A stretch of DNA of 64,000 nt from Arthrobacter sp. AQ5-05. GTDB taxonomy: Bacteria; Actinomycetota; Actinomycetes; Actinomycetales; Micrococcaceae. Each line of letters begins with the position of its first letter. Positions within the stretch are counted from its first letter, which is position 1. The DNA is taken from contig NZ_QMKQ01000001.1 in assembly GCF_003287975.1 (NCBI RefSeq), forward strand, positions 372,001-436,000, given 5' to 3'. Positions 1 to 64,000 of this stretch are shown here, piece after piece. The notes under the pieces were generated by a model, which saw only the letters and a list, made by a program, of their open reading frames with translations, ran no database searches and was not told where the DNA came from. Made by a program: the position numbers and the translations under genes.

Positions 1-1527
1 AACGACATGGACTTCCACCGCGGCACCTTCCGCGTGCGCGGCGACACCGTGGAGATCATCCCGATGTACGAGGAACAGGCGCTGCGCATCGAGTTCTTCG
101 GCGACGAGGTCGAATCGATCCACACGCTGCACCCGGTCACCGGCGAGGTGATTCGCGAGGAAAACGAGATGTACGTCTTCCCCGCCAGCCACTACGTGGC
201 GGGCGCCGACCGGATGAGCCGGGCCGTCAAGGACATCGAGGACGAGCTGCAGCAGCGCCTGTCCACCCTGGAGTCCCAGAACAAGTTGGTGGAGGCCCAG
301 CGGCTGCGCATGCGCACCACCTACGACCTGGAAATGATGGAGCAGATGGGGTTCTGCAACGGCATCGAGAACTATTCCCGGCACATCGACGACCGCGCCG
401 CCGGCACCGCCCCGCACTGCCTCATCGACTACTTCCCCGACGACTTCCTGCTGGTCATCGACGAATCCCACGTCACCGTCCCGCAGATCGGTGCCATGTA
501 CGAGGGTGACATGTCGCGCAAGCGCACGCTGGTGGAGCACGGCTTCCGCCTGCCCTCCGCGATGGACAACCGCCCGCTGAAGTGGGACGAGTTCCTCGAG
601 CGCATCGGCCAGACCGTGTACCTTTCGGCGACCCCGGGCAAGTACGAGCTGGGCAAGGCCGACGGCGTGGTGCAGCAGATCATCCGCCCCACCGGCCTGA
701 TCGACCCGGAGATCATCGTCAAGCCCACCAAGGGGCAGATCGACGACCTGCTCGACGAAATCCGCGCCCGCGTGGAGCGCAACGAGCGCATCCTGGTCAC
801 CACGCTGACCAAGCGGATGGCCGAGGACCTCACCGACTACTTCACCGAGCACGGGGTGCGGGTCCAGTACCTGCACTCGGACGTCGACACGCTGCGTCGC
901 GTGGAGCTGCTGCGCGAGTTGCGCATGGGCCTGTTCGACGTGCTGGTGGGCATCAACCTGCTGCGCGAGGGCCTGGACCTGCCCGAGGTCTCGCTGGTGG
1001 CGATCCTGGATGCCGACAAGCAGGGTTTCCTGCGCTCGGCGACCTCGCTGATCCAGACCATCGGCCGTGCCGCGCGAAACGTCGACGGCCAGGTCCACAT
1101 GTATGCGGACAAGATCACCGACGCCATGGCCAAGGCCATCGACGAGACCAACCGCCGCCGCGAGGTGCAGCAGAAGTACAACAAGGACCACGGCGTGGAC
1201 CCGCAGCCGCTGCGCAAGAAGATCGCCGACATCACCGATTCGCTGGCCCGCGAGGACGCAGACACCCAGGAGCTGCTGAACAACCAGCGCCTGGCCAAGA
1301 ACGCCAAGCGCTCCGGTGCCGGAACCAAGAAGGCCCACGAGACGGTGCGGGCCGACGGCCTGGCCGCAGCCCCGGCCGAGAACCTGGTGGACATGATCAG
1401 CCAGATGACCGAGCAGATGCACGCGGCCGCCGCCGAGCTGCACTTCGAGGTTGCTGCCCGGTTGCGCGACGAGGTATCTGAGCTGAAGAAGGAACTGCGG
1501 CAGATGAAGAACGCAGGCCACGCGTAA
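1..1527 (+). CDS. uvrB: UvrABC excinuclease subunit B, 5' end missing
   Basis: This is the C-terminal 508 codons of UvrB, the DNA-damage-verifying helicase-like subunit of nucleotide excision repair; the frame is open at base 1. The family usually has about 690 residues, so the N-terminal Walker A part lies outside the window. Visible are the DESH box (nt 460-471), the YLSATPG motif near nt 619-639, the helicase motifs V/VI with [11 protein letters not shown] and QTIGRAARN (nt 955-1080), and a C-terminal UVR motif (about nt 1381-1510) that contacts UvrC. uvrA and uvrC lie 15 and 20 kb downstream on the same strand, so all three excinuclease genes are in one window. The identification is secure; only the start is unseen. 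Confidence 0.97.
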
Positions 1528-1671
1528 CCGGGCGAGGGCCGTGCGCTTCAGCACGCTTTCGGCGATCTGCCGGGAACGTGGCTGCCAACCGGGGGACCTG
1601 CTGGCCTTCGACGGGGACTGGTGAAACCGCAGGTCATTCACGAGCCTGAAACATGGATGCGCTAGACTGTT

Positions 1672-1785
1672 CCAAGCGTAGGGGAGTATCCCACTTGTGC
1701 TGTGGTCGTCAACACGCGAGGCATCGATGCCTCGCCGGGCACAGCGGTCGTCCCGATCTGAGCGGACGGCGGAGAGACTTGCGGT
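1672..1785 (+). promoter_or_regulatory. yybP-ykoY family (Mn2+-sensing) riboswitch upstream of terC
   Basis: The 276-nt space between uvrB and terC holds the conserved parts of the yybP-ykoY aptamer. A GGGGAGTA loop is at 1681-1688, and CAAG (1673-1676) can close against CTTG (1778-1781). A helix GCTGTG/CACAGC (1699-1704 with 1740-1745) flanks the signature GTCGTCAACACG (1706-1717) and GCCGGGC (1734-1740). The tip is a perfect 18-nt palindromic hairpin (1717-1734). GAGAGACTTG (1772-1781) matches the second conserved loop strand. This family binds Mn2+ and commonly precedes TerC/Alx and MntP genes. The match is by eye, without a covariance model. Confidence 0.85.
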
Positions 1786-1818
1786 AATTCCACGTACCCC
1801 GTTTTGAAAGGCCCCACA

Positions 1819-2847
1819 TTGGGAAACCACGGCTTGTCGCTGCAGTTTGAGATTATCTCGCTCTCGGCATTGTGCATCATTCTTCTTCTTGACCTGCTTT
1901 ACGTGGTCAAGAAACCACACGAACCCTCGATGAAGGAATCCGGCCTCTGGGTCGGTTTCTACGTCACCCTCGCCCTGATCTTCGGCGGCGTCGTCTGGTG
2001 GCAGGCGGGCCCGGACCTCGGCCAGCAATTCATTGCCGGCTGGGTCACCGAATACTCGCTGAGCATCGACAACCTGTTCGTGTTCATCATCATCATGGCC
2101 CGCTTCTCGGTGCCGCGGAAATACCAGCAGGAAGTGTTGATGTTCGGCATCATCATTGCGCTGATCCTGCGCGGCATCTTCATCATCCTCGGTGCCGCAG
2201 TCATCGAGAACTACTCCTGGGTCTTCTACATCTTCGGCGCCTTCCTGCTGTGGACCGCCTGGAAGCAGGCCACGGACAAGGGCGAGGACGAGTCCGACGG
2301 CGCCAACAGCGGCATCGTCTACAAGCTGACCAAGAACCTGCCGATCTCCAAGGAGTTCGACGGCAACAAGTTGCGCACCACCATCGACGGCAAGCGCATG
2401 TTCACCCCGATGGTCATGGTCTTCGTGACCATCGGCATGACCGACCTGCTCTTCGCGGTCGACTCGATCCCGGCGATCTTCGGCCTGACGCAGTCCCCGT
2501 TCATCGTCTTCACCGCGAACCTGTTCGCGCTGATGGGCCTGCGCCAGCTCTACTTCCTGCTCGGTGGCCTGATGGACCGCCTGGTCTACCTCAAGCACGC
2601 GCTGTCGATCATCCTGGCCTTCATCGGGATCAAGCTGGTCTTCCACGCCATGCACGTGAACGAACTGCCGTTCATCAACGGCGGCCAGCCGATCACCTGG
2701 GTCCCGGACTTCTCCATCACCGTCTCGCTGGTGGTCATCCTGGGCACGGTCGTCATCGCGACCGTCGCCTCGCTGCTCTCCCCGGCAGGCCGCCGCGCCG
2801 CCGCCGAGCACAAGGCCGAACAGGCAGCCAAGAAGGACAGCGAGTAA
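1819..2847 (+). CDS. TerC family integral membrane protein, likely Mn2+ exporter
   Basis: A hydrophobic 342-residue protein of the TerC/Alx family, now linked to Mn2+ export and metal supply to secreted enzymes. The family hallmarks are the SLSIDNLFVF segment (around residues 79-88) and the later FAVDSIPAIFGLT segment (around 213-225), which carry the conserved membrane aspartates. About eight or nine membrane helices are seen. The TTG at 1819 was chosen as start because GAAAGG (1806-1811) lies 7 nt before it; a TTG at 1804 would overlap that ribosome-binding site. A Mn2+ riboswitch precedes it, which supports a manganese role over tellurite resistance. The charged Lys/Glu C-terminus ends after a last helix at the alanine-rich tail. 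Confidence 0.9.
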   Translation: MGNHGLSLQFEIISLSALCIILLLDLLYVVKKPHEPSMKESGLWVGFYVTLALIFGGVVWWQAGPDLGQQFIAGWVTEYSLSIDNLFVFIIIMARFSVPRKYQQEVLMFGIIIALILRGIFIILGAAVIENYSWVFYIFGAFLLWTAWKQATDKGEDESDGANSGIVYKLTKNLPISKEFDGNKLRTTIDGKRMFTPMVMVFVTIGMTDLLFAVDSIPAIFGLTQSPFIVFTANLFALMGLRQLYFLLGGLMDRLVYLKHALSIILAFIGIKLVFHAMHVNELPFINGGQPITWVPDFSITVSLVVILGTVVIATVASLLSPAGRRAAAEHKAEQAAKKDSE

Positions 2848-2882
2848 CCCCGCGCCTCCCACGCTGCACCCGCTCGGGGTCG

Positions 2883-2904
2883 GTCTTCCGTAGTTTCGGA
2901 AGAC
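2883..2904. terminator. Inverted repeat after terC, possible terminator
   Basis: GTCTTCCG (2883-2890) and CGGAAGAC (2897-2904) form an 8-bp stem with a 6-nt loop 35 nt past the terC stop. G/C-rich flanks extend it imperfectly. There is no T tract, so termination is only inferred. Confidence 0.45.
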
Positions 2905-2938
2905 GGGCCCCGGGGCTCGTTAAGGGCCGCGGCGTTGC

Positions 2939-2944
2939 TAGGCT
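2939..2944 (+). promoter_or_regulatory. -10 box of leaderless MFS/SMR operon
   Basis: TAGGCT ends exactly 6 nt before the GTG at 2951 and no Shine-Dalgarno sequence precedes that GTG. Transcription would start at or next to the start codon. No clear -35 element was found. Confidence 0.6.
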
Positions 2945-2950
2945 GGGCGG

Positions 2951-4255
2951 GTGAACACAACCCCGACCTCCATCCATCCCGCACCCCGCCGGGTGCGCGC
3001 CCAACGCCGCACCGTGGCCACGCTCTCGGTGTCCCAGCTGCTGTCCGGTGTGGGCAACGGCGCCGGGCTGGCCATCGGATCGCTCATGGCCGTGGAGCTG
3101 ACCGGCTCCAACGCCTTCGCCGGGGCGGCAACCACCGCGATCTCCGTGGCCGGCGCACTCAGTGCGCTGCCGTTGGCAGCCCTGGCCGTGAAGCGCGGAC
3201 GCCGCAGTGCGCTGTCCCTGGGCTACTTCCTGGCCGCGCTGGGTGCCATCGGCATGATGCTGGCACCGGTGGCGAACTCCTTCACGGTGCTGCTTCTCGG
3301 GGCCGCGCTGCTGGGCGTGGGCTCGGCAGCGAACCTGCAGGCCCGCTTCGCCGCCACCGACCTGGCCGCCGACGCCACCCGCGGGCGCGACCTGGGACTG
3401 GTGGTCTGGGCCATCACCATCGGTGCCGTCGCCGGCCCGAACCTCATCGGACCGGGATCGGCACTGGGCGGGCAATTCGGACTGCCGCCGATGAGCGGGC
3501 CGTTCCTCTTCTCCCTGGCCGGCATGCTGCTGGCAATCCTGGTGCTGAACATCGGGCTGCGCCCGGACCCCATCGACCTGGCCCGGGCCTGGGAAAGGGA
3601 AGACGGCGTGCCCCCGCACCCCGTCGCGACGGGCAGGCGCCGCGGTTCGCTGGCCACCGGGCTTCTTGCGGTGCGTGCTTCCCCGGGCGCGACCCTGGGC
3701 ATTGCCACCATTGTGGTCGCCCACCTGGTGATGGTCGGGGTCATGTCGATGACCCCGGTGCACCTCAAGGACCTGGCCGCCATCCCGGGGCACGAAATGC
3801 ACGGGGGCAGCGCCGACATCCTGATCGTCATCGGCTTCGTCATCTCACTGCATATCGCCGGCATGTACGCGCTCTCCCCGTTCATCGGGGCGTGGGCGGA
3901 TCGGATCGGCCAGCCGCGGATGATGCTGGCGGGCATGACGGTGCTGGTGGCGGCCGTGCTGGTCGCCGGCATCGGTGCCGAATCCCGCTCCGCGGTCACG
4001 GTCGCGCTGGTGCTGCTGGGCCTGGGCTGGTCGATGTCGACGGTCTCCGGCTCCGCGTTCCTGGCCGAGCGGGTGGACCGTCCGCGCCGGGTGCTGGTCC
4101 AGGGAGTCTCCGACACCCTCATGGGTGCGGCCGGGGCGCTGGGGGCCGCCGGATCCGGGGTGCTGCTGGCCACGCTGGGGTTCGCCGGCCTCGGCTACCT
4201 GTGCCTGGGCTTCATCCTGGTCGTCGCGTTCTTCTGCGTGCGCGAGCTCAAATGA
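2951..4255 (+). CDS. Major facilitator superfamily transporter
   Basis: A 434-residue membrane protein with the size and hydrophobic pattern of a 12-helix MFS drug-efflux-type carrier. An Arg-rich cytoplasmic N-terminus precedes helix 1. The loop after helix 2 carries KRGRRSALSLG, the usual loop-2/3 motif region, and the second half repeats it with ADRIGQPRMM. The substrate cannot be read from the sequence. The GTG start is leaderless (TAGGCT 6 nt upstream). Its stop overlaps the next gene in an ATGA junction, so it is co-transcribed with two small multidrug resistance genes, which suggests a three-gene efflux operon. Confidence 0.88.
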   Translation: MNTTPTSIHPAPRRVRAQRRTVATLSVSQLLSGVGNGAGLAIGSLMAVELTGSNAFAGAATTAISVAGALSALPLAALAVKRGRRSALSLGYFLAALGAIGMMLAPVANSFTVLLLGAALLGVGSAANLQARFAATDLAADATRGRDLGLVVWAITIGAVAGPNLIGPGSALGGQFGLPPMSGPFLFSLAGMLLAILVLNIGLRPDPIDLARAWEREDGVPPHPVATGRRRGSLATGLLAVRASPGATLGIATIVVAHLVMVGVMSMTPVHLKDLAAIPGHEMHGGSADILIVIGFVISLHIAGMYALSPFIGAWADRIGQPRMMLAGMTVLVAAVLVAGIGAESRSAVTVALVLLGLGWSMSTVSGSAFLAERVDRPRRVLVQGVSDTLMGAAGALGAAGSGVLLATLGFAGLGYLCLGFILVVAFFCVRELK

Positions 4256-4614
4256 ACAAGTGGTTCCTGCTCTCGATGGCCATCGCCACCGAGTTCACCG
4301 CGACCCTCGCACTGAAGGCCGCACTGGAGGCGCCTTGGTGGTACGCCGCCGTGGTGCTGGGCTACGCCGGCGCGTTCACCTGCCTGGCGCTGGCCATGCG
4401 CGCGGGTCTGGGGCTCGGGGTCGCCTACGGCATCTGGGGCGCCCTCGGCGTGGCACTGACCGCCGTCCTGGCGATGCTGCTTTTTGCCGAAGCGCCCACA
4501 CCATTGATGGTGCTTGGCCTGGGGATCATCATCGCCGGGGTCGTCCTGGTGGAATTCGGGTCCCAGCACGCCCTGCGCCAGCAAGCCCACGGGAAACCAG
4601 AACGCCTCTCATGA
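4252..4614 (+). CDS. Small multidrug resistance (SMR) protein, first of a pair
   Basis: A 120-residue protein with four membrane helices and the SMR fold. MNKWFLLSMAIATEFTATLA is helix 1; the Glu at residue 14 is the essential proton/drug-binding carboxylate (Glu14 in EmrE). The GLGLGVAYGIWGALG segment is the conserved helix 3 motif. The C-terminus is longer and more charged (ending HGKPERLS) than in its neighbour. It starts at the ATG in an ATGA overlap with the MFS gene and ends in an ATGA overlap with the next SMR gene. Such tandem pairs (EbrAB, YkkCD type) usually work as heterodimers with opposite membrane orientation. Confidence 0.9.
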   Translation: MNKWFLLSMAIATEFTATLALKAALEAPWWYAAVVLGYAGAFTCLALAMRAGLGLGVAYGIWGALGVALTAVLAMLLFAEAPTPLMVLGLGIIIAGVVLVEFGSQHALRQQAHGKPERLS

Positions 4615-4931
4615 TGTGGCTTTTCCTTGGAACCGCGATCATCGCCGAGGTCGGCGCGACCATGTCGCTGCGTGCAACGCTCACCGGCTCCCGGGCCTGG
4701 TACCTCCCGGTGGTCGCCGGCTACCTGTTGGCCTTCACCATGCTCTCCCTGGCGCTGCGCGCCGGAATGGGCATCGGTGCGGCGTACGGGATCTGGGCGG
4801 CCGCGGGGGTGGCGATCACCGCGGTGCTGAGCCGCTGGATCTTCAAGGAACCGTTGACGCTGCTGATGACCGCCGGGATCGTGCTGATCGTCGGCGGGGT
4901 GCTGCTGGTGGAGCTCGGTTCCCCGGCCTAG
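4611..4931 (+). CDS. Small multidrug resistance (SMR) protein, second of a pair
   Basis: A 106-residue, four-helix SMR protein. Helix 1 contains the essential glutamate (TAIIAEVGATMSL), helix 3 the GMGIGAAYGIWAAAGV motif, and helix 4 ends LLVELGSPA. ATG codons at 4611 and 4614 are both in frame; the first gives the ATGA overlap with the upstream SMR gene and strict translational coupling. The two paralogues differ in charged loop and tail residues, as expected for a dual-topology pair that forms a heterodimer. Its last 4 nt overlap the end of the convergent SDR gene. Confidence 0.9.
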   Translation: MMWLFLGTAIIAEVGATMSLRATLTGSRAWYLPVVAGYLLAFTMLSLALRAGMGIGAAYGIWAAAGVAITAVLSRWIFKEPLTLLMTAGIVLIVGGVLLVELGSPA

Positions 4932-5833
4932 ACCAACCCCAACTCCAGCAGGCTGTTGGCGGTGTCCAGCAGCGAGTCGGCCGCCGGCCGCGGCTCCCAG
5001 CCCAGGGATGTGGTGCCCTTCTTGTTCGACACCTCCTTCGCCGTGCCGAGCCTGGAGGCGAGTTCGCGCAACGGCACAGCGGGCCCGGCGACGGCCAGGA
5101 AGCGTTCCCCAGCGGCCGCCGGGTGCTCCATGGCCGCAAGGTGCAGCGCCGCGACGTCGCGCACGTCGACCAGCGGGATGGGGATCCGCGGCAGGCCCGG
5201 CAGGGAAGCGGACAGCACCCGCCGCACCAGCTGGATCGAGGTGGAAAGCCGCGGGCCGGGCACCAGGCCGATGATGCCCGCCGGGTTCACCACCGCAAGC
5301 GCGGGTCCGCCCTCGCGCGCCGTGAAGTCCCAGGCCGCCCGCTCGGCCGGGGTCTTCGATTTGGCGTAGGCGCTGATCCCCGCCTCCGGATCGCTCCAGT
5401 CCTCCTCGGTGTACTCGCTGCCCCTCGGGGTGTTCCCGTAGCCGACAGCTGCGAAGGAAGAGGTCATCACCACGCGTGCCACCTGTGCGTCGCGTGCTGC
5501 CCGCAGGGCACGCAGCGCCCCCTCGCGTGCCGGGTGCACCAGGTCCTCGGCGTTGCGCTGCATGCGTGCGGGAAACGGGGAAGCGGTGTGCAGGATGTAG
5601 GTGCACCCGGCTGCGGCCTCGGCCCAACCCGCATCGCCGAGCAAGTCCGCCTGCACCGTGGTCAGGTTGGCAGCGTCGATCCGAGCCCGGGCCAGCGCCG
5701 CACGCAGTTCGTTGCCGCGTTCGACGGATCGCACCGTGGCCCGCACCGGGTGTCCGCGCGCCAGCAACGCCATCACGCAATGCGTGCCCAGGAACCCCGA
5801 TCCTCCGGTGACCAGGACCAGTTCACGTGCCAT
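4928..5833 (-). CDS. NAD(P)-dependent epimerase/dehydratase (extended SDR, DFR-like), shortened C-terminal domain
   Basis: A 301-residue extended short-chain dehydrogenase of the dihydroflavonol-4-reductase-like group. It has the Rossmann glycine motif VTGGSGFLG near the N-terminus, MTSSFAAVGYG for the catalytic Ser region, and SAYAKSK as the YxxxK active site. The ATG at 5833 was chosen because GGAAGGCGG lies just upstream. Relatives are about 340 residues and carry some 40 more between the SRLG and KEVSN segments near the C-terminus; here these are directly joined. This looks like an in-frame deletion in the substrate-binding lobe, so activity is uncertain. Its substrate is unknown. The gene stands alone, convergent with the SMR genes. 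Confidence 0.8.
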   Translation of the reverse strand: MARELVLVTGGSGFLGTHCVMALLARGHPVRATVRSVERGNELRAALARARIDAANLTTVQADLLGDAGWAEAAAGCTYILHTASPFPARMQRNAEDLVHPAREGALRALRAARDAQVARVVMTSSFAAVGYGNTPRGSEYTEEDWSDPEAGISAYAKSKTPAERAAWDFTAREGGPALAVVNPAGIIGLVPGPRLSTSIQLVRRVLSASLPGLPRIPIPLVDVRDVAALHLAAMEHPAAAGERFLAVAGPAVPLRELASRLGTAKEVSNKKGTTSLGWEPRPAADSLLDTANSLLELGLV

Positions 5834-5935
5834 GGGTGTGCCGCCTTCCTTCCGGATGGGTGCGCCCGCGCCCACCACTTCCCATGATGCACCGGTTGCC
5901 GGCCGCGGGAGGCGGCTTGTGTCAATTGGCAGGGG

Positions 5936-7165
5936 TCAGGCGATGGCCCCTGCGACCTTCCACAGGCGCTTGGTGGCCAGTGCCGCCCCGGCGCCCAGGG
6001 CCTCGAGCTTGGCCATGGCGATCTGCGGGTGCACGCGGCCGCCCAGTCCGCAGTCGGTGGACGCGATCACGTTCTCGCGGCCGACGAGGTTGGCGAAGCG
6101 CTCGATGCGGTCGGCGACCAGCTCCGGGTGCTCGACCACGTTGGTGGCGTGGGAGACGACGCCGGGGACCAGGATCTTGCCCTCGGGCAGCGCGCGGTCC
6201 TCCCAGATGCGCCATTCGTGTTCGTGGCGCACGTTGCCGGCCTCGAAGGAAATCATGTTGGCGTTGATGCGCAGCACCGGGTCCAGGATGTCGGCGAACG
6301 GGATGTCGGTGGTGTGCGGGCCGTGCCAGGATCCCCAGCACACGTGCAGCCGGATCCGCTCGGCAGGCAGCCCGCGCAGCGCGTGGTTGGTGGCCTCCAC
6401 GCGCAGCTCCAGGAACTGCAGGTAGTCTTCCAGGCTCGGCTCCGGGTTGACCTGGTCCCAGGACTCGGCCAGCGACGGGTCGTCGATCTGCAGGATGAGC
6501 CCGGCATCGAGGATCGCCCGGTATTCCTCGCGCATGGCATCGGCCGCCGCGAAGAGGTATTCCTCGTCGCTGGTGTAGAAGTCGTTGGCCAGCCGCGCAC
6601 AGGAAGCGGGGGAAAGCGCGGCGAGGAAGCCTTCCTCGGTGCCGGTGGCGGCCATCGCGGTCTTCAGGTTCCTGATGTCCGATGCGACCAGGTCGTGCCC
6701 GGTGTAGGTCAATGGGGCAACGACCTTCGGCTGCGTGGTGGCCTTGCGGTGGGCCAGGATCCCGGAGGTCGGATCCGCGTAGGCCGCGGCGAAGGCCTGG
6801 CGGTCGCGGCGGTCCGGGAACGAGGTGAGCACGACGTTGCCGGGGGACGAGCGGTTGACGGTGGTCTCGGCCCAGCGGTCGACGGTGGTGTCTTCCAGCC
6901 CGCCCAGGCGGGCGAAGGAGTAGTTCCACCAGGCGCCGAAGTCGACGGCGGAGGACATGGTGTGCCCGAATTCGCCGTCGTTGGGGATGTCGATGCCCAG
7001 CTCGCGCTGCCTGGCCACGATGGCCGTGACAGAGGTTTCGAGCAGTTCGAGGAATTCCTCGGTGATCCCGTCGCGCTCCCTGACCTCGTTGGCCGCCAGC
7101 AGCGCGTCGGTGCGCGGCAACGAACCGGCGTGGGTGGTGCGGATGTGGCTGGTATTGAAGGACAT
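5936..7165 (-). CDS. MetE C-terminal-like cobalamin-independent methyltransferase
   Basis: A 409-residue single-domain protein resembling the catalytic half of cobalamin-independent methionine synthase. The zinc ligands expected from MetE are present in order: His and Cys in LHVCWGSWHG, Glu in ISFEAGN, and Cys in STDCGLG. The N-terminal half unique to full MetE (about 750 residues) is absent. Such short MetE-like proteins transfer methyl groups to homocysteine or act in related thiol chemistry; which one cannot be told here. The SAM-type riboswitch that ends 17 nt before the start ties it to methionine/SAM metabolism. ATG 7165 has AGCAGG 9 nt upstream; the alternative ATG at 7186 lies inside the riboswitch helix and was rejected. 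Confidence 0.87.
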   Translation of the reverse strand: MSFNTSHIRTTHAGSLPRTDALLAANEVRERDGITEEFLELLETSVTAIVARQRELGIDIPNDGEFGHTMSSAVDFGAWWNYSFARLGGLEDTTVDRWAETTVNRSSPGNVVLTSFPDRRDRQAFAAAYADPTSGILAHRKATTQPKVVAPLTYTGHDLVASDIRNLKTAMAATGTEEGFLAALSPASCARLANDFYTSDEEYLFAAADAMREEYRAILDAGLILQIDDPSLAESWDQVNPEPSLEDYLQFLELRVEATNHALRGLPAERIRLHVCWGSWHGPHTTDIPFADILDPVLRINANMISFEAGNVRHEHEWRIWEDRALPEGKILVPGVVSHATNVVEHPELVADRIERFANLVGRENVIASTDCGLGGRVHPQIAMAKLEALGAGAALATKRLWKVAGAIA

Positions 7166-7182
7166 GGGTGATTGCCTGCTTT

Positions 7183-7287
7183 CCATCGGTCCTGGCAGTA
7201 GCACCGTTGCCGTCTCGACGGGAGTCCCGTCGGCGGGGCGGGTTGCTGCGGCGTCAGCGATCCAGGTCTCTCGGCCGCTCCGGATGG
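7183..7287 (-). promoter_or_regulatory. SAM-I clan riboswitch upstream of the MetE-like gene
   Basis: Read on the minus strand, the leader has the core of the SAM-I family: AGAGACC, then UGACGCCGCAGCAACC, a GC-rich hairpin, and GGUGCUACUGCC. The outer helix pairs CCAUCCGG with CCGAUGG. A second helix pairs CCUGG with CCAGG. GCUG/CAGC closes a loop ACGCCG whose CGCCG can form a pseudoknot with CGGUG. The inner arm GACGGG/CCCGUC is perfect. The RBS follows the outer helix directly, which suggests translational control. Family assignment rests on the conserved GCAACC...GGUGCUA core and on the downstream gene, not on a model search. Confidence 0.72.
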
Positions 7288-7352
7288 TTACCCTTCAACG
7301 CCTATCACGGAAGTGTTTTCCGGGGAGATTGCGAACGGGAGTGTGACGCGGC

Positions 7353-8630
7353 CTAGTCCTCGGTCATCTCCAGCAGCTTCGCGAAGATCATCGCGCCCTC
7401 GTCGCCGATCCCGTCGTGGTGGAACTCATCGGTTTCCCACACCCGCACGTTGCCGACCGCCGCGGCGGTTTGAAGCGACAGGTCCCGATCCACGTACACG
7501 TCGTGGACGTACACGGCAGCGGCGACCGGCACGGTGTTGGCGGCCAGCACCGCGGGGTCGTAGAGCGGACCCCAATCCTCGTGCTCGGCCAGGATACGGG
7601 CGGTTTCCTCCAGCGGGCGCAGTACCGCATCGTCCTCGAAGTACCAGCGGAACACCATTTCCCCGGTCAGCAGCGGGAGTTCGGCATCGGGGGCGAACGC
7701 CGGGAACTCGGCCAGCACGCGCTGCGCGGACCAGTTGGTGGCCGCACCCTGCGCGTAGATCGACTCGTGCAGCAGCGCGTACAGCGGGTTGGTGGTGCGG
7801 TCGGCCTGCTCGGCGACCGCGGCCAGGAAGGTGTCCGAGAGCCGCCTGCCGCCCGGGGTGTCGATGAAGGCGGCCTCGAAGACGTGGTGCAGCGAGTGCA
7901 CCCGGGCGTTGCCGCCCAGGAACTGGCCAAGCATCTGCACCAGCGGCACGGTGAGCGCCCGCCCGCCCGGCAGGTCCTCCTCGGTGTGGGCCAGATGCGC
8001 GACGACCTCGCGCAGGACCTTGCGGTCCTGCGGGTACCAATTGAAGTATTCCGCGTTGCGCTCGGCCATGCGCCGGTAGGTGGCCCGGTACACGGTGTCC
8101 GCGTCAGCGCTGAGCGAGGCCAGCCCGCCGGTGACGATGCAGCGTTGAAGCGCCGCCGGGGCCAGGGACAGGTAGGTCAGCGTGCAGAAGCCGCCGTAGC
8201 TTTGCCCGAAGGTGCTCCACTTCTCGATCCCGAGGTCCCTGCGGATGGCTTCGGCGTCGCGCACGATCGAGTCGGCGCGGAAGTGCGTGAGGTAGGCGGC
8301 CTGCGCCGCCGCGTCCCCGCGCAGCGGCAGGGACTGGCGGTTTGCCGGGGTGCTGCCCCCGGTGCCGCGCTGGTCAAGCAGCAGGATGCGGAAGGTCTTG
8401 GCCGCCTCCGCCAGCCAGCCGGAAAGCGAGGCCGGGCGCGGGGACTTCCCGCCCGGGCCGCCCTGCAGGAAGAGCAGCCAGGGCAGCGAGGCGGGGTCGT
8501 GGTGCGCGGTGGAGGATATCTCGCGGGCGAAGACCGTGATCTTTTCGCCCGCCGGGCGGTCATGGTCCAGCGGAACCTGGAAGTAGTGCTCGGTGGTGTT
8601 CATCCCGCGGAAGGAGTGGGTGTTGCTCAT
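7353..8630 (-). CDS. Alpha/beta hydrolase, proline iminopeptidase family (S33)
   Basis: A 425-residue alpha/beta hydrolase. LFLQGGPGG is the oxyanion-hole HGGPG-type motif, DQRGTGGS is the typical S33 segment, and GQSYGGF is the nucleophile elbow with the catalytic Ser. The acid/His part is near the C-terminus, with the likely catalytic His in EFHHDGIGDEG. The length and long cap domain fit cytoplasmic proline iminopeptidases that release N-terminal proline from peptides. There is no signal peptide. The ATG at 8630 overlaps the stop of the upstream GNAT gene (ATGA), so the two are translationally coupled. Confidence 0.88.
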   Translation of the reverse strand: MSNTHSFRGMNTTEHYFQVPLDHDRPAGEKITVFAREISSTAHHDPASLPWLLFLQGGPGGKSPRPASLSGWLAEAAKTFRILLLDQRGTGGSTPANRQSLPLRGDAAAQAAYLTHFRADSIVRDAEAIRRDLGIEKWSTFGQSYGGFCTLTYLSLAPAALQRCIVTGGLASLSADADTVYRATYRRMAERNAEYFNWYPQDRKVLREVVAHLAHTEEDLPGGRALTVPLVQMLGQFLGGNARVHSLHHVFEAAFIDTPGGRRLSDTFLAAVAEQADRTTNPLYALLHESIYAQGAATNWSAQRVLAEFPAFAPDAELPLLTGEMVFRWYFEDDAVLRPLEETARILAEHEDWGPLYDPAVLAANTVPVAAAVYVHDVYVDRDLSLQTAAAVGNVRVWETDEFHHDGIGDEGAMIFAKLLEMTED

Positions 8631-9106
8631 GCCCCTGCCCCCAGTTCCGCCAGGGCCGCGCCTTCGAGGCGCCGCACGGTCCAGCCGTCCATGGAACCGG
8701 CGCCGAGCGAATCGTAGAAACCGATGGCCGGGGCGTTCCAGTCCAGCACGCTCCATTCCACGCGCCGGTAGCCGCGAGCCACGGCGATGCGTGCCAGTTC
8801 CGCCAGCAGCGCCTTGCCGTGCCCGGCGCCGCGAGCCGACTCGCGCACGTAGAGGTCCTCGAGATGTATCCCGTGGGTTCCCTCCCAGGTGGAATACGTC
8901 AGGAACCACAGGGCGAAGCCCAGCACTGTGCCGTCTTCCTCCACCACGTGCGCGTACACCTGCGGGTCGGGTCCGAAGAGGTGCGCTGCGAGATCCGATT
9001 CGGTGTTTTTCACGGCGTCGGGCTCGCGCTCGAAGAGCGCCAATTCGTGGATGAGTTCAAGGATGGCGGGGGCGTCGGCGGGCGCGGCGGGGCGAATCAA
9101 GGGCAT
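8627..9106 (-). CDS. GNAT family N-acetyltransferase
   Basis: A 159-residue GNAT protein. The acetyl-CoA site is seen in LYVRESARGAGHGKALL (R-x-x-G-x-G type) near the middle, with the later NAPAIGFYDSLGA segment typical of diamine/thialysine acetyltransferase-like members. EDGTVLGFALWF is the preceding beta strand. The natural acceptor is not known; polyamines or amino acid analogues are possible for this branch. The gene is apparently leaderless: TAGGCT ends 7 nt before the ATG at 9106 on the minus strand. It is the first gene of a two-gene unit with the proline iminopeptidase. Confidence 0.85.
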   Translation of the reverse strand: MPLIRPAAPADAPAILELIHELALFEREPDAVKNTESDLAAHLFGPDPQVYAHVVEEDGTVLGFALWFLTYSTWEGTHGIHLEDLYVRESARGAGHGKALLAELARIAVARGYRRVEWSVLDWNAPAIGFYDSLGAGSMDGWTVRRLEGAALAELGAGA

Positions 9107-9220
9107 GTGACCAAGCCTACCGGCGGGCCATGCGTGCCGTGAATCCAACGCGTGGGTGGCAGCACTTAAGGTTGGGGCGATCGAGAAGCAAGAACCAAAG
9201 CAAGGACGGCACCAAGCAAA

Positions 9221-10075
9221 ATGATGGGCGGCCACCACGCGGCCACCGGCGCAGCAGCCTGGATCGCGTTGACCACGAATTTCAAGCTCCCCACGGGGAG
9301 CCTCTCCGAGCACCTTACCTGGATGCCCGATGCGATCCCGCTGGGCTTCGGCCTGCTGGAGCAAACCCCGATCGCCGGCGTCGCGGGCGCCATGGTCTGC
9401 GCGGGGGCGGCGCTGCTGCCGGATGCAGACCACCGCAGGGCCACCATCGCGCACTCACTGCCGCCGGTGTCCAACGCGATCTGCGCCGGCATCGGCGAGG
9501 TCTCGGGCGGACACCGCAACGGCACGCACTCGCTGCTGGGCATCGCGGCGTTCACCGTCCTGGCCTGGGTGCTGGGGCTGTGGACCATGGAGAATTCCCG
9601 CTTCGGGATCATCTACCCGGGTGCCGGGCTGCTGGCGGTGCTGCTGGTGTCCTTTGCGCTGAAGGCACTGAAGTTCATTCCCGACACCATGGCGCGCCTG
9701 CCGTGGCTGATCTCGGTTCCGGCCGGCATCTTCGTGGCGGTGTTCTCGCCCGACGAGCAGAACTGGTTGGTGCTGGCGGTGGCCGTGGGCTGCGCGGTGC
9801 ACATTGCCGGGGACCTGCTCACGGTCGGCGGCTGCAACCTGATCTGGCCGATCAAAATCAAGTCCCCGCGCTTCATCCGCCGCGTCCCGCTGCTCAAGGA
9901 CGTGTGGAAGCCCGGCGGCCGGATCGCCATCCCCGTGCTGGGGCGGGCAGGCTCGGTGCGCGAGTGGCTGCTGTGCATCCCGGTGTCCATCTACGCATTG
10001 GCCGGGCTCGTGCTGCCGATCGTGCTGCTGGCCCGCAACCAGGTCCAGCCGCTGACCAAGCTCATGGGGTTCTAG
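9221..10075 (+). CDS. YdjM-like membrane-bound metal-dependent hydrolase
   Basis: A 284-residue membrane protein of the YdjM/DUF457 group. It begins MMGGHHAATGAA, then has LPDADH and, further on, GGHRNGTHS, the conserved His/Asp metal-ligand pattern of this family. Four or five hydrophobic helices follow, and a third His site lies in VHIAGDLLT. Biochemistry of the family is poorly known; E. coli YdjM is SOS-induced. Two ATG codons stand together at 9221/9224; an AAGGAC about 14 nt upstream is a weak ribosome-binding site. It is convergent with the helicase gene and shares a terminator with it. Confidence 0.82.
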   Translation: MMGGHHAATGAAAWIALTTNFKLPTGSLSEHLTWMPDAIPLGFGLLEQTPIAGVAGAMVCAGAALLPDADHRRATIAHSLPPVSNAICAGIGEVSGGHRNGTHSLLGIAAFTVLAWVLGLWTMENSRFGIIYPGAGLLAVLLVSFALKALKFIPDTMARLPWLISVPAGIFVAVFSPDEQNWLVLAVAVGCAVHIAGDLLTVGGCNLIWPIKIKSPRFIRRVPLLKDVWKPGGRIAIPVLGRAGSVREWLLCIPVSIYALAGLVLPIVLLARNQVQPLTKLMGF

Positions 10076-10105
10076 GCAACTCCGGGGTTTCCAGAAAAAA
10101 CGCAG

Positions 10106-10141
10106 GCGCCCGCCGGGAAGGAAGTCCTTTCCGGCGGGCGC
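10106..10141. terminator. Bidirectional terminator between the YdjM-like gene and the helicase
   Basis: GCGCCCGCCGGGAA (from 10106) pairs with TTTCCGGCGGGCGC (to 10141) around a short loop. A six-A run just to the left (10095-10100) provides the U tract for the minus-strand helicase transcript. Confidence 0.8.
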
Positions 10142-10158
10142 TTGTCGTTGGTGCCGTG

Positions 10159-12690
10159 CTAGTCCTTGCGGCCCACGCTGGTCACCGTGATGACCGGGTA
10201 CCCGGCCTCGTCGGAGTCCGCCAGGTTGACGGTGGCGTCGATGCCCCAGTCGTGGTGGTTGGCCGGGTCGGCGAAGACCTGCCGAACCGTCCAGGTGTCC
10301 TTCGAGGTGGTGATCAGCAACAGGTTGGGTCCGCGACCGCCGGGGCCGTCGTCGATGTCCTCGTGCTCCTCGAAGTACGCGTCCATGGCATCGGCCCACG
10401 CATCGGTGCCGAAGCCCGAGTGCCCGTCCAGTTCGCCCAGGGCGCCGTCCTGCTCGTCGGCAAAGAGCTTCACGCGGCGGAACATCTCGTTGCGGACCAT
10501 CACGCGGAAGGCCCGCTCGTTGGAGGTCAGGCGCTCGGGGGCCGGCGGGATGATTTCGGCGTCGGGCTCGTGCAACACCCCGTTGGCCAGCTCCTCCCAT
10601 TCGTCCAGCAGCGAGGAGTCGATCTGGCGGATCAGTTCCCCGAGCCACTCGATGAGGTCCTCGAGGTCCTCGCGCAGCGCGTCCTGCGGCACGGTCTGGC
10701 GCAGCGCCTTGAAGGCGTCGGTGAGGTAGCGCAGCAGCACGCCCTCGGAGCGGGCCAGCGAGTAGAACTGCACATACTCGCTGAAGCTCATGGCGCGTTC
10801 GTACATGTCGCGGACCACCGACTTGGGTGCCACTTCGAAGTCGCCGAGCCACGGGGCGCCGGCGCGGTACTGTTCGAAGGCATTGGTCAGGATCTCGGCC
10901 AGCGGCTGCGGGTAGGTGACCTCCTCGAGCGCGGCCATGCGGTCGTTGTACTCCATGCCCTCGGCCTTCATCGCGGCAATCGCCTCGCCGCGGGCCTTCT
11001 TCTCCTGGGCCGAGAGCACCTGGCGCGGCTTTTCCAGCGTGGCCTCGATGACGGAGACGACATCCAGCGCGTAGTTCGGGGACTCGGCGTCAAAGAGTTC
11101 GAGGGCCGCCAGCGCGAAGGGGGACAGCGGCTGGTTCAGCGCGAAGTTCTCCTGCAGGTGCACCGTCAGGGCCAGCATGTTCCCGTGCTTGTCGGGGCGC
11201 TCCAGGCGTTCGACGACGCCGGTGGCCAGCAGCTCGCGCAGGATGCCCAGCGCCTTGCGCTGCAGGGCACGCTGGCGCACCGGAGGCTCGTGGTTCTCGG
11301 TGAGCAGCCGGCGGGCGGCGGCGAAGGAGTCGCCCTCGCGCGCCAGCAGGTTCAGCAGGATCGAGTGCGTGACGGCGAAGGAGGAGTTCAGCGTCTCGGG
11401 GGTGGAATCGATGATCCGCTCGTAGGTCTTTTCTCCCCAGGTCACAAATCCCTGCGGGGGCTTCTTCTTGACGACCTGGCGGATCTTCTTGGAGTCGTCG
11501 CCGAACTTCGCGACGGCCTTCTCCATGGCCTTCTTGTTCTCGATGGAGTGCTCGGGCGCTTGGACCACGACGGTCCCGGCGGTGTCGAAGCCTGCGCGGC
11601 CCGCGCGTCCGGCGATCTGGTGGAATTCGCGGGAGTTCAGGATGCGGGTGCGCACTCCGTCGTACTTGGACAGCGCGGTGATCAACACCGTGCGGATGGG
11701 CACGTTGATGCCCACGCCCAGGGTGTCGGTGCCGCAGATGACCTTGAGCAGGCCGGCCTGGGCCAGCTGCTCCACCAGCCGGCGGTACTTGGGCAGCATG
11801 CCGGCGTGGTGCACGCCGATGCCGTGGCGCACCAGCCGGTTCAGCGTCTTGCCGAAGCCGGGGGCGAACCTGAATCCGGCGATCAGCTCGGAGATCCGGT
11901 CCTTTTCCTCGCGGGTGCACACGTTGATGCTCATCAGCCCGCTGGCCCGGTCGATGGCTTCGAGCTGGCTGAAGTGCACCACGTAGATCGGCACCTGCTT
12001 GGTGGAGAGCAGCTCCTCGATGGCTTCCTGCACCGGATCCTGCGAGTAGTAGTAGTGCAGGGGGATGGGTCGTTCGGCGTGCGCCACGGTGGAGGTGTCG
12101 CGTCCGGTGCGCAGCGTGAGCTCGTCCTCGAAGCGGCTGACATCGCCCAGGGTGGCGCTCATGATCAGGAATTGCGCCTGCGGGAGCTCGAGCAGCGGCA
12201 CCTGCCAGGCCCAACCGCGCTGCGGGTCGGCGTAGAAATGGAACTCGTCCATGACCACCGGCCCCAGATCCGCGTTCTTGCCTTCGCGCAGAGCGATGTT
12301 GGCCAGGATCTCCGCGGTGCAGCAGATGATCGGGGCATCCTGGTTCACCGAGGAGTCGCCGGTGACCATGCCGACGTTCTCGGCGCCGAAGATCTTGCAC
12401 AGGTCAAAGAACTTTTCCGAAACGAGCGCCTTGATGGGCGCGGTGTAGTAGCTGCGTTCCCCGCGGGCGAGCGCATAGAAGTGCGCAGCGACGGCCACCA
12501 GCGATTTGCCCGAGCCTGTGGGGGTGGCAAGGATGACGTTGTTGCCGGCCACGAATTCCATGACGGCCTCGTCCTGTGCCGGGTACAGCCCGATGCCGCG
12601 GTCCTCCACCCACTTGATGAACGCTTCGTAAACGGATTCGGCGGTGGCCCCACGCGGGGGAGTGTTCGGCAGCAACTCGGTAAGTTTCAT
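10159..12690 (-). CDS. SKI2-like DEAD/DEAH-box RNA helicase with C-terminal DUF3516
   Basis: An 843-residue superfamily 2 helicase. Motif I is ATPTGSGKS (about residue 56), motif II is MDEFHFY (the DExH-like box reads DEFH), and motif III is MSATLGD. Motif V is CGTDTLGVGINVPIRT and motif VI is QIAGRAGRAG. The C-terminal 400 residues, without helicase motifs, match the actinobacterial DUF3516 extension. The GTDTLGVGINVP and GRAGRAG motifs place it near Ski2/Mtr4/HelY, so RNA unwinding or turnover is likely. A TAGTCT box 10 nt before the ATG would give a very short leader. It is divergent from tam with 52 bp between them. Confidence 0.92.
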   Translation of the reverse strand: MKLTELLPNTPPRGATAESVYEAFIKWVEDRGIGLYPAQDEAVMEFVAGNNVILATPTGSGKSLVAVAAHFYALARGERSYYTAPIKALVSEKFFDLCKIFGAENVGMVTGDSSVNQDAPIICCTAEILANIALREGKNADLGPVVMDEFHFYADPQRGWAWQVPLLELPQAQFLIMSATLGDVSRFEDELTLRTGRDTSTVAHAERPIPLHYYYSQDPVQEAIEELLSTKQVPIYVVHFSQLEAIDRASGLMSINVCTREEKDRISELIAGFRFAPGFGKTLNRLVRHGIGVHHAGMLPKYRRLVEQLAQAGLLKVICGTDTLGVGINVPIRTVLITALSKYDGVRTRILNSREFHQIAGRAGRAGFDTAGTVVVQAPEHSIENKKAMEKAVAKFGDDSKKIRQVVKKKPPQGFVTWGEKTYERIIDSTPETLNSSFAVTHSILLNLLAREGDSFAAARRLLTENHEPPVRQRALQRKALGILRELLATGVVERLERPDKHGNMLALTVHLQENFALNQPLSPFALAALELFDAESPNYALDVVSVIEATLEKPRQVLSAQEKKARGEAIAAMKAEGMEYNDRMAALEEVTYPQPLAEILTNAFEQYRAGAPWLGDFEVAPKSVVRDMYERAMSFSEYVQFYSLARSEGVLLRYLTDAFKALRQTVPQDALREDLEDLIEWLGELIRQIDSSLLDEWEELANGVLHEPDAEIIPPAPERLTSNERAFRVMVRNEMFRRVKLFADEQDGALGELDGHSGFGTDAWADAMDAYFEEHEDIDDGPGGRGPNLLLITTSKDTWTVRQVFADPANHHDWGIDATVNLADSDEAGYPVITVTSVGRKD

Positions 12691-12730
12691 GATGTGTCCA
12701 AGACTATCGGTTTACGAGGGGCTTTCCGCT

Positions 12731-12736
12731 TACGCT
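12731..12736 (+). promoter_or_regulatory. -10 box of leaderless tam
   Basis: TACGCT ends exactly 6 nt before the ATG at 12743, which has no ribosome-binding site. Confidence 0.6.
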
Positions 12737-12742
12737 GTGGTT

Positions 12743-13531
12743 ATGAAATGGGACCCGAACAAGTACGTGCAGTTTGCCGACCATCGCTACCGTCCGTTTT
12801 ACGATCTGACGGCCCGTATCACCGCCGCGACGCCGCAGCTCGTGGTGGATCTGGGGTGCGGTCCGGGACCCCTGACCCATTCGCTGGCCGAGCGCTGGCC
12901 CGACGCCCGGGTGACCGGATTGGACTCCTCGGAAGAAATGATCGAGCAGGCGCGGGCCAAGCAGCATGCGGCCAACCTGTCCTTCGCCGTGGCGGATGCA
13001 AGCACCTGGACGCCGGCCCCCGAGACCGACGTGTTGGTCTCCAACGCGATGCTGCAATGGATCCCCGAACACCGGCAGCTCATCGCCCAGTGGCTGGGTG
13101 CGTTGGCCCCCGGGGCCTGGTTTGCGGCCCAGGTGCCGGGCAACTTCGGTTCCCCGTCTCACACCCTGATGCGGCAGCTGGCCAATTCGGAGCGCTGGGC
13201 CCCGCAGCTGGCCGGGGTCCTGCGGCATGACGACGCGGTGGGGGAACCCTCCGATTACCTGAATATCCTGCTGGAGGCCGGATTCGAATCCGATGTCTGG
13301 GAAACCACCTACGGGCAGATCCTCGGCGGGACGGACCCTGTCTTGGAATGGGTGCGCGGGACGGCCCTGCGCCCGGTGCTTGCCAGGCTTTCGAAAAGGG
13401 ATGCGGCCGAGTTCGAGGCAGAGTATGCCCGTTTGGTTGCCCAGGCGTACCCATCTTTTCGGAACCCCCGTGGGGGATCCTTGACCTTGTTCCCGTTCCG
13501 CCGCATCTTCATGGTGGGCCGCAAGCGGTAG
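12743..13531 (+). CDS. tam: Trans-aconitate 2-methyltransferase
   Basis: A 262-residue class I SAM-dependent methyltransferase. The start MKWDPNKYVQFADHRYRPF is diagnostic of Tam, which methylates trans-aconitate, a by-product that inhibits the TCA cycle. Motif I is VVDLGCGPGPLT, motif II is VTGLDSSEEM with the ribose-binding Asp, and the motif IV region is SNAMLQWIPE. The C-terminal RNPRGGSLTLFPFRRIFMV is also typical of the family. The full length matches the usual 255-265 residues. The ATG start is leaderless. Although homology is clear, the exact substrate (trans-aconitate or a related acid) is inferred from the family. Confidence 0.9.
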   Translation: MKWDPNKYVQFADHRYRPFYDLTARITAATPQLVVDLGCGPGPLTHSLAERWPDARVTGLDSSEEMIEQARAKQHAANLSFAVADASTWTPAPETDVLVSNAMLQWIPEHRQLIAQWLGALAPGAWFAAQVPGNFGSPSHTLMRQLANSERWAPQLAGVLRHDDAVGEPSDYLNILLEAGFESDVWETTYGQILGGTDPVLEWVRGTALRPVLARLSKRDAAEFEAEYARLVAQAYPSFRNPRGGSLTLFPFRRIFMVGRKR

Positions 13532-13591
13532 CCTTCCCCCAAAGATGAACCAAGTTCGCAGGTGAGACCCCGTTCTCATAGTCTGGGGAAC

Positions 13592-13900
13592 ATGAAGAAG
13601 ATTTTGCCGGTCCTTGCCGCTGCCATCCTGATGCTCGCCGCCTGCTCCGGGCCGTCAGCTGAAGACTTTCGCTTGAACGACCAGCAGGGGAACACCGCCT
13701 GCATCCACTTCGGCAGCGGATACACGGACACTGGAAACCTTGGTGCGACCAACATGAAGAAGGCAGCCGAGCACGGCTCCAAGGCTTCCACCGAACAGAT
13801 CCGTACCGCTGTCGATACCGATGCCACCGGAGCCCCCGCAATCGCGGACAAGGACGCGTTCAAGGAGGCCTGCGAATCCCAGGGCATCAAGTTCCACTAG
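13592..13900 (+). CDS. Small putative lipoprotein
   Basis: A 102-residue secreted protein. A short type II signal peptide MKKILPVLAAAILMLAAC ends in the lipobox LAAC, so Cys18 would be lipidated and the protein anchored on the outer face of the membrane. The mature part is polar and alanine/lysine rich with two further Cys (in NTACIHFG and EACESQG) that could form a disulfide. No recognised domain. TAGTCT lies 7 nt before the ATG, so the gene is probably leaderless. Function unknown. Confidence 0.75.
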   Translation: MKKILPVLAAAILMLAACSGPSAEDFRLNDQQGNTACIHFGSGYTDTGNLGATNMKKAAEHGSKASTEQIRTAVDTDATGAPAIADKDAFKEACESQGIKFH

Positions 13901-14018
13901 CCCCGCGAACAAGATGACTCGAAAGTATTTTCTTACCGTACTTTGACTAGTCGGTTTGTGATTTTTTGCGCTCGCCGGAGCCTTCACAAACCAGCGATCC
14001 AGGCGTAGAATAGTAAGT

Positions 14019-15455
14019 ATGTTCGAAGATTCCCAGGAATACAATTCGAACCCGAGGTCCCTCACCGTGGAGGAAGCCGGGGAAATCCTCCTTGGCCATC
14101 GCCACATCCCCTCGGATCTGCGCAGGCCCCCGAGGCAGCGCTCCGCAGCGGAAGGACCCGGCGACGGCTACGTCGATTTCATTAACGGCATGGCCGAGGC
14201 GGTGACCCACCTACCGCAGACCGTGGGGGAGCAAGTGCGAGCCGCCCGGATCTCGGCCATGGAGCGCGCAAAAGCCGCCCTCTGTGCGGCCCAGGCCAAG
14301 GAATCCTACGCCCTGGAGCAGGACATCACTGCCAGGCACCGGGAAGAAGGCCTCTACCAACAGAACCCGGCACGTGGCACTGGTGCTGAAGTCGCCCTCG
14401 CGCGCAAGGAAGCCCAAAATCTGGGATCTCGCTTCGTGAACTATTCGCGGGCCATGATCGAGCAAATGCCCTACACCTACAACGCGCTGGAGCGCGGTGA
14501 GCTCACCGAAGCACGCGCCATGCTCATGGTGAGCAAGACCAAGGACCTGCACATCGACGCTCGCCGGAAAATTGACCGGAACATGGCAGGGGAGCGGGGT
14601 GCCCTCGAAGGCGTGGGCACCAAGCAACTGGCCTCACGCATCGACAAGGAGGTCCTGGCCTATGACGGCCGGGTCGAAACGAACAAGCAGGCCGATGCCG
14701 TGGTCAAGCGCCGCGTGACACTGACCCCGACACCCGACGGGATGATGCGTCTGAGCGCACTGCTCACCGTGGCGCAGGGCGTTGCGGTGAAGCAGGCGCT
14801 GCGGGCCGCGGCTGCCAAGCGCCGTTCCAGCGAGGATCGACGCACCGACGACCAGACCATGGCCGACGCGCTCGTATCGGGAATCACCGGGCACGAGAAC
14901 GGGCTGCGGCCCTCGCTGCTGGTGCACCTGAACATGACCGATCGCACGCTGCTGGCGGGAGACAGCGAACCTGCGCACCTCTTTGGCTACGGAACCATCT
15001 CCGCAGCCCATGCCCGGTGGCTCATTGCCGGTGACCGGACTTCTTCGGAAGAAGAAAGCGGGGTCGATGTATGGATGCGCCGCGTGTATACGGCGCCAAC
15101 GACAGGTGAACTCTTGGCCATGGACTCCGAAGCCCGCAGCGTGCCGCCCAAACTCAGGGACCTCATCGAGATGCGCGACCAATTCTGCCGGACGCCATAT
15201 TGTGATGCCCCGATTCGCCACATCGACCACGTCTACCAGGTGCGCAGGGGCGGGAAAACCACCGAGATCAACCTGGATGGACGATGTGTCTGTTGCAACC
15301 AGGTAAAAGAGACCGAGGGCTGGGAAGAACACCTCATCCGGGGACAGCGGCATACCATCCTGATCACCACCCCCGGCGGACAGATGTATAGAGCTATGGC
15401 GCCGCCCTTGCCGGGGACCCCGGAATCACCGCCGGGGCCGCCGAAGGAACCCTGA
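14019..15455 (+). CDS. DUF222 / HNH endonuclease signature protein (13E12 type)
   Basis: A 478-residue protein with an N-terminal alpha-helical DUF222-like region and a C-terminal HNH nuclease motif: DQFCRTPYCDAPIRHIDHV with Cys pair and catalytic His, then INLDGRCVCCNQVKE with the second Cys pair. It resembles the multicopy 13E12 family of mycobacteria and the very common Arthrobacter DUF222-HNH genes. Their function is not established; repeated occurrence in genomes suggests a selfish or DNA-transaction role. The preceding 118 bp are clearly AT-richer than the rest of the window. TAGAAT lies 7 nt before the ATG. The stop codon abuts, with no spacing, the stop of the convergent MBL gene. Confidence 0.88.
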   Translation: MFEDSQEYNSNPRSLTVEEAGEILLGHRHIPSDLRRPPRQRSAAEGPGDGYVDFINGMAEAVTHLPQTVGEQVRAARISAMERAKAALCAAQAKESYALEQDITARHREEGLYQQNPARGTGAEVALARKEAQNLGSRFVNYSRAMIEQMPYTYNALERGELTEARAMLMVSKTKDLHIDARRKIDRNMAGERGALEGVGTKQLASRIDKEVLAYDGRVETNKQADAVVKRRVTLTPTPDGMMRLSALLTVAQGVAVKQALRAAAAKRRSSEDRRTDDQTMADALVSGITGHENGLRPSLLVHLNMTDRTLLAGDSEPAHLFGYGTISAAHARWLIAGDRTSSEEESGVDVWMRRVYTAPTTGELLAMDSEARSVPPKLRDLIEMRDQFCRTPYCDAPIRHIDHVYQVRRGGKTTEINLDGRCVCCNQVKETEGWEEHLIRGQRHTILITTPGGQMYRAMAPPLPGTPESPPGPPKEP

Positions 15456-16118
15456 CTACCAGCCTCTGAGGCGCCACTCGCCCAGGCTTGGCCGCTCCGC
15501 ACCCAGCGTCGTTGATGCCCCGTGCCCCGTGAGCACCAAGGCATCATCCGGATAGGCTCCAAAGAGCCGCGACTCCACGTCGTCAAGCAACGAGGCGAAT
15601 CGCTGAGGATCGCTCTCCGTGTTTCCCACTCCACCGGGGAACAAGGAATCCCCGCTGAAGATCACCGTGGTGCCACCGCTGTCCCGCAACACATAGGCAA
15701 TCGAACCCGGGGTGTGCCCACGCAGGTGCACGCACTCCAGGACCACCTGGCCAACCGATACCGTGTCGCCATGCTTCAGCGGAACATCAATGGCGACGTT
15801 GGCGCCGGCTGCAATGCCGTCCACGTCCTCGGCACCCGCATAGGTTTTCACTCCGGTCTTGCCGGCATATTCTGCCAACGCCCGGATGTGGTCCCAGTGC
15901 TGGTGGGTTGTGGCAATTCCCGCAAGCTGCGTGGGGACGTCGGCATCCGAATCGGCAGAGGCAACCAATCCCTCGATGGACGCCACATCGTCGGCCGCAT
16001 CGATCAGCAACTGGGAGCCGTCGCTCTTGGAAGTCACGAGGTAGATGTTGTTGGACATCTCGGAAACGCTCACGGAACGGATGGTCGCATCGGTGAGGTC
16101 AAGGAAGGTTTCACTCAT
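15456..16118 (-). CDS. MBL-fold metallo-hydrolase, glyoxalase II-like
   Basis: A 220-residue metallo-beta-lactamase-fold hydrolase. TTHQHWDH is the HxHxDH metal motif, LRGHTPGS carries the third His, IFSGDSLFPGGVG the bridging Asp, and LTGHGAST the last His. Spacing fits hydroxyacylglutathione-hydrolase-like thioesterases, but actinobacteria lack glutathione, so a mycothiol-linked or other thioester is more likely. The gene is leaderless (TAGGAT 6 nt before the ATG at 16118). It is divergent from the small GntR regulator, 87 bp apart. Confidence 0.85.
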   Translation of the reverse strand: MSETFLDLTDATIRSVSVSEMSNNIYLVTSKSDGSQLLIDAADDVASIEGLVASADSDADVPTQLAGIATTHQHWDHIRALAEYAGKTGVKTYAGAEDVDGIAAGANVAIDVPLKHGDTVSVGQVVLECVHLRGHTPGSIAYVLRDSGGTTVIFSGDSLFPGGVGNTESDPQRFASLLDDVESRLFGAYPDDALVLTGHGASTTLGAERPSLGEWRLRGW

Positions 16119-16124
16119 TGCAAC

Positions 16125-16130
16125 ATCCTA
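16125..16130 (-). promoter_or_regulatory. -10 box of leaderless MBL hydrolase gene
   Basis: On the minus strand TAGGAT ends 6 nt before the ATG at 16118; no Shine-Dalgarno sequence is present. Confidence 0.55.
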
Positions 16131-16205
16131 TGTGGAACGCCGAATCCGGCGCGATAGGCTGAAACGCAAGCACCGCCCCCCGGGTACCAACAAAGGACGG
16201 CACAC

Positions 16206-16589
16206 ATGGACAGCAATCCGCTGGCATTCATCGCTCTCGACAGCACCGACAAAACCGCTCCCTACCAGCAAGTCAGGCAGCAGATACTCGCCGCCATCTC
16301 CAAGGGACGCCTCAAGGCCGGAACCAAACTGCCCTCGGTCCGTGCGCTCGCCGAACAACTCGGCCTCGCGGTCAACACGGCGGCGAAGGTCTACAAGGAA
16401 CTGGAAGCCACCGGAGCAGTCGTGACCCGTGGCCGCCACGGCACCATCGTCCAGGCAGCGGAAGACGAAGGTGCGGTCGCCGTTGCAGACGCAGCCTCCG
16501 AGCTTGCGGCCGTTGCGACACGCTGGGGGATCTCCGAGAAAGCTGCCGTCGGCTACGTCCGGGCGGCGTTCACTTCGCAAGTTGGATAG
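16206..16589 (+). CDS. Short GntR family transcriptional regulator (YtrA subfamily type)
   Basis: A 127-residue DNA-binding protein that starts with a GntR winged-helix domain: APYQQVRQQILAAISKGRL, LPSVRALAEQLGLAVNT as helix-turn-helix, and RGRHGTIV as the wing. The remaining 50 residues are too few for a FadR or HutC effector domain, which fits the small YtrA subfamily that often controls ABC transporters. A -10 TAGGCT (16155-16160) gives a leader of about 40 nt, and AAAGGAC lies upstream of the ATG. Its target is not evident; the divergent neighbour is the MBL hydrolase. Confidence 0.86.
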   Translation: MDSNPLAFIALDSTDKTAPYQQVRQQILAAISKGRLKAGTKLPSVRALAEQLGLAVNTAAKVYKELEATGAVVTRGRHGTIVQAAEDEGAVAVADAASELAAVATRWGISEKAAVGYVRAAFTSQVG

Positions 16590-16639
16590 ACCTGCGTCTT
16601 GTTGCTCACAAGTTCGCTCCATTCGAACCAGTTTTCGAT

Positions 16640-16645
16640 TAGCAT
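16640..16645 (+). promoter_or_regulatory. -10 box of leaderless uvrA
   Basis: TAGCAT ends 6 nt before the GTG at 16652. No LexA-type operator was recognised around it. Confidence 0.55.
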
Positions 16646-16651
16646 GATCTG

Positions 16652-19534
16652 GTGGCTACTTCCCGCTCCTCTGAAACCCTCCGTCCGCACGACCTGACCC
16701 GCCTGGTGGTGAAGGGTGCGCGCGAACACAATCTACGCAACGTCGACCTGGATTTGCCCCGTGACGCCATGATCGTGTTCACCGGCCTTTCCGGCTCCGG
16801 AAAGTCGTCCCTGGCTTTCGACACCATCTTTGCCGAAGGACAGCGACGCTACGTCGAATCCCTCTCGGCCTATGCCCGCCAGTTCCTGGGGCAGGTCGAC
16901 AAGCCGGACGTCGACTTCATCGAGGGGCTCTCGCCCGCGGTGTCGATCGACCAGAAGTCGACCTCGAAGAACCCCCGGTCCACCGTGGGAACCATCACGG
17001 AGATCTACGACTACATGCGACTGCTCTGGGCACGCGTGGGTCGACCCTACTGCCCGGTCTGCGGCGAGGCTGTCACCAAGCAAACCCCGCAGCAGATCGT
17101 GGACCAGCTGCTAGAGCTCGAACCCAAGACCCGCTTCCAGGTCCTTGCACCTGTCGTGCGTGGCCGCAAGGGCGAATTCGTGGACCTCTTCAAGGAGCTC
17201 GGCTCCAAGGGCTATTCCCGCGCCCGGGTCGACGGGGAAACGATCCAGCTTTCCGACCCACCCAAGCTCGGCAAACAGTTCAAGCACACCATCGAAGTCG
17301 TCGTCGACCGCCTGGCCATCAACGACACCGTGAGCCAGCGGCTGACCGACTCCATCGAAACCGCGCTGAACCTCGCCGAGGGCCGGGTCCTGATCGACTT
17401 CGTCGACCTCGACCCGGAAGACGAGGGCCGTGTGCGTGCCTTCTCCGAGAACCTTGCCTGCCCCAACGAGCACCCGCTGGCCATCGATGAAATCGAACCA
17501 CGGTCGTTCTCCTTCAACAACCCCTTCGGCGCCTGTCCCGCATGCAGCGGTATCGGCACACGCCTGGAGGTCGACGAGGACCTGATCATTCCCGACGTGG
17601 AAATGCCCTTGGGCCAAGGTGCCATCGCGCCGTGGTCGCTGGGCACCGCCACCACCGAATACTGGAACCGCCTGCTCGGGGGACTGGGCGCGGAGCTGGA
17701 CTTCACGCTGGAAACCCCCTGGAACAAGCTGCCCGCCGTCGCCCGCCAGGCCATCCTGCACGGCAAGGACCACAAGGTCGTGGTGCAGTACAAGAACCGC
17801 TTCGGCCGGGAACGCAAGTACTCCACCGGCTTCGAGGGCGTGGTCCAGTACATCCACCGCAAGCACCTGGAAACCGAATCGGACAACGCGCGCGTCCGGT
17901 ATGAGGAGTACATGCGGCAGATCCCGTGCCCGGAATGCAACGGTGCACGCCTGAACTCCGCCTCGCTGTCGGTGCTGATCAACGACAAATCCATTGCCGA
18001 GGTCTCGGCCATGCCGATGCGCGAATGCTCCGAGTTCCTCGAAAACCTCGTCCTCACCGGACGCGAGGCCCAGATCGCGAACCAGGTCCTGAAGGAAATC
18101 CAGGCCCGCCTGCGGTTCCTGCTGGACGTCGGACTGGAATACCTGAACCTGGAACGAGCCGCCGGCACGCTTTCCGGCGGCGAGGCGCAGCGCATCCGGC
18201 TGGCCACGCAGATCGGATCCGGACTGGTCGGTGTGCTGTACGTGCTCGACGAGCCCTCCATCGGGTTGCACCAGCGAGACAACCGCCGGCTCATCGAAAC
18301 CCTGACCCAGCTGCGGTCCCTGGGCAACACCCTGATCGTGGTGGAACACGACGAGGACACCATCGGCGAGGCCGACTGGATCGTCGACATCGGACCAGGC
18401 GCCGGGGAACACGGCGGCGAGGTCGTGCACTCGGGGTCCCTGGAGGACCTGAAGGCCAACACCCGCTCCATCACCGGCGACTACCTCTCCGGGCGCCGGA
18501 AGATCGAGGTTCCGGCCAAGCGCCGCAAGATCGACAAAAAGCGCGAGGTCACCGTCGTGGGCGCCCGCGAAAACAACCTCGTGGACGTCACTGCCCGCTT
18601 CCCGCTCGGCGTGCTGACGGCCATCACCGGCGTCTCGGGCTCCGGAAAGTCCACGCTGGTCAACGACGTGCTCTACAAGGTGCTCGCCAACCGGCTCAAC
18701 GGCGCCAAGCAGGTCCCCGGACGACACACCCGCGTCGAGGGCCTCGAGCATCTTGACAAGGTCATCCACGTCGACCAGTCGCCCATCGGCCGCACCCCGC
18801 GCTCCAACCCGGCGACCTACACCGGGGTCTTCGACCACATCCGCAAGCTCTTCGCCGAGACCAACGAGGCCAAGGTGCGCGGCTACCTGCCGGGCCGCTT
18901 CTCCTTCAACGTCAAGGGCGGACGCTGCGAATCCTGCTCGGGCGACGGCACGCTGAAGATCGAGATGAACTTCCTTCCGGACGTCTATGTCCCGTGTGAG
19001 GTTTGCCATGGTGCGCGCTACAACCGCGAGACCCTGGAGGTCCACTACAAGGGCAAATCCATCGCCGACGTGCTGAACATGCCCATCGAAGAGGGCGCGG
19101 AATTCTTTGCCGCGTTCACCCCGATCGCCCGCCACCTGCGCACCCTGGTGGAGGTGGGATTGGGCTACGTCCGCCTCGGACAGGCCTCCACCACGCTTTC
19201 GGGCGGCGAGGCGCAGCGCGTGAAGCTCGCCGCGGAACTGCAGAAGCGCTCCAACGGCCGCTCCATCTATGTGCTCGACGAGCCCACGACCGGCCTGCAC
19301 TTCGAGGACATCCGCAAGCTCCTGCTGGTCTTGCAGGGACTGGTGGACAAGGGCAACACGGTGATCACCATCGAGCACAACCTCGACGTGATCAAGTCCG
19401 CTGACTGGGTCATCGACCTGGGTCCCGAGGGCGGCTCCGGCGGCGGCGAAATCATCGCCGTCGGCACGCCCGAACAGGTCGCCAAGGTCGAGGCCAGCTA
19501 TACCGGAAAGTTCCTCGCGCCGCTGCTGGGCTAG
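16652..19534 (+). CDS. uvrA: UvrABC excinuclease subunit A
   Basis: A 960-residue UvrA, the dimeric ATPase that finds bulky DNA lesions and loads UvrB. It has two ABC modules. The first Walker A is GLSGSGKSS near residue 49, with signature LSGGEAQRI and [11 protein letters not shown] near 505-545. The second is GVSGSGKST near residue 655, with LSGGEAQRV and [11 protein letters not shown] near 850-880. Zinc-binding parts are seen: [11 protein letters not shown] followed by [10 protein letters not shown], and [10 protein letters not shown] with [10 protein letters not shown]. The start is the leaderless GTG at 16652. The length is normal for the family. The HAD phosphatase gene follows after 77 bp. 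Confidence 0.97.
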
Positions 19535-19611
19535 GTGCGGACGCCGTGCGTGTATGCCGTTTTGGGCATGCGCGTACGGCACAAGTGCCCAGTTCATGCG
19601 AGAATACGACA

Positions 19612-20334
19612 GTGATGATTGCTCCCTCCGCCGTGCTGCTTGACCTCGATGGAACCCTCGTGGATCCGGCCGGGGCTATCACCTCGGGCATCCGCTTCGC
19701 GTTGACGCAAGCGCAGATCCCCGATCCGGGTGAAGAAAAACTCCTGTCCCTCATCGGGCCCCCGCTGACCATCGGGCTGGCCACCATCGACGGGGTCGAC
19801 CCCTCAAACATCGGTTCGCTGATCTCCACCTACCGTGCGCAATATGCCGAAACCGGCATGGCCGCATCACGTCCGTACCCCGGTGTCCCCGAACTCCTGG
19901 CCGAGCTGCGTGCCTCCGGTGCCACGGTGCTGGTCGCCACCGCCAAGCCCACCCACATCGCCCGGGCACTGCTCGGGGTCCAGGGCCTCACGCCCCTGCT
20001 CGACGGGATCTTCGGCAACGACGACGAGGGCGACGGCACCTCCTCCTCCAAGACCCACATCCTGGCCGCGGCGATCGCCGCGCACGACCTGGACTCCGCG
20101 CGGTGCGTGATGGTGGGGGACCGCCGCTACGACATCGAGGCGGCCCACGAGAACGACATGGCCTCCATCGGCGCCGGCTGGGGCTTCGCCGAGGCCGGCG
20201 AACTCGAAGCCGCCGGTGCCGGCGCCCATGCCGCGGACCTGGCCGAGCTTGCCGGGCTGCTGCTGGGCAACGCCGCCGGGGAAACGCTGCGCGAATCCCT
20301 GCTGGCCGCCAATCCGACGGGAGCCGGCGCCTAG
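19612..20334 (+). CDS. HAD superfamily hydrolase, phosphoglycolate phosphatase-like
   Basis: A 240-residue HAD phosphatase. Motif I is [11 protein letters not shown] with the nucleophile and acid/base Asp, motif II is VATAKPT, the motif III lysine is in SSSKTHIL, and motif IV is [12 protein letters not shown]. The cap is a small helical insert after motif I (subtype IA), as in phosphoglycolate or nucleotide phosphatases. GTG 19612 was chosen because GAGAAT lies 6 nt before it (leaderless pattern); ATG 19615 is the in-frame alternative. The stop at 20334 is followed directly by the plsC start, so they form one operon. Confidence 0.85.
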
Positions 20335-21006
20335 ATGAGCCTGTACACCATGACCCGCTCCTCGATCCGCGGGCTGCTTTCCGGGCTGTGCCGCCCCACC
20401 GTCACCGGACTGGAGAACGTGCCCCGCACCGGGCCGGTCATCATCGCCTCCAACCACCTCTCCTTCCTGGACTCGATCATCATCCAGGCGCTGACCCCGC
20501 GGGATGTCGCGTTCTTCGCCAAGGCCGAGTACTTCACCACCCCGGGCCTCAGGGGCAAGGCCATGAAGACCTTCTTCGAATCCGTGGGCTCGATCCCGGT
20601 CCAGCGCGGGGAACAGGCCGCCTCGGTCGCGGCCCTGGAATCGCTGGTCGACATCCTGGAGACCGGCGGCGGCATCGGCATCTACCCGGAGGGCACGCGC
20701 TCCCGCGACGGCAAGCTCTACCGCGGGCGCACCGGTGTGGGTTGGCTCGCGCTGTCCACCGGAGCGCCGGTGGTCCCGGTCGGGCTGATCGGCACCGAGA
20801 ACCTGCAGCCGGCCGGCAAGAACACCATCAAGCCGCACCACTTCACGCTCGCCTTCGGCAAGCCGCTGCAATTCGAGCACCTGGGCCGCAAGCACCCGCT
20901 GCCGCAGCGCCGGGCGGCCACCGATGCGATCGTCGATGCCATCGCGGAGCTGACCGGGCAGGAACGCGTGGACGCCTACAACCAGACCCCCATCAGCGAC
21001 CAGTAA
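20335..21006 (+). CDS. plsC: 1-acyl-sn-glycerol-3-phosphate acyltransferase
   Basis: A 223-residue PlsC/LPLAT acyltransferase that converts lysophosphatidic acid to phosphatidic acid. The catalytic block NHLSFLD (NHxxxxD) is near residue 41, followed by FFAKAEYF, a conserved Arg segment PVQRGEQ, and YPEGTRS (EGTRS motif) near residue 120. One N-terminal amphipathic segment could attach it to the membrane; no long helix is seen. The ATG follows the HAD stop with no spacing, and uvrC begins 14 nt after its stop, so a repair gene and a lipid gene share a transcript. Confidence 0.9.
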
Positions 21007-21020
21007 CCGGAGCACCAGAA

Positions 21021-22982
21021 GTGGCAGACCCCCAGAGCTACCGCCCCGCCACCGGGGACATTCCGACGCGTCCCGGGGTCTACCGCTTCCGCGACGAGGT
21101 CGGTCGGGTCATCTACGTCGGCAAGGCCAAGGTGCTGCGCCAACGGCTGAACTCCTACTTCGCCAACCCCGCGGGCCTGACCCCCAAGACGCACGCCATG
21201 GTGCACACCGCCGTCTCCGTCGAGTGGACGGTCGTGGGCTCGGAGCTCGAGGCCCTGCAGCTGGAATACACCTGGATCAAGGAGTACAACCCGCGCTTCA
21301 ACATCGTCTTCCGCGACGACAAGACCTACCCGTACCTGGCGGTGACCATGGGGGAGAAGTACCCGCGCGCGTTGGTGATGCGCGGGGACAAGCGCAAGGA
21401 CACCAAGTACTTCGGTCCGTTCTACCCGGCCAAGGCCATCCGCGAGACCCTCGACACGCTGCTGCGCGTCTTCCCGGTGCGCAGCTGCTCGGCCGGGGTG
21501 TTCAACCGGGCCCAGTCCTCCGGGCGGCCCTGCCTGCTGGGCTACATCGACAAGTGCGCCGCCCCCTGCGTGGGCCGCATCAGCCCCGAGGACCACAAGC
21601 AGCTCGCCGCTGACCTGTGCCAGTTCATGGGCGGGGAGGGCACCCGCTTCATCAAGGAACTCGAGGCCAAGATGGCCGACGCCGTCGCCAAGCTCGAATA
21701 CGAGCAGGCCGCCAGGTACCGCGACGACATCGCCGCACTGCGCCGGGTCTTCGAGCGCAACGCCGTGGTGCTGGCAGAAAACACCGAGGCCGACATCTTC
21801 GCGGTGCACGAGGACGAGCTCGAGGCCGCGGTGCAGGTCTTCCACGTGCGCAACGGGCGCATCCGCGGCCAGCGCGGCTGGGTGGTGGAAAAGGTCGAGG
21901 ATTCCACGCCCGGGCAATTCATCGAGCACATGCTTACCCAGGTCTACGGCGAATCCGCCGGGGACGACAGGATCCCGCGCGAGGTGCTGGTCCCGGTGCT
22001 CCCGGAGAACGCCGACGACGTCGCCGCCTGGCTGCACGAGCGCCGCGGCTCGGCCGTCTCGCTGCGCGTGGCCCAGCGCGGGGACAAGGCGACGCTGGCC
22101 GAAACCGTGCGGGAGAACGCCGAGCAGTCCCTGCGCCTGCACAAGTCCCGCCGGGCCGGGGACCTGACCACCCGCTCGGCCTCGCTGCAGGAACTCCAGG
22201 ACGCCCTGGGGCTGCCGGCCCCGCTGCTGCGCATCGAATGCTACGACGCCTCGCACACCCAGGGCACCAACGTGGTCGCCTCGATGGTGGTCTTCGAGGA
22301 CGGACTGCCCAAGAAGTCCGACTACCGCAAGTTCTCGATCACCGGGGAGGCCGCGCGCGACGACACCGCCTCGATGTACGACGTGATCTCCCGCCGCTTC
22401 AAGAACTACCTGGCGGACATGGAAGACACCGTGCCGATGATCAGCGGGGAAATCGACATCGCCGACGCCTCCGAGCGCATGCCCGCCCGCCGCTTCGCCT
22501 ACCCGCCCTCGCTGGTCATCGTCGACGGCGGGCCCCCGCAGGTCGCCGCCGCCTCCCGGGCCCTGGCCGATTTGGGCATCGACGACGTGTACGTGGTCGG
22601 GCTGGCCAAGCGCCTGGAGGAGCTGTGGCTGCCGGACGACCAGTTCCCGGTGATCCTGCCGCGGGCCTCCCACGCCCTGTACCTGGTCCAGCGGGTCCGC
22701 GACGAGGCGCACCGCTTCGCCATCACCTTCCACCGCAAGAAGCGCTCGGCCTCGATGACCACCTCGCTGCTGGACACCATCCCCGGACTGGGCCCGGCCA
22801 AGCGCGAGGCGCTGCGCAAGCACTTCGGCTCGATGAAGAAGATGCGCGCCGCGACGGTGGAGCAGCTGCTGGAGGTCCCGGGCATCGGGCCGGCGCTGGC
22901 CGCCACGGTGTTCGACGCGCTGGCCGCATCCGGCGCGGATGCGCCGGCAGTGAACATGACCACGGGTGAAGTGCTGGACTGA
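21021..22982 (+). CDS. uvrC: UvrABC excinuclease subunit C
   Basis: A 653-residue UvrC, the dual-incision nuclease of excision repair. The N-terminal GIY-YIG domain ([19 protein letters not shown]) makes the 3' cut. A UVR motif around [20 protein letters not shown] binds UvrB. The RNase H-like domain with [13 protein letters not shown] (catalytic Asp) and [11 protein letters not shown] makes the 5' cut. The C-terminus has tandem helix-hairpin-helix motifs ([12 protein letters not shown] and [12 protein letters not shown]). GTG 21021 was chosen by homology with the family start and a GGAG about 10 nt upstream; the frame is open far upstream but that part overlaps plsC. Confidence 0.96.
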
Positions 22983-23005
22983 CCGATTCGGGACCCGCGG
23001 GCGAC

Positions 23006-23011
23006 TAGGCT
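23006..23011 (+). promoter_or_regulatory. -10 box of leaderless rapZ operon
   Basis: TAGGCT ends 6 nt before the ATG at 23018, in the 35-bp gap after uvrC. Confidence 0.6.
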
Positions 23012-23017
23012 AGGTAC

Positions 23018-23911
23018 ATGACCACCGAGCTTGCCCCAGTGAAACCACCCGAGTCCGAACTTCTAGTGATTACCGGCATGTCGGGCGCCGGGCGCACCAC
23101 CGCCGCCCACGCGCTGGAGGACCACGGCTGGTACGTGGTGGAGAACCTGCCCCCGACGCTGCTGGGCATGCTCACCGAGATCGTCGCACACGCCGGAGGG
23201 TCCATCCCGAAGCTCGCCGTGGTCATGGACGTGCGCTCCAAGTCGCTTTTCCCGCAGCTGCGCGAAAACCTGAACGCGCTGACCAGCGCCGGTATCGCCT
23301 ACCGCGTGCTCTTCCTGGACGCCGCCGACGACCTGTTGGTCCGCCGCTTCGAGCAGGGACGGCGCCCGCACCCGCTGCAGGAAGACGACCGCATCGTCGA
23401 CGGCATCAACCGTGAGCGCGAGGTGCTCCGCGAGCTGAAGGAAGCGGCGGAAATCGTCGTGGACACCACCGAGATGTCGGTGCACGACCTGGCCCGCTCG
23501 ATCACCGAGCTGTTCTCCGAGTCCGGCCCGATCGTGCTGCGGCTGAACGTCATGAGCTTCGGCTTCAAGTACGGGGTCCCCACCGACGCCAACTACGTCG
23601 CCGATGTCCGCTTCATCCCCAACCCGCACTGGGTCCCCGAACTGCGCCCGCACACCGGCAAGGACAAGGCCGTCTCCGACTACGTGCTTTCGGCCACGGG
23701 CGCCGCGGAATTCATCGAACGCTACATCGGTGCCCTGGAGCCGGTCTTCGAGGGCTACCGCCGCGAAAACAAGCACTACGCCACCCTTGCGGTGGGCTGC
23801 ACCGGCGGCAAGCACCGCTCGGTGGCCACGGCCGAGGAAATCGGGCGCCGGCTGGCCCAGCTGCCCAATGTGCGCGTCAACGTCACGCACCGGGACCTGG
23901 GGCGCGAGTAG
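23018..23911 (+). CDS. rapZ: RNase adapter / nucleotide-binding protein RapZ (YvcJ)
   Basis: A 297-residue RapZ/YvcJ protein. The P-loop is GMSGAGRTT near residue 21; in this family Arg can stand in the place of the usual Lys. The second nucleotide motif is VVMDVRS. The C-terminal half carries the family blocks [19 protein letters not shown] and [14 protein letters not shown]. In enterobacteria RapZ controls glmS via a small RNA; in Gram-positives it binds nucleotides and UDP-sugars and its role is less clear. It is the first gene of the conserved rapZ-yvcK-whiA unit; yvcK follows after 6 nt. Confidence 0.95.
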
Positions 23912-23917
23912 CCCGCC

Positions 23918-24958
23918 ATGGCGTTTTTCACCGGCCCGATCCCCATCCAGCCTCCATCCCGCTCCAACGGGGAGAACAAGGTCGTGCGCGTGGTCGCGCT
24001 CGGCGGCGGCCACGGCCTGTCGGCCTCGCTGTCCGCGCTGCGCCGGCTAACCACCGACCTGACTGCCATCGTCACGGTGGCCGACGACGGTGGCTCCTCC
24101 GGGCGCCTGCGCGAGGAGCTCGACGTGCTGCCCCCCGGCGACCTGCGCATGGCGCTGGCCGCCCTGTGCGACGACACCGACTGGGGGCGGACCTGGCGCG
24201 ATGTCATGCAGCACCGCTTCACCTCGAAACCCGGATCGAGCGCAGCGCTGGACCAGCACGCCGTGGGCAACCTGTTGATCGTGGCCCTGTGGGAACTGCT
24301 CAAGGACCCCGTGGCGGGGCTGCGCTGGGCCGGGGCCCTGCTGGGCGCCCGCGGCCAGGTGCTGCCCATGAGCACCACCCCGCTGACCATCACCGGGGAC
24401 GTGTTGCAGGAAGGTGCCGGGAGCGGGCTGGTGCAGCGCCGGCTCTCCGGCCAGGCGAAGCTCGCCGAGGCCGGCGAGAGCGCCCTGGTCTCCAACGTAC
24501 GCCTGGAACCGGCCGACGCCGCGGCCTGCACCGAGGCGCTTGACGCCATCGAGCTGGCAGATTGGGTCGTGCTCGGCCCGGGCTCCTGGTACACCTCGGT
24601 GCTGCCGCACCTCCTGCTGCCGGAAATGCGCGAGGGCCTGCAGCAGACCGCGGCGCGCCGGCTGCTGACCATGAACCTTTCCACCGACACCGCCGAGACC
24701 GGCGGGATGGACGCGGCAGCGCACCTGGAGGTCATCGCCAAGTACGCCCCGGACCTGCGCCTGGACGCCGTATTGGCCGACCCGACGACGATTTCGGACC
24801 ACGAGGCGTTCACCCACGCCGCCGCCCGGCTAGGCGCCCGCACCTTTTTCGGTAAAGTAGGGGTTGGTGCCGGACGCGCAGTCCACGACCCCTTGAGACT
24901 TGCCGCCGCATACCACGACGTGTTCACCACGTTCAGCACAGACGAGCCCAGCAGTTAG
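23918..24958 (+). CDS. yvcK: YvcK family gluconeogenesis / cell-envelope factor (CuvA)
   Basis: A 346-residue YvcK (CofD-like fold) protein. [17 protein letters not shown] is the N-terminal glycine motif, [14 protein letters not shown] the conserved DDGGSSGR block, and [15 protein letters not shown] the second ligand-binding block. Homologues bind UDP-GlcNAc-type sugars and coordinate central metabolism with peptidoglycan synthesis; in mycobacteria the protein is called CuvA. The ATG at 23918 lies 6 nt after rapZ with only a weak ribosome-binding site, so translation is probably coupled. whiA follows after 10 nt. Confidence 0.94.
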
Positions 24959-24968
24959 GAAACAATCC

Positions 24969-25949
24969 ATGGCACTGACGGCTTCCGTCAAGGACGAGCT
25001 GTCCCGGCTTGAGATTCGGAGATCCTCCGAGCGCAAGGCAGAAGTATCCACCATGCTGCGATTCTGCGGCGGCCTGCACATCATCTCCGGACGCATCGTT
25101 ATCGAGGCCGAGGTCGACCTCGCCTCCACCGCCCGGCGGCTTCGTGCCGCCATCGCCGAGGTCTACGGCCACGCCTCCGAGATCATCGTGGTTTCCGGGG
25201 GAGGGCTGCGCCGCGGCAATCGCTACGTGGTCCGCGTGGTCCGCGACGGCGAGGCCCTGGCCCGCCAGACCGGCCTGCTCGACGGGCGCGGCCGGCCGGT
25301 GCGCGGGCTGCCCTCGGTCATCGTCAACGGCTCCACCGCCGATGCCGAGGCCGTGTGGCGCGGTGCCTTCCTCTCCCACGGTTCGCTCACCGAGCCCGGG
25401 CGTTCCTCGGCACTGGAAATCACCTGCCCCGGCCCCGAGTCCGCACTGGCACTGGTCGGCGCCGCACGGCGCCTGGGACTGGTCGCCAAGGCCCGCGAGG
25501 TCCGCGGTGTTGACCGCGTGGTCATCCGCGACGGCGAGGCCATCGCCCAGCTGCTCACCCGCATGGGTGCCCACGACGCCTTGATGGTCTGGGAAGAGCG
25601 CCGCATGCGCAAGGAAGTGCGTGCCACCGCGAACCGGCTGGCCAACTTCGACGACGCGAACCTGCGCCGCTCGGCCCAGGCCGCCGTCGCCGCCGGCGCC
25701 AGGGTGGAACGCGCCCTGGAGATCCTGGGCGACGAGGTCCCCGAGCACCTCAAGTACGCCGGCGCGCTGCGCGTGGCGCACAAGCAGGCATCCCTGGACG
25801 AGCTCGGACGCATGGCCGAGCCGCCCATGACCAAGGACGCGATCGCCGGGCGGATCCGCCGATTGCTGGCAATGGCCGACAAAAGGGCCTCCGAACTGGG
25901 AATACCCGGCACCGAGGCCAGCGTTCCACTGGATATGCTCGAACACTGA
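24969..25949 (+). CDS. whiA: DNA-binding protein WhiA
   Basis: A 326-residue WhiA, the usual length. It has an N-terminal LAGLIDADG-homing-endonuclease-like fold that has lost catalysis (residues about 20-210) and a C-terminal helix-turn-helix part ([20 protein letters not shown]). It controls sporulation-septation genes in Streptomyces; in non-sporulating actinobacteria it is kept for cell division and growth control. TAGGAA lies 8 nt upstream of ATG 24969. It closes the rapZ-yvcK-whiA operon and is followed by sodA. Confidence 0.95.
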
Positions 25950-26024
25950 GCCCAAGGATTTTCCGCTGTTGCGCGGAGATGCAGTAACGAAGAAGAACGC
26001 ATCCACTTCTCGATGGGTGCCGAT

Positions 26025-26679
26025 GAGAATGAGGAGTCATTTTGGCTATTTATACCTTGCCCGAGCTGCAGTACGATTACGCGGCCCTGGAGCCGAACAT
26101 CTCGGCGCGGATCATGGAGCTGCACCACTCCAAGCACCATGCGGCCTATGTGGCCGGGGCGAACACCGCCCTGGAGCAGTTGGCCGAGGCGCGGGCGAAG
26201 GGCGAGTTCGGGAACATCCCGAAGCTGTCCAAGGACCTGGCGTTCCACCTGGGCGGGCACACGAACCACTCGATCTTCTGGAACAACCTTTCGCCGGAGG
26301 GCGGGGACAAGCCCGAGGGGGAGCTGGCTGCGGCGATCGACGACGCGTTCGGTTCGTTTGACGCGTTCCGTGCGCACTTCACGGCCGCGGCGATGAGCCT
26401 GCAGGGTTCGGGTTGGGCGTTGCTGGGCTTTGAGGGCCTGGGTTCGCAGCTGGTCATCGAGCAGCTTTACGACCAGCAGGGCAATGTGCCGGTGGCGACG
26501 ACCCCGTTGTTGATGTTGGACATGTGGGAGCATGCGTTCTATCTGGATTACGTGAATGTGAAGGCCGACTACGTGAAGGCGTTCTGGAACATCGTGAACT
26601 GGGCCGATGTCTCGGCGCGTTTCGAGGCGGCCCGCAAGGGTGCCGCGACGCTGGTCGTCCCGGGCAAGTAACAAAACCC
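26025..26679 (+). repeat. 655-bp direct repeat, copy A (carries sodA)
   Basis: Base-for-base comparison by eye with 55736-56390 finds no difference. The block starts at GAGAATGAGG, 17 nt before the TTG start, and ends 8 nt after the stop codon (AACAAAACCC). Flanks differ completely on both sides. The two copies are in the same orientation, offset by 29,711 bp. Confidence 0.95.
26042..26671 (+). CDS. sodA: Superoxide dismutase (Mn type), copy at the whiA-gap locus
   Basis: A 209-residue Fe/Mn-superfamily superoxide dismutase without signal peptide. Metal ligands are His in HHSKHHAAY, His in [13 protein letters not shown], and Asp/His in [12 protein letters not shown] at the second ligand and Gln in LYDQQGN (where iron-type mycobacterial SodA has His) point to manganese. 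Translation starts at TTG 26042 with GAGGAG 7 nt upstream. Codons end in G or T (GCG, TTG, GGT) far more than in neighbouring genes, which favour C. This is the place where sod is commonly found in Arthrobacter relatives. An identical second copy lies at 55753-56382. Confidence 0.96.
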
Positions 26680-26683
26680 CCTT

Positions 26684-27923
<1,240 letters not shown>

Positions 27924-27938
27924 TCCCCGAGACTCGGA

Positions 27939-27944
27939 TAACCT
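27939..27944 (+). promoter_or_regulatory. -10 box of leaderless pgk
   Basis: TAACCT ends 6 nt before the ATG at 27951, giving pgk-tpiA-secG an internal start separate from gap. Confidence 0.55.
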
Positions 27945-27950
27945 AGTCAC

Positions 27951-29183
27951 ATGACTTCCCACACTCTCGACGAACTGATCGCCGATGGTGTCCTTGGGCG
28001 GCGCGTTCTGGTCCGCAGCGACCTGAACGTGCCGCTCGATGGCTTCACCGTCACCGACGATGGGCGTGTACGCGCCTCCATTCCCGTGGTGCAGAAGCTG
28101 GCCGAGGCCGGCGCCCGCGTCATTGTCATGGCACACCTGGGACGCCCCAAGGGCGAACCCGACCCCACCTATTCCATCGCCCCGGCGTCCACGCGCCTGG
28201 CCGAGCTCTCCGGGCTCGACGTGCACACCGCAACCGACGTCACGGGCCCCTCCGCGCGGAAACTTGCCGGCGAACTGGCCGACGGTGCCGTGCTGGTGCT
28301 GGAAAACGTGCGCTTCGACGCGCGCGAAACCTCCAAGGACCAGGGCGAACGCGCGAAATTCGCCGCCGAGCTGGCCGCGCTGGCCGGTGAAAACGGCGCC
28401 TACGTGAACGACGCCTTCGGTGCGGTGCACCGCAAGCACGCCTCGGTGTACGACATCGCCGCGCTGCTTCCGGCCTACCAGGGCGACCTGGTGGCCACCG
28501 AGGTGCGGGTCCTGAAGACCCTGACCGAGGCGCCCAAGCGCCCCTACGTGGTCGTGCTGGGCGGTTCCAAGGTCTCGGACAAGCTTGCGGTCATCGACAA
28601 CCTGCTGGGCCGCGCCGACCACCTGCTGATCGGCGGCGGCATGGCCTTCACCTTCCTCAAGGCCCTGGGCCACGAGGTCGGCGGCTCGCTGCTCGAGGAA
28701 GACCAGCTGGAAACCTGCCGCGGCTACCTCTCGCGCGCCAAGGAGCTGGGCTGCGACATCGTGCTGCCCACCGACGTGGTCGTCGCCTCGAAGTTCGGGG
28801 CCGACGCCGAGCACGAGGTGCGCGCCGCAGACGACATCACCGGCGGGCGCTTCGGCGACACCGGCCTGGGCCTGGACATCGGCCCGGTTTCCGGGGAAAC
28901 CTTCGCCAGCTACATCACCGGCGCCAACACCGTCTTCTGGAACGGGCCCATGGGCGTCTTCGAGATCCCGGCATTCGCCGGCGGCACCCGTGCGGTGGCC
29001 GGCGCGCTGGCCGAATCCGAGGCGTTCAGCGTCGTCGGCGGCGGGGATTCCGCTGCCGCGGTGCGCACGCTGGGTTTCCACGACGACGATTTCGGACATA
29101 TTTCCACCGGCGGCGGTGCCTCCCTCGAGTACCTCGAGGGCAAGGAACTGCCAGGCCTGACTGCCTTGGAGGCGCGTAAGTGA
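27951..29183 (+). CDS. pgk: Phosphoglycerate kinase
   Basis: A 410-residue phosphoglycerate kinase, the ATP-forming step after GAPDH. The N-domain substrate site shows [11 protein letters not shown] and [12 protein letters not shown]; the hinge and C-domain show [11 protein letters not shown], and the nucleotide loop is [11 protein letters not shown] near the C-terminus. The ATG is leaderless (TAACCT 6 nt before). The stop overlaps the tpiA start as GTGA, so the two enzymes are translationally coupled. Confidence 0.97.
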
Positions 29184-29995
29184 CCACATCGACCAATGGT
29201 AAATTCGACCGGAAGCCGCTGATTGCCGGCAACTGGAAGATGAACATGGACCACGTCCAGGGCATCACGCTGCTGCAGAAGCTGGCCTGGACTCTGGCCG
29301 ACGCCGAGCACGACTTCGAACGGGTCGAGGTGGCGGTCTTCCCGCCGTTCACCGACCTGCGCGGCGTGCAGACGCTGACCATGGGCGACAACCTTCCGGT
29401 GCGCTACGGCGCCCAGGACCTCTCCGCCCACGACTCCGGGGCCTACACCGGGGAAATCTCCGGACAGTTCCTCTCCCGCCTCGGCTGCGGCTACGTGCTG
29501 GTGGGACACAGCGAACGCCGTGCCCTGCACCACGAGTCCAACGAGCTGCTGGCCTCCAAGGTCGCCGCAGCGTACCGCCACTCGGTCACCCCGGTGCTCT
29601 GCGTGGGCGAGGGCCTGGAGATCCGCCAGGCCGGAACCCATGTCCAGTACACGCTCGAGCAGTTGCGTGGTTCGCTGGCCGGGGTCACCAAGGAGCAGGC
29701 GGCAACCCTCGTGGTTGCCTACGAGCCGGTCTGGGCCATCGGCACCGGCGAGGTCGCGGGACCGGACGACGCACAGGAACTGTGCGCTGCCATCCGCACC
29801 GAGCTCGCGGTGCTCTTCGGCGCCGATGTCGCCGCCTCGGTCCGGGTGTTGTACGGCGGCTCGGTCAAGGCGTCGAATGCCGCAGCGATCCTCGCGCAGC
29901 GCGACGTCGACGGCGTGTTGGTCGGCGGGGCATCGTTGGACGCCGCGGAATTTGCTAACATTGTTAGGTTCGAGCACCACCTGGTGACCGACTAA
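29180..29995 (+). CDS. tpiA: Triosephosphate isomerase
   Basis: A 271-residue triosephosphate isomerase interconverting dihydroxyacetone phosphate and glyceraldehyde 3-phosphate. GNWKMN holds the active-site Asn and Lys, VGHSERR the electrophilic His, [11 protein letters not shown] the catalytic Glu with loop 6, and [10 protein letters not shown] the phosphate site. GTG 29180 overlaps the pgk stop. secG follows after 28 bp, as in most actinobacteria. Confidence 0.97.
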
Positions 29996-30023
29996 TCGCC
30001 ATCGAGCGGATTGAAGGGCAATA

Positions 30024-30275
30024 GTGGACGTCATCAAGTTGGTATTGCAGATTTTGCTGGGCATCACGAGCCTGCTGCTCACCCTGCTCATCCTGTTGCA
30101 CAAGGGCCGCGGCGGCGGCATGTCCGACATGTTCGGCGGTGGCATGACCACCTCGCTGGGTTCCTCCGGCGTCGCCGAGCGCAACCTCAACCGCGTGACC
30201 ATCGTGCTCGGACTCATCTGGGCAACGGTCATCATCGGCCTGGGCCTGGTCATGCGCTTCAGCGTCGAGTCCTAG
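30024..30275 (+). CDS. secG: Preprotein translocase subunit SecG
   Basis: An 83-residue SecG, a two-helix accessory subunit of the SecYEG channel. Helix 1 is at residues 3-25, followed by the conserved [16 protein letters not shown] loop, and helix 2 at about 57-77. GTG 30024 has GAAGGG 8 nt upstream. It ends the gap-pgk-tpiA-secG unit and faces a shared terminator with pgl. Confidence 0.94.
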
Positions 30276-30306
30276 CCTTCGGCCTCACCGCACCAGGCCG
30301 GCAAGA

Positions 30307-30349
30307 AGCGCGGCCCGCCTCTCCTTCAACGGATGGGGCGGGCCGCGCT
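30307..30349. terminator. Convergent terminator between secG and pgl
   Basis: AGCGCGGCCCGCC (30307-30319) is an exact reverse complement of 30337-30349. It stands in the 96-bp gap between two converging operons, so it can serve both. Confidence 0.8.
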
Positions 30350-30371
30350 CTTGCGTGTGCGGGAAAAACGG

Positions 30372-31142
30372 TTAGACCAGGGCGGCGGCGGCGGCGTCCA
30401 TGAGCCACCAGGTGCCCTGCGTGCCGGACACCCCGGAGGCCGGAACGCGTTCGCGCGCCACCGGCTCCTGGCCCAGGGCAACGCCGGCCGCCGGGGCCTT
30501 GTCGGCCCCGGCGACCACGAGCCACACCGCGCGGGCGGTGTTGATGGCCTCGAAGGTCAGGGACACGCGCAGCGGCGGCAGCTTGGGCGAATCCCGGACC
30601 CCGATGACGTTTGCGCCCGTTGCCGTGGCACCCGCGTGGTCGGGGAAGAGCGAGGCCACATGCGAGTCCGGGCCCATGCCCAGCATCAGCACGTCGAAGA
30701 CCGGCAGGGAACCTGCGCTGCCCTCGTCGGAGGCCTCCCGCTCCAGCAGGTGCGCGTAGGCCGCAGCGGCCTCCTCGGGGGTCCCGAAGTCGTCGACTGC
30801 GCCCATGACGTGCACCCGGCCCCGGTCCAGCCCGTGGGCATCGAGCACGCCCAGCAGCACCTCGGCCTGCACCGCGTTGCGGTCCGGGGAACCGGATTCG
30901 ACGAAGCGCTCGTCGCCCCAGTAGAAGTTCACCCGCGACCAGTCGACCGAGCCCAAGGCCGGGGAGTCGGCGACGGCCTGCAGCGAGGCGATGCCCAGGG
31001 TTCCGCCGGTGAGCACGATGGATGCCTCGCCACGTGCCGCCTGCGCGTCAAGGATCGCGGTGATCAGCCGGGCGGCGACCGCCGCGGCGGTGGCGGGCAG
31101 ATCGGGGTGGATGACAACGTGTCGCTTAACGCTCACTGGCAC
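30372..31142 (-). CDS. pgl: 6-phosphogluconolactonase
   Basis: A 256-residue 6-phosphogluconolactonase of the NagB/DevB fold, the second step of the oxidative pentose phosphate pathway. VLTGGTLGIASL is the phosphate-binding loop, NFYWGDERFV the conserved Trp-Gly-Asp-Glu-Arg block, and LGMGPDSHVASLFP the catalytic segment (normally GxDGH; here MGPDSH). GTG 31142 has GGAG 5 nt upstream and lies within the end of opcA (17-nt overlap); GTG 31136 is an alternative. Last gene of the tkt-tal-pgi-zwf-opcA-pgl operon. Confidence 0.92.
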   Translation of the reverse strand: MPVSVKRHVVIHPDLPATAAAVAARLITAILDAQAARGEASIVLTGGTLGIASLQAVADSPALGSVDWSRVNFYWGDERFVESGSPDRNAVQAEVLLGVLDAHGLDRGRVHVMGAVDDFGTPEEAAAAYAHLLEREASDEGSAGSLPVFDVLMLGMGPDSHVASLFPDHAGATATGANVIGVRDSPKLPPLRVSLTFEAINTARAVWLVVAGADKAPAAGVALGQEPVARERVPASGVSGTQGTWWLMDAAAAALV

Positions 31143-32063
31143 GGATGCTCCTCAGGTTGGTGCGTTTCAGGCCCTCGCGCACGACTTCGCCGAAGACCTC
31201 GTCCGGGTCCAGCCGGCGCATCTCCTCGGACAGGCAGTCGGACACGGGGCGCTGCGGCAATGAAATCAGCTGGGCCTTCTGGCCCGGCTGGTACAACTCG
31301 GCCACGTCCCCGGGGGGACGGGAAAGCTCCACGTCCCCGGCCTCGCGGGCAAAGCGCACCGAGCGCACGCCGGTGCCCTCGGGGGAGGAGGACAGCGTCA
31401 CCGGGATCTTCAGGCACAGCCGCAGCCAGGCGGCCAGCAGCACGGTGGAGGGGGAATCGACGGCCCCGGTGACTGTCACCGCGGTGATCTCTGCGGGGTC
31501 AAGCTGGTCCAGCACCGCGGCCAGCTGGGCGCGCCAGAGCGTCAGCCGGGTCCAGGCCAGGTCGGTGTCCCCTGCCTGGTAGGAATCGGCCAGCGCGAAA
31601 AGCGCCTTGCGCGGGTTCGCCTCGGCGCCCGAATCGGTGATGCGGCGGTGCGCGATCTTCCCCAGCGGGGTGTGTGCGGCGTCCTTCGGGACCCCGTGTG
31701 GCCACCAGGCCACGATCGGGGCGTCGGGCAGCAGCAGCCCGGAGACCAGGGATTCGTCCACGTGCGCGTCCGGGCCGAAGGTGTGCAGCACGATGACCTC
31801 CGCGGCGCCGGCGTCACCGCCCAGGCGGATCTGCGCGTCCAGCCGGGTCGCCCCGGTGGCCGCGCCCTTGACCACCACCACAATGCGGCAGGGGTGTTCG
31901 CGGCTGGCCAGGGAGGCGGCGGCGATCGCGTCCTCCTCGTACCCGGCCCGGGTGATCACCATCAGCGTCAGTACGCGGGAGAGCGCGGCGGATCCGCCGG
32001 CCCGGCGCATGGTGACCAGTTCCTTGGAGATCTTCGAGGTGGTGGTGTCTTTCAGCTCGGCAA

Positions 32064-32067
<4 letters not shown>
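31126..32067 (-). CDS. opcA: Glucose-6-phosphate dehydrogenase assembly protein OpcA
   Basis: A 313-residue OpcA, a factor needed for assembly and redox-dependent activation of glucose-6-phosphate dehydrogenase in cyanobacteria and actinobacteria. It contains the family's DTTTSKISKELV start, the central IVAWWPHGVP segment and the RRLDPDEVFGEV C-terminal block. ATG 32067 was chosen because it makes the ATGA overlap with zwf and fits the usual family N-terminus; ATG 32079 is four codons upstream with GGAAGGAC only 3 nt before it. It is always found next to zwf in this group. Confidence 0.93.
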
Positions 32068-33623
<1,556 letters not shown>

Positions 33624-33663
33624 CAAAGACGGGCCTTCAACTGTTGGTGGGAAACCGATGAAA

Positions 33664-33698
33664 CGGTGCACCGGGCGCGCGTGGCGCCCGGTGCACCG
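33664..33698 (-). repeat. 15-bp perfect stem-loop between pgi and zwf
   Basis: CGGTGCACCGGGCGC (33664-33678) and its exact reverse complement (33684-33698) flank a 5-nt loop. Each arm contains CGGTGCACCG, itself a 10-bp palindrome. It interrupts an otherwise tightly packed operon and lacks a T run. It could be a partial terminator, an RNA-processing site or an operator. Confidence 0.85.
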
Positions 33699-33717
33699 GG
33701 GGGATGCGGGTGGTGGA

Positions 33718-35349
33718 TCAGGCTTGGGCCAGATCCCGCACCAGCTTATCCAATTGGGCCAGTCCCGCTTCCTTGTCCCGCAGGTGCAGGCGCAACACCG
33801 GGCGTCCCGCATCCGCCAGCACCGCCGCGTCGCCGGAAGCCTGTGCGGCAATCAGCTCCCCGAAGGTGAAGGGGCGTTCGGGGATCGACAGGTCCATCGC
33901 GGAGTCCGCGGTGACCTGCAGGTAGGCGCCCACGCGCGGGCCGCCCTTGTGGAACTGCCCGGTGGAGTGCAGGAAGCGCGGGCCCCAGCCGAAGGTCACC
34001 GGTCGTCCGGTGGCCGTGGCCAGTGCCGGGCGGATGGCCTCCAGCGCGGTGTCCGCGCGGCGGTCCAGGTAGGCCTGCACCGACAGGTACCCGTTGGCGG
34101 GCAGCGCCGCCAGCAGGGCCGCCAATGCGCCGGCGACCGAGTCGACATCGGCGAGCAGCCCGGCGGAGCCGCGGACCTCGATCGCGCCCTCGGTGAGCTG
34201 CGCGGGGACCGGGTCCGGGGTGGAATCCAGCAGCGAGCGGGCGGCGACCTTGGCGGCCTCCACGTCGGGCTGGTCGAACGGGTCGATCTCCAGCAGGCGC
34301 CCGGCGACCACCGTGGCGTACTCCCAGAGCAGCATCTGCGCGCCCAGGGCACCGGAGACGGCGACCGAGGCCGCGCTGGCATCGATGTCCTCGTCGGTGA
34401 GCAGCCCGGTGTCGGCCACCAGGCGGATCTGCAGGAAGTCCGCCGCGTCGGAAGTGGTCTCCGGTGCGCCGTCCTCCACGACCACCGGCAACACGCCGGT
34501 CGCCGACTTGCCGGTGGACTCGGCGATGAGCTGCTCGGCCCAGTCGGCGAACCCGACCAGGCCCGAGCCCTCGTCGGCGAAGATCAGCTTGTCGCGCAGC
34601 GGCACGGTGCCGGCAAGCGCGGCACCCAGGGCCAGGGCGATGTTGTCCTCGTCGTCCTCGGCCAGGAACTCCGCGGCGTCGGACGCCTCGTCCAGGAACG
34701 CCTCGATGTCCACCCCGGCCAGGCCGGAGGGGACCAGCCCGAAGGCGGTCAGGGCCGAGTAGCGCCCGCCCACGGTCGGATCGGCGTTGAACACCGCGCG
34801 GTAGCCGGCCTTGCGGCTGGCCGCATCCATCGGGGACCCGGGGTCGGTGACCACGATGATCCGGGCGGCGGCGTCAAGCCCGGCGTCGTTGAACGCCTGT
34901 TCGAAGACGCGGCGCTGCGAGTCGGTCTCCACGGTGGAACCGGACTTGGATGACACCACCAGGGCGGTGGTGGCCAGGCGGTCGGTGAGGATGCCGGCAA
35001 CCATCTCCGGGTCGGTGGAGTCGCACACGACCAGCTCGACGTCGTTGGTCGCGCAAATGACCTCGGGGGCCAGCGAGGATCCGCCCATGCCCGCAAGCAC
35101 GATGCGGTTCACGCCCTCGGCACGCAGCTCGTCGCGCAGCGCCAGGATGCCGGGCACCAGGGCGCGCGAGTTTTCCGCGGCGTCGACCCAGCCCAGGCGG
35201 ATCCCCGCCTCGGCGCGGGCCGACTCCACCCACACCGTGGTGTCCTTGGCGGCGATGCGGCTGGCAACCTCGTCGGCCACCAGCGCCGGCACATGCGCCT
35301 CGATGGCCGCTTGCGCGGCACCGGTGGCGATGAAACCCAGGGAGCTCAT
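33718..35349 (-). CDS. pgi: Glucose-6-phosphate isomerase (actinobacterial type)
   Basis: A 543-residue phosphoglucose isomerase of the divergent form found beside tal in Micrococcaceae, related to the isomerase half of bifunctional transaldolase/isomerase proteins. The sugar-phosphate (SIS) motifs are AGMGGSSLAPEV and SSKSGSTVET; DPTVGGRYSALTAFG is the conserved PGI block, and STGQFHKGGP a late active-site segment. It is much more Ala/Asp rich than enterobacterial Pgi. The ATG overlaps the tal stop by one base (TAATG), so translation is coupled. Confidence 0.9.
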   Translation of the reverse strand: MSSLGFIATGAAQAAIEAHVPALVADEVASRIAAKDTTVWVESARAEAGIRLGWVDAAENSRALVPGILALRDELRAEGVNRIVLAGMGGSSLAPEVICATNDVELVVCDSTDPEMVAGILTDRLATTALVVSSKSGSTVETDSQRRVFEQAFNDAGLDAAARIIVVTDPGSPMDAASRKAGYRAVFNADPTVGGRYSALTAFGLVPSGLAGVDIEAFLDEASDAAEFLAEDDEDNIALALGAALAGTVPLRDKLIFADEGSGLVGFADWAEQLIAESTGKSATGVLPVVVEDGAPETTSDAADFLQIRLVADTGLLTDEDIDASAASVAVSGALGAQMLLWEYATVVAGRLLEIDPFDQPDVEAAKVAARSLLDSTPDPVPAQLTEGAIEVRGSAGLLADVDSVAGALAALLAALPANGYLSVQAYLDRRADTALEAIRPALATATGRPVTFGWGPRFLHSTGQFHKGGPRVGAYLQVTADSAMDLSIPERPFTFGELIAAQASGDAAVLADAGRPVLRLHLRDKEAGLAQLDKLVRDLAQA

Positions 35350-36461
35350 TAGTTCCCTGCCTTCTTCAGCGAGGAGGCCAGGTCGGTGAGCAGCTCGTTC
35401 CAGGCGGCCTCGAACTTGTCCAGGCCCTCGACCTCGAGCTTGTCCACGACCTCGTTGTAGCCCACGCCCAGGGCGGCAAGCTCGTCGAGCACGGCGTTTG
35501 CCTGCTCGTAGGTCCCGGACACGGCGTCGCCGGTGATTTCGGCGTGGTCAGCGGTGGCTTCCAGGGTCTTTTCCGGCATGGTGTTCACGGTGTTCGGTGC
35601 GCACAGCTCGGTGACGTAGAGGGTGTCCGGCAGTGCCGGGTCCTTCACTCCGGTGGAGGCCCACAGCGGGCGCTGGGCGTGGGCGCCGGCGGCGGCCAGC
35701 AGGTTCCAGCGCTCGGAGGTGAACGACTCCTCGTAGACCTGGTACGCCAGGCGGGCGTTGGCGACGCCGGCCTTGCCGCGCAGGGCCAGGGCGGCGTCGG
35801 TGCCGATGGCGTTCAGCCGCGCATCGACCTCGGTGTCCACGCGGGAGACGAAGAAGGAAGCGACCGAGTGCAGCTTGGAAATGTCGTGCCCGTTGGACTT
35901 GGCGGCCTCCAGCCCGGTGAGGAAGGCATTGATGACCGCGCGGTAGCGCTCCAGGGAGAAGATCAGCGTGACGTTCACGGAGATGCCGGCGGCCAGCGTC
36001 TGCGCGATGGCCTCCAGGCCTTCGACGGTGGCGGGGATCTTGATCAGTACGTTCTCGCGGTCCACCATCTCGGACAGGACCTTGGCCTCGGCGATGGTCT
36101 CTGCGGTCTTGCGGGCCAGGCGCGGGTCGACCTCGATGGAGACGCGGCCGTCGGCGCCGTTGGAGGCGGCGTAGATGGGTGCGAACAGGTCGCAGGCCGC
36201 TGCGACGTCGTCGCTGGTGATCTTGAAGACCGCTTCCTCGGCGTCCATGCCTGCAGCTGCCAGCTCCTTGACCTGTGCGGCGTAGGACTCGCCGTCCTGC
36301 AGGGCGGCGTGGAAGATCGAGGGGTTGGTGGTGACCCCGACAACGTTCTTTTCCTTGATCAGAGTTTCCAGTGAACCGGAGGTCAGGCGTTCGCGGGAGA
36401 GGTCATCGAGCCAGATCGATACGCCGGCGTCGGAGAGTGCCTGGGTGTTTGCGTTGCTCAC
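35349..36461 (-). CDS. tal: Transaldolase
   Basis: A 370-residue class 1 transaldolase (actinobacterial/cyanobacterial form), transferring dihydroxyacetone units between sugar phosphates. [12 protein letters not shown] is the first signature, VLIKIPAT carries the Schiff-base Lys near residue 140, and INVTL-type [13 protein letters not shown] follows. GTG 36461 has AAAGGA 9 nt upstream. It lies 27 bp after tkt and is joined to pgi by a TAATG overlap. Confidence 0.95.
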
Positions 36462-36488
36462 GATGGGAATCCTTTGGGTGTGGTGGTG

Positions 36489-38600
36489 TTACTTGGCGGC
36501 GGAGATGGAATCGAGCGCGGCGGCGGTGATGGCCTCCGCGGTGATCCCGAACTCCGAGAAGAGTCGCTTGTAGTCGGCCGATGCGCCGTAGTGGTCAAGG
36601 GAAATGATGCGTCCGGCATCCCCGACCAATTCGCGCCAGCCCTGGGCCACTCCGGCCTCGACGGAGACTCGGGCCTTCACGGCTGCGGGCAGCACGGATT
36701 CGCGGTAGGCGGCATCCTGCTTGTTGAACCATTCCAGGCACGGGATGGAGACCACGCGGGTTCCGATGCCCTGGGCCTGCAGGGCCTCGCGGGCCTCGAT
36801 GGCCAGCGACACCTCGGAGCCGGTGGCCAGCAGCAGCACCTCGGGTGCGACGACCTCGCCGTTGGCGGTGGCGTCGGCCAGCACGTAGGCGCCCTTTTCG
36901 GTGCCGGATGCGGCGCCGAAGCCCAGTGCGCTGCGGTCGTAGACCGGCAGGTTCTGGCGGGAAAGGATGATGCCGGCCGGGTTGGAGCTGGTTTCCAGGA
37001 TCTTCTTCCAGGCGAAGGAGACCTCGTTGGCGTCCGCCGGGCGGACCACGTCCAGGTTCGGGATGGCGCGCAGCGAAGCGAGCTGCTCGACCGGCTGGTG
37101 CGTCGGGCCGTCCTCGCCCAGGCCGATGGAGTCGTGGGTCCAGACGTAGATCGACGGGACGCCCATCAACGCCGAGAGGCGGATGGCCGGGCGCTGGTAG
37201 TCGGAGAAGATCAGGAAGGTGCCGGAGTAGGCGCGCGTCGGGGAGGCCAGCGTGATGCCGTTGACGATGGAGGCCGCGGCGTGCTCGCGGATGCCGAAGT
37301 GCAGCACCCGTCCGTACGGGTTGCCCTTCCAGGAGTCGGTGGAACGCGATTCCGGGATGAAGGAGGAGGCGCCCTCGATGGTGGTGTTGTTCGAGCCGGC
37401 CAGGTCGGCCGAGCCGCCCCAGAGCTCGGGCAGCACGGATGCGACGGCATTGATGACCTTGCCGGAGGCCGAGCGGGTGGCAACGTCCTTGCCGGGCTCG
37501 AAGACCGGGAGGTTCTCGTCCCAGCCGGCGGGCAGTTCGCCGGATTCCAGGCGTGCCAGCAGTGCGGCGTTTTCCGGGTTGGCGGCGGACCAGGCGTCGA
37601 AGCCTTCCTGCCAGGTGGCGCGGTGGACCGTGCCGCGGGCCTGGACCTCGCGGGCGTGGCCAAGCACGGCTTCGTCGATGGCGAAGGATTCGGCCGGGTC
37701 GAAGCCCAGGGCCTTCTTCAGCCCGGCGACCTCTTCGGTGCCAAGCTTGGAGCCGTGGATTCCGCCGGTGTCGGCCTTGGTCGGGGCAGGCCAGCCGATG
37801 ATGGTGCGCAAGGAAATGATCGACGGGCGGGAGGTCTCGGCCTTGGCGGCGCGCAATGCGGCGTCCAGCTCGGCGAGGTCCTCGACGTAGTTCCCGGTCT
37901 TGGTCCAGTCCACACGCTGGGTGTGCCAGCCGTAGGCTTCGTAGCGGCCGAGCACGTTCTCGGTGAACGCGACGTCGGTGTCGTCCTCGATGGAGATGTG
38001 GTTCTCGTCGTAGACCACGACGAGGTTGCCCAGTTCCTGGTGGCCGGCCAGCGAAGAGGCCTCGGAGGTGACGCCCTCCTGCAGGTCGCCGTCGGAGGCG
38101 ATGACCCACACGGTGTGGTCGAACGGCGAGGTGCCGGCGGCGGCGTCGGCGTCAAGCATGCCGCGCATGCGGCGCTGGGCGTAGGCGAAGCCCACGGCCG
38201 AGGCCAGGCCCTGGCCCAGTGGACCGGTGGTGATTTCGACGCCGGCGGTGTGGCCGTATTCCGGGTGCCCGGGGGTCTTGGCGCCCCAGGTGCGCAGCGA
38301 CTCGAGGTCTTCCATTTCCAGGCCGTAGCCGGAGAGGAAGAGCTGGGTGTACAGGGTCAGCGAGGTGTGGCCGGGGGAGAGCACGAAGCGGTCGCGCCCG
38401 ATCCAGGACGGGTCGGACGGGTCGTGGCGCAGGTGCTGCTGGAAGATCAGGTAGGCGGCCGGGGCCAGCGAGATCGCCGTTCCGGGGTGCCCGTTCCCCA
38501 CCTTCTCGACCGCGTCCGCGGCCAGCACGCGGGCGGTGTCGACGGCTCGCTGGTCAAGATCGGTCCAAGCGAATTCGCTGTTTTCTGCTAGTGGCGCCAC
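36489..38600 (-). CDS. tkt: Transketolase
   Basis: A 703-residue thiamine-diphosphate transketolase of the non-oxidative pentose phosphate pathway. The TPP motif is SDGDLQEGVTSEASS with the later Asn in VYDENHISI; GNGHPGTAISLAP and SPGHTSL bind substrate and cofactor; HFGIREHAAASIVNG holds the catalytic Glu. The GTG at 38600 has GGAGG 9 nt upstream. It heads the six-gene operon and is divergent from ctaB across 316 bp. Confidence 0.97.
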   Translation of the reverse strand: MAPLAENSEFAWTDLDQRAVDTARVLAADAVEKVGNGHPGTAISLAPAAYLIFQQHLRHDPSDPSWIGRDRFVLSPGHTSLTLYTQLFLSGYGLEMEDLESLRTWGAKTPGHPEYGHTAGVEITTGPLGQGLASAVGFAYAQRRMRGMLDADAAAGTSPFDHTVWVIASDGDLQEGVTSEASSLAGHQELGNLVVVYDENHISIEDDTDVAFTENVLGRYEAYGWHTQRVDWTKTGNYVEDLAELDAALRAAKAETSRPSIISLRTIIGWPAPTKADTGGIHGSKLGTEEVAGLKKALGFDPAESFAIDEAVLGHAREVQARGTVHRATWQEGFDAWSAANPENAALLARLESGELPAGWDENLPVFEPGKDVATRSASGKVINAVASVLPELWGGSADLAGSNNTTIEGASSFIPESRSTDSWKGNPYGRVLHFGIREHAAASIVNGITLASPTRAYSGTFLIFSDYQRPAIRLSALMGVPSIYVWTHDSIGLGEDGPTHQPVEQLASLRAIPNLDVVRPADANEVSFAWKKILETSSNPAGIILSRQNLPVYDRSALGFGAASGTEKGAYVLADATANGEVVAPEVLLLATGSEVSLAIEAREALQAQGIGTRVVSIPCLEWFNKQDAAYRESVLPAAVKARVSVEAGVAQGWRELVGDAGRIISLDHYGASADYKRLFSEFGITAEAITAAALDSISAAK

Positions 38601-38916
38601 GTTGTGGGTCCTCCCTGTACGGTGTGCATTTCAAAGTCTGTTGGTTGCGCCGGCGTCCTGCCCTCTAAGCACAACGCCGCCGTCCCATCCAATGGTTCAC
38701 TGGGCGGTTTCGGCGGCGGCGCAACGCTTCCAGCTTAGCGCCATCGGGCCCGAATGTGCTGGTTTGAGACCGCTTGTTGAGGCATGGCGAAAACAATGGG
38801 CGGCTCCGGTGTGCCAACGCGGGGCCCGCCCGCATTGCACCCCGACCCATTTCTACGCGTTGTAAAAGGGTATGCTAGATGGTGATTGTCCTTATTACCC
38901 CCGTAGAACTGAGTAA
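38601..38916. promoter_or_regulatory. Divergent tkt/ctaB intergenic region
   Basis: This 316-bp space contains no convincing gene. TATGCT (38871-38876) is a likely -10 for ctaB, giving a leader of about 35 nt. A long-range inverted repeat GTTGCGCC/GGCGCAAC (about 38646 and 38718) lies in the middle. No clear operator was recognised. The right end (38850-38900) is AT-rich relative to the rest. Confidence 0.5.
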
Positions 38917-39900
38917 ATGTCTGTGAAGACCGTGTCCGTTGACTCCGCAACGAGGGCCCGCGCAGCTCGCCAGCCGAACGAATCGGCCGGCGAATTCGTC
39001 TCGCGAAAAGCCAAGGCCTATCTGGCCCTGACCAAGCCACGTGTGGTTGAACTCCTGCTCGTGACCACGTTGCCGACCATGATGTTCGCCGAACGCGGTT
39101 TCCCCTCGATTTCGCTGGTGCTGGCCACGCTGCTCGGCGGCGCCATGGCGGCCGGCGCGTCCGGCTCCTTCAACTGCTACATCGACCGCGACATGGACAA
39201 GATCATGCAGCGCACCAAGGGGCGTCCGCTGGTCACCGGCGAGGTCACCCCGCGCGAGGCCCTGATCTTCTCCTACGTCCTGGCCATCGCCTCGCTGGCG
39301 GTGCTCTGGTTCGGCACCAACCCGCTGACCACGGCCCTGGGCCTGGCCGCGATCCTCTTCTACGTGGTGCTCTACACGCTGATCCTCAAGCGCCGCACCG
39401 CACAGAACATCGTCTGGGGCGGGATCGCCGGCTGCATGCCGGTGCTCATTGCCTGGGCCGCGGTGACCAACAAGGTCGAATGGCCCGCGATCATCCTGTT
39501 CCTGATCATCTTCCTGTGGACCCCGCCGCACTACTGGCCGCTGTCGATGAAGTACGCGGACGACTACAACGCCGCCCACGTGCCGATGCTCGGTGCCATC
39601 TCCACGGCCCGCCGCGTCTCGGTGCAGGTTGTGCTCTACGCCTGGGCCACGCTGGCATGCTCGCTGCTGCTGGTCCCGATGGGCTATGCCGGCATCGTCT
39701 ACACCGTCATTGCCGGTGTCTCGGGCCTGTGGTTCGTCTACGAGTGCCACGTCCTCTACCGCGAGGCGCAGCGCGACCACGAGCCTGCGGACATGAACAA
39801 GAAGGCCATGAAGGTCTTCCACATCTCCATCACCTACCTGACGCTGGTGTTCGTGGCGCTGGCCATCGACCCGTTCGTGGGCGGCCCGCTCTTCGGCTGA
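38917..39900 (+). CDS. ctaB: Protoheme IX farnesyltransferase (heme O synthase)
   Basis: A 327-residue UbiA-superfamily prenyltransferase that adds farnesyl diphosphate to heme B on the way to heme A for cytochrome c oxidase. NCYIDRDMD is the first Asp-rich motif, [12 protein letters not shown] its partner, and [16 protein letters not shown] the second metal/diphosphate block. Eight or nine membrane helices are seen. The polar 30-residue N-terminus precedes [15 protein letters not shown] 38917 has only a weak ribosome-binding site. ctaA lies 1.4 kb away on the other strand. Confidence 0.96.
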
Positions 39901-39920
39901 CCCCGCCACGCCATCGTCCC

Positions 39921-39953
39921 AAGCGGCCCCTCGGATCATCCGGGGGGTCGCTT
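39921..39953 (+). terminator. Rho-independent terminator of ctaB
   Basis: AAGCG...CCGGGGGGTCGCTTT forms a stem with imperfect middle and a short TTT after it, 20 nt past the ctaB stop. Confidence 0.6.
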
Positions 39954-40002
39954 TGTCGTCGGTGACCGGTCGCCCCCGGGACCGCACGGAGGTTGGCAAC
40001 CC

Positions 40003-40413
40003 TCAATGCACCATGCGGATCTCGTCGCCCGCGCCCTCGTACCCGCCGGGTTTCCGGGTCCCGTCGGGAACGAATCCGTTGCTGGCATAGAAGGCCACGG
40101 CGCGCGCGTTCGGCTCGAGCACCCACGGGCTTGCCGGGTCCTTCCCGGGGACCGCATCGAGCAACCCCTGGCCCGCTCCGGCTCCGGCCAGGCCGACGAG
40201 ACTGCCGTCCCGCTCGGCCACCGCAAAGCTGTCACCGGGACGCGGTGCCGTGCAGATCGAACTCCACATCCGGATCCGGCCGGTGTGTGCCTCCTTGCCC
40301 CAGGCGGACTCGGGGAACACCCAGGCATAGGTTTCGGCCCAGGTCGCCAGGTGGAGTTCGGCCAGCACTGCGGCGTCCCCGGGGCGCGGGGAGCGGATGC
40401 GGATGGGCGTCAT
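40003..40413 (-). pseudogene. GNAT acetyltransferase remnant with internal deletion
   Basis: An open frame of 136 residues that begins like a GNAT enzyme (MTPIRIRSPRPGDAAVLAEL, ATWAETYAWVFPESAWG) and ends like one (WVLEPNARAVAFYASNGFVP). GNAT enzymes of this type have about 165-170 residues. Here SLVGLAGAG is joined directly to AGQGLLDAV, so the strand before the acetyl-CoA loop and part of the R/Q-x-x-G-x-G motif are missing. The frame is intact, so a shortened protein could be made, but it should not bind acetyl-CoA normally. The adjacent gene is also broken. I infer decay; a divergent GNAT is the alternative. Confidence 0.6.
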
Positions 40414-40466
40414 CGAAGCAACTTTGCCGGCCCGGGACCGCGGCACCGCCGGTAGCCCCTGGAACC

Positions 40467-41210
40467 ATGCGGACATGGGAAAACGGGCTGCTTTCGGTCC
40501 GGGAACCGGGTCTTGTCCGGGCGTGCCTCGGGGCCCCGGTGCTGCTGGCGGATTTGACGCGGGACCAGCTCGACACCAAGGTGCTGCACGTGCGGACAGG
40601 AGGCCGCGAGGTCATTGCCAAGGATGCCGGGGGAGCGAACCACCACATCGGGCGCGAGATCACCGCGCACCGTGGACACACGGGCCGCCTGGTCGCCGCA
40701 GGGCTGGCCGGGTGATTGCTGCATGGGTGCCGGGAGGCGGGCGTCATGGTCCTGGAATACCAGCCCGGGGCGTTGGTCGAGGGCGCCGCGGGCGAGTGCT
40801 CCGCGGACATCCACGGGCAGGCCGGCGCCGGCTTGCCGAGCATGGTGCGCATCCCGTCACGGTGGTGCCCACGCACGGGGACCGGCAGCCGCGGAACCGG
40901 CAGCCGCGGAACCGGCAGCCGCGGAACCGGCTGAGCGAGAACGGGACGCTGCCCGTCATCGACTTCGGCCGTTCCGGTTTCCGCCCCGCGGGCACGGACC
41001 CGTGCCGGCTGGCCGTGCAGCAGCGGAACACTCGTCCGGAACTGGAGGCCGCGTTCCTGGCAGGCTACGGGGCCGATCCCCGGGGTGCGGGCTGCCGGGC
41101 CGGCGAGTTGCTGCGCGAGGCCAGCGGCACCGCGGCGTGGGCGCACGCGGTGGGCGATGCGCCATTCGAGGCCCAGGGCCACCGGATGCTGAAAGAGGCC
41201 CTGGCACGCT
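40467..41210 (+). pseudogene. Aminoglycoside/choline-kinase-like phosphotransferase pseudogene
   Basis: Fragments of an APH-like kinase are spread over two frames. Frame A (40467-) reads TKVLHVRTGGREVIAKDAGG, then an in-frame TGA at 40713-40715, then continues GVMVLEYQPGALVEG and ADIHGQAGAG. The sequence then shifts frame with about 40 residues missing, and frame B reads VVPTHGDRQPRN, VIDFGRSGFRP, CRLAVQQ and AAWAHAVGDAPFEAQGHRM. HGDxxxxN is the catalytic loop and IDFG the metal motif. The loop residues RQPRN occur three times through a 15-bp tandem repeat. Stop, frameshift and deletion make a functional product unlikely. The 3' end runs into the ctaA terminator, so its exact end is uncertain. 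Confidence 0.75.
40883..40927 (+). repeat. Three tandem 15-bp repeats in the kinase catalytic loop
   Basis: CGGCAGCCGCGGAAC occurs three times in a row without change (40883-40897, 40898-40912, 40913-40927), encoding RQPRN three times directly after HGD. Confidence 0.95.
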
Positions 41211-41233
41211 TCCGGCGCGCCAGGGCCTCTTTC
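41191..41233. terminator. Strong terminator of ctaA
   Basis: GAAAGAGGCCCTGGC (41191-41205) and its exact reverse complement (41219-41233) form a 15-bp stem with a 13-nt loop. It lies 25 nt past the ctaA stop on the minus strand and ends in CTCTTTC. Confidence 0.8.
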
Positions 41234-41257
41234 GGGACTGCAGGTGTTCGGGCAGAG

Positions 41258-42190
41258 TCAGAACGGGAACTTCGCGGTGGTGCGGTCCCAGACGTTGACG
41301 GCCGCGGCGGCCAGCAAGGAAGCGCCGAGCATGTGCAGCAGCACCAGGACGATCGGCAGGCCGGTGAAGTGCTGGACGTAGCCGATGACGCCCTGCAGCA
41401 CCACCACGGCGGCCATCAGCCACAGCGGGGTGCGCAGCTTCGCGTCGGAGCCGTGGCGCAGCGCCAGCACCAGGGCGGCAACGGTGGCGATCACCAGCAG
41501 GTAGACCGGGACCACGTGGATGCGGGTGACGATGTACGGGTCGAACATGTGGCGCGGGGCATCCGCGTCCCCGGCGTGCGGGCCGGTGCCGGTGACGATC
41601 GTGCCCAGCACCAGGGCCAGGGCCGAGGCGGTGAAGATGGTCCAGCCCAGGAAGCGCTGGGTGGCGCCGGCCGGTTCGCCCAGCGAGGTTTCCCCGCGGC
41701 GCAGCGCCCCGGTGCGGTTCACCAGCAGTGCCGCGGCCATGACCAGCGCCGCGGAGACCAGGAAGTGCAGCGAGACGACCCACGGGTTCAACCGGGTCCA
41801 GACCGTGATGCCGCCGATGAGCGCCTGGGCGGGAATGACCGCCAGCAGCGCGATGGAGAGGCGGTAGATGGTCTTGTGCTCCGAGCGCATGCGCCAGAGC
41901 GACACGATCATCGCCACCGCGATGGCCGCAAGGATGAATGTCAGTGTGCGGTTGCCGAACTCGATCAGCCCGTGGATCCCCTGTTCCGGGACCGGGGTCA
42001 TGGATCCCGGCACGCAGTTGGGCCATTGCGAGCAGCCCAGCCCCGACTTGGTCAGGCGGACGGCGCCGCCGGTGACGATGATGCCGATCTGGGACGCCAG
42101 GGAGGCGATGGCCAGGCGGTGCACGGTGTTGTTCACGGTGGTGGGCAACTTGTCCGTCCAGCTGTTGGCGGCGGGGGAGGTGGTGCTCAT
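41258..42190 (-). CDS. ctaA: Heme A synthase
   Basis: A 310-residue eight-helix membrane protein converting heme O to heme A. GGAVRLTKSGLGCSQWPNC carries the loop Cys pair; the heme-ligand histidines are seen in QGIHGLIEFGNR, VVSLHFLVS, TRIHVVPVYL and GYVQHFTGLP. ATG 42190 has GGAG 9 nt upstream. It follows an ABC exporter pair on the same strand, the order also seen in mycobacteria between ctaB and sufR. Confidence 0.94.
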   Translation of the reverse strand: MSTTSPAANSWTDKLPTTVNNTVHRLAIASLASQIGIIVTGGAVRLTKSGLGCSQWPNCVPGSMTPVPEQGIHGLIEFGNRTLTFILAAIAVAMIVSLWRMRSEHKTIYRLSIALLAVIPAQALIGGITVWTRLNPWVVSLHFLVSAALVMAAALLVNRTGALRRGETSLGEPAGATQRFLGWTIFTASALALVLGTIVTGTGPHAGDADAPRHMFDPYIVTRIHVVPVYLLVIATVAALVLALRHGSDAKLRTPLWLMAAVVVLQGVIGYVQHFTGLPIVLVLLHMLGASLLAAAAVNVWDRTTAKFPF

Positions 42191-42209
42191 GGTGTTGTGC
42201 TCCAGGATT

Positions 42210-42980
42210 CTAGTTCCACTTGAACCAGCGGGTTGCGGCAAAACCGGCAATGATTGTCCATGCCAGCAGGATAAGGATTCCGGAGACCGAGCCGGTTCCG
42301 GTGATCAGGGCCGCCCTCAGTGAATCGCCCAGGGCGGCGGAGGGCAGCAGGTCGACGATCGGCTGCAGGTAGGCAGGTGCACGGGTGCTGGGGAACAGGA
42401 TGCCCCCGACCGCGGCCAGCAGGACCCAGGCCAAGTTGGTGATGGCCAGCGTGGCCTCGGGGCGCACGGTGCCGGCGACCAGCAGGCCGAGGGCCGTGAA
42501 TGCCGCCGCGCCGAGAACCAGCAATGCAATGGCCCAGCCGATGCCCGCTGGCGCCGGCCGCCACCCCAGCAGCAGGGCGGTGCCGCCGATGACCACGACC
42601 TGGAGGAAGAGGACGACCAGCACGGCCATGACCTTGCCATAGATCAATCCGGCGCGGCCCAGCGGGGTGGTCGAGAGGAAGCGCAGCACCCCGTAGCGGC
42701 GGTCGAAGCCGGTGGCGATGCCCTGCCCGGTGAACGCGGTGGACACCACGCACAGGGCCAGCACGCCGGGGGCGGCGGCGTCGATGGGGTTCGCGGCGAC
42801 ATCCTTGAGCAGGTCGGTGAAGACCAGACCGAGGAGGGCCATGAGCGGCAGCACCACGGCAACGACGAGCTGTTCGCCGTTGCTGATCATGCCCAGGGTC
42901 TCGTAGCGGCCCTGCAGCAGGATGCGACGCAGCGTTCCCTGCGCGTTGGCGGCCGTGGCGGCCTGCGTACTAGTTGGCAT
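42210..42980 (-). CDS. ABC transporter permease
   Basis: A 256-residue membrane protein with about six helices, of the ABC-2 type permease group. RYGVLRFLSTTPLGRAGLIYGK is the conserved cytoplasmic coupling segment. It overlaps the ATPase gene by 11 nt. In actinobacteria this pair lies between ctaA and sufR; the substrate is unknown, but the location suggests a role linked to heme or cytochrome oxidase assembly. That link is inferred from neighbourhood only. Confidence 0.87.
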   Translation of the reverse strand: MPTSTQAATAANAQGTLRRILLQGRYETLGMISNGEQLVVAVVLPLMALLGLVFTDLLKDVAANPIDAAAPGVLALCVVSTAFTGQGIATGFDRRYGVLRFLSTTPLGRAGLIYGKVMAVLVVLFLQVVVIGGTALLLGWRPAPAGIGWAIALLVLGAAAFTALGLLVAGTVRPEATLAITNLAWVLLAAVGGILFPSTRAPAYLQPIVDLLPSAALGDSLRAALITGTGSVSGILILLAWTIIAGFAATRWFKWN

Positions 42981-43926
42981 TGTTTCCCTTGTCGGCAATT
43001 TCCAGGAACACGTCTTCAAGCGTGCGCGGTTGCATGGTCAGCGCGTGGGGCAGGACGCCCTCGCGGGTCCACCACGTGGTCAGTTCGGCCAAGTCCCCGG
43101 GGGAGCGTACCCCGTCAAGGCGGTAGTGCCCGGGGGAGGCCTCGGCGAGCGTGAGGTGCTCCGGCAGCGCGGGCAGCATCATGGCCGCCTCGGCGGTGAA
43201 GGTCACGGCCTGGGCCGGGGTTTCGTGCGCGGCGTGGGCCGTGAGCTCCGAGACCGTTCCCTGGGCCACGTTGCGCCCCTCGTCGATGATGTAGACGTAG
43301 TCGGAAAGCTTCTGCGCGTCCTCCATGAGGTGGGTGGTCAGCACGATGCACATACCGGCCTCGCGCAGCTCGCCGATCAGCTCGAAGACGACCTGGCGCG
43401 ACTGTGGATCCAGTCCGGCGCTGGGCTCGTCGAGGAAGACCACTTCCGGGTTCCCCGCCAGGGCGGAGGCCAGTGCCACGCGTTGCTTCTGGCCGCCGGA
43501 GAGTCGGCGGATGGAGGTCGTGGCGAACTCGTTGATGCCCAGGCGCTCGATGAGGGCATCGAGGTCGGCCGGCCGCCGGTAGAACGAGGCGACGTGGCGC
43601 AGCAGCGGGATCGGGCGCAGCGAGGGCGGCAGCCCGCCGTCCTGCAGCATGACCCCCACGCGCGAGCGCAGTGCGGGGCTGGCGCCGTAGGGATCCTCGC
43701 CGAGCAGTCGGACGGTGCCGCCGTTGGGGCGCAGCAGGCCCTGGGCGCAGGCCAGGGTCGTTGACTTCCCCGCGCCGTTGGATCCCAGGATGGTTGTCAC
43801 GCTGCCCGCGTTGGCCTTGAGGCTGATGCCGTGGAGCACCCGCATCATGCGGCCATCCAGGGCGGGGACGGGACCGAAATCTTTGAGCAAGTCCTCGATC
43901 ACGAGACTTGTAGACACATTGGACAC
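42970..43926 (-). CDS. ABC transporter ATP-binding protein
   Basis: A 318-residue ABC ATPase. Walker A is LGSNGAGKST (near residue 47), Q-loop in VGVMLQDGG, signature RLSGGQKQRVALA, Walker B VVFLDEPSAGLD, and H-loop in LTTHLMED. About 80 extra C-terminal residues follow the nucleotide-binding domain, as in exporters with ABC-2 permeases. The GTG start is leaderless (TAGAAT 6 nt before on the minus strand). It is divergent from sufR with 153 bp between. Confidence 0.92.
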   Translation of the reverse strand: MSNVSTSLVIEDLLKDFGPVPALDGRMMRVLHGISLKANAGSVTTILGSNGAGKSTTLACAQGLLRPNGGTVRLLGEDPYGASPALRSRVGVMLQDGGLPPSLRPIPLLRHVASFYRRPADLDALIERLGINEFATTSIRRLSGGQKQRVALASALAGNPEVVFLDEPSAGLDPQSRQVVFELIGELREAGMCIVLTTHLMEDAQKLSDYVYIIDEGRNVAQGTVSELTAHAAHETPAQAVTFTAEAAMMLPALPEHLTLAEASPGHYRLDGVRSPGDLAELTTWWTREGVLPHALTMQPRTLEDVFLEIADKGNNAN

Positions 43927-43932
43927 CCGGTT

Positions 43933-43938
43933 ATTCTA
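43933..43938 (-). promoter_or_regulatory. -10 box of leaderless ABC-ctaA operon
   Basis: On the minus strand TAGAAT ends 6 nt before the GTG at 43926. Confidence 0.6.
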
Positions 43939-44027
43939 TGTCAGGTAGAAGACGCTGGGTCCGCGATGTGGCCCCGGTCTCTTCGTTTGCAGTCGGCATT
44001 CCGCCGGCAGGGATCCACCTGCGGCGA

Positions 44028-44045
44028 AGTAAGCAGTGCCTTACT
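44028..44045. promoter_or_regulatory. Candidate SufR operator palindrome
   Basis: AGTAAG-N6-CTTACT is a perfect inverted repeat 35 to 52 nt before the sufR GTG, where the -35 region of a leaderless promoter would lie. SufR represses its own operon in other actinobacteria through a nearby palindrome. The assignment rests on position and symmetry. Confidence 0.5.
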
Positions 44046-44079
44046 AGACGGACGCACCGGATTAGAGCATGCTTGTGTT

Positions 44080-44868
44080 GTGTATTCATCGAAAAACGCC
44101 GTGCCGGCCGGCGACGCCCCGGCACGTATCGTTCCCGCGACAGGGGAAGCCGAAGAACGCACCCGCGACCGAGTCCTGTATTCCGTATTGGAAGACGGCC
44201 CGGTCAGCGCCGCCGAATTGGGCGAGCGCTTGGGCTTTACCCCTGCAGCCGTTCGTCGCCACCTTGATGCGCTCTCCAAGCAAGGGCTCGTCGAGGTCAA
44301 GCTCGTGGCCAACCAGCGCACCGGCGCAGGTCGGCCATCCCGCCGCTATGTGCTCTCGCACCGCGGCCAAACCAAAATGGGCAACGACTACCTTGACATC
44401 GCCACCGATGCGCTGACCGAACTCGGTCGTGCCGCCGGCCCCGAAGCGGTCAAGGCGTTTGCCGCCCGCCGCTTCGGTGAGATGGAACGGCGTTACCGCC
44501 CCGTCATGGCCGGCATCGAAGGACTTGAGGAGCGCGCCGAGGCGTTGAGCGAAGCGCTCAGCGCGGACGGCTTCGTTGCCTCCACCCGCAAGGTCGGCGC
44601 AGACTCGCCGACCGCGACCATGCTCAGCGTCCAGCTGTGCCAGGGGCACTGCCCCATCCAAGAATTGGCCAGGGAATTCCCCGTCTTTTGCGAGATGGAA
44701 ACCCAGACCTTTTCCCGTCTGCTGGGTGTCGATGTGCGAAGGCTCTCGACACTTGCCAGCGGCGGGCATGTGTGTACGACCCACGTCCCCGTGGGTCGGA
44801 ACCAAACTCCTCAGCGAGCTGAGAAGAGAACTCGAATCAAGATCACGAAGCAGGAGAGGCCGCGATGA
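44080..44868 (+). CDS. sufR: SufR-type Fe-S-responsive repressor of the suf operon
   Basis: A 262-residue DeoR/ArsR-like winged-helix regulator. The helix-turn-helix is [23 protein letters not shown] (written in part), followed by [14 protein letters not shown]. The C-terminal half has [18 protein letters not shown] and GHVCTTHVP, whose cysteines would bind the Fe-S cluster that senses demand. GTG 44080 was chosen because it follows CATGCT by 6 nt; the frame is open further upstream over the divergent promoter. The stop overlaps sufB as ATGA. Confidence 0.9.
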
Positions 44869-46325
44869 CGGATCAGATTGCACAGGACTCCACTGACGCC
44901 GGAGTGATTACCGAGATCCTGGAGAAGAACCCCGAACTCCAAGGAATCGGTAATTACGAGTACGGCTGGAGCGACAAGAACGATGCCGGTGCCAATGCGC
45001 GCCGCGGCATCAACGAAGACGTTGTCCGCAACATCTCGGAGCTCAAGAGCGAGCCCCAGTGGATGCTGGACATGCGCCTGAAGGGCCTGAAGTACTTCGA
45101 TCGCAAGCCCATGCCTACCTGGGGCGCAGACCTCTCGGGCATCGACTTCGACAACATCAAGTACTTCGTGCGTTCCACCGAGAAGCAGGCCACCAGCTGG
45201 GAGGACCTGCCCGACGACATCAAGAACACGTACGACAAGCTCGGCATCCCCGAGGCCGAAAAGCAGCGCCTGGTCTCCGGTGTCGCAGCACAGTACGAGT
45301 CCGAGGTCGTCTACCACCAGCTGCGTGAGGACCTTGAGAAGCAGGGTGTCATCTTCCTCGACACGGACACCGCGTTGAGGGAACACGAAGACATCTTCAA
45401 GGAGTACTTCGGCACCATCATCCCGGTGGGCGACAACAAGTTCGCCTCGCTGAACACCGCGACCTGGTCCGGCGGTTCCTTCGTCTACGTCCCCAAGGGC
45501 GTCCACGTGGACATCCCGCTGCAGGCCTACTTCCGCATCAACACGGAAAACATGGGCCAGTTCGAGCGCACGCTCATCATTGCCGATGAGGATTCCTACG
45601 TGCACTACATCGAGGGTTGCACCGCCCCGATCTACACCTCGGATTCGCTGCACTCGGCAGTTGTGGAAATCATCGTGAAGAAGGGCGCCCGCGTCCGTTA
45701 CACCACGATCCAGAACTGGTCGAACAACGTGTACAACCTGGTGACCAAGCGCGCCGTCTGTGAAGAGGGCGCCACCATGGAGTGGGTCGATGGCAACATC
45801 GGTTCCAAGGTCACCATGAAGTACCCGGCCGTCTACCTGGTTGGCGAGCACGCCAAGGGCGAGACCCTGTCGATCGCCTTCGCCGGTGCCGGACAGCACC
45901 AGGACACCGGGTCGAAGATGGTCCACATCGCCCCGAACACCTCCTCGAAGATCGTCTCGAAGTCGGTGGCCCGCAACGGCGGCCGCGCTTCGTACCGCGG
46001 CCTGGTCCAGGTCCGCGAGGGCGCCAAGGGTGCACGCAACTCGGTCGAGTGCGACGCGCTGCTGGTTGACCAGATCTCGCGATCCGACACGTACCCGTAC
46101 ATCGACGTCCGCGAGGACGACGTGACCATGGGCCACGAAGCAACCGTTTCGCGCGTGTCCGAGGAGCAGCTCTTCTACCTGATGAGCCGCGGCATGACCG
46201 AAGAAGAAGCCATGGGCATGATCGTGCGCGGCTTCGTCGAGCCGATCGCCCGCGAGCTTCCGATGGAATACGCCATGGAACTGAACCGCCTCATTGAACT
46301 GCAGATGGAAGGATCCGTCGGTTAA
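44865..46325 (+). CDS. sufB: Fe-S cluster assembly scaffold protein SufB
   Basis: A 486-residue SufB, the scaffold subunit of the SufBC2D complex. It has an N-terminal helical part and a long right-handed beta-helix; [19 protein letters not shown] and the VECDALLVD segment with the sulfur-accepting Cys are typical. The C-terminal helical domain [17 protein letters not shown] binds SufC. It lacks an intein, unlike mycobacterial SufB. Start ATG overlaps sufR; sufD begins 2 nt after the stop. Confidence 0.97.
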
Positions 46326-46327
46326 TC

Positions 46328-47605
46328 ATGACTGATACCGCAACTCACTTAACGGGCGAAAAGGCCCGCATCGGTGCCCCGAGCATCGCCGGGTTCACCG
46401 AAGAGGGCGAAAACCTTTCGCCGTTGAACGCAGCAGCATCCCCGATCGGCGGCGACGCCTCCAAGGCGCACAGCCACGGCGGCGGAGCAGGAATCCCGGA
46501 TTCCTCGCGTGCCGGTCGCAAGACCAGCTACAAGCTCGAGGACTTCCCGGTGCTGACCGGTCGTGAAGAGGACTTCCGCTTCACCCCGCTCAAGCGCATG
46601 GGCGGCCTGCACAAGAACGAGCTGACCGGGGTTGCCCCCGCGTTGACCGTCGAAGGCGCCAACGTCTCCACGCTGGAAACCGTTGCCATGACCGACGCAC
46701 GCGTCGGTTCGGCCGGTGTCCCGGAGGACCGCATCTCGGCCAACGCCTGGAAGCACGCAGCCGAGGCCAAGGTCGTCACGATCCCGGCGAACTCCACCGG
46801 CGAACAGGTCACCTTGACCTACACCGGCACCTCGCTCGAGGCCGCGGCCAGCCACATGGTGGTCATCGCCGAAGCCAACTCCGAGTCCGTGGTGGTCATT
46901 GACCACGTCGGGTCCGCGGTGCTGGCCCAGAACATCGAATTCGATGTTCGCCAAGGCGCCAAGCTGACCGTGATCTCGCTGCAGGCCTGGGCCGAGGACG
47001 CCATCCACGCATCCTCCCACCTGGCCAAGGTCGGCAAGGACGCGCACCTGAAGCACGTCGCAGTCACCTACGGCGGCAACCTGGTGCGCATGACCCCGTC
47101 GGCGCACTTTGAGGGCGAAGGCGGAGAGGTGGAGCTCTTCGGACTCTACTTCGCGGATGCCGGACAGCACCTGGAACACCGCCTGTTCGTGGACCACGCG
47201 ACCGAGAACTGCAAGTCCAACGTGTTGTACAAGGGTGCCCTGCAGGGCAAGGACGCGCACACCGTGTGGGTCGGCGACGTGCTGATCCGCAAGGAAGCCA
47301 AGGGGACCAACTCCTACGAGGCAAACCGCAACCTGGTGCTCACCGAAGGCGCACGCGCCGACTCGGTGCCGAACCTGGAAATCGAGACCGGCCTGATTGA
47401 CGGTGCCGGACACGCCTCGACCACCGGACGCTTCGACGACGAGCACCTCTTCTACCTGATGAGCCGCGGCATCGACGAGAAGACCGCACGCCGCCTGGTG
47501 GTGCGTGGCTTCCTGAACGAAATCGTGCAGCAGATCCGGGTTCCCGAGATCGAGGAACGCCTGGCCGAGACGATCGAGCGCGAGCTCGCCGCCACGGACA
47601 ACTAG
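46328..47605 (+). CDS. sufD: Fe-S cluster assembly protein SufD
   Basis: A 425-residue SufD, the SufB paralogue that shares the beta-helix core and helps iron acquisition. LEHRLFVDHATENCKSN and the C-terminal RGIDEKTARRLVVRGFLNEI (SufC-binding) identify it. The first 60 residues are His/Ser/Gly rich (KAHSHGGGAG) and likely flexible. A 77-bp gap separates it from sufC. Confidence 0.96.
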   Translation: MTDTATHLTGEKARIGAPSIAGFTEEGENLSPLNAAASPIGGDASKAHSHGGGAGIPDSSRAGRKTSYKLEDFPVLTGREEDFRFTPLKRMGGLHKNELTGVAPALTVEGANVSTLETVAMTDARVGSAGVPEDRISANAWKHAAEAKVVTIPANSTGEQVTLTYTGTSLEAAASHMVVIAEANSESVVVIDHVGSAVLAQNIEFDVRQGAKLTVISLQAWAEDAIHASSHLAKVGKDAHLKHVAVTYGGNLVRMTPSAHFEGEGGEVELFGLYFADAGQHLEHRLFVDHATENCKSNVLYKGALQGKDAHTVWVGDVLIRKEAKGTNSYEANRNLVLTEGARADSVPNLEIETGLIDGAGHASTTGRFDDEHLFYLMSRGIDEKTARRLVVRGFLNEIVQQIRVPEIEERLAETIERELAATDN

Positions 47606-47682
47606 TCCAGGCTTTTCCCCCAACAACACCAAAAACTTCGTCGATTCACATCGACTTCACGGAAAGAGAACGGACTCAAGGC

Positions 47683-48441
<759 letters not shown>

Positions 48442-48443
48442 CC

Positions 48444-48788
48444 ATGAGCGTATCCAACGAGACGACCAGCGGGTCCGCCGAGACCGCACTGGAGGACGTC
48501 GAAGAGGCGCTCAAGGACGTGATCGACCCCGAGCTCGGTGTCAACATCGTCGATTTGGGCCTGCTCTACGGGCTGAAGTACGCCGATGACGGCGCACTGC
48601 TCATCGACATGACCCTGACCACCGCTGCCTGCCCGTTGACCGATGTCATCGAGGAACAGGTCGGACAGGCACTGGAATCGGTCGTTGATTCCTACCGCCT
48701 GAACTGGGTCTGGATGCCGCCATGGGGTCCCGAGCGGATCACCGACGACGGACGCGACCAGATGCGGGCCCTGGGCTTCAACATCTAG
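48444..48788 (+). CDS. sufT: MIP18/DUF59 Fe-S assembly protein SufT
   Basis: A 114-residue DUF59 (MIP18) protein. VIDPELGVNIVDLGLLYGL is the signature, LTTAACPLTDVIEEQV carries the conserved Cys, and it ends WGPERITDDGRDQMRALGF. SufT-type proteins help Fe-S maturation of target enzymes. In many actinobacteria sufS and sufU lie between sufC and this gene; here they are absent. A strong bidirectional terminator follows. Confidence 0.93.
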   Translation: MSVSNETTSGSAETALEDVEEALKDVIDPELGVNIVDLGLLYGLKYADDGALLIDMTLTTAACPLTDVIEEQVGQALESVVDSYRLNWVWMPPWGPERITDDGRDQMRALGFNI

Positions 48789-48806
48789 TCCGCACGGACG
48801 AACACC

Positions 48807-48850
48807 AAGCGAGGTGCGTTTCCCCTTTTTTCGGGAAACGCACCTCGCTT
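48807..48850. terminator. Bidirectional terminator after sufT
   Basis: An 18-bp perfect stem (48807-48824 with 48833-48850) closes an 8-nt loop made of CTTTTTTC. It serves the suf operon and the converging Zn peptidase gene. Confidence 0.85.
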
Positions 48851-48877
48851 GCTTTTGGGCCCGGCCCCGCGGGGTGC

Positions 48878-49792
48878 CTACGCGCCGGGCTTGTCCAGGT
48901 TGCCCGCCGAAAGGGTGTCGCACCGGTTGATGTCCCCGGTGGCGTAGCCCTGCAGGAACCAGGCCTGGCGCTGGGCCGAGGAACCGTGGGTCCAGACCTG
49001 GGGGTTCACGCGCCCGGAGGCGGCTTTCTGGATGCGGTCGTCACCCACCGCCGAGGCGGCCGAGAGTGCGGACTGCAGGTCGGCCTTGCGGATCGGCTGC
49101 ATGAAGGTGTTGCCCTCGGCGTCCTTCGTGGTGGCAGCGTGTGCCGCCCACATCCCGGCGAAGCAGTCGGCCTGCACCTCCACGCGCACCGATCCGGAGG
49201 TGGCCCCGGTGCCGCCCTGCTGGGAGGCGGCCAGGGTGCCGATGGTGTTCTGGATATGGTGCCCGTACTCGTGGGCCACCACGTACTCCTCGGCCAGCGG
49301 CCCGCCGTCGGCACCGTAGTTGGTGCTCAGTTCGGCGAAGAACCCGGTGTCGAAGTAGGCGACGCGGTCCCCGGGGCAGTAGAACGGTCCCACGGCGCTG
49401 CTTGCCGTGCCGCAGGCTGTTTGCACCTGCCCGTCAAAGAGCTGCACCCCTGGCCGTTCCACCGCCACGTTGTATTGCGGGAGGTAGTCGAGCCAGAAGC
49501 TGTCCAGCGACTGGGTGGTGGCCAGGATCCGGCAGTCGGTGCGGGCGTTGGCATCGGCCCCGGTCTTGCAGCCCTCGATGGCCGCGGGACCGTTCTGCGT
49601 GGTTCCCTGTTCGGTGTCCGGGCCGGCGCCGATGCCAAGCTGCGCGAGCATGTCCGGGTTGATGCCGAGGATTGCTGCGATCAGCACCACGATGATCCCG
49701 CCGCCTCCGGCGGCGATCTTCCCTCCGCGGCCGCGGCCGCGCGAGTCCCTGATGCGTCCGGAGTCAAGTTTCGCGTCGTCGTTGAAGCTCAT
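48878..49792 (-). CDS. Neutral zinc metallopeptidase (YpfJ/KPN_02809 family)
   Basis: A 304-residue membrane-anchored protein. A basic Arg/Gly N-terminus precedes one membrane helix (about residues 26-44), so the catalytic part faces outside. VVAHEYGHHIQ is the HExxH zinc site and VEVQADCFAGMWA provides the downstream Glu/Asp ligand region. Four cysteines (GCKTG, TDCRI, TACGT, FYCPGD) could form disulfides. Substrate unknown. TATTGT lies 7 nt before the ATG on the minus strand, so it may be leaderless. Confidence 0.9.
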   Translation of the reverse strand: MSFNDDAKLDSGRIRDSRGRGRGGKIAAGGGGIIVVLIAAILGINPDMLAQLGIGAGPDTEQGTTQNGPAAIEGCKTGADANARTDCRILATTQSLDSFWLDYLPQYNVAVERPGVQLFDGQVQTACGTASSAVGPFYCPGDRVAYFDTGFFAELSTNYGADGGPLAEEYVVAHEYGHHIQNTIGTLAASQQGGTGATSGSVRVEVQADCFAGMWAAHAATTKDAEGNTFMQPIRKADLQSALSAASAVGDDRIQKAASGRVNPQVWTHGSSAQRQAWFLQGYATGDINRCDTLSAGNLDKPGA

Positions 49793-49854
49793 GGTTCATA
49801 CAATACGTGCGCCGGCGGTTTTTTGGCGACGTGTCGCACGCCGCCGCGGCCGTG

Positions 49855-50481
49855 TTAATTGCGCTCCATGATCCCGCGGGCCGCGAGCGCGTCGGCGGTG
49901 CGCTGGGCATAGGCCACGGTGTTGATGACCACCGGTGCGGCCAGGGTCGCGGGGTTGCGCCCGATGCCGCGGGCCTTGGCGGCGTCCGAGAGGTCCTGCA
50001 CCGAGGTGGCGATCGCCGGGATGCTGCGCAGCATCAGGGCCACGGCCAGGGCGATGGTGGCGGGGTTCCCGCCGAGCAGCCGCACCGGGGAGGCCGCGCG
50101 CTCCAACCCGTCGAGCAGGGCCGCCTGGGTGGTGGTCAGCAGCACCAGGCGCCCGCACTGGATCACCGCGAGCATGCCGGACACCAGGGTCAGGGCGAAG
50201 AGCGGGGAATTGATGATCGACTGGTGGATGCCCAGGATCGCGAAGATCCACCACAATTGACGCAGCGGGGCGGCCCAGGCGCGCAGCACCCGGGGTCCGG
50301 CCAGGGCGAAGAGGCCCACGCCCAGCGCCAGGGTGCCCAGGCCCACGGCGGGGATGCGCCAGAGCAGAACCGCGGTCCCCATCGCGAGCACCACCAGGTA
50401 CTTGGCGGCCAGCGGTGCGCGGTGCACGATGCTGCGTCCGGGCAGGTAGTGGCCCAGCAGCAGCTGGTGCGAGGCGCTCAC
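49855..50481 (-). CDS. bioN: ECF transporter T component (BioN type)
   Basis: A 208-residue membrane protein of the EcfT/CbiQ family with five helices. The conserved coupling motifs are near the C-terminus: DAAKARGIGRN (AxARG) and ADALAARGIMERN (second AxxARG). Its GTG overlaps the stop of the ATPase gene as GTGA. With the adjoining ATPase and BioY it forms a dedicated group I biotin uptake system. Gene symbol is inferred from the neighbours. Confidence 0.88.
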   Translation of the reverse strand: MSASHQLLLGHYLPGRSIVHRAPLAAKYLVVLAMGTAVLLWRIPAVGLGTLALGVGLFALAGPRVLRAWAAPLRQLWWIFAILGIHQSIINSPLFALTLVSGMLAVIQCGRLVLLTTTQAALLDGLERAASPVRLLGGNPATIALAVALMLRSIPAIATSVQDLSDAAKARGIGRNPATLAAPVVINTVAYAQRTADALAARGIMERN

Positions 50482-51191
50482 GAAGCCAGGCTTCCGTGCC
50501 GGACCAGCCAGCGGTAGGCGGCCACGGCCTCCTGGGCCGGGCCGTCGAAGGCGATCTTCCCTCCGGCGACCACCAGCGCGCGGTCGGCGGCCGCCGCGAA
50601 GTCCAGGTCGTGGGTCGCGTAGATGACCTGCTGGTCCAGGGAGCCCAGCGTCGCCTGGAGCAGTTCGTTGTTGGCCAGATCGAGCAGGGTGGTCGGTTCG
50701 TCGGCCACCAGGATGTCCTGTCCGGCGGCCAGCACGCTGCACAGGGCCACCAGTTGCCGCTCGCCCCCGGAGAGGTCGTAGATGCTGCGCTGGGCCAGGT
50801 GCTCCAGGCCCAGCGCAGCCAGTGCATGAAGGGCGGCGGCGGCCCTGGCGCTGCGGTCCTTATGGCTGGCCTTGAGCGAAAGCTCGACGTCCTCGGAGAC
50901 GATGGGCATCACCAGCTGCGAGAGCGGGTCGGTGAACAGGAAGCCCACGCGCTGGCGCACGGACTTGGCCTGGCGCACGGTGTCGAAGCCGTGGACGGCG
51001 ACGGAACCGGTCGAGGGGGACACCAACCCGTTGAGCATGCGCAGCAGCGTGGATTTTCCCGACCCGTTGGCGCCGATGACGGCGATGCGCCGCTCGGCGA
51101 GTTCCAGGGTGCACGGTTCAAGGACGGTGCGCCCCTGTTGTGAGGGGTCGTCGGCGGGCAGGATCAGCCCGGCATTGTTGAATCGGATCAC
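50478..51191 (-). CDS. bioM: ECF transporter ATP-binding protein (BioM type)
   Basis: A 237-residue ABC ATPase. Walker A IGANGSGKSTLL (near residue 38), Q-loop region VGFLFTDPLSQLVMP typical of EcfA/CbiO, signature DLSGGERQLVAL, Walker B ILVADEPTTLLD and H-loop YATHDLD are seen. Only one ATPase is encoded, which fits the BioMNY arrangement where it works as a homodimer. GTG 51191 is 56 bp after bioY; no good ribosome-binding site is seen. Confidence 0.9.
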   Translation of the reverse strand: MIRFNNAGLILPADDPSQQGRTVLEPCTLELAERRIAVIGANGSGKSTLLRMLNGLVSPSTGSVAVHGFDTVRQAKSVRQRVGFLFTDPLSQLVMPIVSEDVELSLKASHKDRSARAAAALHALAALGLEHLAQRSIYDLSGGERQLVALCSVLAAGQDILVADEPTTLLDLANNELLQATLGSLDQQVIYATHDLDFAAAADRALVVAGGKIAFDGPAQEAVAAYRWLVRHGSLAS

Positions 51192-51247
51192 GCTTAACGG
51201 TATTCCCTGCTGGCGGTGTGGATCGAATCCGGCTGTGGCCGGTGGAG

Positions 51248-51862
51248 CTAGGCCTGGAAGCGGCGCCGGGCGAAGCCCGGGAAGGCCTTGAAGACGCTGA
51301 CGGCGATGGCCGCGGCCAGCAGGTTCTTCACCACGTCCCCCGGCCAGTAGGCCATGTCCAGGATGAAGGCCTGGCCCAGCGGGATCTGTGCGTTCAGGCT
51401 CATGCCCAGGATGCCCAGCGGGTGCACGACCAGGATCGATCCGGCCAGCCCGGACAGGAACAGCCAGGCGAAGCGGCGCTTGCGGGCGACCTTGCGCAGC
51501 ACGAGCGTGGCCAGCGCACCGGTCACCAGGGCAGCGACCGGGAAGGAGAGCAGGTAGCCGGCGCTCGGGGCCGCCAGCGAGCCCAGGCCGCCGGAGAACT
51601 TGGCGAAGATCGGCACCCCGGCCAGGCCCACCACCAGATAGAGGCCCACGGCCGATCCGCCGCGCTTCGAACCCAGGATCATGGCGGTGAGCGCCACGCC
51701 CATGGTCTGCAGGGTGATCGGGACGCCCAGGGCGCCCACCGGCACGGCCGGAACCAGGGTGAGCACCGCGATGAGCGCGGCGAAGACGGAAACCAGGGCG
51801 AGGTCGCGGGCGCCGATCGGGGCGGGGGTCTGCGCCTCGAGGCGCGGGCTGGCGGTGCTCAT
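51248..51862 (-). CDS. bioY: Biotin transporter substrate-binding subunit BioY
   Basis: A 204-residue six-helix S component that binds biotin. Family blocks are VPITLQTMGVALTAMILGSK, GLYLVVGLAGVPIFA with following GLGSLAAPSAGYLLSF, and GQAFILDMAYWPGDVVKNLLAA. First gene of a bioY-bioM-bioN operon. A TGAAC-N3-GTTCA palindrome lies about 80 nt upstream, suggesting repression by a BioQ-type TetR regulator under biotin sufficiency. Confidence 0.95.
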   Translation of the reverse strand: MSTASPRLEAQTPAPIGARDLALVSVFAALIAVLTLVPAVPVGALGVPITLQTMGVALTAMILGSKRGGSAVGLYLVVGLAGVPIFAKFSGGLGSLAAPSAGYLLSFPVAALVTGALATLVLRKVARKRRFAWLFLSGLAGSILVVHPLGILGMSLNAQIPLGQAFILDMAYWPGDVVKNLLAAAIAVSVFKAFPGFARRRFQA

Positions 51863-51941
51863 GTCGGGGGTGTTCCTGTCGGTTCGCGAGGGTGGCGGTG
51901 AAGTGGGCTGGTGACGCGGAGGCGCCACTCAAGACAATACT

Positions 51942-51954
51942 TGAACACCGTTCA
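51942..51954. promoter_or_regulatory. BioQ-like operator upstream of bioY
   Basis: TGAAC-ACC-GTTCA is a perfect 13-bp palindrome (15 bp with the outer T/A). BioQ repressors of corynebacteria and mycobacteria bind TGAAC-N3-GTTAC/GTTCA sites at biotin genes. TATTGT (51934-51939, minus strand) next to it may be the -10, so binding would block the promoter. No bioQ gene lies in the window. Confidence 0.65.
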
Positions 51955-52015
51955 AAAGTCTTCTTCGCCGTTCACAACGGACCTGGTCGCCGGCCGAGGG
52001 GCCCGTCACAAGAGG

Positions 52016-53470
52016 TCACTGCAGCATCGAGGTCAGCCGCGCCAGGTTGTCCAGCGCGCGCTCGCGCAACGGCCGGGCAAGCCAGGGCCCGAGCTGAAGT
52101 TCCCGCGAGTTTTCGCGGTACCGGTCCTCCACCCGAAGCAGGTCCACCAGCAGCTCGGGGCCGTGCAGCAGCACCGATATCTCCATGTTCAACGAGAACG
52201 ATCGCATGTCCATGTTCGAGGACCCGATGACAGCGACCTCGTCGTCGATGGAGAAGTGCTTGGCGTGCAGCACCTTGGGTGCGCGGTAGAGGTAGATCCG
52301 CACCCCCGCCCGCAGCAGCGCCTCGTAGTAGGAGCGCTGCGCGTGGTAGACCATCGCCTGGTCTCCGACCTCCGAGACGAACAACTCCACCGGAACCCCG
52401 CGCGCGGCGGTGGTGAGGATCGCCAGCAGGATCGACTCGTCCGGCACGAAATAGGGGCTGGTGATGGAGACCCGCCTGGTGGCCTGGTGGATCATCATGG
52501 TGAAGAGCTTGAGGCTGTTGTCGTTCTCGAAGCTCGGCCCGCTGGGCAGCACCTGCGCGTCGATGAGCTCGGTGGCACCCTCCAACTCGATGGCGGTGGT
52601 GTCCAGCTCCAGCAGCTGCCCGGTCTCGGAGTACCAGTCGGTGATGAACACCGCCTCGAGCTCGCGTACCGCCGGGCCCTCGATGCGCATCATCAGCTCG
52701 TGCCAGGACAGGCCGCGCCGGATGTTCTTGGCCTTGTGGTAACGCGGCTCGATCAGGTTCATCGAACCGGTGAAGCCAATGGAGGAATCGATGGCCAACA
52801 GCTTGCGGTGGTTGCGCAGGTCCGGGCGCTGCCACTGTCCGCGCCAGGGACGCAGCGGCAACATGTGGTGGACCTGTGCGCCGATGGATTCCAGGAACGC
52901 GGCTGTTTCCCTCCGCCGCGGGTACATCAGCGAGGCCAAGTGGTCCAGCAGCACCCGGACCTCGACCCCGCGCCCGCGTGCCCGGGCCAGGGCCTCGAAG
53001 AAGGGCTCCGTTGCCTCGTCATGCACCCCGATGTAGAACTGCACGTGCACCCGGTGCCGGGCCGCATCGATGGCCAGCGCCATCTGCGCGATCGTTCCGG
53101 CATAGTCGTCGTTGAGCGTGATCTCGTTCCCGCCCACCATCGGCAGCGCGCCGAGGGCCTTGTTCAGCTTCGTGGCCGGGGCCAGCCATGCGGGCCAGTC
53201 CGGTTCGTGGCTGGTCAGCCAGGGGCCGCGCGTGCGCTCGAGGATCAGCTCGTTGACTTCGCGTTGCTTGGCCCGGCGGTGTGCCGGCAGGCGGCCGAAG
53301 CCGATGAGCAGGAATGCGGCAGCACCCACAAAGGGGACGAACACGATCGCCATGACCCAGGCGATGGCCTCGGCGGGCTTGCGGTTGCGCGAGACCAGGA
53401 TCGTCGCCAACAGGCCCAGCGCAACGTGCCCGGTTCCCAGGGCCAATGCCCAGATGTCAAGCTCGCTCAT
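52016..53470 (-). CDS. cls: Cardiolipin synthase
   Basis: A 484-residue phospholipase D-superfamily cardiolipin synthase. Two N-terminal membrane helices (about residues 5-25 and 37-58) are followed by two HKD sites: NHRKLLAID with GFTGSMN, and LHAKHFSID with VIGSSNMD. It condenses phosphatidylglycerol (or CDP-diacylglycerol) to cardiolipin at the membrane. Length and layout match bacterial Cls. The AI-2E-family gene is 19 bp upstream on the same strand, so the two may be co-transcribed. Confidence 0.94.
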   Translation of the reverse strand: MSELDIWALALGTGHVALGLLATILVSRNRKPAEAIAWVMAIVFVPFVGAAAFLLIGFGRLPAHRRAKQREVNELILERTRGPWLTSHEPDWPAWLAPATKLNKALGALPMVGGNEITLNDDYAGTIAQMALAIDAARHRVHVQFYIGVHDEATEPFFEALARARGRGVEVRVLLDHLASLMYPRRRETAAFLESIGAQVHHMLPLRPWRGQWQRPDLRNHRKLLAIDSSIGFTGSMNLIEPRYHKAKNIRRGLSWHELMMRIEGPAVRELEAVFITDWYSETGQLLELDTTAIELEGATELIDAQVLPSGPSFENDNSLKLFTMMIHQATRRVSITSPYFVPDESILLAILTTAARGVPVELFVSEVGDQAMVYHAQRSYYEALLRAGVRIYLYRAPKVLHAKHFSIDDEVAVIGSSNMDMRSFSLNMEISVLLHGPELLVDLLRVEDRYRENSRELQLGPWLARPLRERALDNLARLTSMLQ

Positions 53471-53489
53471 GCGCGCACTTCCCGGCGGA

Positions 53490-54524
53490 TCATCGTTCGG
53501 CCTGGGCCGGGACGACGACCTTCTTGAGGATCAACAGGATCGCGGCGGAGGTCGGGCAGGCGACAAGCGCGCCCAGCAGCCCCGCCAAGGTCCCGCCGGC
53601 CATCGCGCCGATCAGCACCATGGAAGCGGGGATGCGGATGGCCTTGCCCACCACGCGCGGGGTCAGCACGTAGGCCTCGACCTGCATGTAGGCGAGCATC
53701 ACGACCAGCACCACGAGTGCGGTGCCCGGGGAGTGGAAAAGCGTGACCACCGTGACGATCGCGGTGCTGATGACCGAGCCCACCAGCGGGATCATCGTGA
53801 TCGGCAGGGCCAGCACGCCGAGCACCGCGGCAAAGGGCACCTTCAACACTGTCAGCAGCACGAAGGTGAACGTCGCGTTGATGGCTGCCAGGATCGCCAT
53901 CCCGCTCAGGTAGCTTCCGACGGACGCCGCAATCTCCTCACCCAGCTCCCGCACCCGTTCGCGCCGGGATGCCGGTACCAGGTCGTAAAGGCCGTTCTTG
54001 AGCGCCTCGAGGCCGATGACGAAGTACATCGTCAGCATGGTCACGAAGAGCACCCCGAAGACGCCGTTGGCGACCCCGAAGCCGGCCTTCAGGGCGCCGT
54101 TGCCCACCGCAAGCCACACCGCCGGGTCGGCCACGGTGCGCTGCAGCCAGTCGACACCGGGAGCCAGCGCCCCGCCGAGGGTTCCGTTGAGCTCGATGAA
54201 CCATACCTGGGATTCGACGCCTTCCAGGCTCGAGGGCAACGCGACCAGCAGCTTCCGGCCCTCGGTGACCAACAGGGGGATCACCAGGGCCAGCACCAGG
54301 GCGGCAAGGACCAACAAGACGGCGACCACGCACAGCAGCGCCTTGACGCGGCTCAGGCCCATTTTCTCAAGCTTCCTGACCACCGGGTCCAGGCCCAAGG
54401 CCACAAACAACGCCACAAAAACCAGCGTCAGGACGTATGTCAGGGAAATCAGTGCAGCACCCACCCCGAGCGCGGCAAGAACTCCCAAGGTTACGACAAA
54501 CCCCGACCGGAAGGTGGGTTTCAT
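53490..54524 (-). CDS. AI-2E transporter family (PerM/TqsA) membrane protein
   Basis: A 344-residue protein with seven or eight membrane helices in the AI-2E family arrangement: an N-terminal pair, a long amphipathic middle part, and a C-terminal block with PITMIPLVGSVIS and QVEAYVLTPRVVGKAIRIP, which are the family hallmarks. Members export autoinducer-2, act as Na+/H+ antiporters, or have unknown substrates, so the function stays open. ATG 54524 has GAAAGGG 10 nt upstream. Confidence 0.88.
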   Translation of the reverse strand: MKPTFRSGFVVTLGVLAALGVGAALISLTYVLTLVFVALFVALGLDPVVRKLEKMGLSRVKALLCVVAVLLVLAALVLALVIPLLVTEGRKLLVALPSSLEGVESQVWFIELNGTLGGALAPGVDWLQRTVADPAVWLAVGNGALKAGFGVANGVFGVLFVTMLTMYFVIGLEALKNGLYDLVPASRRERVRELGEEIAASVGSYLSGMAILAAINATFTFVLLTVLKVPFAAVLGVLALPITMIPLVGSVISTAIVTVVTLFHSPGTALVVLVVMLAYMQVEAYVLTPRVVGKAIRIPASMVLIGAMAGGTLAGLLGALVACPTSAAILLILKKVVVPAQAER

Positions 54525-54620
54525 GGAGCACGCGCCCTTTCATTGACTGCCGCCTGTAAATGATCATGCCATCCCGGGCTCCGTGACATGCCAAGGACGC
54601 GAAGAAGGCAGAATGGAAAC

Positions 54621-55100
54621 ATGGACACGGGTGATAACACGGCGCAGGACCTCAGCGTGGGCCAGGTGGCGGCCCGCTCCGGCGTCGCGGTCTCGGCCCT
54701 GCACTACTACGAGCGGGAGGGGCTGATCTCCTCCTGGCGCACCACCGGGAACCAGCGCAGGTTCGACCGCGGCGTGCTGCGGCGCGTGGCCGTGATCCGC
54801 GCAGCCCAGCGCGCGGGCATCCCGCTGCGCTCCATCGCCGAACTCTTTGCCGGGCTGCCGGCCGATGCGACCCCGCGCAAGGAGGACTGGCAGGCGGTCT
54901 CCGCGGCCTGGCGCGAGGACCTGCAGGAGCGGATCCACCAGCTGCAGTCGTTGCGCGACGGGCTGGGCGGTTGCATCGGCTGCGGCTGCCTGTCGCTGGC
55001 GGAATGCGGATTCGTGAACCCGAACGACAAGCTGGCCGACGATCGCGGCGGGGCCCTGTTGTTCCGGGAGGACATGAAATTTGACCTCAACCAAGGTTGA
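54621..55100 (+). CDS. soxR: Redox-sensitive MerR family activator SoxR
   Basis: A 159-residue SoxR. The MerR helix-turn-helix is LSVGQVAARSGVAVSALHYY with wing residues WRTTGNQRRFDR, followed by the dimer coiled coil (QERIHQLQSLRDGL). The [2Fe-2S] motif CIGCGCLSLAEC (C-x2-C-x-C-x5-C) near residue 122 is complete. Its oxidation by redox-cycling compounds switches the factor on. The ATG has CAGAAT 6 nt before it. A SoxR box lies over its own stop codon and in front of the flavin reductase gene. Confidence 0.95.
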   Translation: MDTGDNTAQDLSVGQVAARSGVAVSALHYYEREGLISSWRTTGNQRRFDRGVLRRVAVIRAAQRAGIPLRSIAELFAGLPADATPRKEDWQAVSAAWREDLQERIHQLQSLRDGLGGCIGCGCLSLAECGFVNPNDKLADDRGGALLFREDMKFDLNQG

Positions 55101-55111
55101 GGTTCTACCGT
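55081..55111 (+). promoter_or_regulatory. SoxR-dependent promoter with 19-bp spacer and SoxR box
   Basis: A -35 TTGACC (55081-55086) and a -10 TACCGT (55106-55111) are exactly 19 bp apart, the over-long spacing that MerR-type activators correct. Between them CCTCAACC-AA-GGTTGAGG (55085-55102) has perfect 8-bp arms and matches the known SoxR box layout (CCTCAA...TTGAGG). The promoter overlaps the last codons of soxR and reads into the flavin reductase and sodA copy B. Confidence 0.88.
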
Positions 55112-55175
55112 GGGGAGTAGAGGGCAGCCCGCGGCACCGCCGCGGGGCCCAAGATGAGAGGAACCCCCACCCGCC

Positions 55176-55694
55176 GTGCAGACCCAATTTCCGGCCGCCA
55201 CAGTCGCGGAGCAGTTTCGCCTCGCCTTCGGCAACCATCCCGCCGGCGTTGCCGTCGTGACTGCGACCGGATCCCGCGGACCGGTCGGCATCACCGCGTC
55301 TTCGCTGATCTCCGTTTCGGCAGATCCCGCCTACCTGGCCTTCAACATCGCCCGCCGCTCCGGTGCCGCCGAGGCCATCCTGGACTCAGGCACCATCGTG
55401 GTGCACCTTCTCACCGACCGCAACGCCGATGTCGCTGCCTTGTTCGCCGGGTCCGGGGAGGACCGTTTCGCGAAGTTGGCGGGGTGGGAATACCTTTCCA
55501 CCGGCGAGCCGCTGATCCACGGCCTCGGTGTGGCCATGCGCTGTGAGATCGAATCGCGGGTTCCCGCCGGCCCCGCAACCGTGGTCGTGGCCTCGGTCCT
55601 CGAGGTCATGGGCGGTCACTCCATGGCGACGCCGCTGGTCTACCACCGGCGCGGCTACCACAGCATCGGTGAGCACTCACGCCTCACCGCTTGA
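55176..55694 (+). CDS. Flavin reductase domain protein (FMN-binding split barrel)
   Basis: A 172-residue flavin reductase-like protein. NHPAGVAVVTATGS, GITASSLISVSADPAYLAFNIA and FAGSGEDRFAKLAGW are the conserved flavin-binding blocks. It would reduce FMN/FAD with NAD(P)H, or serve a two-component monooxygenase. GTG 55176 is about 14 nt after GAGAGG, rather far. The preceding SoxR promoter suggests induction by redox-cycling compounds. sodA copy B starts 58 bp after its stop. Confidence 0.88.
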   Translation: MQTQFPAATVAEQFRLAFGNHPAGVAVVTATGSRGPVGITASSLISVSADPAYLAFNIARRSGAAEAILDSGTIVVHLLTDRNADVAALFAGSGEDRFAKLAGWEYLSTGEPLIHGLGVAMRCEIESRVPAGPATVVVASVLEVMGGHSMATPLVYHRRGYHSIGEHSRLTA

Positions 55695-55735
55695 CCGGCC
55701 CCCGGAAAACCGGGCACCGGATCCCCCTGAAACAC

Positions 55736-56390
55736 GAGAATGAGGAGTCATTTTGGCTATTTATACCTTGCCCGAGCTGCAGTACGATTACGCGGCCCTG
55801 GAGCCGAACATCTCGGCGCGGATCATGGAGCTGCACCACTCCAAGCACCATGCGGCCTATGTGGCCGGGGCGAACACCGCCCTGGAGCAGTTGGCCGAGG
55901 CGCGGGCGAAGGGCGAGTTCGGGAACATCCCGAAGCTGTCCAAGGACCTGGCGTTCCACCTGGGCGGGCACACGAACCACTCGATCTTCTGGAACAACCT
56001 TTCGCCGGAGGGCGGGGACAAGCCCGAGGGGGAGCTGGCTGCGGCGATCGACGACGCGTTCGGTTCGTTTGACGCGTTCCGTGCGCACTTCACGGCCGCG
56101 GCGATGAGCCTGCAGGGTTCGGGTTGGGCGTTGCTGGGCTTTGAGGGCCTGGGTTCGCAGCTGGTCATCGAGCAGCTTTACGACCAGCAGGGCAATGTGC
56201 CGGTGGCGACGACCCCGTTGTTGATGTTGGACATGTGGGAGCATGCGTTCTATCTGGATTACGTGAATGTGAAGGCCGACTACGTGAAGGCGTTCTGGAA
56301 CATCGTGAACTGGGCCGATGTCTCGGCGCGTTTCGAGGCGGCCCGCAAGGGTGCCGCGACGCTGGTCGTCCCGGGCAAGTAACAAAACCC
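55736..56390 (+). repeat. 655-bp direct repeat, copy B (carries second sodA)
   Basis: Same sequence as 26025-26679. It sits between the stop of the flavin reductase gene and a terminator hairpin. The 8-mer AAACACGA occurs at both outer edges (55730-55737 and 56394-56401), which might be a trace of the insertion event or chance. Confidence 0.95.
55753..56382 (+). CDS. sodA: Superoxide dismutase (Mn type), second identical copy
   Basis: The 209-residue product is identical to that of 26042-26671, including all synonymous positions and the TTG start with its GAGGAG ribosome-binding site. The upstream context is different: it follows the SoxR-controlled flavin reductase, so it would be read from a redox-induced promoter. 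The block ends 14 nt before a good terminator. The G/T-ending codon pattern is as unlike its neighbours here as at the first locus. A recent duplication or gene conversion is the likely origin; an assembly duplication cannot be excluded from sequence alone. Confidence 0.93.
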
Positions 56391-56403
56391 GAAAAACACG
56401 ATG

Positions 56404-56451
56404 GGGCGGGTATCGGATCGGTCATTGAACCGAATCGATACCCGCCCTTTT
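56404..56451 (+). terminator. Rho-independent terminator after sodA copy B
   Basis: GGGCGGGTATCG (56404-56415) pairs perfectly with 56436-56447 (12 bp) and is followed by TTTT. Probably the original terminator of the flavin reductase unit. Confidence 0.85.
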
Positions 56452-56496
56452 CCCTTGCCTCAGCCGGACCGCGCGGCGCATCGGAGACGTGGCGGA

Positions 56497-57945
56497 TCAG
56501 AAACGCGACGAGGAACCGGAACCGGAGAAACTGCCGCCGCTGGAACCGTATCCGGTGCTGCCGCCCGAGGACGAGCTGGCGCTGCGGCTTTCCTGCACGC
56601 GGGAAATCCCGGAGTGGTAGCCGGCGCTGAACCCCACGACCGACCAGAACCTGTTGGCCGGGTACACGGTGCCCAGGATGCTGTGGTTCGAGGAATAGCT
56701 GGAGCCGCGGGCCTCGGGGGTGCGCATGGCCGCACGCATCAGCTTCTCTTCTTCCTGGTCCTTCGCAAACTTCGCGATCACCGCCTCGGAGTACTCCTTG
56801 AGCATTCCGGTGAGCTGCTCGCGGACTTCGGCGATCTTGTCCAGTGCTTCCTCGGGGCTGATTTGCCTGGATTGCAGGGCGGAACCCCACTTTTCGATTT
56901 CGGCGGTCGTCATGGCCTTGAAGCGGCTCAAGCTCGTGGCGGACGGCGCCTCGGGTGCGGCATGCTTGCCGATGACCAGCGAATCGATCTCGGCCAGGTC
57001 CTCACGCAACGGGGCGAGCTGGCGTTCCCACGCAGCGGCCCAGCCCGAGCCCATGTTCAAGAGCATGTTCGTATCGGCGATCACGTCGTCCAGGCGATCC
57101 AGGTCGGTGGCCTTGGCCGCGTACTTCTCCATGAACAACGCGGTTTCCTTGCGTGTGTGCGACTTCGGGTCCATGTCGTTGGCCTGGTTGCCTTGCGCGG
57201 CGAGTTCGTTGTAGGCGACCATGAATCCGCGGTATTTTTCCAGCACCAGGCTGCCGTAGCGCGAGCCGTCGTTGATCGTCTTGGCGTTCAACTCGGTCGC
57301 TTCGAGGTCCAAGCTGACGTTCGAGTAGCTGGCGTTGCCGATTTCAAGGGCCTTCAGGGAGCGGTTCCGGTAGGTTCTGCGCACGTACAGGGCACTGCCG
57401 ACGCTGATGCCGCCGACCGCCAGGATGCCGGCGCTCCAGGCATAGAGCTTGGGGGATTTGTACCAGGGGCGGTTCATCAATTGCGCGGCACGCTCGACGC
57501 CGGCGATGGTCCCGTCGGTCCACTGGGCCTCCCGGTAGAGGTCCCTGGTGGCGCTTTGGATGTCATCGCGCTGGACGGGGGAGACCTTCCGGTCTTCACC
57601 GAAATACGTGCCCACCTGCCTGCCGGTGGGATCCAGCGCAAAGACGAACAACGAATCTGCCCACTTTTGCCCATCCGCGCTCAACCATTCAGGGTGCTTC
57701 TGGCGTGCGAAGCGCAGCACTTCCTCATTGAGGTTGTCGTGGTACTCGCCGTCCCGCGTGTAGATGGCGACCTTGGTCGGCTCATTGAACGAGATCTTCT
57801 TGATGGCCGGGACCAGCGTGTTCAGATCCAGTGTTCCGGCGGTGTCTTCGATGACGATATCCGTTGCCTGTGCGGCAAGTGCCGCCGGGGCACCGCCGAC
57901 CAGCAGCAAGGCACCCAGGGCCAGGATGGACAGTAACTTTCGCAT
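56497..57945 (-). CDS. Secreted/membrane TPM-like DUF5129 family protein
   Basis: A 482-residue protein with an N-terminal signal peptide (MRKLLSILALGALLLVGG, cleaved near ALAAQA), an extracytoplasmic domain of about 140 residues resembling TPM/DUF5129 (KVAIYTRDGEYHDNLNEEV), and one membrane helix near residues 170-188 (LYAWSAGILAVGGISVG). A long cytoplasmic helical region follows, and a Ser/Gly-rich tail (GYGSSGGSFSGSGSSSRF). The architecture resembles TPM proteins with a low-complexity Ser/Gly end. Function unknown; a role in membrane-protein or envelope upkeep is a guess from the domain. Confidence 0.75.
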   Translation of the reverse strand: MRKLLSILALGALLLVGGAPAALAAQATDIVIEDTAGTLDLNTLVPAIKKISFNEPTKVAIYTRDGEYHDNLNEEVLRFARQKHPEWLSADGQKWADSLFVFALDPTGRQVGTYFGEDRKVSPVQRDDIQSATRDLYREAQWTDGTIAGVERAAQLMNRPWYKSPKLYAWSAGILAVGGISVGSALYVRRTYRNRSLKALEIGNASYSNVSLDLEATELNAKTINDGSRYGSLVLEKYRGFMVAYNELAAQGNQANDMDPKSHTRKETALFMEKYAAKATDLDRLDDVIADTNMLLNMGSGWAAAWERQLAPLREDLAEIDSLVIGKHAAPEAPSATSLSRFKAMTTAEIEKWGSALQSRQISPEEALDKIAEVREQLTGMLKEYSEAVIAKFAKDQEEEKLMRAAMRTPEARGSSYSSNHSILGTVYPANRFWSVVGFSAGYHSGISRVQESRSASSSSGGSTGYGSSGGSFSGSGSSSRF

Positions 57946-58033
57946 GCGTATTGCCGTTCGTCGGTTGCAGTCTTCCCTTGAACCCTAACCGGGTTTCACC
58001 AATCGATCGATCCTGCGTGCGCCGCCGGGTGTG

Positions 58034-58810
58034 TCAGCTGACGAAGAGGGCCATCAGCATCTGGATGGAAGAGAGCAGCATCGGTGCTTGTTCGGCAACC
58101 AGCAGCAGCCCCAGGACGATCATGACCAACCCGCTGAACAGGGTGATGAAGCGGGCAGCGGTCGGACGCTGGCGCAGCAATGCCCGGGCACCCAGGGCCA
58201 CGCCCGTGTAGACGAAGATCGAGAGCACCATGTGGCTCAGCCCCAGCAAGGCGGTCTGCGCCGGAACCGAGAAGGCGGCCTCCGCATGGATGAACTGGGG
58301 GATCAGGGCCAGGTAGAGCAGCAACGCCTTGGGGTTGGATCCGCTGGTTCCCAGGCCGCGGAAGAATGCCGGCCCGAAGAAGCGCTCACGGGCCGACCGG
58401 GATGCTGTGGTTTCGACGGCCGTGCGAACCAGGGTGTCCGACCCGCCGTTTGAACCGGCCCGGGCCGATTCGGCCACGGCGGCGCCCTCTGTCTTCCGGG
58501 GCATGCCGGCCTCTGCCTTGAATCCGGCCCCGCGCCACGACCTTGCCGTGCTGACGCCTAGCCAGAGCAGGTAGGTGGCACCGGCCAGCGTGATCCAGGA
58601 CAGCAGTCGCGGATTGCTGGCAACCAGTGCCGCCATCCCGGCGACTATCAAGATGGTGTGGAAGAGGTAACCGCTGCATAGCCCCGCCACGGCAGAAGAG
58701 ACCTTGTGGCGGCCGAGGCCAGCGGAAATCGCGTAGGCCCAGTCGGCGCCGGGTGTCATGGCCAGGGCAAATGACACTCCGAGGAAGCCAAGAATGGTTT
58801 GCATGTCCAT
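58034..58810 (-). CDS. LysE family amino acid exporter
   Basis: A 258-residue six-helix LysE/RhtB transporter. SFALAMTPGADWAYAISAGL is the family start with the conserved TPG, and FFRGLGTSGSNPKALLLYLAL the second conserved helix with NPK. A polar insert of about 45 residues (Ser/Thr/Ala-rich, near residues 92-137) extends the loop between helices 3 and 4; relatives are about 205-215 residues. ATG 58810 or 58804 could be the start. It is divergent from an Lrp/AsnC gene, the usual regulator for such exporters. Confidence 0.88.
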   Translation of the reverse strand: MDMQTILGFLGVSFALAMTPGADWAYAISAGLGRHKVSSAVAGLCSGYLFHTILIVAGMAALVASNPRLLSWITLAGATYLLWLGVSTARSWRGAGFKAEAGMPRKTEGAAVAESARAGSNGGSDTLVRTAVETTASRSARERFFGPAFFRGLGTSGSNPKALLLYLALIPQFIHAEAAFSVPAQTALLGLSHMVLSIFVYTGVALGARALLRQRPTAARFITLFSGLVMIVLGLLLVAEQAPMLLSSIQMLMALFVS

Positions 58811-58934
58811 GATCGATCTCTTTCCCGCTGTGGATGTACCGGCAAGTTTAGGAAGAAAACGGGGAAATGTGCTTGCGTGTTCTCACGCTTCCTTGCATAT
58901 TAGGGCGAGAATGTGATTGATATACTTGTTGAAG

Positions 58935-58949
58935 CGCAAGAATATTGCG
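58935..58949. promoter_or_regulatory. Candidate Lrp/AsnC operator
   Basis: CGCAA-GAATA-TTGCG, a 15-bp palindrome with an AT-rich centre, lies in the 183-bp space between the divergent lysE-like and Lrp genes. The form (short G/C arms, AT centre) fits Lrp-family sites. Confidence 0.45.
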
Positions 58950-58993
58950 TGCCACTTTTGACTTGCCGAAATAACAGGAATGGGGGCTGCCAC

Positions 58994-59440
58994 ATGGACG
59001 GAATAGACCGAGCGATCCTGCGCCGATTGCAGGATGACGGGCGCATGACCGCCACCGCACTGGCGGAGGATGTCGGACTCACCGTTGCCCCCTGCCACCG
59101 GAGGCTGCGCGAACTGGAAAACAGCGGCGTCATTCGTGGCTACCGGGTCGACGTGGACCCGGTGAAGGTCGGCCTCGGATTCGAGGCCCTGGTGTTTGTG
59201 ACACTCAGGGACCGCTCGACCATGAAGGACTTCGAGCAGGAAGTCGGCAGGATCGGGCAGATCATCGATGCCCAGCGGCTCTTTGGCGAACCGGACTTCT
59301 TGCTGCGGGTGATGGCAGCGGACCTTCCCGCCTACCAGCGCTTTTACGACGACGTGCTCGTGGTTCTGCCCGGTGTCGAAAAGCTGACCAGCACCATCGT
59401 CATGAAGAACCTCAAGTCCGGCGGCCGGCTGCCGATCTAG
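58994..59440 (+). CDS. Lrp/AsnC family transcriptional regulator
   Basis: A 148-residue regulator: helix-turn-helix at the N-terminus (ILRRLQDDGRMTATALAEDVGL, in part) and an RAM/AsnC ligand-binding domain from about residue 60 (FEALVFVTLRD, GEPDFLLRVMAADL, VEKLTSTIVM). ATG 58994 fits the family N-terminus (MDGIDRAIL); an upstream ATG in frame would add an unusual 27-residue leader over the operator. It probably controls the divergent LysE-like exporter in response to an amino acid. Confidence 0.9.
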   Translation: MDGIDRAILRRLQDDGRMTATALAEDVGLTVAPCHRRLRELENSGVIRGYRVDVDPVKVGLGFEALVFVTLRDRSTMKDFEQEVGRIGQIIDAQRLFGEPDFLLRVMAADLPAYQRFYDDVLVVLPGVEKLTSTIVMKNLKSGGRLPI

Positions 59441-59485
59441 GCACCGGCGCCCCGCCGGCCCCTATCGGTAATCCCTCCTGTGCCA

Positions 59486-59491
59486 TAGCAT
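59486..59491 (+). promoter_or_regulatory. -10 box of leaderless aldo/keto reductase gene
   Basis: TAGCAT ends 6 nt before the ATG at 59498. Confidence 0.6.
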
Positions 59492-59497
59492 GGCCAA

Positions 59498-60343
59498 ATG
59501 TCAGACAACTACGCATCGGTCCCGTTACGTGAACTCAACAATGGCGCCTTCATGCCATCCATTGGCCTTGGAACGTGGCCGCTGGATGACATCCAGGCCG
59601 GAGCAGCAGTGGCCCACGCATTGGAGGCCGGATACCGGCTCATCGACACCGCGGAGAACTATGGCAATGAGGAAGGAATCGGGGAAGGCCTCGGCTCGAC
59701 GTCGGTTCCGCGCGAGGAACTGTTCATCACCTCAAAGTTCAATGTGCAATGGCATTCGGTACAGGGAGTCATGGACGCCTGGGAGAACAGCTGCAAGCGC
59801 CTGGGGCTGGAATACCTCGACATGTTCCTGATCCACTGGCCGAACCCGAACGAAGGCAACTACGTGCAGGCCTGGGAGGGCCTGGTGAAACTGCTCAAGC
59901 GCGGGCGCGTGCGGGCCATCGGCACCTCGAACTTCACGGTTCCGCAGTTGCAGGAACTGATCGACGCCACCGGCGTGGTCCCGGACGTCAACCAGATCCA
60001 GCACTCCCCGTTTTGGCTCGACGACGACCGGCTGGCATTCCATGCCGGGCACGGGATAGTCACCGAAGCATGGGCGCCGCTGGGCCGCGGGGAAAACGAC
60101 CTGTTGGAAGCCGCGCCGGTGCTGGCCGTTGCCGCTGCCCACAGGGTCACCCCGGCCCAGGCGGTGCTTCGCTGGCAGATCGAACGCGGAGCCGTTCCCA
60201 TTCCCAAGACGACAAACCCGGACCGGATGGCCGAGAACCTCAACGTCTTTTCGTTCAATCTCTCAGCAGAGGAGGTACTGGCCATCGACGAATTGGACGG
60301 CGCGGCGGGAGAACGCTTGGACCCCATGCGCTTCGGACACTAG
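59498..60343 (+). CDS. Aldo/keto reductase (AKR5-like)
   Basis: A 281-residue NADPH-dependent aldo/keto reductase with the TIM barrel and complete catalytic tetrad: Asp and Tyr in LIDTAENYGNE, Lys in FITSKFN and His in LIHWPNP. GTSNFTVPQLQEL and the C-terminal PIPKTTNPDRMAENL bind NADPH. The family resembles 2,5-diketo-gluconate reductases; the natural carbonyl is unknown. Its TAG stop and the TAG of the convergent MFS gene share the palindrome CTAG (60340-60343). Confidence 0.92.
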   Translation: MSDNYASVPLRELNNGAFMPSIGLGTWPLDDIQAGAAVAHALEAGYRLIDTAENYGNEEGIGEGLGSTSVPREELFITSKFNVQWHSVQGVMDAWENSCKRLGLEYLDMFLIHWPNPNEGNYVQAWEGLVKLLKRGRVRAIGTSNFTVPQLQELIDATGVVPDVNQIQHSPFWLDDDRLAFHAGHGIVTEAWAPLGRGENDLLEAAPVLAVAAAHRVTPAQAVLRWQIERGAVPIPKTTNPDRMAENLNVFSFNLSAEEVLAIDELDGAAGERLDPMRFGH

Positions 60344-61674
60344 TCGATCCGTTCCAGGGCCGGATGCGGTCCCGGAACGTTCGTGGCCTTCGGTGTGATC
60401 AACAGCGTCAGCAGCAGAACGACGGCGACCAGGATGAACGCCCTGAGCACCCCGAAATGTTCGCCAAGGAACCCCAAGACCGGCGGCCCGATCAGCATCG
60501 AGGAATAGCCGAACACGGCCACGATGCCCACACGTCGGGGCCCGTCGGTGGGGTGCGCCGCCGCAACGCTCATTCCCACGGGGAACCCGAGTGATCCGCC
60601 CAGGCCCCACAGCAAAGCCCCGGTGAAGACCGCCCAGGGGGCCGGGGCCAGGATGAACAGGACGATGCCGGCCAGGCCAAGGATCCCCATGGACACCAGG
60701 ACCCGCTTGTGCCCGAGCCGGTCAATGAGCGGGCCGCCGAAAATTCGTCCCGCAGTCATGGCCGCGACGAATGCGCCGAAGACCAGGGCTCCGGTGGCTT
60801 CGGTGAATCCGTGGTCGTCCACCGAGGCAATGGTGAGCCAGTCGTTGGCCGTGCCCTCGGCAAAGGCCAACCCGGCGACCATCAGGCCGATCAGCATCAG
60901 GTGTCCGTCGCGGAACAGTGCCCTGAGGCGTTGCCACCAGGCGGCGGCGGAAGGACCTGTGGCGGAGCCCTGGTCCGGCGGCGGTTCAATGCCCGAGACA
61001 TTGCGGACGAAGTAGAGGCCAAGGCCCATGACCAGGACACCGGCGACCGCGAAGTTCCACATCACGTCGATGTCCAGGCGGGAGGCTCCCGCACCCAGGA
61101 CTGCGCCGATGATGGTCCCGAAACTAAAAAAGGCGTGCATCATCGGCAGGACGGTCTTGCCCAGGGAACGTTCGACCGCGGCGCCGTCGACATTCATCAT
61201 GACGTCGGTCGCGCTGAAGACAAAACCGTAGAAGACCAGGATCGCCATTGCGCCCACGGTGCTCCCGAGCACCTCGGTCATGCCGCCCAGGATCGCCAGC
61301 GAGGCGCCCATGCTGAGCAGGCCGAGCGTGGTTCCGCGACGGACGCCGAGCCTGGCCAGGATGCCGGGGGCGAACGCCAAGCCTCCGATGGAGCCTATGG
61401 CCAGGGAGAAAAGCAGGATGCCGACATCGGAGGTGGAAAGCTCGAGCTGCACCCGAACGGCCGGAAGCCGGGCAACCCACGTGGCAAACGCGAAGCCGCA
61501 CAAGAAGAAGATGCCAAAGATGGAGTTGCGCCACGCCGTGGTCTTCGGCCTTCGCCCCGCTTCGACGGGTGCTTCGGATTTGCTGGGCAACGGCAGCCTT
61601 TCGACACTAAAGCGGTGGATCTTGGCGGTGGGTGTCGACCGCTTCAAACATGCGCTGGTTGATACTTTCATCAT
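60340..61674 (-). CDS. Major facilitator superfamily transporter (YbjJ/fucose permease-like)
   Basis: A 444-residue MFS protein with 12 helices. WRNSIFGIFFLCGFAFATW begins helix 1 after a basic 45-residue N-terminus; LFSLAIGSIGGLAFAPGI, MMNVDGAAVERSLGKTVLP and LIDRLGHKRVLVSMGIL fit the YbjJ-like sugar-permease group. The start is uncertain: ATG 61674, ATG 61671 or ATG 61698 are all in frame without a clear ribosome-binding site. No substrate can be assigned. Confidence 0.83.
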   Translation of the reverse strand: MMKVSTSACLKRSTPTAKIHRFSVERLPLPSKSEAPVEAGRRPKTTAWRNSIFGIFFLCGFAFATWVARLPAVRVQLELSTSDVGILLFSLAIGSIGGLAFAPGILARLGVRRGTTLGLLSMGASLAILGGMTEVLGSTVGAMAILVFYGFVFSATDVMMNVDGAAVERSLGKTVLPMMHAFFSFGTIIGAVLGAGASRLDIDVMWNFAVAGVLVMGLGLYFVRNVSGIEPPPDQGSATGPSAAAWWQRLRALFRDGHLMLIGLMVAGLAFAEGTANDWLTIASVDDHGFTEATGALVFGAFVAAMTAGRIFGGPLIDRLGHKRVLVSMGILGLAGIVLFILAPAPWAVFTGALLWGLGGSLGFPVGMSVAAAHPTDGPRRVGIVAVFGYSSMLIGPPVLGFLGEHFGVLRAFILVAVVLLLTLLITPKATNVPGPHPALERID

Positions 61675-61764
61675 ACGTCCGGAGTAATTGTTTTTCATCG
61701 CCCAACGCGCCCCGGTTGCCCGGTATCGCCCCGGGTGAAATGTGAGACCACTACTGGTTTGGGC

Positions 61765-61770
61765 TATGAT
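61765..61770 (+). promoter_or_regulatory. Candidate -10 box of the tRNA-Arg gene
   Basis: TATGAT lies 12 nt before the tRNA 5' end. A matching -35 near 61742-61747 is weak. Confidence 0.5.
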
Positions 61771-61782
61771 TCTTGTGCACTC

Positions 61783-61855
61783 GCCTCCGTAGCTCAGTGG
61801 ATAGAGCAACAGCCTTCTAATCTGTCGGTCGCGCGTTCGAATCGCGCCGGGGGCA
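61783..61855 (+). tRNA. tRNA-Arg, anticodon TCT
   Basis: A 73-nt cloverleaf: acceptor GCCTCCG pairs with CGGGGGC (one G-T pair), D arm AGCTC...GAGC, anticodon loop CTTCTAA giving TCT (reads AGA), T arm with GTTCGAATC. A C-T mismatch sits at the base of the anticodon loop. The 3' CCA is not encoded. AGA is a rare codon in this high-GC genome. Confidence 0.95.
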
Positions 61856-61857
61856 CT

Positions 61858-61908
61858 CGAAAAAAGCGACACCCACTAGGTTTTTCCTAGCGGATGCCGC
61901 TTTTTTCG
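61858..61908 (+). terminator. Terminator of the tRNA-Arg gene
   Basis: CGAAAAAAGCG (61858-61868) pairs with CGCTTTTTTCG (61898-61908), with an inner CTAGG/CCTAG stem; the T run lies in the 3' arm. It begins 3 nt after the tRNA. Confidence 0.85.
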
Positions 61909-62111
61909 TGCCTGAAATCCACTGTTTTGGCGGAAAGGGCGGGCAGCGCTCATGCACGACGCCCTTGGACCGGCAGCTTGCGCGGCAGCCAGATCAATGG
62001 TCTTTGCCACGGCAGCGGCGCAACGAATCTAACGCCACCACGTTCGATGCCGTTCGGGCGTCGACGCCCATGCGCCATGGCAGCAGTGCCCTGCTCGGGG
62101 ATGTGGATTTG
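61909..62111. other. About 200 bp without recognised gene after the tRNA
   Basis: No supported frame, integrase or att-like copy of the tRNA 3' end was seen here. It is the 3' flank of the small minus-strand gene that follows. Confidence 0.5.
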
Positions 62112-62339
62112 TCAGGCGTGGTGGATCCCACCGACCCGGTGGGCGCCGTCCCACACCATTTCGCGAGGCCCCTCGGCCACAGCGTCCGTAGCCTTGGCCA
62201 GATATCGCGCGCGAACCCTGGCTTCGAGATGCAAGTCCTCCGGCATCGATTCAACCATCAGGTCGTCCGGCCAATCCGAAACCGTCATCTCGCGGCCGTC
62301 AAAAGGGCCGCCACGCAGCACAACCCGAACCGAATTCAT
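62112..62339 (-). CDS. Small hypothetical protein with LRGGPFDG motif
   Basis: A 75-residue protein starting MNSVRVVLRGGPFDGREM, a start seen in small actinobacterial and actinophage proteins of unknown function (GGPFDG type). GGGAG lies 7 nt before ATG 62339, which decides the start; a longer frame upstream has no support. It has one Trp-rich turn (VSDWPDDL) and no membrane segment. The location near a tRNA could hint at mobile origin but nothing else supports that. Confidence 0.6.
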   Translation of the reverse strand: MNSVRVVLRGGPFDGREMTVSDWPDDLMVESMPEDLHLEARVRARYLAKATDAVAEGPREMVWDGAHRVGGIHHA

Positions 62340-62645
62340 GATCGCGCTCCCGCGTCCGTTGCCAGTTCTCGGGTTTCCATGGTTCCATCCTTGATCGCCG
62401 TTGCCCACTGTCGCAAGCGCTTGCCGTGGTTTCCTCAGCTTCACGCAGCCGGGTCAGTTTCGCAATAGCCTTCAGACCTGACAGGGGTGCGGCCCGAAGC
62501 GGGGAGGTCGCTGCCGGGCCACCGGGAAGATCCGCACAAGGAATGACGCCGGGGTCCGGGTTGGCATGGCAGGGTTGAAGGGTGCCCGTACGGGTCATCG
62601 GGCCATCGGAGCCCAATCCGCCCACGAAGGAAGGCGTCATCGGAC
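62340..62645. other. 306-bp divergent intergenic region
   Basis: No gene or RNA was recognised. The right end supplies AAGGAAGG, about 12 nt before the CPBP protease start. Promoter elements are not clear. Confidence 0.5.
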
Positions 62646-63581
62646 GTGGACCGCAACCTGCGAGCAATCCTGTACTTCACGGCCATCTCCTGCGGGCTGG
62701 CGTGGCTGGTGGCATGGCCGCTGTGGCAGGGCGACGGATTGCTCGACACCAGGTTCGGGGTGGTTGCCCTGGCAATGATGTTCACGCCCGCGGTCGCGGC
62801 CCTCGCCATGGTCTTCATCGTCGAACGTCCCGCTGCCAAGCTTCGCTCGCTGGGGCTGTGGCCATTGAAACCCGCGGGCCGGCTGCTGAGGTTCTTGGCC
62901 TTGGCTTTCATCGTCCCGGTGGCACTGATCCTGGTGGCACTTCCCGTCGGGGATGCGCTGGGGGTCTACCGCGCGGATTTCACCGGTTTCTCCGCCTTCA
63001 AGGCGATGCTGGCCACAGCCGGCGAGGGCGAATTGCCCCTGCCTATCGAAACGCTGGTGGCACTGCAGTTCGTCAATGTGCTGATCGGTGCGCTCATCAA
63101 CCTGCTTCCGGCCCTGGGTGAAGAACTCGGTTGGCGCGGCTGGCTGTTGCCCAAGCTCATGCCCTACGGCCCGGTGAAGGCGATTGTCGTGTCGGGCATC
63201 ATCTGGGGTGCCTGGCATGCTCCACTGGTCCTGCTGGGCTACAACTACCCCTTGGCACCCGGTTGGCTGGGGATGCTCATGATGATCGGCATGTGCATCC
63301 TCGTGGGAGCGGCCTTCGGGTGGCTGCGCCTTCGTTCCGCTTCGGTGTGGCCCGCCGCGCTGGCGCATGGCACATTCAATGCCGCGGCAGGCTTCTCCTT
63401 GGTCTTCGCCGCGGCCGGCGCCCCGATCAACACCGTCAACGCGACGATCCTTGGCTGGTCCGGGTGGATCGTCCCGCTGTTGCTGGCCATCGTGCTGCTC
63501 GCCACCAAGCAGTTCCACGAGGCGCCCGCAAGCGGGAACCGGGCCGGCCAGTTCCCCACACACCCACCGGCGGCAGGCTAG
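62646..63581 (+). CDS. CPBP family intramembrane metalloprotease (CAAX/Abi)
   Basis: A 311-residue membrane protein with eight or so helices. GEELGWRGWLLPK is the EExxxR motif, IIWGAWHAPLVLLG the FxxxH-type motif, and ALAHGTFNAAAGF the HxxxN/D motif, which together form the CPBP active site. Members include CAAX prenyl proteases and bacteriocin self-immunity proteins; here there is no bacteriocin nearby, so the role is open. GTG 62646 has AAGGAAGG upstream. Confidence 0.9.
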   Translation: MDRNLRAILYFTAISCGLAWLVAWPLWQGDGLLDTRFGVVALAMMFTPAVAALAMVFIVERPAAKLRSLGLWPLKPAGRLLRFLALAFIVPVALILVALPVGDALGVYRADFTGFSAFKAMLATAGEGELPLPIETLVALQFVNVLIGALINLLPALGEELGWRGWLLPKLMPYGPVKAIVVSGIIWGAWHAPLVLLGYNYPLAPGWLGMLMMIGMCILVGAAFGWLRLRSASVWPAALAHGTFNAAAGFSLVFAAAGAPINTVNATILGWSGWIVPLLLAIVLLATKQFHEAPASGNRAGQFPTHPPAAG

Positions 63582-63702
63582 TTTTCGGCGCCAGGGCTTC
63601 TCCACAACCGGGAACCGGGCGGGCATCTCACTTCTCCCGCAGCGCCACACTGGGTGGACGAGGCGGGAAATGCCTGCCGACTTCCGAGCATTGGAGTGCA
63701 CC

Positions 63703-64000
63703 ATGACGGACCACATTACGTTGCGCGGTGTGGTGGGAACCGAACCCCGCCAGAGCGGTGAAGGCAGCGGCACGCTCATCGCAAAATTCCGCCTGGTCAG
63801 CAACGAGCGGCGGCAGGACCCCGATACTGGGCAGTGGGCAGACGTCCACAGCAACTGGTACACCGTCTCCTGCTTCAGGGCCATGGCCACCAACCTGCTG
63901 GCCAGCATCCACATGGGCGACCACGTGGTGGTCTACGGCAAGATGCAGGTCCGCGAGTACGACCGGAAGGACGGGGCGCGCGGCTTCAGCGTGGACATCG
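63703..64000 (+). CDS. ssb: Single-stranded DNA-binding protein, 3' end outside the window
   Basis: The first 99 codons of an SSB-type OB-fold protein. ITLRGVVGTEPRQ is strand 1, KFRLVSNERRQDPDTGQW and NWYTVSCFRAMATNLLASI are typical of SSB, and GDHVVVYGKMQVREYD follows. GGAG lies 6 nt before ATG 63703, preferred over an in-frame ATG at 63670. It is not next to rpsF/rpsR, so it is more likely the secondary SSB paralogue than the main one. The tail is not visible. Confidence 0.88.
   Translation, partial: MTDHITLRGVVGTEPRQSGEGSGTLIAKFRLVSNERRQDPDTGQWADVHSNWYTVSCFRAMATNLLASIHMGDHVVVYGKMQVREYDRKDGARGFSVDI

Follow-up and report, generated by a model that had tools for sequence, protein, structure and literature searches.

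In Escherichia coli, SoxR raises the level of SodA through SoxS, and in Agrobacterium a superoxide dismutase may be under the direct control of SoxR. The accessible part of PMC11975290 contains no confirmation of the Agrobacterium case. The SoxR regulon of Streptomyces coelicolor (PMC4146615) comprises six genes, and the available text of that paper has no occurrence of “superoxide dismutase.” A comparison of Arthrobacter genomes (PMC4326396), in its available portion, lists two sodA genes together with one soxR gene in 1 of the 14 columns of a table, and its authors guess at a direct action of SoxR on superoxide defense. Another paper that brings SoxR and sodA together, in connection with a pigment (PMC13405713), was rejected as a precedent because its available part concerns the SoxRS response. 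With regard to duplicated genes that remain alike, long-lasting concerted evolution of protein-coding genes is rare in prokaryotes: the accessible part of Wang and Chen's survey (2018; PMC6053082) tabulates 26 genes, and sod is absent from the table. No description of a SoxR-linked, concertedly evolving sodA pair was found in the literature searched, which consisted mostly of papers available without a subscription.

The stretch of DNA analyzed here (the window; 64,000 nucleotides of Arthrobacter sp. AQ5-05) carries sodA twice, as a direct repeat.

26025..26679, + strand: repeat copy 1, containing the sodA coding sequence (26042 to 26671, TTG start) plus 17 nt before and 8 nt after it, at the housekeeping whiA-sodA-gap locus.
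55736..56390, + strand: repeat copy 2, containing the sodA coding sequence (55753 to 56382), the last gene of a soxR/flavin reductase/sodA cassette.

Alignment within the window showed that the two blocks are identical at 655 of 655 positions, with 0 bases of extension on either side, exactly as the original prediction had it (all positions equal and nothing beyond). Each block consists of 17 bases ahead of the TTG start, a 209-codon sodA with its stop codon, and 8 bases past the stop, and an exact match of this length is far beyond chance. Outside the block, the flanks are at the chance level of 19 to 39% identity (100-base bins, in-register alignment, ∼3 kb each way), and the sodA pair is the sole direct-repeat family found in the window (exact seeds of 20, minimum length of 40). 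The genome to which the window belongs, a draft of 4,647,352 bases in 116 contigs, contains exactly two sodA matches, both on one 554-kb contig. The product, identical for both copies, contains the Sod_Fe_N and Sod_Fe_C domains of Fe/Mn-type superoxide dismutases in a profile search, in agreement with the earlier naming of the gene, and matches PDB 8bhx over residues 2 to 201 (E = 4.2e-99). It is a predicted Fe/Mn-type superoxide dismutase.

The original prediction took copy 2 as a bare gene. In fact, soxR, a perfect SoxR box, and a flavin reductase gene precede copy 2, and this upstream region is the main functional clue to it.

54588..55100, + strand: soxR, redox-sensing MerR-family activator (TIGR01950 and PDB 2zhg matches), holding the cysteine stretch CIGCGCLSLAEC.
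55081..55111, + strand: promoter-like layout around the SoxR box, TTGACC, 19 nt, TACCGT (hexamers assigned by eye).
55085..55102, + strand: SoxR box CCTCAACCAAGGTTGAGG, predicted operator, 0 mismatches.
55176..55694, + strand: flavin reductase gene (PF01613, E = 6.3e-33), downstream of the SoxR box and upstream of sodA copy 2.
56403..56451, + strand: terminator-like hairpin downstream of sodA copy 2, with a terminal TTTT run.
56497..57945, − strand: DUF5129 gene, convergent with sodA copy 2 (PF17173).

The cassette SoxR scores 200.3 bits against TIGR01950 (cutoff, 116.9) and matches the SoxR structure PDB 2zhg (E = 7.8e-47) with the cysteines of CIGCGCLSLAEC aligned; this stretch was judged against what we take to be the [2Fe-2S] cysteine motif of SoxR. 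The true start of soxR is perhaps an internal ATG near 54621. The operator, which was searched for with what we assume to be the SoxR box consensus, is written inside the end of soxR, where its bases form the codons for LNQG and the stop codon. The next best box-like sites in the window have 2 or more mismatches, and the 11 sites with ≤3 mismatches are fewer than those in shuffled sequences (mean, 20.7), so that only the perfect box stands out. A spacer of 19 nt between the hexamers is typical of MerR-family promoters. Two sequence features expected of a SoxR operon were found, namely, a SoxR protein with the cysteine motif and a box in a promoter-like layout with this spacer, the −10 hexamer TACCGT being a poor match to the consensus. 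The flavin reductase gene ends 58 nt before sodA copy 2, and the segment from 56380 to 56460, past the end of sodA, folds at −35.7 kcal/mol (z = −4.95).

Perfect identity at two loci had been given three possible readings in the original prediction, namely, a recent copy, ongoing gene conversion, or an assembly error, and the same loci in sister strains had been named as a check. The comparison group consisted of 15 genomes of one genus, taken as Paeniglutamicibacter (Micrococcaceae), with the genome of the window as G000; G005 was taken as Arthrobacter sp. MYb227, G009 as Paeniglutamicibacter sulfureus As4PL, and G007 as P. quisquiliarum ABSL32-1. All 15 genomes have sodA matches, and a complete pair is present in 14; in the 15th (G004; 410 contigs), contigs break off inside sodA on the cassette side, the whiA side, and the gap side. 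In every one of the 14 complete pairs, copy 1 is flanked by whiA and gap and copy 2 lies behind soxR and the flavin reductase gene, with both copies on the same strand, in the same order, and 28,335 to 44,960 bases apart. The sharing of both loci by all 14 genomes implies that the duplication is older than the radiation of the genus. A duplication confined to this strain would readily explain identity that includes third codon positions; however, all 14 genus genomes with a complete pair have it at these two loci, yet the species differ at up to 0.60 of their synonymous sites. Recent duplication was rejected on these grounds and is, in our estimate, extremely improbable. The latest conversion between the two copies of this strain could well be recent.

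Assemblies tend to fail at exact repeats, the draft of G000 is split into 116 contigs, and contigs end inside sodA in G004, G021, G043, G125, G235, and G244, all of which speaks for an assembly or scaffolding artifact. Nevertheless, the single-contig genomes G003, G013, and G014 have both copies with the same distinct flanks, and the two copies of G000 lie with those flanks on one 554-kb contig. An artifact was rejected on the strength of the single-contig genomes, and hardly any probability attaches to it. Of the three original readings, ongoing gene conversion is the favored one. The contig ends carry a practical warning that draft assemblies break at the sodA pair. In G125, for example, one contig contains soxR, the flavin reductase gene, sodA, and gap, and the whiA contig ends inside sodA; this arrangement is probably an assembly cross-join of near-identical copies or else a real rearrangement.

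The surroundings of copy 1 suggest which of the two loci is the older.

24900..25949, + strand: whiA, upstream neighbor of sodA copy 1 (PF10298, PF14527, PF02650, TIGR00647).
26727..27923, + strand: gap, downstream neighbor of sodA copy 1 (TIGR01534 match starting at residue 65).

The true start of gap is probably further downstream than 26727; in most relatives, the profile match starts at residue 18 or later. Among 80 named sodA loci, 49 are of the whiA-sodA-gap type, 11 are immediately preceded by a flavin reductase gene, and 20 have neither. The whiA-gap position is therefore the commoner place of sodA and copy 2 the likelier newcomer, in keeping with the original view of copy 1 as the one at the conserved locus and copy 2 as probably derived. 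Between whiA and sodA (25950 to 26024), the window contains an element composed of TTTTCCGC, a few bases, and GCGGAGATGCAGTA. The TTTTCCGC...GCGGAGATGCAGTA element was recognized by eye upstream of copy 1 in 13 of the 14 genus genomes and differs from the region upstream of copy 2; it is possibly a housekeeping promoter or a small hairpin. The genes between the repeats include gap, pgk, tpiA, tkt, tal, a PGI-domain gene, and two SufBD-type genes. The first three are those whose loss by deletion between the repeats had been called probably lethal, and with the further genes present a deletion would indeed probably be lethal. Because core metabolic genes lie in between, strong selection against crossing-over deletions is to be expected, and this counterselection may help to keep both sodA copies.

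Copies that had evolved apart since the origin of the genus should differ about as much as its most distant species do. Over 627 bases, the two copies of a genome differ at 0 positions in 7 of the 14 genomes and at 1, 3, 3, 3, 8, 9, and 19 positions in the others, with a within-genome pS of 0 to 0.108. Between species, pS averages 0.38 for either copy, with a maximum of 0.60, values comparable to the means for gap (0.41) and whiA (0.40). In the tree of the genus copies, the locus label requires 14 changes; the nearest relative among the 28 copies is the partner from the same genome for 24, with ties for 3 and another species for 1 (copy 2 of G014, which is nearer to G009 than to its own partner), and 0 of 180 variable sites are fixed by locus. 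The pattern is that of tuf-type concerted evolution: paralogs are nearer to each other than to orthologs in trees (24 of 28 copies), both loci are syntenic across at least five species (flanks in 14 of 14 genomes), and the copies are homogeneous at both synonymous and amino acid sites. Judged from these sequences, the sodA pair is under concerted evolution, for which gene conversion, the standard explanation of the phenomenon, is also the best one here. A longest-identical-run test on seven pairs, from which G014 was left out (1 mismatch), was significant in G007 (P = 0.009), G034 (P = 0.02), and G005 (0/20,000), and was not significant in G006, G003, G008, and G001; in G005, however, all 3 mismatches lie at the extreme end of sodA. 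We infer gene conversion, rather than read it off directly, because this tract evidence is weak and uneven (three of the seven pairs). The position of G014 copy 2 near G009, together with the 19 differences between the copies of G001, indicates that homogenization is intermittent.

The cassette itself is conserved in layout. All 14 genus cassettes have a gap of 51 to 70 nt between the flavin reductase gene and sodA and show the arrangement TTGA-box-TTCTA[GC]CGT. A SoxR box with ≤1 mismatch is present in 14 of 14 copy-2 stretches (a strict box in 11), compared to 0 of 14 copy-1 stretches. Genome-wide, the strict box was found in 12 of the 15 genus genomes, at the cassette in all 12; one further site exists in each of three genomes (G006, G009, and G014), so the cassette site is the only one in the remaining 9, among them the 4.65-Mb draft of the window, where it occurs once. 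The reversed pattern, used as a control, gave 1 site in each of 3 of the 15 genomes. The strict box was not found in G002, G005, and G011, which have a single-mismatch box instead. Between species, amino acid identity goes down to 59% for the flavin reductase and 66% for SoxR, and such divergence implies that the cassette is not a newcomer. Within 6-kb stretches, 11 of the 14 genus genomes have the DUF5129 gene beside copy 2; it was not found there in G002, G007, and G012. A second SoxR scoring above the cutoff is encoded elsewhere in 6 of the 15 genomes, including G000, where a gene of this family lies outside the window (contig C1, 310056 to 310472) and encodes a protein 44% identical to the cassette SoxR.

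Concerted evolution could be real and the two copies could nonetheless serve dosage only, with copy 2 in practice outside SoxR control; the flavin reductase gene that stands between the box and sodA leaves room for this. The box and its promoter-like layout in 14 of 14 cassettes, the uniqueness of the strict box in 9 of the 12 genomes with at least one, the short gap (58 nt) before sodA, and the terminator-like hairpin after it argue the other way, and we consider dosage alone unlikely, with perhaps more to be said for it than for any other alternative treated here.

Another possibility is that a local sodA was inserted separately behind the flavin reductase gene in each species, as opposed to the conversion of an old pair. 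Units of soxR, box, and flavin reductase gene that lack sodA do exist, in G032 (strict box) and G031 (one mismatch), and in the flavin reductase tree units of this kind are interspersed with sodA-bearing ones. The sodA-presence label changes 7 times in that tree and 5 times in the SoxR tree; several long branches were flagged, and one of the 7 changes is false, contributed by the G004 unit, which was scored as having no sodA (its contig ends at the sodA start). The sodA-less units and the mixed tree indicate that the cassette may have had more than one origin between genera. Against insertion within the genus, the constant position of sodA, 51 to 70 nt behind the flavin reductase gene in all 14 cassettes, would require many insertions at one point. 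Repeated insertion is thus quite improbable, and conversion of an old pair is preferred.

The same arrangement extends beyond the genus. Six further genome records contain the soxR-flavin reductase-sodA cassette and a second, whiA-gap sodA: G034 and G083 (taken as Zhihengliuella salsuginis) of group g21; G091, G186, and G160 (taken as Arthrobacter agilis DSM 20550) of group g52; and contigs labeled Vibrio cholerae 35D. Their sodA pairs are 98.4 to 99.7% identical at ungapped positions, and the tree joins each of the six by genome. The copies of G034 are ∼828 kb apart and still 99% alike, so distance is no simple explanation of homogenization. The contigs of the record labeled V. cholerae 35D look actinobacterial and fall near the A. 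agilis group (g52) in the tree; the record is probably a mislabeled or contaminated genome. Two other g52 genomes (G235 and G244) have a cassette contig and a whiA-side contig that both end at the same point inside sodA. In two g21 genomes (G106 and G141), whiA and gap are adjacent without sodA and the cassette sodA is the only copy found; the pair is therefore not obligatory. A family search, which was rough, included fragments, and scored at most two candidates per genome, gave two sodA matches in 26 of 245 genomes. Partial sodA-like stretches, short of full second copies, are present in G066, G096, and G180 and are perhaps decayed second copies. No soxR was found in the second-locus stretches of G021 (up to 9 kb) and G043 (4 kb), both of which have contig ends inside sodA. 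Finally, in Brachybacterium sp. EE-P12 a perfect SoxR box begins 78 nt ahead of one sodA, and a second sodA lies elsewhere; these copies, which were left out of the tree, are 93% identical (583/627).

The Microbacteriaceae provide a natural control. Seven genomes of Microbacterium and Agromyces were selected because they contain a flavin reductase-sodA unit; all have the whiA-sodA-gap copy as well, and within each of the seven the sodA copies are only 74.3 to 80.6% identical. In a tree with five of these pairs, none joins by genome: the cassette copies of all five group on a single branch (94/96), and those at whiA-gap fall into an Agromyces and a Microbacterium branch. Such divergence means that the likeness of the sodA pair is not forced by the enzyme. 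SodA is certainly well conserved, at 94 to 99% identity to the protein of the window within the genus, and selection on the nucleotide or protein sequence might be thought to keep the copies alike without recombination; however, synonymous sites differ freely between species and hardly at all between copies, and the Microbacteriaceae pairs have diverged. Pure sequence constraint was rejected for both reasons and is barely credible.

We consider it highly probable that the pair is old, that recurrent gene conversion has maintained it, and that it supplies one SodA from a basal and a SoxR-controlled promoter. From the sequences we infer the regulation, the recombination mechanism, and selection for one enzyme from two promoters. 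An old duplication would have given a SoxR-controlled cassette a second sodA as its last gene, the housekeeping sodA having stayed between whiA and gap. Recurrent homologous gene conversion between the direct repeats, going back to a time before the diversification of the genus, would have kept the coding sequence and the ribosome-binding site the same, or almost the same, in each genome, with promoters and flanks remaining different. Copy 1 would provide a basal, constitutive level of SodA, and SoxR oxidized by redox-cycling compounds would directly induce copy 2 along with the flavin reductase, so that one and the same SodA would come from two switches. Losing the pair by deletion would be costly because of the core metabolic genes that lie between the repeats. 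A broader version, in which a stress operon and a housekeeping locus each hold a promoter for sodA and selection, acting through conversion, has kept the coding sequences joined throughout the history of the genus (“one protein, two promoters”), and also in two other Micrococcaceae groups, with the Microbacteriaceae pairs having diverged into two isozymes, strikes us as tentative, with the chances slightly below even. If the proposal is true, regulation has been duplicated while the enzyme has in effect stayed a single gene, and the contrast with the Microbacteriaceae makes it testable when duplicates stay identical and when they become isozymes.

Compared with the E. coli SoxRS system, in which SoxR likewise ends up raising SodA, the route suggested here would not pass through SoxS, the box lying directly before the flavin reductase-sodA unit; the cassette is, as a prediction, a pointer to a direct link from SoxR to sodA. 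The S. coelicolor SoxR regulon, as described in the available text (PMC4146615), resembles the present case in its few targets and its palindromic promoter site and differs in that superoxide dismutase is here the last gene of the unit. The linkage, the operator, and the identity of the copies described here are absent from the Arthrobacter comparison, in its available portion (PMC4326396). As with tufA/tufB and the other genes in the accessible part of PMC6053082, the sodA copies are separated duplicates at conserved loci that are alike within a genome, synonymous sites included; unlike those genes, they sit behind visibly different upstream regions, so that concerted evolution here joins copies with different upstream control.
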